Below are positions 1-23,970 of a stretch of 23,970 nucleotides of DNA, one piece after another. The notes beneath the pieces were generated by a model. It searched no databases and was not told where the DNA came from. It worked only from the letters and a program-made list of their open reading frames with translations. This DNA comes from a virus, in the IMG/VR virus record IMGVR_UViG_3300009164_000356, positions 1-23,970 of that record; one strand, written 5' to 3'. Within the stretch, counting starts at the first letter, position 1; every line of letters begins with the position of its first letter. Made by a program: the position numbers and the translations under genes.

Positions 1-150
1 GATCTTAGAGTCGTCGTGGCATTGCTTCAGCCTGATAAACGGTCCAGCGGCTTCATCAGTCATTTCGATGATAGTGGCTTGTTCGTCGTAAATCGGTTTG
101 CCTTTTGGCTTAACGATTAGGGAAAGTGTGCAAATTTCGTATTGAGTCAT
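1..150 (-). CDS. Unknown small protein, cut by window edge
   Basis: The frame opens at ATG 150 (MTQYEICTLSLIVKPKGK) and stays open for 50 codons to base 1, so the C-terminus lies outside the window. The ATG overlaps the stop of the next gene upstream as ATGA (147-150), the same tight junction used through the lysis cassette, which supports a real coupled start. The visible part is polar, with alternating hydrophobic residues near the N-terminus and no recognisable motif or membrane segment. It belongs to the group of tiny genes left of the terminator at about 1030. Function unknown. Confidence 0.55.
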   Translation of the reverse strand, partial: MTQYEICTLSLIVKPKGKPIYDEQATIIEMTDEAAGPFIRLKQCHDDSKI

Positions 151-335
151 GGCGTTTCAATGGTTGGCCCTGTAAGTTTGACCTCGCCAGCTTTGAGACT
201 GTCGAGAGCGTGGTCGAGCAAGAGCGTTGCCACCGCGTAAACCGGCAATTGACGCTTAAGTGCTTCTCGGCGCACCCGTTCGTGAGTCTTTTCGGCCACC
301 TGGATCATGGCGCGTGTGGGTAGTTTGGCTGACAT
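147..335 (-). CDS. Small ribbon-helix-helix-like protein
   Basis: A 62-residue protein. Residues 9-50 read as a short strand (RAMIQVAEKT), a basic helix (HERVRREALKRQ), a turn, and a hydrophobic helix (YAVATLLLDHALDSL). This is the strand-helix-helix pattern of Arc/CopG-type DNA-binding dimers, in which the N-terminal strand reads the DNA. Start ATG 335 overlaps the upstream stop as TAATG, and its stop overlaps the next gene as ATGA. It is likely a small transcriptional regulator of the phage, inferred from pattern and size only. The fold is short and degenerate, so a non-DNA-binding small helical protein is possible. Confidence 0.5.
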   Translation of the reverse strand: MSAKLPTRAMIQVAEKTHERVRREALKRQLPVYAVATLLLDHALDSLKAGEVKLTGPTIETP

Positions 336-478
336 TATCGTGTTGTGATGGCGAGCAAAATCAGGATGGCACCTGTGACGGCTCCGATTGCAGCAGCTGC
401 GTAATTCCAGCGCACTGATGGACGACGGCGATTGAGACCTATAGATTGCCCTGAGCGAGCGCGTGTGATGATTTGCAT
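335..478 (-). CDS. Small single-pass membrane protein
   Basis: 47 residues from ATG 478 (MQIITRARSGQSIGLNRRR). The N-terminal half is basic, and residues about 26-45 form one hydrophobic segment (YAAAAIGAVTGAILILLAI). By the positive-inside rule the N-terminus would be cytoplasmic. I chose ATG 478 because it follows the preceding stop as TAA-T-ATG. An in-frame ATG at 586 would overlap the whole upstream small gene and gives an unnatural Pro/Arg-rich leader. Role unknown. It could be a minor membrane factor or a superinfection-exclusion-type peptide, but nothing in the sequence says which. Confidence 0.5.
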   Translation of the reverse strand: MQIITRARSGQSIGLNRRRPSVRWNYAAAAIGAVTGAILILLAITTR

Positions 479-479
479 A

Positions 480-632
480 TTAGTAGTCGAGTTTGGGTGA
501 ACGGCGCACCTTGATGCCCTCAGAGGCAGCGTAACGAAGAGCGGATGCGGTCGAGGAAAAGCCGGTGCGAACGTCCGAGAACGCAAGCATCAGATTCCAG
601 CCTGATGGTGATCGGTAGAGGAGTGCAGTCAT
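480..632 (-). CDS. Unknown 50-residue protein
   Basis: A short frame from ATG 632 to TAA 480-482. It begins MTALLYRSPSGWNLMLAFSD and ends with a basic tail (IKVRRSPKLDY). It fills exactly the gap between the 74-residue gene (stop at 650) and the membrane protein gene (ATG 478, one base beyond this stop). That packing is the main reason to call it. It has no membrane segment. The aromatic and amphipathic N-terminus suggests a small folded domain. I recognise no family. Confidence 0.45.
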   Translation of the reverse strand: MTALLYRSPSGWNLMLAFSDVRTGFSSTASALRYAASEGIKVRRSPKLDY

Positions 633-649
633 GGTGTTGGTTTTTGCAA

Positions 650-874
650 TTAGCGAGCCAGGATGGCGACGGTGTCACCAAATCCAAAGCCTCGGCGGAT
701 CACACATCCTGCATTTTTAATCGTAAGGCAGTCTTCACGGATTCCGAAAATGATCTCACCTTCCTTGACCTCGGCAAGCATGTCGCCTCCGTTGGTTTCG
801 TAGGCGTCGAGCTTAAGAAGCTCGTCGGCGGTGTAGCGGTTGCCTTGGATCGTGATGGTCTTTTGCGTTGTCAT
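650..874 (-). CDS. Unknown small protein, first of leftward small-gene group
   Basis: 74 residues beginning MTTQKTITIQGNRYTADELL. The start has a strand-turn-helix look: 'ITIQGNRYTADELLKL' resembles small adaptor domains where a short strand precedes a helix. A Gly-rich end follows (RRGFGFGDTVAILAR). It is the first gene after the terminator at 1028-1060, with an upstream non-coding stretch of about 150 bases that holds an operator-like palindrome, so it probably opens a separate transcription unit. There is no strong Shine-Dalgarno sequence before ATG 874. Function unknown. Confidence 0.55.
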   Translation of the reverse strand: MTTQKTITIQGNRYTADELLKLDAYETNGGDMLAEVKEGEIIFGIREDCLTIKNAGCVIRRGFGFGDTVAILAR

Positions 875-925
875 GGTGGTTGTCGGTTGGCGTTGCGTCT
901 TGCAACTGGAGACACCCTATCCGAC

Positions 926-956
926 GTTTACAGGTTGTAAACTGAAAATTTACAGG
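926..956. promoter_or_regulatory. Operator-like palindrome with extra half-site
   Basis: GTTTACA-GGT-TGTAAAC (926-942) is a perfect 7-bp inverted repeat with a 3-bp spacer. A second TTTACAGG (949-956) repeats the left arm (927-934) 22 bases on, about two helical turns. It lies in the non-coding stretch 875-1027 between the terminator and the 74-residue gene, where a leftward promoter is expected. I see no convincing -35/-10 pair. The use as a repressor site is inference from symmetry and position. Confidence 0.4.
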
Positions 957-1027
957 CACGGTAGAAAAAGCCCGCAATTCCTTGTGGCAGTAGGGAAAAC
1001 TTTTTTTGGCGAAGGTGAATTTTGCCC

Positions 1028-1060
1028 AGAAAAAGCCGCCTCGGTTGCCCGAGACGGCTT
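1028..1060 (-). terminator. Rho-independent terminator, minus strand
   Basis: Arms 1033-1044 and 1049-1060 form a 12-bp stem around the 4-base loop 1045-1048. The one non-Watson-Crick position is a G-U pair only when read as minus-strand RNA. Five T residues follow on the minus strand (1034-1030). It begins 28 bases beyond the stop of the phosphoesterase gene and closes the long late transcription unit. Confidence 0.85.
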
Positions 1061-1087
1061 GGCGACCGCAAAAATGTGCCGCTGAAA

Positions 1088-2089
1088 TCAACCCTTGATC
1101 CGACCGTGAAGCGATCCGACTAGGGATTTTCCTTCCCAGATCGGAATATTAAGGTGCAGGAATTGCTCGGATTTGGCCACGAATTGCACGGCATAGCCGT
1201 GGCTCCAGTTCGTGGGGTTTGAATGCCGCCAGAGAGGTGCGCGTTGGCAAAGGCAACCGGGATTCCAGGCCTTGATCAGGCCGACGCCCGGCAGGACCAT
1301 GGTGGCCGAATCCTCCTGGTGAGTGTGTGCGAACACGACGTTGCCAGCCGTTTTTCCAGCAGCGGAAGCGGCAGCGTTTTTGCCTCCGCCTAGCTCATGC
1401 ACGAAAAAGATTTTCCCAAGTTTAATCCAGCCTGGCGGCAGACCCTGAATGTGATGCTCACCGCGCCCGTAGTAGTGGATTCCTCGCTCCTCAAGGCGCA
1501 GCAAAACCTTCGGGGAGATCAGTTCCCGCAGGAAAGTTGAGTCCCGTGTGTGGCGCATCGTCTGGTCAACAATCCAACGCTCCACCCGATCTTCGTGGTT
1601 TCCTTCAATGTAGTGGATCACCGCTCTCGGTGCGGCCTTTTGCACCTCGTCGAGAAACCAGTTTCCGGCAGCAATGTCCTCCTGCCAGCTATATTCAGTC
1701 TGCGAAACGTAACCGAGGACATGGTGAGCGGCCAAGAATCCACCACACTCAATGATGTCGCCGTTGAGGACGATCTCGTCTGGATTCCAATCGCGCAGGT
1801 CGCCAAGGAACGCCTCGACGGCCTCGCGGTCCATCATCTGACCATGCACGTCGTTGGCAATGATGCGGACAAAATCATCCTTTGCGGGTTTCGGTTTCGT
1901 CCTCGATGCGTTGCCAGCGTATCGCGCCTTTTGCAAGTCGCCGTATTCAACCAGCAACTCGTCGCGGTCTTTCGTGACTGCGATCAGCTCCTGCTTGAGC
2001 TTCGACAGCGCAGCGCGAGCCTTGGTCACTTCCGAGATGGCGTCGTTGTCCGAGACGCGCATGGCGGATAGGTCAATTCCTTCAGACAT
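1088..2089 (-). CDS. Calcineurin-like metallophosphoesterase
   Basis: 333 residues. The N-terminal 15-57 is a charged coiled coil. From residue 74 the two-metal phosphoesterase motifs occur in order: NDVHG (D80, H82), LNGDIIE (G110-D111), EGNHEDR (G163-N164-H165-E166), FFVHE (H231) and FAHTHQ (H255, H257). All metal-binding residues of the family are present, so an active hydrolase of phosphate esters, possibly nucleic acid ends or nucleotides, is likely. The substrate cannot be read from the sequence. The start ATG 2089 overlaps the upstream DNA-binding gene by 8 bases. It is the last gene before the terminator. Phages often carry such enzymes, but placement after lysis genes is less usual. 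Confidence 0.85.
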   Translation of the reverse strand: MSEGIDLSAMRVSDNDAISEVTKARAALSKLKQELIAVTKDRDELLVEYGDLQKARYAGNASRTKPKPAKDDFVRIIANDVHGQMMDREAVEAFLGDLRDWNPDEIVLNGDIIECGGFLAAHHVLGYVSQTEYSWQEDIAAGNWFLDEVQKAAPRAVIHYIEGNHEDRVERWIVDQTMRHTRDSTFLRELISPKVLLRLEERGIHYYGRGEHHIQGLPPGWIKLGKIFFVHELGGGKNAAASAAGKTAGNVVFAHTHQEDSATMVLPGVGLIKAWNPGCLCQRAPLWRHSNPTNWSHGYAVQFVAKSEQFLHLNIPIWEGKSLVGSLHGRIKG

Positions 2090-2480
2090 ATTGCTTGGCA
2101 GTTTCTGGATTCATGACGACCGGCACCCACTCGTCAGGTTCGACCTCTACATATTTAAGGCAAGAAAGGTCTTTTGCGTGACGGCGGATTGTCTCCTCTC
2201 CCATGCCCCACTCTTGCGAAAGTTTTCTGACATCGAAACCCCGACCGAGCGGAAGACGCTTGATGTATTTCGCAGCAGATTCCGCAGGACGCCGTGGAAG
2301 CACTCTCAGCTTGCTCAGAAGCAATCCCTGATCCTGCTGTGGTGCCGTTGGGATATGTCCCATTTCAGCGCGAACTTTGGCGACCTCTTCGGCTGGGACC
2401 GCGAGATTATTGGCGATCCGGTAATTTGGCAAAGACGGATTCCGATTGATCGAGTTTTGAATGCGTTGAGTATTGTCCAT
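2082..2480 (-). CDS. Putative helix-turn-helix DNA-binding protein
   Basis: 132 residues. The first region (12-42, NPSLPNYRIANNLAVPAEEV) has the spacing of a small helix-turn-helix. A second (about 81-105, FDVRKLSQEWGMGEETIRRH) is a clearer one with the Gly turn, followed by a short segment that could be a wing (YVEVEPDEWVPVV). Two DNA-binding elements suggest a regulator or a replication/packaging accessory. I chose ATG 2480, which follows the metalloprotease stop (2482-2484) by one base. The longer frame to 2600 would overlap most of that gene's end. Partners and target are unknown. Confidence 0.6.
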   Translation of the reverse strand: MDNTQRIQNSINRNPSLPNYRIANNLAVPAEEVAKVRAEMGHIPTAPQQDQGLLLSKLRVLPRRPAESAAKYIKRLPLGRGFDVRKLSQEWGMGEETIRRHAKDLSCLKYVEVEPDEWVPVVMNPETAKQYV

Positions 2481-2481
2481 G

Positions 2482-2760
2482 TCATTCTTTGGTTTGGAGT
2501 AATTCCAATGCTGGGAACAAGAGATTGTCAAGGCAGCGGACCACCGCTTCCTCCTCAAATCGTTTGAGATGTGACAGGCCGGCGACGGCAAAGCAAGCAT
2601 GAATCATTTCATGGCGAAGCGTTTCGAGCGGATTAATCTTGGCAGACGGCCCGAGTCGAATGATCCACTCGTCAGGGCTAAAGGTTCCGTATTCAGCGAG
2701 GTCCAGATCCTCGATGACCTCGATGCGCTTGCCGCCGATTGTGACGTGATCAGGTATCAT
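2482..2760 (-). CDS. Small HExxH-type metalloprotease-like protein
   Basis: 92 residues from ATG 2760. The centre holds RHEMIHACF (H50, E51, H54), the HExxH zinc site of gluzincin and SprT/ImmA-like peptidases. The helix that follows carries acidic residues (RFEEEAV, about 68-73), one of which could be the third zinc ligand. The protein is much shorter than typical proteases and has almost no substrate-binding domain, so it is a minimal metalloprotease fold or a derived zinc protein. The in-frame upstream ATG at 2874 is rejected because it would bury the neighbouring small gene. The start overlaps the preceding stop by 11 bases. It has no signal peptide and so is cytoplasmic. Substrate unknown. 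Confidence 0.7.
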   Translation of the reverse strand: MIPDHVTIGGKRIEVIEDLDLAEYGTFSPDEWIIRLGPSAKINPLETLRHEMIHACFAVAGLSHLKRFEEEAVVRCLDNLLFPALELLQTKE

Positions 2761-2938
2761 TGGGCGTAATTTCCGCGCACATCGCGCCTTCCAGAAGATC
2801 GCTGAGGTCGATGGCGAAGTCAGCCGCTGAGTGTTGTTGAGACTTGGCGAGTTTTCCGGTCTTGATGATGTCACTGAGCCATTCGCGAAGAGAGTGAAGC
2901 ATTTCCATTTCTTCGCGTGAGATCATATAGACTTTCAT
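2750..2938 (-). CDS. Unknown small helical protein
   Basis: 62 residues starting MKVYMISREEMEMLHSLREW at ATG 2938, which overlaps the stop of the holin-like gene as ATGA (2935-2938). It is mainly amphipathic helix, with a central polar stretch (KLAKSQQHSAADFAIDL) and no membrane segment. I choose this start over ATG 3022 because the longer frame would read antisense-like sequence across the membrane gene. It lies between the lysis cassette and the metalloprotease. Function unknown. Confidence 0.6.
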   Translation of the reverse strand: MKVYMISREEMEMLHSLREWLSDIIKTGKLAKSQQHSAADFAIDLSDLLEGAMCAEITPNDT

Positions 2939-3126
2939 TTTGGCTTTTTCTTGAGAAGACTCCAGATGGTTAAAAGTCCAACTGTGATACCGACGACCAG
3001 CGAAAAGATCCGCATTCCCCATTCGATCTGCTCCTGCATGCTAGTCAGCACGGCAAGCGCATTTACGGTCATTCCACAAATTCCCATTACGAGCTTCGAC
3101 CCGACTGTGAGGTGATCTTCATTCAT
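2935..3126 (-). CDS. Holin-like two-helix membrane protein
   Basis: 63 residues with two hydrophobic segments, about 11-30 (KLVMGICGMTVNALAVLTSM) and 37-57 (MRIFSLVVGITVGLLTIWSL), a short polar loop (QEQIEWG), and a basic tail (KKKPK). Size, two helices and a lysine-rich C-terminus fit class II holins, which form the membrane lesions that release or activate endolysin. It directly follows the lysin gene with an ATGA overlap (3123-3126). A second holin-like gene lies at 3876-4049, so one may be an antiholin. Assignment is by topology and position. Confidence 0.6.
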   Translation of the reverse strand: MNEDHLTVGSKLVMGICGMTVNALAVLTSMQEQIEWGMRIFSLVVGITVGLLTIWSLLKKKPK

Positions 3127-3602
3127 GCCGGTTGCAGCTTATAGGTGGTTCCGTTGATGGTTGCCGGGATGCTTGGCCAGATCTCGTAGGTGACCTCGTG
3201 CGCGTCGGTTCCTCCGTGATTCGGATTCGGATCCAGTCCGATGGCTTGAGCTGCGGCTGGCGATAGCTCCCCAATCTTCCGGCGTGGTCCAATGTCAGCC
3301 ACTACGCAATCAACTGAGCGGCCTCGATAACTGGCACGAGCTTTGCAGCCCATGACGATGCCTCTGGTGCGCTGGATGATGAGCGGAGGGACCACAATAA
3401 ACGGAACCACTTCTGCGTCGATGGAGCGGCCATTGAAACGCAATGTTGTGTCCGGTTGCCAGCATGGATCGTGATGTGGATTGCTTCCTCCATCGCAATC
3501 AATCGCGGCCTTGGCTGTCCACCAGGCGCGCTCTTGCCCGGTCGCTGATTGCTCAAGCCGGATGTCACATCCTTCGATTTTTCCGATGCTGGTTGAGTTC
3601 AT
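3123..3602 (-). CDS. GH75 chitosanase-like endolysin
   Basis: 159 residues. The pattern AIDCDGGSNPHHDP (33-46), a WQPDT turn, IDAEVVPFIVVP (61-72), then VVADIGPRRKIGELS (100-114) and a closing EVTYEIWP matches glycoside hydrolase family 75 (chitosanase-type). Asp103 and Glu112 are nine residues apart in the motif that carries the catalytic pair in that family, as I remember it for the Fusarium enzyme. There is no signal peptide, so export would rely on the neighbouring holins. In a phage lysis cassette the likely job is cleavage of the cell-wall glycan rather than chitosan. Its start overlaps the 27-residue gene and its stop overlaps the holin-like gene, both as ATGA. Confidence 0.7.
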   Translation of the reverse strand: MNSTSIGKIEGCDIRLEQSATGQERAWWTAKAAIDCDGGSNPHHDPCWQPDTTLRFNGRSIDAEVVPFIVVPPLIIQRTRGIVMGCKARASYRGRSVDCVVADIGPRRKIGELSPAAAQAIGLDPNPNHGGTDAHEVTYEIWPSIPATINGTTYKLQPA

Positions 3603-3682
3603 GGCGTGTTATCCGGTGGGGTGTAAACCAACACATCCCAAAGGACGTAGATGATTATCAGCACCCATTGGACGAGGATCAT
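3599..3682 (-). CDS. 27-residue single-pass membrane peptide
   Basis: ATG 3682 opens a 27-codon frame (MILVQWVLIIIYVLWDVLVY, then TPPDNTP) ending TGA 3599-3601. Its ATG overlaps the lipoprotein stop as ATGA (3679-3682) and its stop overlaps the lysin start as ATGA (3599-3602), so the frame exactly bridges two coupled genes. Nearly the whole peptide is one transmembrane helix with a short Pro-rich polar tail. It resembles tiny phage membrane peptides that modulate holins or inhibit envelope enzymes, but no family is recognised. It is too short for most gene callers. Confidence 0.6.
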   Translation of the reverse strand: MILVQWVLIIIYVLWDVLVYTPPDNTP

Positions 3683-3879
3683 TTCTCGGAGTGAATGGTG
3701 GCGTAAGTGCGGACCGCTAGGCCAGCTAGTGGCACGGCAGAAGGGTCAATTCCGCCTTTGATTTCGGTCTTCCGAACGGTGCCGTCTAGCAGCGTCTCGG
3801 TGATCGTAGTCGATGGGGCGCAGGATGAAAGCGACCAGACGAGCGTGAATGCTGCGGCGAGGTAAACGAGAGTTCTCAT
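3679..3879 (-). CDS. Small lipoprotein of the lysis cassette
   Basis: 66 residues from ATG 3879: basic start (MRT), hydrophobic core (LVYLAAAFTLVWS), and lipobox L17-S18-S19-C20, so Cys20 would be lipid-modified after signal peptidase II cleavage. The 46-residue mature part is polar (APSTTITETLLDGTVRKTEI) and ends with IHSEK. Small lipoproteins beside holin and lysin genes are often outer-membrane spanin subunits (Rz1-like). Here there is no Pro-rich linker and no obvious inner-membrane partner, so that role is only possible. ATG 3948 is rejected because it would overlap the upstream gene. Both junctions are ATGA overlaps. A lipoprotein suggests a host with an outer membrane. Confidence 0.7.
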   Translation of the reverse strand: MRTLVYLAAAFTLVWSLSSCAPSTTITETLLDGTVRKTEIKGGIDPSAVPLAGLAVRTYATIHSEK

Positions 3880-4049
3880 GGTTTTCCAGTGGCGTTGTAG
3901 TCCTTTGAAACGTAGCCCATGATGGCGATGGCAACCGGAACTACCCATGTCTTCCAGTCTTCAAGTTTGGCTCCGTTTTGGAGGATATTTGTAAGTGCCA
4001 CAAGTGCGGCCGTAATTACACCGGCAATGGTTGTTTTAAGGTTCTTCAT
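3876..4049 (-). CDS. Holin-like small membrane protein
   Basis: 57 residues (MKNLKTTIAGVITAALVALT...). Two hydrophobic segments, about 7-24 and 35-48 (WVVPVAIAIMGYVS), are joined by a short polar loop (NGAKLEDWKT), and it ends SKDYNATGKP. The ending resembles small phage holin-like proteins that finish 'AKDxNVTG' just after the second helix. ATG 4049 overlaps the previous stop as ATGA (4046-4049) and the stop overlaps the lipoprotein start as ATGA (3876-3879). It is the first gene of the lysis cassette and the likelier holin of the two candidates. It is too short for a 60-residue cutoff. Confidence 0.65.
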   Translation of the reverse strand: MKNLKTTIAGVITAALVALTNILQNGAKLEDWKTWVVPVAIAIMGYVSKDYNATGKP

Positions 4050-4429
4050 AGGGATTCCAGTTCAGCTTGTTTAGCAGCGATTTCCGCCGCGATTTCTAGT
4101 TTGCGTTTTTCGACGGAAGGTAATTCGGCAGCGGAGAGAACTTGCTCGATGGCGGAAACCGTTGCGGCGTCATCGAGATCGGCGTCCTTGATGGCATCCT
4201 TGATCGAGTCAATCAGCGCATTCTTCGCGGCGAGTTCGGCTTGGATGAGTTCGGCTTGAGTCTCCAGTTGGGTCACTTTTGCAAGTGTTCCAGAATTGAC
4301 TTTGGTGATAATGCTAGGCCAATCTTCCAGCTTGATTGGGCGCGGTTGAGAGTCGTGGGTTTCGAGAACGTGCGCCCCTTTGAAGGTGCCGTCTTCGTTG
4401 CCGCGAATGAGGATTTCGTATGGTGTCAT
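4046..4429 (-). CDS. Coiled-coil protein after the tail fibre
   Basis: 127 residues from ATG 4429 (MTPYEILIRGNEDGTFKGAH). The first 45 residues look globular: 'IRGNEDGTFKGAHVLE' is a strand-turn-strand. Residues about 50-80 and 103-127 are Ala/Glu/Lys-rich coiled coil (LETQAELIQAELAAKNALID; KLEIAAEIAAKQAELESL). It follows the fibre gene by 8 bases, the usual site of fibre-assembly chaperones or fibre-tip caps. I choose ATG 4429 over 4474 because 4429 lies just past the fibre stop. Function inferred from position only. Confidence 0.6.
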   Translation of the reverse strand: MTPYEILIRGNEDGTFKGAHVLETHDSQPRPIKLEDWPSIITKVNSGTLAKVTQLETQAELIQAELAAKNALIDSIKDAIKDADLDDAATVSAIEQVLSAAELPSVEKRKLEIAAEIAAKQAELESL

Positions 4430-4437
4430 AATGGTGA

Positions 4438-6483
4438 TTATTGAGCTACCCAGTTGGTGCCGTTGTAAAAGCAAGTGGTGGTGATTGCGCCTCCTCCTAC
4501 GAGAGTGGCTAGGAAAGTTGGGGCCAAGGCATCAGTGACGTATGCCGTATCTCCAACAGTTCCGGTTGGAAGCGTGGAGACGGTGTAGCCCTTAAGCTTA
4601 ACCGCTGCTCCAGCGATAAATTTTCCGGTGCTTGTAGTAGTCCCAGCCACAAGCAGATTAGTCGCGCCTGCGTCGGTCGTCGTGCCGATTGATACGCCGC
4701 GAGCAGTCGATATACGCATGCACTCACTATTATTTGTAGCAAAAAGCAGTGGATAACTACCTTTTGTGTTAAAAAATACCGTTGATGCAAATGGTGTAAC
4801 GCTCGATCCTCCAGCTCCAAACTCTCCAATTGCGCCAGATCCTGGGCTGATAATCCCGAATCTGAAAAGCGCATAACCGCTTGACGAGTTGCTTGTGATG
4901 TTAAATTGTGCTGCGGCATCACCCCCAAGCGTTGAAGCATATGGGCCTAGAACTGTGAATGTTCCTTGACCAGATACAACAGAACCAGACGCAACTGTTA
5001 ATAAATTTCCAGCATTTAGTATTGTTCCCGATGTGCTAGTTGCTGTAACCGTCGTAAATGCTCCAGTAGCTGGTGTCGTTGCGCCAACGGTGCCGTTAAT
5101 GTTGATGGACGCGGTGCCTGTTAAGTTCGTTACTGTGCCGCTTGCTGGCGTGCCGAGTGCTGGAGCGGTCAGCGTCGGACTTGTAAGCGTCTTATTCGTC
5201 AGAGTCTCTGAGCCTGTCAGTGTTGCCAATGTTCCGCTCGTCGGCAATGTTACATTAGTCGATGCAGTCGTCGTCAGAGTCAGCGCAAAGTTGCCGCTCG
5301 TCGTCAGATTATTCGCAAGCGAAAGATTGCCAGACAGAGAAACTGTCCGCGCTGTTCCAGTGCCGTCTTTGATCCCGAATCCACCTGTGGCACCATAAAT
5401 TGCAGTGCGTCCTGCTACAAGAGTCGGAGCAGTGCCTTGCAGCATGACAAAATGCCCAGCCGCACCTCCTGTAGGAATGCTGGCAAAATGTCCGGTGTTG
5501 GTAGCATCGCCGCTGACGTTTGCAGTTCCGTCAAAGGCAAGTCCGAAGATATTTCTTGAGGTAGCCAGCGCTGTTGCTGTTGCTACGTTTGAGGTAGTCA
5601 GGGCGACTGTGCCTGATGCGTCTGGGAATGCAATGGCGCGGTCTGCCGTTTGAGTTCCAGATAAGGTTGTGGTTCCAGCACCCGATGCGATTTTTAACGT
5701 GCTTGAAGTTTGAATCCAACCGCCGCCATTTGTGGAGATATATGCGTCTGTTCCAGTCGTATAGATAGATGCATTTGTTCCTGAGGTTCTGATTGACCCA
5801 CCGATTCCAGATGTTTGAATGTAGGCATTGTCTCCAGAGGTGCTAACACTAGCATCTAATCCGCTTGTAGATATTCCTGCGTCTGATCCGGTTGTCGATA
5901 TGGAAGCGTTGGCTCCGATTGTATAGATGAAGGCGGAATCTCCGTTTGTGAAAATGCAGGCATCATATCCGCTTGTTGAGATGAATCCATTGATTGCAGT
6001 CGTAGAGATTGCCCCGCTCGATGTAACCGACGATGCACCGACGGCTGCGAAGTTTGCTCCGCCTGTCGCATCCCGCAGGACGAGCTTGTTTGCCGTCGCT
6101 GCGCTGGTCGCGTCGGTGATATTGGCACTGACATGAGTGTGGACTAATGCCGCGTAAACTGTTCCGAAATAAGTGGCCAGCGTAGCCTTGATGTTCGCCC
6201 ATGTGACCTTCTTGAGCGCGTTGGATGCTGCCGAGTCGGTCAATGGGATCGTGTCCGCGTCAACCGGCGTAGTCTTCGCTGTCGCTGCGGTTAGGACTGC
6301 GCCGATGCTCGCGTTCGTGACGGTCGCATCGGAGCCAGCGGGTCCAGCGGGTCCAGCGGGTCCAGTTGATCCGGCAGGACCGCGCGCTCCAGCACTTACG
6401 GTGTAATTTGTCGATCCTGCACCGGTGATCACTGTCACCTGTGTTGAGCCTTGGCCGGCATTAACTGTGACTTGAGTTGCCAT
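4438..6483 (-). CDS. Tail fibre with collagen-like and beta-helix repeats
   Basis: 681 residues. The N-terminal 1-31 is strand-rich (QVTVNAGQGSTQVTVITG) and may bind the tail tip. Residues 32-52 are seven Gly-X-Y triplets (GPAGPAGPAG core), a collagen-like trimer stalk. Residues 160-258 hold about eleven 9-residue repeats of the form xTxGxxAxI, expected to stack as a beta-solenoid. Residues 400-520 carry Thr/Gly/Pro-rich fibre sequence (TLTNKTLTSPTLTAPALGTP). The end is FYNGTNWVAQ, a typical fibre C-terminus. Together these indicate a trimeric receptor-binding fibre. The next gene may be its chaperone. DNA of the triplets is itself repeated (GGTCCAGCG around 6335-6365), so copy number may vary by slippage. 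Confidence 0.85.
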   Translation of the reverse strand: MATQVTVNAGQGSTQVTVITGAGSTNYTVSAGARGPAGSTGPAGPAGPAGSDATVTNASIGAVLTAATAKTTPVDADTIPLTDSAASNALKKVTWANIKATLATYFGTVYAALVHTHVSANITDATSAATANKLVLRDATGGANFAAVGASSVTSSGAISTTAINGFISTSGYDACIFTNGDSAFIYTIGANASISTTGSDAGISTSGLDASVSTSGDNAYIQTSGIGGSIRTSGTNASIYTTGTDAYISTNGGGWIQTSSTLKIASGAGTTTLSGTQTADRAIAFPDASGTVALTTSNVATATALATSRNIFGLAFDGTANVSGDATNTGHFASIPTGGAAGHFVMLQGTAPTLVAGRTAIYGATGGFGIKDGTGTARTVSLSGNLSLANNLTTSGNFALTLTTTASTNVTLPTSGTLATLTGSETLTNKTLTSPTLTAPALGTPASGTVTNLTGTASININGTVGATTPATGAFTTVTATSTSGTILNAGNLLTVASGSVVSGQGTFTVLGPYASTLGGDAAAQFNITSNSSSGYALFRFGIISPGSGAIGEFGAGGSSVTPFASTVFFNTKGSYPLLFATNNSECMRISTARGVSIGTTTDAGATNLLVAGTTTSTGKFIAGAAVKLKGYTVSTLPTGTVGDTAYVTDALAPTFLATLVGGGAITTTCFYNGTNWVAQ
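5710..6006 (-). repeat. 27-bp coding repeats in tail fibre
   Basis: About eleven units of 27 bp encode a 9-residue motif, e.g. STTGSDAGI, STSGLDASV, STSGDNAYI, QTSGIGGSI, RTSGTNASI, YTTGTDAYI. Thr2, Gly4, Ala7 and a final Ile/Val are nearly constant, while other positions vary. This is expected for a stacked solenoid with exposed variable faces. The DNA units have diverged, so recent slippage is not evident. Confidence 0.7.
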
Positions 6484-6490
6484 GTGATTT

Positions 6491-6859
6491 TTAGAGTATT
6501 AGGTCAGGCTTGACCTGGAGCGTGCCGATAAGCTGCACCTTGATTGTTCCTGCCGCGTCGGTGGTTTCGAGCGCCCATGAGTAAATGCCAGAATCGAGCG
6601 TCAGGAGGCGTTTCTCGACAGTCACCGACCAGCGGCGGGCTGTTGTCACGTTTAGTGTGATCTCGCCAGCCACGGCGCTTGTGAGCGTCAGCACGGCAGC
6701 CCCAGCCGAGTTTTGCAGCTGAAACCGCGCCGATGACAGCACCGAATCGTATTCGGTGCCGTCAGTCGAGTCAATACGCCATGTCAGGCCGTCCCATGTC
6801 GCGCCCTTGAACGCGCACGGAAGCTCGATGGCTGGCGGCGATGAGGAGCAGCAACTCAT
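6491..6859 (-). CDS. Small tail/baseplate protein, unknown family
   Basis: 122 residues. It starts with a Cys cluster (MSCCSSSPPAIELPCAFKG). The rest is strand-rich with alternating polar and hydrophobic residues (FQLQNSAGAAVLTLTSAVAG; GEITLNVTTARRWSVTVEKR) and ends IKVQLIGTLQVKPDLIL. Length, the beta-sandwich pattern and the WDGLTWRI element recall N-terminal domains of phage upper-baseplate or fibre-anchoring proteins, but I cannot name a family. It is placed directly before the fibre gene in transcription order, with a 7-base gap, so a fibre-anchor role is plausible. Confidence 0.6.
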   Translation of the reverse strand: MSCCSSSPPAIELPCAFKGATWDGLTWRIDSTDGTEYDSVLSSARFQLQNSAGAAVLTLTSAVAGEITLNVTTARRWSVTVEKRLLTLDSGIYSWALETTDAAGTIKVQLIGTLQVKPDLIL

Positions 6860-6861
6860 GA

Positions 6862-7734
6862 TCAGGCTTGGCCTAGGACGGTGACGGTCAAGAATGTGGA
6901 TGGTCCAACGATGGTCAAGGCAGTCTCGCCGGTCAGGACATTGCCGCCTGCAAAGAGGATTGAGGAGCCGCCCTCGATGTCGAGGTTAGCCAGTGTGCCG
7001 CCGCCATCAATCTCTAGCGCAGAGGTGCCACCGTTGGCGAAAAGCACGGCCTTTGGAACGCAAGTCGGGATAGTCACGCCCTCAAAGTCTTTCGCGTCGC
7101 CATCGCGGATCAGCACCCCGCTGGTCACAACTCCTGCTGTAGTGTCTGCAGATGTCGAGGCAGCAGTAATGCCGGTTGTTCCGGCAGCAATCGCAATGTT
7201 GAGCGTCGTATCGTTGGCGAGGTAAAGATTTACTGTCTCGTTAGAGGCGGCCAGCACAGTGCCAGGCTTGCGGGTCAAGATGATGGCAGTCGTCGCGCCC
7301 GATACCGAGAAGCGAGCAGCGATGACAGCGTTGGCAGCAAGCGCAGTCCGCACTTTAGCAGCCCACAAAGTTGGTGTGTCGTTGATCAGGATCGGCACAG
7401 TGATGGCAAGCGGTGATCCGGCCATACCTGCCGATGTGACGGTCACGGTGATATTGCCAGACGCAGTGGCTGTTCCTGCTGCGGTGGCCGTTTCGATCTG
7501 CGCTGTTCCGGCCACAAAAGCGGTCGATCCGGTAGTGGCACCGGTCGTAAGGTTGAGCGCGAACGTCGGGCTAGCCGAGGCGAAGAAAGCCCTGACTGAA
7601 TAAGCGACATTTGCAGTCGGGAACGAAATGGTCTGCGAATTGTCGCCGATCTGCACACTGCCATTGATGGCGGTGCTTGTCGGTGTGGCTTTTGAGGTCA
7701 GGCCGATGGTGGCGCGTGAATTGGCGATATTCAT
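6862..7734 (-). CDS. Structural tail-tip/fibre protein, unknown family
   Basis: 290 residues, rich in Ala, Thr, Gly and Ser, low in Lys/Arg and predicted all-beta. The central part (about 90-175) contains ITVTVTSAGMAGSPLAITVP and TPTLWAAKVRTALAANAVIA, then SVSGATTAIILTRK. This strand-helix-strand order is seen in repeated Ig-like or adhesin domains of phage tail proteins. The C-terminal part (about 205-290) is a Gly-rich solenoid-like stretch (LEIDGGGTLANLDIEGGSSI). The start ATG 7734 lies 30 bases past the Cys-rich gene. It is probably a virion surface component next to the fibre. Confidence 0.6.
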   Translation of the reverse strand: MNIANSRATIGLTSKATPTSTAINGSVQIGDNSQTISFPTANVAYSVRAFFASASPTFALNLTTGATTGSTAFVAGTAQIETATAAGTATASGNITVTVTSAGMAGSPLAITVPILINDTPTLWAAKVRTALAANAVIAARFSVSGATTAIILTRKPGTVLAASNETVNLYLANDTTLNIAIAAGTTGITAASTSADTTAGVVTSGVLIRDGDAKDFEGVTIPTCVPKAVLFANGGTSALEIDGGGTLANLDIEGGSSILFAGGNVLTGETALTIVGPSTFLTVTVLGQA

Positions 7735-7764
7735 AATGGTAGAGTGCTTGAACTTGGTGGATTG

Positions 7765-8004
7765 TCAAAATGTAGGCGGATTCCTAGCGTCGTCGCAGCA
7801 GCCGGAAACGCGGCGAGCAGTCGGAGGGTGGGAGCGTTCATGAATTGCTTGTAGCTCTTGCTTATAATCTTCGTTGTTCTGATTTTGTTCTAGGCAGCAG
7901 CGGCATGTTCCATCAGTCACTTTTCCGCCGTAAAAGCCCAAGCCGCAAAGGGAGGTTAAACCTTTGCGGCTTGTTCTGTATTCGCATTTTGGTTCTTGTG
8001 GCAT
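7765..8004 (-). CDS. Cys-rich small protein, possible zinc-binding
   Basis: 79 residues. Cysteines occur at MPQEPKC, SLCGLGFYGG, TDGTCRCCLEQ and, near the end, RVSGCCDDARNP. The spacing (C, CGLGFYGG, C-x-C-C, CC) suggests one or two metal-binding knuckles. The pattern CGLGxYGGxxxxGTCxxC looks familiar to me from short phage tail-region proteins, but I cannot name the family. ATG 8004 lies 10 bases after the stop of the spliced exon 2 reading of the upstream gene, or about 240 bases after the unspliced stop. A 13-bp perfect hairpin lies within codons 11-22. Function unknown. Confidence 0.55.
   Translation of the reverse strand: MPQEPKCEYRTSRKGLTSLCGLGFYGGKVTDGTCRCCLEQNQNNEDYKQELQAIHERSHPPTARRVSGCCDDARNPPTF
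7939..7973 (-). repeat. 13-bp perfect inverted repeat inside Cys-rich gene
   Basis: CAAGCCGCAAAGG (7939-7951) pairs perfectly with 7961-7973 around a 9-base loop. On the minus strand it is followed by GGGCTTTTACGG, too short a T-run for a good terminator, and on the plus strand by no T-run. It lies about 60 bases downstream of the intron 3' end. Confidence 0.7.
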
Positions 8005-8014
8005 TTTACCCGGG

Positions 8015-8032
8015 CTAGCCGCATTTTGTTAC
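8015..8032 (-). CDS. Predicted exon 2 of intron-containing tail gene
   Basis: If the group I intron ends at G8033, the exon begins GTA ACA AAA TGC GGC TAG, adding Val-Thr-Lys-Cys-Gly and a stop in the same frame as the upstream exon. The stop lies 10 bases before the next gene's ATG, restoring the tight spacing seen elsewhere in the operon. This is a prediction that depends on the splice sites. Confidence 0.45.
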   Translation of the reverse strand, partial: VTKCG

Positions 8033-8272
8033 CGCTCAGGCTCTTTATCCCAAGCATCTGCATGTTCCCATGCAGGTCAGACTATATCTTCAGCTTTTTG
8101 AGCTGCCGGGCGCTCGTGTCTGGTGTATTGCTTGTGCTGCTCACCAGTTAGTCGTTGCACCTTTCGCATACTTTTTTGCACTTCTGCGACTTGGCTCAGG
8201 ATTGTCCGGTCTGGAGTTCCCCTGAATTCACCCGGTATGGGCCTATGGTTTTGTTACGAAGTATTTTCTGAC
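8033..8272 (-). ncRNA. Group I self-splicing intron, ORF-less
   Basis: Read as minus-strand RNA the conserved core is present in order. P3: ACCGG 8236-8232 with CUGGU 8147-8143. P4: UUCAGG 8226-8221 with CCUGAG 8200-8195. P5: UCC 8215-8213 with GGA 8207-8205. The Q-like element CAAUCCUGAGCCAAG. P6a: UCGCA 8189-8185 with UGCGA 8168-8164. The R-like element GUGCAACGACUA, and P7: GACUA 8153-8149 with UAGUC 8084-8080. P8: GAGC 8142-8139 with GCUC 8103-8100. The S-like element AAGAUAUAGUCU. P9: CUGCAUG 8075-8069, loop GGAA, CAUGCAG. A last stem, 8055-8049 with 8040-8034, is followed at once by G8033, a fitting terminal omega-G. A P1 can form at U8273 (U8273-G57 wobble with G8257, plus four pairs). 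The core is near certain. The 5' splice site is not. No endonuclease is encoded. Confidence 0.88.
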
Positions 8273-8731
8273 ATAATATTCATCGTCTGCTCTAATCCAA
8301 TCTCTAGGGCTTGGCCCTACTTCTGTCCATGCGAAAAACTCAATCACATAAAGAAAAGTTCCAGAACGTGTTTCATTTCCGTGCAAAGGTTGGCAAATAT
8401 CCACCCATAAATCTTTGGCATTTGTTGTTGGTCCTCCAAATTCTGTGTTGGTCGCAGAAACTATTACTCCGTCCGTTACTACAACGTGACGACACAACCA
8501 TCGAAGGCAAGCACGTTTTCGCTTAAACGATCCTGGAATTGTTCCAGTTCCTGCTTGAAATAGCTGTCCTTCATCAGAAAACGTGTACCCAGATAATACG
8601 TAGTCTGGATGAAGAGTGTGCAGTAGGATGTCTAAATCAAAATCCCCGCATAAAGCCCCGCCACAACAAACACAAGACGGTTTCCCGCCTTTCGTGATCA
8701 CCTTGCCTGCGGCTGTAAGCTTTACTGGCAT
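8243..8731 (-). CDS. Tail protein, Cys-rich N-terminus, gene carrying the intron
   Basis: The unspliced frame gives 162 residues from ATG 8731 (MPVKLTAAGKVITKGGKPSC), which follows the previous stop as TAA-T-ATG. The in-frame ATG 8779 is rejected because its 16 extra residues are read from inside the upstream gene. A cysteine cluster CVCCGGALC (20-28) suggests metal binding or a disulfide. The rest is strand-rich with many aromatics (FLYVIEFFAWTEVGPSPRDW). Unspliced, it ends YYVRKYFVTKP at TAG 8243-8245, and those last codons may be intron sequence. Spliced, exon 1 (8731-8273, 153 codons) would continue into exon 2 as YYVTKCG. It sits in the tail-tip region. Family not recognised. Confidence 0.65.
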   Translation of the reverse strand: MPVKLTAAGKVITKGGKPSCVCCGGALCGDFDLDILLHTLHPDYVLSGYTFSDEGQLFQAGTGTIPGSFKRKRACLRWLCRHVVVTDGVIVSATNTEFGGPTTNAKDLWVDICQPLHGNETRSGTFLYVIEFFAWTEVGPSPRDWIRADDEYYVRKYFVTKP

Positions 8732-8732
8732 A

Positions 8733-9101
8733 TTATGGGCATTCTTGCGTTGCGAGCCAAGAAGGCTTGCTTCCATCATGGCTCAATACAAATGTGCCGC
8801 TTGAAGATGGTGCGGCCAGCGATACCCACTCAGCTCCGTCATAATACATCATGTCGCCTGACGTAGGGTTTTCTGGGAACGGCTCGGCGTAGATGCTGCG
8901 GTTGGTGTGTCCGTTGTCGCCTGTTCCAAATACTACCTTGATTCCATTACGAATACCTTGATCGGTAATCGATGGCACTTCGACGGCTGCATAGACAAAG
9001 TCACGCATCAGGTCGCGTGCGCTGATTCGATACGGGTATCCTGCACCGCCGACGGCTGGTGCGCTCTTGACTCGTTCCTCGAAATTTACCGGTAGGGACA
9101 T
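8733..9101 (-). CDS. Tail-tip/baseplate structural protein, unknown family
   Basis: 122 residues. The first 45 (MSLPVNFEERVKSAPAVGGA, then YPYRISARDLMRDFVYA) look like an attachment segment. The end has the short repeats common in phage fibre and baseplate proteins: YYDGAEWVSLAAPSSSGTFV followed by LSHDGSKPSWLA. The start lies 3 bases beyond the preceding stop. It is placed three genes after the tape measure and probably belongs to the tail tip. Confidence 0.6.
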   Translation of the reverse strand: MSLPVNFEERVKSAPAVGGAGYPYRISARDLMRDFVYAAVEVPSITDQGIRNGIKVVFGTGDNGHTNRSIYAEPFPENPTSGDMMYYDGAEWVSLAAPSSSGTFVLSHDGSKPSWLATQECP

Positions 9102-9104
9102 CGA

Positions 9105-9833
9105 TCAAATCGTGGTTAATTCCTGCGTGTTTCCGCGCTTAGTAAGCACATCAACCTCAACGAATGAGCCAAAATTTTGCTGGCTCACAATCGAGAAGAT
9201 TGGATCTTCGATTTTGACTTTCCAGCGGTTGGTTGGAGTAGCCCCATCATTAGTAAATGTAATGATGTATTCCCTCAAAATCACAACACCAAATGTTCCA
9301 TCTTGGTTGGTCTGATAAGTTCTAAACGGTTCACCAGCCACTACTGATAAAACAGTCTTGTCTGATCCATAATAAACAGCATCAAATGGCAGCAAGAGTG
9401 ATGGATCAAGATTTAGATCATCATACTCAAGGTTGGTTCCATAAGGAATAGCGATCTTGCCTTTAATTTCCCAGAACGACACGCTTGAAGCAAATGAATT
9501 AGTAAAAGCAGGAATGATATTTTTCTTGATTAACTCTAGGTTAATCATATTGGTCGTTGTTCGACCGTAGGCTGAAACCATGAACTCAGTAAAGCCATCG
9601 CCACGCTCGTTCTCCTGCGGCTGCGGGAAAATCTTCAGGCCATCTATCGCTGGTGCCGTGTTACCATCAGGCATGTTGTTTCCAACAGCAAGTGTAGATC
9701 GGTGAGTGGCGGCAAATGTGCTTCTGCAAACGTATGTCTGATCGACGCGAACGAGGCCGCTCGGAAATGTAGCGACGTTGCGACCAGGTGTGGCAATCAG
9801 CGAGCCGATTGTTTTTTCGTAAATGATGGCCAT
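9105..9833 (-). CDS. Tail-tip structural protein after tape measure
   Basis: 242 residues, mixed alpha/beta and mostly strand. It has no signal peptide and no enzymatic motif. It begins MAIIYEKTIGSLIATPGRNV; the middle holds IKGKIAIPYGTNLEYDDLNL; the end repeats strand pairs (FGVVILREYIITFTNDGATP). Its position right after the tape measure gene is where distal-tail or tail-tip hub genes lie in siphoviruses. The usual Dit signature is not evident, so I only call it structural. The DNA is AT-richer by eye than the surrounding genes. Confidence 0.6.
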   Translation of the reverse strand: MAIIYEKTIGSLIATPGRNVATFPSGLVRVDQTYVCRSTFAATHRSTLAVGNNMPDGNTAPAIDGLKIFPQPQENERGDGFTEFMVSAYGRTTTNMINLELIKKNIIPAFTNSFASSVSFWEIKGKIAIPYGTNLEYDDLNLDPSLLLPFDAVYYGSDKTVLSVVAGEPFRTYQTNQDGTFGVVILREYIITFTNDGATPTNRWKVKIEDPIFSIVSQQNFGSFVEVDVLTKRGNTQELTTI

Positions 9834-9844
9834 GATTTTGTATG

Positions 9845-12130
9845 TTACGCCCCAAGTGCAACAGTAGGAAGTTTCGGTTCAATTTTTTCTAGAATCTTTT
9901 TAATATCCTCAGCAGCAGAGAAAATCTTGCCAAGGAAATCTGTGCCTCTTGAGCTACTAAGCCCCAGGTCGATTTCAGCGCCCATTTCTTTTCTAATACC
10001 AGAAATGCTAGAAGACGCATCAAGCGTGATCGTCTTTTTGGTGTCAAGATTTGCGATGTCTTTCTGGACGTCCTTCAGTTGTTCCTTAGTTGCCTTTTTG
10101 TTGATGTTGATGTTGATTTCCTTCTTCTTGATCTCATCCATCTTCTTCTGGATCTCATCAAGCAATTGCTTGGATGATTTTCTAGCAATATCGATTCCTA
10201 GCTTTTTGGCGATGTCTGGAATTGCCATGCGTGAAAAGTCTCCTCCCATGAAATCAGCGAGCGCCTTGAGATCCACCCTAGCGTCTTTTGTTTTTTCGCT
10301 GAATGTTTTCATTGGTGCTGCTGCGTTAGTAGCTGCAATCAAATCTCCAACGGTCTTTATCTGCACCATATCATCTTTAATGGCTTTTTGAAGATTGGCT
10401 AATTTGCCGGCATCATTGACTGAATTTTTCAGAGATACCTCGTAAGCCTTTGATGCTTCATTAAGGGCAACCTGATTATCTTTTCCGGCTGCCAATGATC
10501 GCTCCAGCTGCTCGTAGTATGCTTTCTGAGCAGTCAACTGTGCTTCAAGTTCCTTGTTGCCTTGAGCTTTTGCATTGGTGATCTCAGCTTCAAGCTCTTT
10601 GATTCGTCCAGCATTCGAGATGCGGTTCGCACCGATTTTGATTTCTAGCTCGCTGAAGTCTCCTTGATTCTTGATCGCCTCAAGCGATTGTTCGTTCTGA
10701 AGTTTCATCAACTTCAACTTGGAGTTCTGGAGGTCTAGCTCTATGCCAGAAGTCTCAATCAGCTTACCAGATGATTTGAGAGAGTCCTCAAACGATTTCT
10801 TTGCCTCTTGCGCTGCAAGAATAAAATCACCTGGAATCTGACCCATGGCATTTTTCATTGTCTTTGACGCCATAGCAACTTCTGTATCCATATTTTTGAT
10901 TGCAATATCAAATGAATTACCCATGTGTGTAAAACCTTCAATCAAAGCTGCCGAAACAGGCGCAATGACTTTCAGAGCATCAAGCATTGGACCATCAAAA
11001 ACTTTTGATAGTGCTTCAGCAACAGTTTTAAGTGCTGAAATAATTGATCGGCTGAAAAGATTTCCAATTACTTCAAATGATTTAGTTATAACTGTGAACA
11101 TTCCAGAACCTGGGCCAAAAGCTATGCTTATAAATTCTACTGATGTCGCGATTGCTGCATTGAAGTTTGCAACAATCGAATTGGCACTTTGCACTGCCTG
11201 GAGTTTTACCGAGGCAAATGCAATTTCAAATGCCAGCGAGAACTCGCCGATCTTCATAGCTGCGAGCGCTGCTGAAAATCCATCCATTGCTTGTGTTCCA
11301 CCAATGAATGCTTGTGCTATACGTTGGCCAAATCCAGCAAAATCAATTCTAGCAATTGCGGTTGTTATTAGTTCCAGCATCGGTGTCATTTCACCAAGCA
11401 TACCAGCCGCAAACTCCTTGAATTTTCCACCAATGACAGTGATCTTGTCGCTGATCGTATCGAAGGTTCTGGCGTTCTTGTCCATGATGTCAGGCATGCT
11501 TCCAAGTTCGCCTTTAGCATCATCAACCGCTCCGGTGAAATTAGTTAAGAATGCGAGCGCACGGCCTCCAGATTTGCCGAACCATTCGATAGCTGCTGCC
11601 GATCTTTCGGCGGGTGTCGGTAGCCCTGAAATTGCGGCTGCGAGCATCTTAAGCTGTTCTGTCGGCGTCTTGGTCTGCATGTCTGAAAGACTCAGGCCGA
11701 GCCGTTCAAACTTTGCTTTTGCGGTTTCAGATCCATCAGATGCTTCAACAAGAGTCCTTTGCATCTTGTTAATTGATGTGCCAACATTATCTGCTTCCAA
11801 TCCATTGTTCTCAAATGCGCGTCTCAATATCAAAAGTTTTCCAGCTGTCTCACCGGTTTGATCTGATAGATCGGAAAGCGTTCCGCCTAGATCTAGTGCT
11901 TCTTTGAATGTGCCAAGCGTGCCGCTAACTGCTGCGGCTGCCATTTTAATTGCTCCAAACCCAAGTGCAAGTGCGGCTCCTGCTTTTGCCATGCTGGCAA
12001 AGCCAATGTTTACCTTGTCGCTGGTTTTCTCGACAGTGGATTCAAGACTCTTCGTTGAGTCTTTAACCTTGCTGATCGTCGAAGAAAACCCAGCGTCAGT
12101 CGCCCCAAAATTTACATTGATTCCGCTCAT
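9845..12130 (-). CDS. Tape measure protein
   Basis: 761 residues, much the longest tail gene, directly after the frameshifting chaperone pair. N-terminal 1-50 is a polar coiled coil (STISKVKDSTKSLESTVEKT). Residues 50-70 are hydrophobic (AGAALALGFGAIKMAAAAV), fitting the membrane-interacting part of tape measures. Long amphipathic helix runs over 440-560 (KSFEDSLKSSGKLIETSGIE; KELEAEITNAKAQGNKELEA). It ends with a charged helix and a Pro-rich tail (ILEKIEPKLPTVALGA). It sets tail length; at about 0.15 nm per residue the tail would be near 110 nm. The start overlaps the T-frame stop as ATGA (12127-12130). The antisense frame is open for over 300 codons but is a shadow. Confidence 0.9.
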   Translation of the reverse strand: MSGINVNFGATDAGFSSTISKVKDSTKSLESTVEKTSDKVNIGFASMAKAGAALALGFGAIKMAAAAVSGTLGTFKEALDLGGTLSDLSDQTGETAGKLLILRRAFENNGLEADNVGTSINKMQRTLVEASDGSETAKAKFERLGLSLSDMQTKTPTEQLKMLAAAISGLPTPAERSAAAIEWFGKSGGRALAFLTNFTGAVDDAKGELGSMPDIMDKNARTFDTISDKITVIGGKFKEFAAGMLGEMTPMLELITTAIARIDFAGFGQRIAQAFIGGTQAMDGFSAALAAMKIGEFSLAFEIAFASVKLQAVQSANSIVANFNAAIATSVEFISIAFGPGSGMFTVITKSFEVIGNLFSRSIISALKTVAEALSKVFDGPMLDALKVIAPVSAALIEGFTHMGNSFDIAIKNMDTEVAMASKTMKNAMGQIPGDFILAAQEAKKSFEDSLKSSGKLIETSGIELDLQNSKLKLMKLQNEQSLEAIKNQGDFSELEIKIGANRISNAGRIKELEAEITNAKAQGNKELEAQLTAQKAYYEQLERSLAAGKDNQVALNEASKAYEVSLKNSVNDAGKLANLQKAIKDDMVQIKTVGDLIAATNAAAPMKTFSEKTKDARVDLKALADFMGGDFSRMAIPDIAKKLGIDIARKSSKQLLDEIQKKMDEIKKKEINININKKATKEQLKDVQKDIANLDTKKTITLDASSSISGIRKEMGAEIDLGLSSSRGTDFLGKIFSAAEDIKKILEKIEPKLPTVALGA

Positions 12131-12755
12131 CGTTTTTCAAGTTTTTTGAATGCCTCGTCGATTACTAACGCGGAGTCAAAAAGTGATCCACTGTTTGCCC
12201 ACTGTCGGGCGATGCCTTTGGATGCCGACTCTGCATTGATGATTTGCAATCCTGCGGCAATCGGCAGTTCTTCCATGATCTCGCGGAATGCCCAGCCGGT
12301 GACGCTCGCAATGTGATGCACATACGATGCGAGCCAACTGGGCGTTGCTAGTTTTTTAAGCCTGAGATTCCTGGGTCTGAATTGGTCGATGCTTTTGTAT
12401 TAGCGGCAAGGTAAATGTTCATCGCCTCACTCATCTCCTCAGACAACGGCTCAAGCTCGGAATGGTAGGTGATGTGCTTGTCCATCCACCGGTCAACGGC
12501 ATCCATGAAGTCTGCTTGATTGCAGACCACTGCGCGTATTTCCTCTTTTGGCTCGGTGTGCAGGTAGACATATGCTGCGGTCTTTTGCAGCTTGTCTCCA
12601 ATCTCGTCATCAAACACTCGGTTGCGTTGCAGCCATGAAAGTGACATTGCTGTCATTGGCCGCAGCACGAAGTTGGATCGGCGTTTCGGCCCAGCAGTCA
12701 TGCCGGCATCGCGCATCGCATCATCGTCTGTCATCAGGTCATTTTCTTTTGTCAT
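12127..12755 (-). CDS. Tail assembly chaperone GT fusion (-1 frameshift product)
   Basis: The G frame reads to TAG 12348-12350. Slipping back one base at A AAA AAC (12357-12351) continues as KKLATPSWLASYVHHIASVT and on to the TGA at 12127, giving a 209-residue fusion. Only GTG 12321 could start the T frame alone. This reproduces the lambda G/GT arrangement: the G-T product bridges tail tube subunits to the tape measure, which starts immediately after. The T part is about 74 residues, amphipathic, ending FKKLEKR. The frameshift is inferred from motif, frame and position; efficiency is unknown. Confidence 0.75.
12348..12755 (-). CDS. Tail assembly chaperone, G-like
   Basis: 135 residues, acidic N-terminus (MTKENDLMTDDDAMRDAG), then helical (RPMTAMSLSWLQRNRVFDDE; DAVDRWMDKHITYHSELEPL) and a disordered tail (TKASTNSDPGISGLKN). 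The last codons contain the slippery heptamer, so most ribosomes stop here and make G alone. Tail assembly chaperones before the tape measure have this size and layout in most siphoviruses; sequence similarity is usually low, so the name rests on position and frameshift. It lies 12 bases downstream of the preceding gene. Confidence 0.7.
   Translation of the reverse strand: MTKENDLMTDDDAMRDAGMTAGPKRRSNFVLRPMTAMSLSWLQRNRVFDDEIGDKLQKTAAYVYLHTEPKEEIRAVVCNQADFMDAVDRWMDKHITYHSELEPLSEEMSEAMNIYLAANTKASTNSDPGISGLKN
12351..12357 (-). promoter_or_regulatory. Slippery heptamer for -1 frameshift
   Basis: Minus-strand A AAA AAC is in phase X-XXY-YYZ with the G frame (TTA AAA AAC TAG), and the stop follows directly. 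Tandem slippage of both tRNAs keeps A-A pairing and moves into the T frame. Confidence 0.8.
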
Positions 12756-12767
12756 GTAGTTTTGTGG

Positions 12768-13160
12768 TTAAAGCATTGCGGCAACCTGCCGCTTGGTTTC
12801 CTCACTGGCTGTCTCTGCAATCAGCGCCTTGCGGCTGCCGTTGCTGATCTCAATCATGCGAGGTGAATTTTTTACGATCTCGATCATAGTGTTACGGTTC
12901 ATCAGCACGCCGCGCATCCAGAGCACTGGATTCTCCTTGTCTTTTGATGCCAGGTCTGAGTGACCTTTTGTCGCGTAGTAGGCGACCTCACCTGCTTTCA
13001 TCGGGCATTCGGGAGACTGTGCCTCAAACCAAAATTGCTTCGACTCTCGGCCATCGCCTCGGATGATGTGGGTGAAAGTGATGAACTTAAACCCGTAGGT
13101 CATCAGCACGCTTGCAACCATGATATTCATGGTGTGATACAGTTCTTGTTTCTGGTCCAT
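12768..13160 (-). CDS. Unknown protein between tail tube and chaperones
   Basis: 130 residues: a helical start with Met and aromatic residues (MDQKQELYHTMNIMVASVLM), a central region AYYATKGHSDLASKDKENPV, and a basic helical end (ETASEETKRQVAAML). There is no membrane segment of full length and no known motif. Its ATG follows a run of eight A residues just downstream of an 8-bp hairpin. It could be a tail accessory or chaperone; lambda has no gene at this place. The reading frame and tight neighbours make it a real gene. Confidence 0.6.
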   Translation of the reverse strand: MDQKQELYHTMNIMVASVLMTYGFKFITFTHIIRGDGRESKQFWFEAQSPECPMKAGEVAYYATKGHSDLASKDKENPVLWMRGVLMNRNTMIEIVKNSPRMIEISNGSRKALIAETASEETKRQVAAML

Positions 13161-13168
13161 TTTTTTTG

Positions 13169-13192
13169 TGGCAGACTTTTACCGGTCTGCCA
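13169..13192 (-). other. Intercistronic hairpin after tail tube gene
   Basis: TGGCAGAC (13169-13176) and GTCTGCCA (13185-13192) form an 8-bp perfect stem with an 8-base loop. On the minus strand it is followed by CACAAAAAAAATGG, so it is not a terminator. It sits 8 bases before the next start codon and 13 bases after the tube gene stop. It may stabilise the tube mRNA or limit downstream translation. Confidence 0.6.
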
Positions 13193-13205
13193 GCGGTTTA
13201 GAAAA

Positions 13206-13580
13206 TTATGCTTCGGTCATCGTGGACGCATACTGGGTCGCGCTGACTGAGAGTTTGCGGAACTCGCCTTGTGCGGCGCTTTCATTGTAGGTATCTACGA
13301 TGATGGTCCCACCGCTGAGTCCACCTCCGCTGGTGTCGTTGGTCAAGGTGAGTAGGGCGGCCACATCCATTGTTACTGCTCCGTTGACGAATCCTTCCAT
13401 CGTAATGGATGCGGTCAGGCCGCTGTAAGCGACAGCAACCACGTCGTTAGCTGCATCGCGCACTTCCGTTTTCATGGATTGCACGTTGCGAGCGAATGAA
13501 GTCAGGATGATTCCTGTCTCGTTAGTGATCCCGTATTGAAGATCAGCGGCGGTAGATGCGGTATAAACAGTAGCGGCCAT
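13206..13580 (-). CDS. Putative major tail tube protein
   Basis: 124 residues, strand-rich, starting MAATVYTASTAADLQYGITN. It contains the pattern VVAVAYSGLTASITMEGFVN followed by GAVTMDVAALLTL. 'Thr-Ala-Ser-Ile-Thr-Met-Glu-Gly' resembles the strand entering the tube beta-sandwich of short phage tail tube proteins. Its place after the U-like gene and before the chaperones is that of lambda V. It is shorter than lambda V and has no Ig-like C-terminal domain. The hairpin that follows fits a highly expressed structural gene. Assignment is by order and size. Confidence 0.6.
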   Translation of the reverse strand: MAATVYTASTAADLQYGITNETGIILTSFARNVQSMKTEVRDAANDVVAVAYSGLTASITMEGFVNGAVTMDVAALLTLTNDTSGGGLSGGTIIVDTYNESAAQGEFRKLSVSATQYASTMTEA

Positions 13581-13616
13581 AAAGTTGAAAGGTTCAAATT
13601 TGGCCTAGATGTCAAA

Positions 13617-14045
13617 TTACGGAACATCGTTCTGCTGCTGCGGATCAAATCTGGAACAGAGAGCTTCGATAGTAAACGATACTTCAAGCACGCTTTCATC
13701 CCACTCTTGAACGCTTCCAGAATATGTCCAAGAGTATACCTTCACAAGATCACTGGTTGCCGCTTTCATAAAGCTAACATCGGTGAGGACGGTTTCAATC
13801 TGGTCAATCCATGCGTCGATTTCCTCGTCGTCACCGGCGTGAACGCGCAGTGTGGCAGCCAGCTCGATCCGCTCGACATTCTGGAGCGCCTCGCTGTGGG
13901 AAACGGCTGCGGTCACGTCCACGGCTAGGAGAGGCAGTGTCAGCTCGCCGCGCTGCTTTGCATCAACGACGATGATGGATTGATCCGGCTTGCTTGCTTC
14001 AAGCACTGCGATCAGCGAGAGTTTTATTCGTTGGGAGGTCGTCAT
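13617..14045 (-). CDS. Putative tail terminator (U-like)
   Basis: 142 residues. It starts with a helix (TSQRIKLSLIAVLEASKPDQ) followed by strands (ELAATLRVHAGDDEEIDAWI), then a second helix and a final strand pair (DESVLEVSFTIEALCSRFDP). The helix-strand-helix order with a central 'AATLRVHAG' strand fits tail terminator and tail-completion proteins, which cap the tube and join it to the head. ATG 14045 overlaps the preceding stop as ATGA (14042-14045). It sits between the Z-like gene and the tube gene, as lambda U does. Confidence 0.55.
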   Translation of the reverse strand: MTTSQRIKLSLIAVLEASKPDQSIIVVDAKQRGELTLPLLAVDVTAAVSHSEALQNVERIELAATLRVHAGDDEEIDAWIDQIETVLTDVSFMKAATSDLVKVYSWTYSGSVQEWDESVLEVSFTIEALCSRFDPQQQNDVP

Positions 14046-14737
14046 AAAAGTTGCCGGTTGGCTTTCTCAATCGTTTTCTGCGTTGTGATTGTCATCCACT
14101 TTAGTCCGTTCTTCATGCCTTCGGTGGCCGCTTTTGCAACATCCTCGGTGAATTGGATTTGCTTGATGTATGGGACATTGTTCGAGATTTGAACGTTAGT
14201 CTTGATGCCTGTCCCTGATACGTTGTGATCACCTCTTGCGCCGACAAGATGTCGCAGGATCGTAGAATTAAGACCGCTCATTTTTGGGCTGCCTAGTTCA
14301 TTGGCGATCTTAACCCATGCGGCTTTAGCGCGTCCGACTTTTTCAACAGCAAGTTTCTTGTAGGTGTCGCGGTCGGACACTGGGATCAACCCTAACCACG
14401 GCTTGCCCTTTTCCTTCTGAAATAATTGCTTGGGAACCACGCCGTTGCGCCTTGCCCCATAGTGAGCATCTTTCATTTTATTTGTGGCTGGCAAGGCACC
14501 AAGGTTTGTTCCGAACCAAGCACGGTCAACTTGATTGGCTACACTCTTTTCAAACTTTGCCAACTTTCCACCTTTTAATCCATACGGTTGCACGGTGGTC
14601 GCAAGTCGTCTGCATGCTGACTTGGCAATGCGCTTCATGCCCTCCTCGGCGGTCTTGCCGGTAGCCTCGGTAAACTCAGCCAGCGTTCGCTGGAATTTGG
14701 CGATAGTCGCCGCATCCATTTGGATCTTCGTTGCCAC
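14042..14737 (-). CDS. Putative minor tail / tail-completion protein (Z or gp10-like)
   Basis: 231 residues, strongly basic, N-terminal helix (AKFQRTLAEFTEATGKTAEE) followed by RIAKSACRRLATTVQPYG, a start common to HK97 gp10-like and lambda Z-like tail-completion proteins. The rest is rich in Lys and Gly (KSVANQVDRAWFGTNLGALP; VGRAKAAWVKIANELGSP) and ends with a helix (TEGMKNGLKWMTITTQKTIE). It lies between the head-tail joining gene and the U-like gene, matching lambda order FII-Z-U. It likely acts inside the virion neck. Confidence 0.6.
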   Translation of the reverse strand: MATKIQMDAATIAKFQRTLAEFTEATGKTAEEGMKRIAKSACRRLATTVQPYGLKGGKLAKFEKSVANQVDRAWFGTNLGALPATNKMKDAHYGARRNGVVPKQLFQKEKGKPWLGLIPVSDRDTYKKLAVEKVGRAKAAWVKIANELGSPKMSGLNSTILRHLVGARGDHNVSGTGIKTNVQISNNVPYIKQIQFTEDVAKAATEGMKNGLKWMTITTQKTIEKANRQLL

Positions 14738-14758
14738 GCAATAGGCTGGGAGTCAAAA

Positions 14759-15076
14759 TCAGCGAGAATCACCGGCGCTCGCCAGCGTAAACGTGATCGC
14801 CACGTTGCCGACTGCCACCTCTGCTACGCGGAACGCATCACCGTCGATTGTGCAGCGTTTCTGGAGTAGTGTGACTGGATTGGTCACTGCTCCCGGCTGT
14901 GCCACTACGGTGGCTTGCAGGTTGCTTTCTAGTCCTCCCAGTGCGCCTTCGTAGCTCTTCCGCGCATCGTTGAAAACAACTAAGAACGTCTGCCCCGCGC
15001 AGACCATCGTGCGCGTGCCGATTAGGTCATCCGTCTCGGGGTTGCCAGCGTTCAGAAATTCGTCGATTGCGCTCAT
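14759..15076 (-). CDS. Putative head-tail joining protein (FII-like)
   Basis: 105 residues: short helix (MSAIDEFLNA), then a beta-barrel-like series of strands (AGQTFLVVFNDARKSYEGAL; EVAVGNVAITFTLASAG). Size and the fold pattern resemble lambda FII-type head-tail joining proteins, which bind the connector after DNA packaging. Its position before the Z-like gene agrees. The glycosyltransferase genes separate it from the capsid gene. Start at ATG 15076, 15 bases after the glycosyltransferase stop. Family similarity is inferred from pattern only. Confidence 0.5.
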   Translation of the reverse strand: MSAIDEFLNAGNPETDDLIGTRTMVCAGQTFLVVFNDARKSYEGALGGLESNLQATVVAQPGAVTNPVTLLQKRCTIDGDAFRVAEVAVGNVAITFTLASAGDSR

Positions 15077-15091
15077 GCTATTGGGTCGATG

Positions 15092-15667
15092 TCAACTTGG
15101 CTCAGGCGCGGCGGTCGTCGCTGCATCGTGGTGGTAATAGTGCAAGATCTTCGGAATGTGAACGGTCGTCTTGACCATTCGTCGAGCTTGTCTGCACCAT
15201 GTCAGATCCTCGCCGTAGTTTGTCTCGCCGAACTGACAGTGTGCCACGCAGCTCCTTCGCCATGCATTGACGTGCCACGCATCTCGGTTGGTAATGCCAC
15301 CAGGGTTGTAGGTGTGATCGCCTTGGCCAAGTTGAAAGTCTACAACGCTCTGCTGGCCGTTGTAGGTTGCGCCTTGCAAGAACGTGATGACGTCCGCACC
15401 ACTCGCGGCTGCCTTTAGTAGCTCATCAACGTAGGTGTCGGCCACGTCGTCATCATCATCGACGAACGCGATGTATTGCCCACGCGCGATGTCGAGTAGT
15501 GCCTGCCGCTTTGCGCCGATCCTGCGCTGGCGATTGTCACTCAGGATTAGGTGCTCGATCTGCCCCGAACTCTTCAGCGCAGAAATCTGTTCCTCGATGC
15601 GCGTTTGCAGGGCGTGGACTTGCTTTTCGCGTCCAGGTATTGTCGGGGTCAGTATGGATAAGATCAT
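15092..15667 (-). CDS. GT2-family glycosyltransferase
   Basis: 191 residues from ATG 15667 (MILSILTPTIPGREKQVHAL), which starts exactly at the first strand of a GT-A fold. Motifs: SILTPTIPGR (nucleotide-binding strand and loop), RRIGAKRQALLDIARGQYIA (the helix before the metal site), VDDDDD (69-74, DxD site for nucleotide-sugar and metal), and GEDLTWCRQA (catalytic-base region). It should transfer one sugar from a nucleotide-sugar, probably onto a virion protein or another glycan. In-frame ATG 15718 is possible but reads a low-complexity leader (HRHTEITTTKSSEKK). An A8 run lies 4 bases upstream and joins this frame to the small ORF at 15752 by a one-base shift. Confidence 0.85.
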   Translation of the reverse strand: MILSILTPTIPGREKQVHALQTRIEEQISALKSSGQIEHLILSDNRQRRIGAKRQALLDIARGQYIAFVDDDDDVADTYVDELLKAAASGADVITFLQGATYNGQQSVVDFQLGQGDHTYNPGGITNRDAWHVNAWRRSCVAHCQFGETNYGEDLTWCRQARRMVKTTVHIPKILHYYHHDAATTAAPEPS

Positions 15668-15752
15668 TCGTTTTTTTTCTGAAGATTTCGTCGTAGTTAT
15701 CTCGGTATGCCGGTGCATCGCCCAGCCTGTGCCAATCGCCTTTGTGACTCAT
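15537..15752 (-). CDS. Small ORF overlapping the second glycosyltransferase
   Basis: ATG 15752 overlaps the large glycosyltransferase stop as ATGA (15749-15752), the junction style used for real genes here. The first 27 residues (MSHKGDWHRLGDAPAYRDNY then DEIFRKK) look natural. After the A8 run the frame continues for 44 Pro/Arg-rich residues antisense-like to nothing, but over the glycosyltransferase codons, and looks like chance reading. So the meaningful part may be a short peptide or the true N-terminus of the second glycosyltransferase, reached by a +1 shift or hidden by a homopolymer error. Confidence 0.35.
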   Translation of the reverse strand: MSHKGDWHRLGDAPAYRDNYDEIFRKKTNDLIHTDPDNTWTRKASPRPANAHRGTDFCAEEFGADRAPNPE

Positions 15753-17407
15753 GCCTTGAGTTTTTCGTAGGTTGCTCGACCGGCTTCGTAGTTTGCTGTG
15801 GCATTGCTGCGAGCGTATGTCTCATCCATTTCCGCTTTGCCGAAAGCTGGGTGAATATGCTCAATAACGATTTCCTTTGCATCGATCACCACGCCATCAG
15901 CATAGGCTCGATCAGTGAAAAGGTTATCCGAGAACATGCTGAAAAACTCAGGGTGAAACATGTAGCCCTGTTGGTTGTAGCGAGCGCGGGTTAGAATCGC
16001 CATGCAAAGCAGGTTATCGGTTCGATGGCCGTCGCTGACAGCAAGAACGGCTGGTTTCGATGCGTCGCCAATCGCATCAAGAATCAGCTTGTCCCAGTGC
16101 ATCGGCGGATCCCAGTCGTCGCTGAGCTGGATGAGAATTTCTCCGATGGAAAACTTGGCCGCTTCGTTCCACGCTGCGACCGGTCCAGCGCCCTGGTTGA
16201 TAACGTGGCGGCAGGTGACGAATGGTCCTATCGTATCGTCGTCAGGATCGAGCGCGAAGATATGTTCGATTGCGTCTGGGTTGTGCGCCCGGTCGAGCCA
16301 TGTCGACCGCGCTTTATATGCCTGTGCCGGTCTGCCGCGCGTGGCATGGATCAGACTGATCTTCGCCCCGTGCAGCGAGAAGTGGTTTGTCTCGATGGCG
16401 TCAGCCTCCTCGTGGCGGTCGTTTGCTCGCAAGCACATGCCGCGCACCTGCACGCCCTGCCAGCCGTAGAATTTCTTGCGGCTGTTCCACCACCATGCGG
16501 ACGGCTTTGGCAAAGATGTCATTACTTCCGACCAGCCGAGGGCAAGTGGGAATTGGTTGGCCTTGAGCGCCTCCATTGCTAGCTCGGCGTATGCCTCGCG
16601 GCGGGCCGGGTCCACCGCGACGGCTTGCAGGTATAACTGCGAGCGGGTTGCTGCGTCAGGCACCATCTGACCCATGACAAGAAACGCCTCGTAGCGCTCT
16701 GGCTGGCCGGCGTCGGGTGCCATGCACAGCCTTGCTGCGGTTGCCGTCGCCTCCTCGATCTGACCCAGAGCACGCTCACTTTGCATCATGTAGAAAAGCT
16801 GGCTGCTGGTCACCTCGGCCTCGGGGATCGAGCGCAGGATGCGCAGGTTGCGCTCGTCGCTGCTGGACTTTCGCTTGCCGTGCGGCAGGTGCAGGATCTG
16901 GACTGTATCAAATCTAGCCATAGGAACATCAGGAGCGAACTTGAGAGACTCATGGATCGGGTTCATCCAACGTGCTGAGTCACGCCTCCAGATGCGCTCA
17001 CGGTGCAGCGTAATGCCATCGTCGGGGATTGCGTATGGCATCAGCACACCTTGGATGTCGTCGCCGAGCTGTGGCAACATCTTGCGGATCGTCGCGCAAT
17101 CTTCTGGCGTGATGACGTCGTCAGTGTCTGCCCACATCAACCAGTCGCCGGTGGCGAGGTCTAGGGCGGTGTTGCGTGCTGCGCCGAAGTCGTCAACGTG
17201 TGGCCAGTCGTTGCCTTTTGCGTTGTAATACTCGTCGATGATGCAGCCACGGTCGCGGGCGATGTCGAGAGTCATGTCAGGCTCTTGATTGCCGATTGCC
17301 CTTACTACGATGATCTCGTCAGCGATCTTCTCAAAATGATCGAGGAAGCGGTTGATGTAATTTTCGACGTTGCCGACGATCACGCAGAGGCTCAGTTTGT
17401 TTTTCAT
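15749..17407 (-). CDS. Two-domain glycosyltransferase with central helical repeats
   Basis: 552 residues. Domain 1 (1-190) is a GT2 fold: LCVIVGNVENYINRFLDHF start, ARNTALDLATGDWLMWADTDD (DxD at 94-97, split here over two motifs), and RWMNPIHESL (H152-E153) as acceptor/base region. Residues 195-300 form TPR-like helical repeats (SSQLFYMMQSERALGQIEEA; YLQAVAVDPARREAYAEL). Domain 2 (347-552) is a second GT-A-like fold: AKISLIHATRGRPAQAYKAR, then GPVAAWNEAA and LSDDWD (428-433) as its metal site. It therefore may add two sugars. It sits directly after the major capsid gene, suggesting capsid or tail glycosylation. It has a possible promoter of its own. Start ATG 17405-17407. Confidence 0.85.
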   Translation of the reverse strand: MKNKLSLCVIVGNVENYINRFLDHFEKIADEIIVVRAIGNQEPDMTLDIARDRGCIIDEYYNAKGNDWPHVDDFGAARNTALDLATGDWLMWADTDDVITPEDCATIRKMLPQLGDDIQGVLMPYAIPDDGITLHRERIWRRDSARWMNPIHESLKFAPDVPMARFDTVQILHLPHGKRKSSSDERNLRILRSIPEAEVTSSQLFYMMQSERALGQIEEATATAARLCMAPDAGQPERYEAFLVMGQMVPDAATRSQLYLQAVAVDPARREAYAELAMEALKANQFPLALGWSEVMTSLPKPSAWWWNSRKKFYGWQGVQVRGMCLRANDRHEEADAIETNHFSLHGAKISLIHATRGRPAQAYKARSTWLDRAHNPDAIEHIFALDPDDDTIGPFVTCRHVINQGAGPVAAWNEAAKFSIGEILIQLSDDWDPPMHWDKLILDAIGDASKPAVLAVSDGHRTDNLLCMAILTRARYNQQGYMFHPEFFSMFSDNLFTDRAYADGVVIDAKEIVIEHIHPAFGKAEMDETYARSNATANYEAGRATYEKLKA

Positions 17408-17421
17408 AATTTCTGTCGTGG

Positions 17422-17449
17422 ATTAAAGCAGGTGGTGGGTCAAGTGCAA
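17422..17449 (-). promoter_or_regulatory. Possible promoter for the glycosyltransferase genes
   Basis: On the minus strand TTGCAC (17449-17444), 16 bases, then TTTAAT (17427-17422; five of six bases of TATAAT). It lies between the terminator and ATG 17407, giving a very short leader. The -35 is weak, so this is only a candidate. Confidence 0.3.
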
Positions 17450-17450
17450 G

Positions 17451-17486
17451 AAAAAGAAAACCGCCAGCCCCTTTCGAGGCTGACGG
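17451..17486 (-). terminator. Rho-independent terminator after major capsid gene
   Basis: CCGCCAGCC (17461-17469) and GGCTGACGG (17478-17486) form a 9-bp stem with an 8-base loop; the one mismatch in DNA is a G-U pair in minus-strand RNA. The minus-strand tail is TTTTCTTTTTC. It lies 26 bases past the capsid stop. It probably gives high capsid expression with partial read-through to the tail genes. Confidence 0.85.
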
Positions 17487-17512
17487 CTGCTATGACAAAC
17501 GACCAAGAAAAA

Positions 17513-18397
17513 TTAGGCAGGGATCGTCACGATGGCAAGGCCAAGAGTGAGTGCAGGAGTAAACCCGAACAAGCACTCAAAGTTTGCGAAGTGTTTACCG
17601 GTCGATGGGTTGTAGTGGCGGCGATAACCCATCGTGATGCCATTGCTTGCAGTGACCTGTTCGGTTGCAAGATACATTTCGCTGGCTTGTGGCTCAAGAT
17701 AGCGCATCGCGATTGCGATCGAGTCTGGGTGGGCAACAAATCCGCCGAGCTTGGTCATCGCGTTGGCTGGGATGACGTTTGACTCGAAAATTTGCATGCC
17801 GAGCAGACGTGGGATTTGACCATCACGAACGGCTTCAGATCCACCATAATTGAGCGCTTGAGCAACTCCAGAAGAGGTCAATAAGCCAGTGTAGATTTCG
17901 CTGTCCGAGATGAAACTAAGTCGATCCGTTGGAACATTGCGCTGAATCAGCGCTTTACGAAGTGCGCCAATCTGAGCGATGGTGTAGTTGGCACCAGCGG
18001 TGGTCAGGATCGCAGCACCAAAGTTGGCGACTGTGATCGTGGACCAGATGTCTTGCAACACAATGCGAGCGAGGGATTCGCCAGCTTGGATAGCCAGATT
18101 ATCCATGACGGCTGCGGAACTGTTGGAAACTTGAACGTCGGTTAGATCAATCGACGCAATCCGATGGTTGTTGATCGATACAGTTGCAAAAGTAATTGCA
18201 CCTCCACCAGTCTCATAGGATTGGTTAAAAGTAGTTGCGGTAATTCCGCTGATTAGCGGAACTACGATAGCATCTCCTTTGCGGCGAGCGTCTCCGCTGA
18301 AGTCGCGAGTAAATGCGTTGAGTGGAGAGAGCTTCGCCACAAAAGCCTGGAGGGCAACTTGGGTGAAGATTTTGTCGTTAAGGGCGATGGATGCCAT
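17513..18397 (-). CDS. Major capsid protein
   Basis: 294 residues beginning MASIALNDKIFTQVALQAFV. The N-terminal 20-60 has the arm pattern with GDARRKGDAIVVPLISG. The middle holds long helices (NLAIQAGESLARIVLQDIWS; IAQIGALRKALIQRNVPTDR) and the strand LSFISDSEIYTGLL. The last third contains MTKLGGFVAHPDSIAIAMRY and the final strands. This helix-then-strand order fits the HK97-fold coat proteins of tailed phages. The gene follows the protease-scaffold gene, the usual place, with no separate decoration gene between. The following terminator fits very high expression. A 9-bp direct repeat ATTGATTAG (18402-18410 and 18423-18431) lies in the short leader. Confidence 0.8.
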   Translation of the reverse strand: MASIALNDKIFTQVALQAFVAKLSPLNAFTRDFSGDARRKGDAIVVPLISGITATTFNQSYETGGGAITFATVSINNHRIASIDLTDVQVSNSSAAVMDNLAIQAGESLARIVLQDIWSTITVANFGAAILTTAGANYTIAQIGALRKALIQRNVPTDRLSFISDSEIYTGLLTSSGVAQALNYGGSEAVRDGQIPRLLGMQIFESNVIPANAMTKLGGFVAHPDSIAIAMRYLEPQASEMYLATEQVTASNGITMGYRRHYNPSTGKHFANFECLFGFTPALTLGLAIVTIPA

Positions 18398-18427
18398 GGT
18401 GATTGATTAGTTGAGAATTGAAATTGA

Positions 18428-19900
18428 TTAGACTGAGTATCGGTTTTTGTCGGAGAGGATTTCGGCTTTGTGCAGGGCAAAGTATTCTGCGGCCTCGGCT
18501 GGTGTCATAGTGGCCATGGCCTTGAGATGGCTGACTGGTGCTTCGTTAGTGTCACCGGCAAGAGCTACGGGAGCAGGATGGCCAGTGCTGGCGAGCATCT
18601 CGGCAGCGCGTGCGCTGACCTTTTCCTCTGAAACTTCGGTTTTTTCTTCAAGCTCTTTAACCTTGGTTGCAAGCTCCTCGGCTTTTTCGGTAACTTCAAC
18701 AGCCTTTTCTTGCTCGGTGGCAAGTTCGGCGCGAAGCTGAGTGATAATCTCAGCATGACCGCTAAGTTCTTTGATGCGTGCTTCGGCAGATACAAGATCG
18801 GCGCGAAGAGAATCGTTTTCAGCGATGGCAGCCTCGATCTTGAGTGCTTCGTCGTTGCCGGGAAATAATTTAGCGAAAAGGCTCATGCTTTTTGCTTGAG
18901 TGTCAAATTTCACGATCTCATCAGCAAATTTTCGATCCATGGCTTCGGCTGCGCCCATCCATGTTTCGGCTTTCATCAGCTCACGCATTTGGTCAGGATT
19001 AGCGCCGGTGCGCTTTGCGTAAATAACCGCGATCTCGTTTGAGATTTCATCGAGAAGTTTTGCCGCACGGGCATGCGTAGCAGAATCACCGGCGACTGCT
19101 TGGCTGGCTTCGTGAATCATAATGCGTCCTCCTTCGACGATCCGCACCTTGTTGGCCGCCATCAAGATGACACTGCCCATGGATGCTGCCAGAGTGTTGA
19201 CTGTGGCGATGATCTCGACGCCGCGTCCGCGCATCTGCATCAGCGAATTGTAGACGCGGTAGCCGTCAAGCACCGATCCGCCAGGGGAATTGATCTCGAT
19301 CTCTAGCGTCTCAAGCGCATCGTTGGCGGAACATTGCAAGGTTCCGACTGTCATGTTCTCAGCAACAGCCTTTTGACCATAGCTGCGCTCGATGTCGGCG
19401 ATCAAATCGTCTGCGCTCCATGGCGTGACGGCATCATTAAGCCGCACCTTGGCGACCCGGTTTTCGATGGTGAGCAGTTTCATCCTATTGTTGGATTCGG
19501 TGTCAAGTTCTGACTGGCGATCTTGGTATTCTTTGACAATATCTACAGGATCAATCACTTCTTCTATTTCAAGAGATGAATAGGCATCACGCGTACGAGC
19601 ATCATTGTCGATTGCCTCAATTATATCATAACCTTCATCCATCAATTTCTTGGCCTTATATTTTTTGAATTGAACTTCTGCACCTTTCGGAAAATCGCTT
19701 AAATGAATTTGTGAATGTGGAACATCATGTGCATTGAGCAAATTTCGCGTTGCTTGCATTTGTGAATCTTGCCGTCCACTAATAATGATTACGTCATGGT
19801 CCATCGACTCGTCTTTTAGATAGTCGATTACTTCTTGAACAGGAGAGTCTCCATTAAATAGAGTCCCATCGATATCGCAGATTATTGATGGATTAGGCAT
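18428..19900 (-). CDS. HAD phosphatase - ClpP/S14 head protease - scaffold fusion
   Basis: 490 residues. Domain 1 (1-125) is a HAD phosphatase with all four motifs: CDIDGTLF (D9, D11), IIISGRQ (S41), KKYKAKK (K79-85) and AIDNDARTRD (D98, D100); the order resembles the phosphatase half of T4-type polynucleotide kinase. Domain 2 (about 140-335, from MKLLTIENRVAKVRLND) is a ClpP-like head-maturation protease: NSPGGSV (204-210), LAASMGSV with Ser240, MIHEAS with His263, and ETWMGAAEA with E312 in the usual Asp position. Domain 3 (350-430) is a charged coiled coil typical of internal scaffolds. ATG 19900 overlaps the portal stop by 8 bases and has GGAAG at a good distance. An internal ATG at 19483 starts the protease alone but has no well-spaced ribosome site. 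Confidence 0.85.
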   Translation of the reverse strand: MPNPSIICDIDGTLFNGDSPVQEVIDYLKDESMDHDVIIISGRQDSQMQATRNLLNAHDVPHSQIHLSDFPKGAEVQFKKYKAKKLMDEGYDIIEAIDNDARTRDAYSSLEIEEVIDPVDIVKEYQDRQSELDTESNNRMKLLTIENRVAKVRLNDAVTPWSADDLIADIERSYGQKAVAENMTVGTLQCSANDALETLEIEINSPGGSVLDGYRVYNSLMQMRGRGVEIIATVNTLAASMGSVILMAANKVRIVEGGRIMIHEASQAVAGDSATHARAAKLLDEISNEIAVIYAKRTGANPDQMRELMKAETWMGAAEAMDRKFADEIVKFDTQAKSMSLFAKLFPGNDEALKIEAAIAENDSLRADLVSAEARIKELSGHAEIITQLRAELATEQEKAVEVTEKAEELATKVKELEEKTEVSEEKVSARAAEMLASTGHPAPVALAGDTNEAPVSHLKAMATMTPAEAAEYFALHKAEILSDKNRYSV

Positions 19901-21341
19901 TGACTACTTCCGGTGGCGGCATTTCGTTCGGATTAAGCATGGACATTTCACGGTCGTCAACTTCGACTCCGTAAAGCTCAGAGGCATCTCTGGCTGCAAT
20001 TTTTCTCAGAGCAACTTCCTGCGCTCGCTCGGTGTAATGTGCCTCCAGCGTCTTGCCGCGCATCGACACGATGTCCCGCAGGTTGGCTGCGCCCATCTTC
20101 CAGAGTGTTTCTAGCTCCTTGGTGATTCGCCCATCGTCGATGGTAAGCTTTGGTGGAGTCGAGAATGCCCACTGATACCAGTCGGATGATTGCGGAAGAT
20201 CACCGCGTTTCATCGCTTTTGCGACAGCGTATCCACAAAGTCGTTTTGCCGCATAAAAAAGCAAATCCTGCCGGTCATCAACAGACCGTTGAGCCATTGC
20301 AATTTCGGTGCGCTGTGCTGTGCCTCCACCGGCTGCATGCCCATCATAGAATGCCATTGGCCAATTAAGGCCGGCAAACGCGCCCTTGAGCAGTCGGTTG
20401 TGGAAGTCAAGGAATGGGTTGCCTGGTCGATTGTTTATAAGCGTCTCGATCTTGCCGCCGCTGTTGGATTTGAAATAACGAACAGTTCCGCCATCAAGCG
20501 ATTCCACTGTCATGCCTTTGCAAGATTCAGTGTCACCAATGAGCGCATTATATGGATCATCCAGATCAGGACCGCCGTTGTCGTTGTATTCGACAAGTGA
20601 GATGCTGCTCATCTGAAGCATCGCCAAACGCTCCCATTCGGTGCTCTGGATCATGTCCCGGCAGTCGTTGATGCAATGCGTTAGGGCAGTCAGGCCTCGT
20701 GCCTGGTATTGATATTCGGGATCGAACAGGTGAATGACGTTCTGCGCCGGTAGCCACTGATCTAGATCGCCACGTTTGTCGCAGAAAGCGTATTCTTTAG
20801 CCTCGCCGCTTGGAAAATAGGTGATTCCGTCTTGCAGCATTGCGCCTCGATACATCTGCCCGTCCGTAAATCCACGCGGGGTGGCGATCCGGTGGCTTGG
20901 AATTCCTTGATATTGTGGAAATCCGGTGGCCGTTTCGGTGAGCAGGATAAAGATTTCACCGTCAACGTCGATACTAGTTGAGAAACTGAACAGGTTTGTC
21001 TTGAGGTCGTGCATCCCTCCGCGCCCATCGCCGATGGGGTAAAAGCTGTCGGTCAAAAACTTGGTCGCAAGTTTGCCGAACTCTTCATCTCCGCCGGTGT
21101 AAATTGGAACAAATGCCCGCCCAACGGTATACATTCCACGTTGGTTGATGGCATTTTTAATCGGCCCAAAGTTAAGATAGATCCGGCGTGCATGGCTCTG
21201 CAAAGTCACCCGATCGAGCGCTGGAACAAGATCGCTGATGTCCTTCTTCTCGACCGGCTCGTATGGACGATAACGCGTGTTCTGGGCAGCGCGTGCTGCC
21301 TTATAGCTGACCTGTCTGCCGAATTGATCGAGTATTGCCAT
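19893..21341 (-). CDS. Portal protein
   Basis: 482 residues, of lambda B-type (Phage_portal_2-like) pattern: RVTLQSHARRIYLNFGPIKN followed by GMYTVGRAFVP near the start, the wing/stem region with FSTSIDVDGEIFILLTETAT, HLFDPEYQYQARGLTALTH, then GLNWPMAFYDGHAAGGGTAQ and RTEIAMAQRSVDDRQ near residues 330-360. This Gly-rich turn followed by a helix is a portal hallmark. It forms the dodecameric channel for DNA entry at one capsid vertex. Its place after terminase and a small connector-like gene and before the protease is canonical. The stop overlaps the next start by 8 bases. Confidence 0.9.
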   Translation of the reverse strand: MAILDQFGRQVSYKAARAAQNTRYRPYEPVEKKDISDLVPALDRVTLQSHARRIYLNFGPIKNAINQRGMYTVGRAFVPIYTGGDEEFGKLATKFLTDSFYPIGDGRGGMHDLKTNLFSFSTSIDVDGEIFILLTETATGFPQYQGIPSHRIATPRGFTDGQMYRGAMLQDGITYFPSGEAKEYAFCDKRGDLDQWLPAQNVIHLFDPEYQYQARGLTALTHCINDCRDMIQSTEWERLAMLQMSSISLVEYNDNGGPDLDDPYNALIGDTESCKGMTVESLDGGTVRYFKSNSGGKIETLINNRPGNPFLDFHNRLLKGAFAGLNWPMAFYDGHAAGGGTAQRTEIAMAQRSVDDRQDLLFYAAKRLCGYAVAKAMKRGDLPQSSDWYQWAFSTPPKLTIDDGRITKELETLWKMGAANLRDIVSMRGKTLEAHYTERAQEVALRKIAARDASELYGVEVDDREMSMLNPNEMPPPEVVNA

Positions 21342-21353
21342 GGTATTTGTGTA

Positions 21354-21635
21354 TTAAAATCGACCGAGCGACCGGCTGCTGCTCGGAACGAATCCGATGC
21401 TGAGATACTCCATGGCCATCCGCAGGGCGGTCTGGCGTTCGCCTTCATTTAGGCCGATCATTTTTTGCATGGTCACGCCGTTTTTGGTAGCTTGCGTGAT
21501 CGAGTCCATGCCGCCCTTGGAAAGTGCTCCATTCATCGCTGCATCGAACGCAGTCTTGATTCCGGCAATCCGTTGTGGGTTGCCGTTCGCGTACTGGAAC
21601 AAATTTTTCGCGACTTCTCGGACGTTGGCGGCCAT
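21354..21635 (-). CDS. Small protein in gpW position
   Basis: 93 residues, helical, basic N-terminal half (MAANVREVAKNLFQYANGNP) and the repeated pattern FDAAMNGALSKGGMDSITQA; it ends with SIGFVPSSSRSLGRF. It lies between large terminase and portal, exactly where lambda W, a head-completion protein, lies, and has similar size. I do not see a clear gpW signature, so function is inferred from position. Start ATG 21635, 16 bases after the terminase stop. Confidence 0.55.
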   Translation of the reverse strand: MAANVREVAKNLFQYANGNPQRIAGIKTAFDAAMNGALSKGGMDSITQATKNGVTMQKMIGLNEGERQTALRMAMEYLSIGFVPSSSRSLGRF

Positions 21636-21651
21636 CGACTAGGCCGAGGTG

Positions 21652-23370
21652 TCAAACATCAAAGCCGGGTATGATCTTGAGCATGAGCGCGGCCACAATC
21701 TGCATGGCCTCAACGTCCCATGCGTGGTTGTTGTTCCGAGTCCGAGTCCACCGATACTCGACCTGCTTGGTCTTGGAGTTGGTCACCTCCTTTTTGATTT
21801 CGCTGTCGATCTGCTTGAGAAAGTCAACCGAGATGTCGTCTGGAATGTCCCAGGATCCAGCAATCCCGGTGCGGTGCGCGTGGAGGATGTCCTTAATCCG
21901 GTCGCTCGCCCAGTGCGCGTAACGTGCCTTGCCGCCGCCGCTGGCAGTCGCATCCTGGAAGCGCGTGAATGGTCGGTGGATGATGTCGCCATTTTGCTTT
22001 TTGTAGGCGAACGAATTTTGGCCGCTGCCGTGAAGTGCCGTCCAGTTCATCCTCGAACAGGCGGAATAGACTTGGTCGGTGTCATACTGCGCATCCACGA
22101 ATACCATCTGTGGCTTGATTCCGTAGCGAAGTGCTAGGTCATGCACTCCGTCAAACGTCTCGACCCGGCCATACCAGAGCAGCATCGATTCGCCGCTTGC
22201 TCGCCATGCGCGAATGCCTGCCCAGAAGTGGTCGCGTTGTTTGTCAACCGTGAGGAATCGGTGCGCTTCGTCCTCGATCTTCTGCTTGTCGGTATACTCG
22301 CTCACGAGGTAGCCGTTCCCGACCAGTGCCGAGCGGTTGTCGGTCAAGTCTTCCTCCCATGTCTCGGCTAGCCGCTTCTGAATGAACTGCCGCAGCGGAT
22401 CCACATTTCCAACGCGCATCGCGGCCTTGGCCTCCAGCCACAGCAGGACGATCTCCCAGAGCGGCTTGCGCCAGTTTGCCAACACGTTGTAATGAAATCC
22501 GACATGACCGGGCATGCCAACCGCGGTGGCGACGTATTGCCCAGCCTCAGCCAGCGCTCGGCGCGGTTGCGGTGAGTCGGCGCACGTCCAATCACAATCG
22601 GAGTTGTCGCATTTCAGCCGGGCGAGCTGCGCCCGTGCGAGAGGCTCCAAAGTATCGTCCTCATAGCCGACGACGTTGCACCATTTCCAAGGCTGGATGG
22701 TGCCGCAGCTAGGGCAGGAAAAGCTGAACTCTCGCTGGTCGGAATGACCCCACGCTTTGTCCAGGTCATCGCCTTTTACACCTGCCTGAGAGAGGATAAA
22801 AAATTGCCGGTTCCACCTGTCATGGAGTCGGCCTCGGGCTTCGTTGAGCATGCCGGGTCGATACTGCCACGCCTCGTCGCAAAAGACTCGACGCATAGAC
22901 TTGGATTGAAGGCCGCTGAGGTTCGCGCCGGTAAGGAACAGGGACATGTGCGGGAAGAGGATCTGCATCTTCCGCTTCTTGTGGCGATCTTCCGGCAAGA
23001 GCGCCGCAGTTTCGGGAGTGTTGCGGATCGCGTAGTCCATCCGAGTTTCCGCCCAGTCCTTGAGGTCGTCATCGGTTTGACCGACTAGCAAGGTTGGGCC
23101 GGGATCTTCGGCGATGATGTATTGCAATGCCGCTTCCATGAACGTCGTCTTGCCAGTGCCGATGGGTGCCAGAATGACAATTTCCTTTGCGTCGGCGTTT
23201 GCTACCACATCGAGCGGCTCGATCTGCCAAGGCGCGTTCGATGTCGAATATTTTGGGGTTAGTCCGTCTTGGATCGCGACGCGGTCGGTCGCCCACTGGC
23301 TCGGAGCTAGTCTGGCCGGCGGTCTGCATGCTCTCTGAAAAACGCTTAGTAGTTGATCAATCGCCAGCAT
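21652..23370 (-). CDS. Terminase large subunit (GpA-like)
   Basis: 572 residues. ATPase: Walker A LAPIGTGKTT (68-77) and Walker B RRVFCDE (160-166, D165-E166). A zinc-finger-like insertion follows: CPSC (219-222) and C254-C259-C263, known from lambda gpA-type large terminases. Nuclease: FVDAQYD (D426, D430) and NNNHAWDVEA (H549, D552). Phage large terminase drives ATP-powered packaging and cuts the concatemer. The presence of the finger and overall length point to the gpA family, which cuts at cos sites. ATG 23370 overlaps the small-subunit stop by 14 bases and follows GGGA at 9 bases. Confidence 0.9.
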   Translation of the reverse strand: MLAIDQLLSVFQRACRPPARLAPSQWATDRVAIQDGLTPKYSTSNAPWQIEPLDVVANADAKEIVILAPIGTGKTTFMEAALQYIIAEDPGPTLLVGQTDDDLKDWAETRMDYAIRNTPETAALLPEDRHKKRKMQILFPHMSLFLTGANLSGLQSKSMRRVFCDEAWQYRPGMLNEARGRLHDRWNRQFFILSQAGVKGDDLDKAWGHSDQREFSFSCPSCGTIQPWKWCNVVGYEDDTLEPLARAQLARLKCDNSDCDWTCADSPQPRRALAEAGQYVATAVGMPGHVGFHYNVLANWRKPLWEIVLLWLEAKAAMRVGNVDPLRQFIQKRLAETWEEDLTDNRSALVGNGYLVSEYTDKQKIEDEAHRFLTVDKQRDHFWAGIRAWRASGESMLLWYGRVETFDGVHDLALRYGIKPQMVFVDAQYDTDQVYSACSRMNWTALHGSGQNSFAYKKQNGDIIHRPFTRFQDATASGGGKARYAHWASDRIKDILHAHRTGIAGSWDIPDDISVDFLKQIDSEIKKEVTNSKTKQVEYRWTRTRNNNHAWDVEAMQIVAALMLKIIPGFDV

Positions 23371-23944
23371 CGTTTTCCCATATTTTGGCGGTTGATTCTG
23401 AGAGAGTGCTCATGATCTCGTCAACCTTGCCTCGGATGATCCGTTGCATTGCCGGTGGGTCGCAACCCTCAAGCTGTGGCGGTAGGTCGGCCTCCATCCG
23501 CAGGATCGCTGCCTTGACCGCAGCCGCGATGCGGATCAGTGCCTCATCAACCATCGACTTCGCCACATATTTCCCAGCCGCCTCCCGCAGCTTGTAAGCG
23601 TTGAGCAGTCCGTCGATCTGGATCTTGACCGTCTGCGCCTGATGCTTGTCGGTGACGTTTGAAAGCTGGGCAATAATGGACTCGATATCAATCTGGGTCG
23701 GATCTTCACCGGGTGCTTCAATTTTTGTTGCCAGCTTGGGCAACCATTCCGGTTTTAAGGTCGGCGGGATGTTCCGCATGCGCCCAATTTTCACACGGAT
23801 TTCGTCATCGTTCATCACGTTCACGCCACATCGCTTCCAGTTGGCAAGCGTCTGCATTGACACGCCGATCTCAGCCGCGCGGTCTGTCGCCGTAACCTTC
23901 GGCTTTGGCTTACTTTTCAAACGGTTGTTAAATTTTTGACTCAT
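23357..23944 (-). CDS. Terminase small subunit
   Basis: 195 residues. Residues 17-42 (KVTATDRAAEIGVSMQTLAN then WKRCGVNV) are a helix-turn-helix of the Nu1 type that binds the packaging start. Residues 80-160 are long helices (IESIIAQLSNVTDKHQAQTV; ALIRIAAAVKAAILRMEADL) that should build the oligomer and contact the large subunit. It directly precedes the large terminase, with overlap. N-terminus starts MSQKFNNRLKSKPKPK, a basic arm. No other small terminase candidate is present. Confidence 0.85.
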   Translation of the reverse strand: MSQKFNNRLKSKPKPKVTATDRAAEIGVSMQTLANWKRCGVNVMNDDEIRVKIGRMRNIPPTLKPEWLPKLATKIEAPGEDPTQIDIESIIAQLSNVTDKHQAQTVKIQIDGLLNAYKLREAAGKYVAKSMVDEALIRIAAAVKAAILRMEADLPPQLEGCDPPAMQRIIRGKVDEIMSTLSESTAKIWENDAGD

Positions 23945-23946
23945 GG

Positions 23947-23965
23947 GGATCGCAAGCGATGATCC
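23947..23965 (-). repeat. Inverted repeat just upstream of small terminase
   Basis: GGATCGC (23947-23953), AA, GCGATgATCC (23956-23965): a 7-bp inverted repeat with one bulged base, two bases before ATG 23944. It could be a hairpin over the ribosome site, or a half-site of a packaging signal; the sequence to the right is cut off. Confidence 0.4.
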
Positions 23966-23970
23966 GGAAC

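Follow-up and report, generated by a model that had tools for sequence, protein, structure and literature searches.

A group I intron core between two genes of a phage structural module, and the candidate positions of its 5′ splice site

Background

Does the minus strand between two adjacent genes of a viral genome hold a group I intron, where would such an intron begin and end, and is it likely to be active? The window, meaning the whole stretch of DNA that was analysed, is an entire IMG/VR virus record of 23,970 bases, and its minus strand codes for the structural module of a tailed phage, in which the terminase large subunit, the portal, a ClpP-type head protease and the tape measure protein are recognised. 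The genes which follow the tape measure gene on this strand include the small genes A (9833-9105), B (9101-8733) and E (7734-6862), as well as gene C (8243-8731), which specifies 162 amino acids from the ATG that aligns with its relatives (the listed open reading frame starts at 8779), and gene D (7765-8004), which specifies a Cys-rich protein of 79 amino acids and is the first gene after the intron. The intron core is located between C and D.

Elsewhere in the module, the N-terminal stretch of the ClpP-type head-maturation protease (18428-19900, minus strand) matches HAD and polynucleotide-kinase-phosphatase families (PHROG 415, E 2.3e-9), and the best phage relatives listed for this protein cover the protease part only. 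The only annotated-phage relatives of the portal protein (19893-21341, minus strand) are two records of Verrucomicrobia phage P8625, at 27% identity, which hints at the host group.

The kind of intron and its location have precedents. The minor tail gene of mycobacteriophage BAKA contains a 265-bp group I intron without an endonuclease, for which splicing was shown by RT-PCR and whose exon junction restores a known protein (PMC3706429), so there is a precedent for an endonuclease-free splicing intron in a phage tail gene, and the tail tube gene of phage Twort (orf142) is likewise interrupted by introns (PMC11878797). An earlier sequence-only reading of this locus, which considered a tail gene an unusual host for a phage group I intron, is at odds with both of these cases.

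Results

The catalytic core

The sequence-only reading recognised the core of a group I intron in the minus-strand RNA and proposed a covariance search with the Rfam family Intron_gpI as a check. In a search of the whole window against Rfam, this family (RF00028) matches positions 8303-8058 of the minus strand over model positions 1-253 with 91.4 bits (E 1.4e-22), which exceeds the gathering score of 50, and it is the sole Rfam family matched. The region from P3 to the terminal omega-G, comprising the catalytic core and the 3′ tail, spans 8022-8235 (214 nt), as delimited by the RF00028 match, the tail common to the intron family and covariation.

The 5′ strand of P3, CCGGGUG (8229-8235), pairs with CGCCCGG (8112-8106), and in the window each of the seven pairs is a standard one. 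In a set of 16 introns, made up of the window and 15 relatives, this helix is paired in 100% of the cells, with four pairs changed on both sides. P4 (8226-8221 with 8200-8195), P5 (8215-8213 with 8207-8205), P6 (8194-8193 with 8161-8160) and P6a (8188-8185 with 8168-8165) are each identified by the RF00028 match, by pairing and by covariation. P7, the guanosine-binding helix, is formed by GACUA (8149-8153) and UAGUC (8084-8080) and is also paired in 100% of the cells of the 16 introns. Pairing, covariation and folding locate P7.1 (8147-8142 with 8125-8120), a peripheral helix of IA-type introns, as well as the P8 hairpin (8091-8105) and the P9 hairpin CUGCAUG-GGAA-CAUGCAG (8058-8075), and the P9.1 hairpin GCUUGGGAUAAAGAGCCUGAGC (8034-8055) is identified by a motif shared with 59 viral stretches and with the terL intron of a Streptococcus phage. 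The earlier list of helices, P3, P4, P5, P6/P6a, P7, P8 and P9, is thus recovered in full with the addition of P7.1 and P9.1, and the Q-, R- and S-like elements are present as CAAUCCUGAGCCAAG (8204-8190), GUGCAACGACUA (8160-8149) and AAGAUAUAGUCU (8090-8079).

When these ten helices (P3, P4, P5, P6, P6a, P7, P7.1, P8, P9 and P9.1) were tested by window coordinate, all 51 core pairs were standard in the window, 92.4% of the helix cells were paired in the 16 introns, and 36 of the 51 pairs changed on both sides across the relatives. Shuffles give 42 cells changed on both sides where the named helices have 148, and a covariation score of 0.155 where the real alignment has 0.532, although the 15 relatives were picked by their common tail, so that kinship inflates this shuffle comparison. 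The control in which helix partners are slid retains the kinship among the introns, yet it separates clearly (score at most 0.10). The fold of the 217-nt core, computed for the isolated strand, has z = -3.84 relative to shuffles, and its minimum-energy structure reproduces P3, P4, P5, P7.1, P8, P9 and P9.1. That the core belongs to group I is close to certain. The presence of both P7.1 (8147-8120) and P9.1 (8055-8034) is characteristic of IA-type (IA2-like) introns, and the subgroup label rests on these helices. The ORF list contains no homing endonuclease reading frame in the intron core, as had been noted before.

The 3′ end

The sequence that follows P9 in the window is AUGCUUGGGAUAAAGAGCCUGAGCGGUAACAAAAUG. 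The motif GGGATAAAGAGCCnnnGCGRTAACA recurs in a further 59 viral stretches, in nearly all cases preceded by a P7 strand and a P9 hairpin, and the Streptococcus phage terL intron carries it too. The conserved 3′ end GGUAACAAAAUG (8022-8033, minus strand) has the same tail in all relatives listed, and in every one of them the tail runs past the equivalent of G8033. Because the sequence downstream of this tail varies between host genes, and because in one relative (L061) an open frame picks up again right behind the corresponding UG, the tail is considered to be part of the intron. The omega-G is therefore most likely G8022, by alignment with the family tail, and the 3′ exon would begin at C8021; the predicted intron then ends in G, as group I introns do. 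The terminal G proposed earlier, G8033, lies 11 bases short of this position, and it is ruled out along with G8058 by the extension of the tail to about G8022. An end after GCGG at G8019 was rejected as well: a 3-bp P10 would be possible with it, but its distance from TAACA fits less well than that of G8022.

The 5′ side

No acceptable local P1 was found near the core in the window. When one defect is allowed, the best local P1 containing a U.G pair scores 6.5, the lowest of 17 introns, compared to 7.5-19 for comparable introns. The A-rich linker (J1/3 or J2/3) which directly precedes P3 in the relatives listed is absent; the window has CCAUAGGCCCAUA at this place, which keeps its sole A-rich stretch (AACAAAA) apart from P3. 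The P1 drawn by Rfam at 8299-8279 was rejected since most of its pairs are non-standard, and the Rfam P2 is likewise mostly mismatched, which leaves the left end formerly placed at 8272 without support. Activity had been argued earlier from the intact core; the core is indeed intact, but neither P1 nor the linker, the parts that determine the 5′ splice site, can be recognised.

The only strong P1 containing a U.G pair that was found is remote. It consists of 7 bp between UAUGGGU (8403-8409, minus strand), after which the 5′ splice site would follow at U8403, and a candidate internal guide, GCCCAUA (8236-8242), directly 5′ of P3, and it closes a 160-base loop which holds the end of gene C. An equally good remote P1 arises in 3% of trials when the upstream sequence is shuffled. 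The window scored 15.5 when first scanned; after the region had been trimmed for a comparison with 16 other introns its score was 13.5, and the best remote match among those introns scored 14.0. The remote P1 is suggestive of a 5′ site at U8403, not proof of it. A site at U8245 was set aside as the first choice because P1 cannot form there, and the earlier placement of the insertion at the very last codons of the gene would hold only with a 5′ splice site near this position. The total length of the intron would be about 214-224 nt or about 381 nt, according to which 5′ site is used; no site reconciles all of the evidence.

Genes C and D

The stop codon of gene C (TAG, 8245-8243) lies 8 nt before P3. 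In four relatives that have genes C and D (L003, L004, L027 and L028) the start of gene D overlaps the stop of gene C, and no match to the intron was found in any of the four, as is expected for an inserted element; to either side of the intron, genes A, B, C, D and E follow one another as they do in L003, L004 and L028. The N-terminal part of gene C is about 50% identical to its counterparts in L003 and L004, and gene D is 42-44% identical. No closer relatives of gene C were matched among viral contigs and phages, and none of gene A were found in bacterial genomes, so the exact empty site could not be aligned.

In the frame of gene C, positions 8402-8246 have a coding score of 0.006 per codon, which is similar to that of the first part of C (-0.049), higher than 99% of out-of-frame pieces of known genes and lower than 98% of in-frame pieces. 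Gene C ends in Pro-stop, as it does in L003, L027 and L028, and its last 11 residues resemble the native C-terminus of L028 (YYVRKYFVTKP and YYATVSFTELP, 4 of 11 alike); local alignment of its last 53 residues to relatives is not significant (p 0.14 or worse). On balance, the frame probably represents genuine gene C as far as the TAG at 8243. This speaks against splicing at 8403 and keeps a 5′-truncated intron as a serious rival.

The host gene was previously called a tail-tip gene. Neither PHROGs nor Pfam gives a match for gene C, and the predicted structure of its product is unusable (pLDDT 37 and 52); a role in the tail is suggested only by its place, third behind the tape measure gene. Gene C (8246-8731, minus strand) is AT-rich, with a third-position GC of about 0.3 compared to 0.56 in other genes, and its sequence varies strongly from one relative to the next; its N-terminus has a conserved CxCC motif. 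A perfect 12-bp inverted repeat, AAGCCGCAAAGG/CCTTTGCGGCTT (7949-7981, minus strand), falls among the opening codons of gene D, where a 5-residue insertion sets the protein apart from those of L003 and L004.

Related introns

Similar introns occur in psbA, DNA polymerase, primase/helicase and terL contexts. A near-identical core was found only in L088 in the viral scan, and none was found on plasmids at the sensitivity used. Three introns of this type lie within about 4 kb in each of three single viral contigs (L037, L057 and L065).

The comparison with the minor tail gene intron of BAKA and Optimus (Cluster J), one of the closest known systems, covers size, setting and the lack of a homing endonuclease: both are small group I introns without such an endonuclease, located in a phage tail gene in BAKA and Optimus and next to tail genes in the window. 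For the BAKA intron RT-PCR showed splicing, whereas the window intron is predicted from its sequence and has only candidate 5′ sites. Intron 2 of psbA in Synechococcus phage S-CBWM1 (MG450654) is likewise compact and ORF-less at 227 nt, which makes the size of the window intron, earlier described as near-minimal, an ordinary one. It is 69% identical in DNA to the window over about 157 bases of core, but it differs in that P1, P2 and an A-rich J2/3 adjoin P3 and in that its host is a conserved photosystem gene. The introns of the phage HSd1 primase/helicase, the Xanthomonas phage MK21 DNA polymerase and Vibrio phage JSF38 have long exact core stretches in common with the window (GAATTCAGGGGAACTCCAGACCGGACAATCC in the case of HSd1). 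In contrast to the window, MK21 and JSF38 have clear local P1 hairpins and HSd1 has a weaker local candidate, and all three have an A-rich linker before P3 and a different P9.1 region. The terL introns of Streptococcus thermophilus phages (P4761) have the same 3′ tail after P9 as the window, including the terminal TG, whereas their core is only distantly similar and their host gene is a terminase.

Discussion

The reading that is somewhat favoured is that of an active group I intron, belonging to a widespread IA-type phage family marked by P7.1, P9.1 and the common 3′ tail, between genes C and D of a siphovirus-like structural operon, and present-day splicing, as judged from the sequence, is a little better than an even bet. 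In the late transcript, guanosine bound by P7 would attack the 5′ splice site, and the freed 5′ exon would then attack after G8022, joining the RNA from C8021 on (CGGCUAG, then gene D) to gene C. The in-frame TAG at 8245-8243, just 5′ of the core, would keep ribosomes off the core; an in-frame stop ahead of the core is a known pattern in introns (PMC3984707).

The principal alternative is that the intron is truncated or decayed at its 5′ side, with P1, P2 and J2/3 deleted and the core intact but unable to splice, in which case C would be read to its natural TAG, D would be translated from its own start, and the core would be a passenger in the mRNA. This is a real possibility, if a doubtful one. 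It accounts for the weakest local P1 of the 17 introns, the missing linker, the coding-like frame of gene C to 8246 and the Pro-stop ending found in three relatives, and both genes would be whole in the unspliced RNA. However, no damage is seen in any of the 51 core pairs or in the 3′ tail, so the deletion would have to be recent, and a 7-bp P1 partner with a U.G pair does exist.

If the intron is active, its best candidate 5′ splice site would be U8403, with P1 formed by UAUGGGU and GCCCAUA. Splicing there would yield a 111-residue C protein ending in ...DLWVG in place of the unspliced 162-residue form. The 160-nt loop without a linker, the chance expectation of about 3% and the modest margin over the remote matches of other introns weigh against this site, as do the removal of coding-like gene C sequence and the resemblance of the last 11 residues to the L028 C-terminus. 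A more far-reaching proposal, that a long-range P1 with the last 53 codons of C in its loop makes splicing a switch between the two forms of the protein, is unlikely.

Less likely still is an active intron with its 5′ splice site at or near U8245 and a P1 missed by simple pairing rules. Such a site would be at the C/D junction, where the relatives have an overlapping stop and start. It would give an exon with U as its last base, and the division of the stop TAG would match the in-frame-stop pattern (PMC3984707). However, just 9 bases separate U8245 from P3 and they hold no guide for the exon, and the spliced product would be an in-frame fusion of C with D, which none of the relatives seen has. 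A chance resemblance or an assembly chimera is barely credible: the contig is metagenomic and an intron type with three copies in some contigs (L037, L057, L065) can mislead assembly, but the E-value, the full covariation and a gene order to either side of the intron that is that of L003, L004 and L028 speak against such a reading.

With this intron core, the list of places where phage group I introns are known to insert gains another structural-module site. The core also provides a test case for whether an intact core without a recognisable local P1 can still splice. Should the long-range P1 prove to be real, the degree of self-splicing would set the ratio of two C-termini in a structural-module protein, and a remote P1 that works would provide an example of a phage intron which alters the C-terminus of such a protein.
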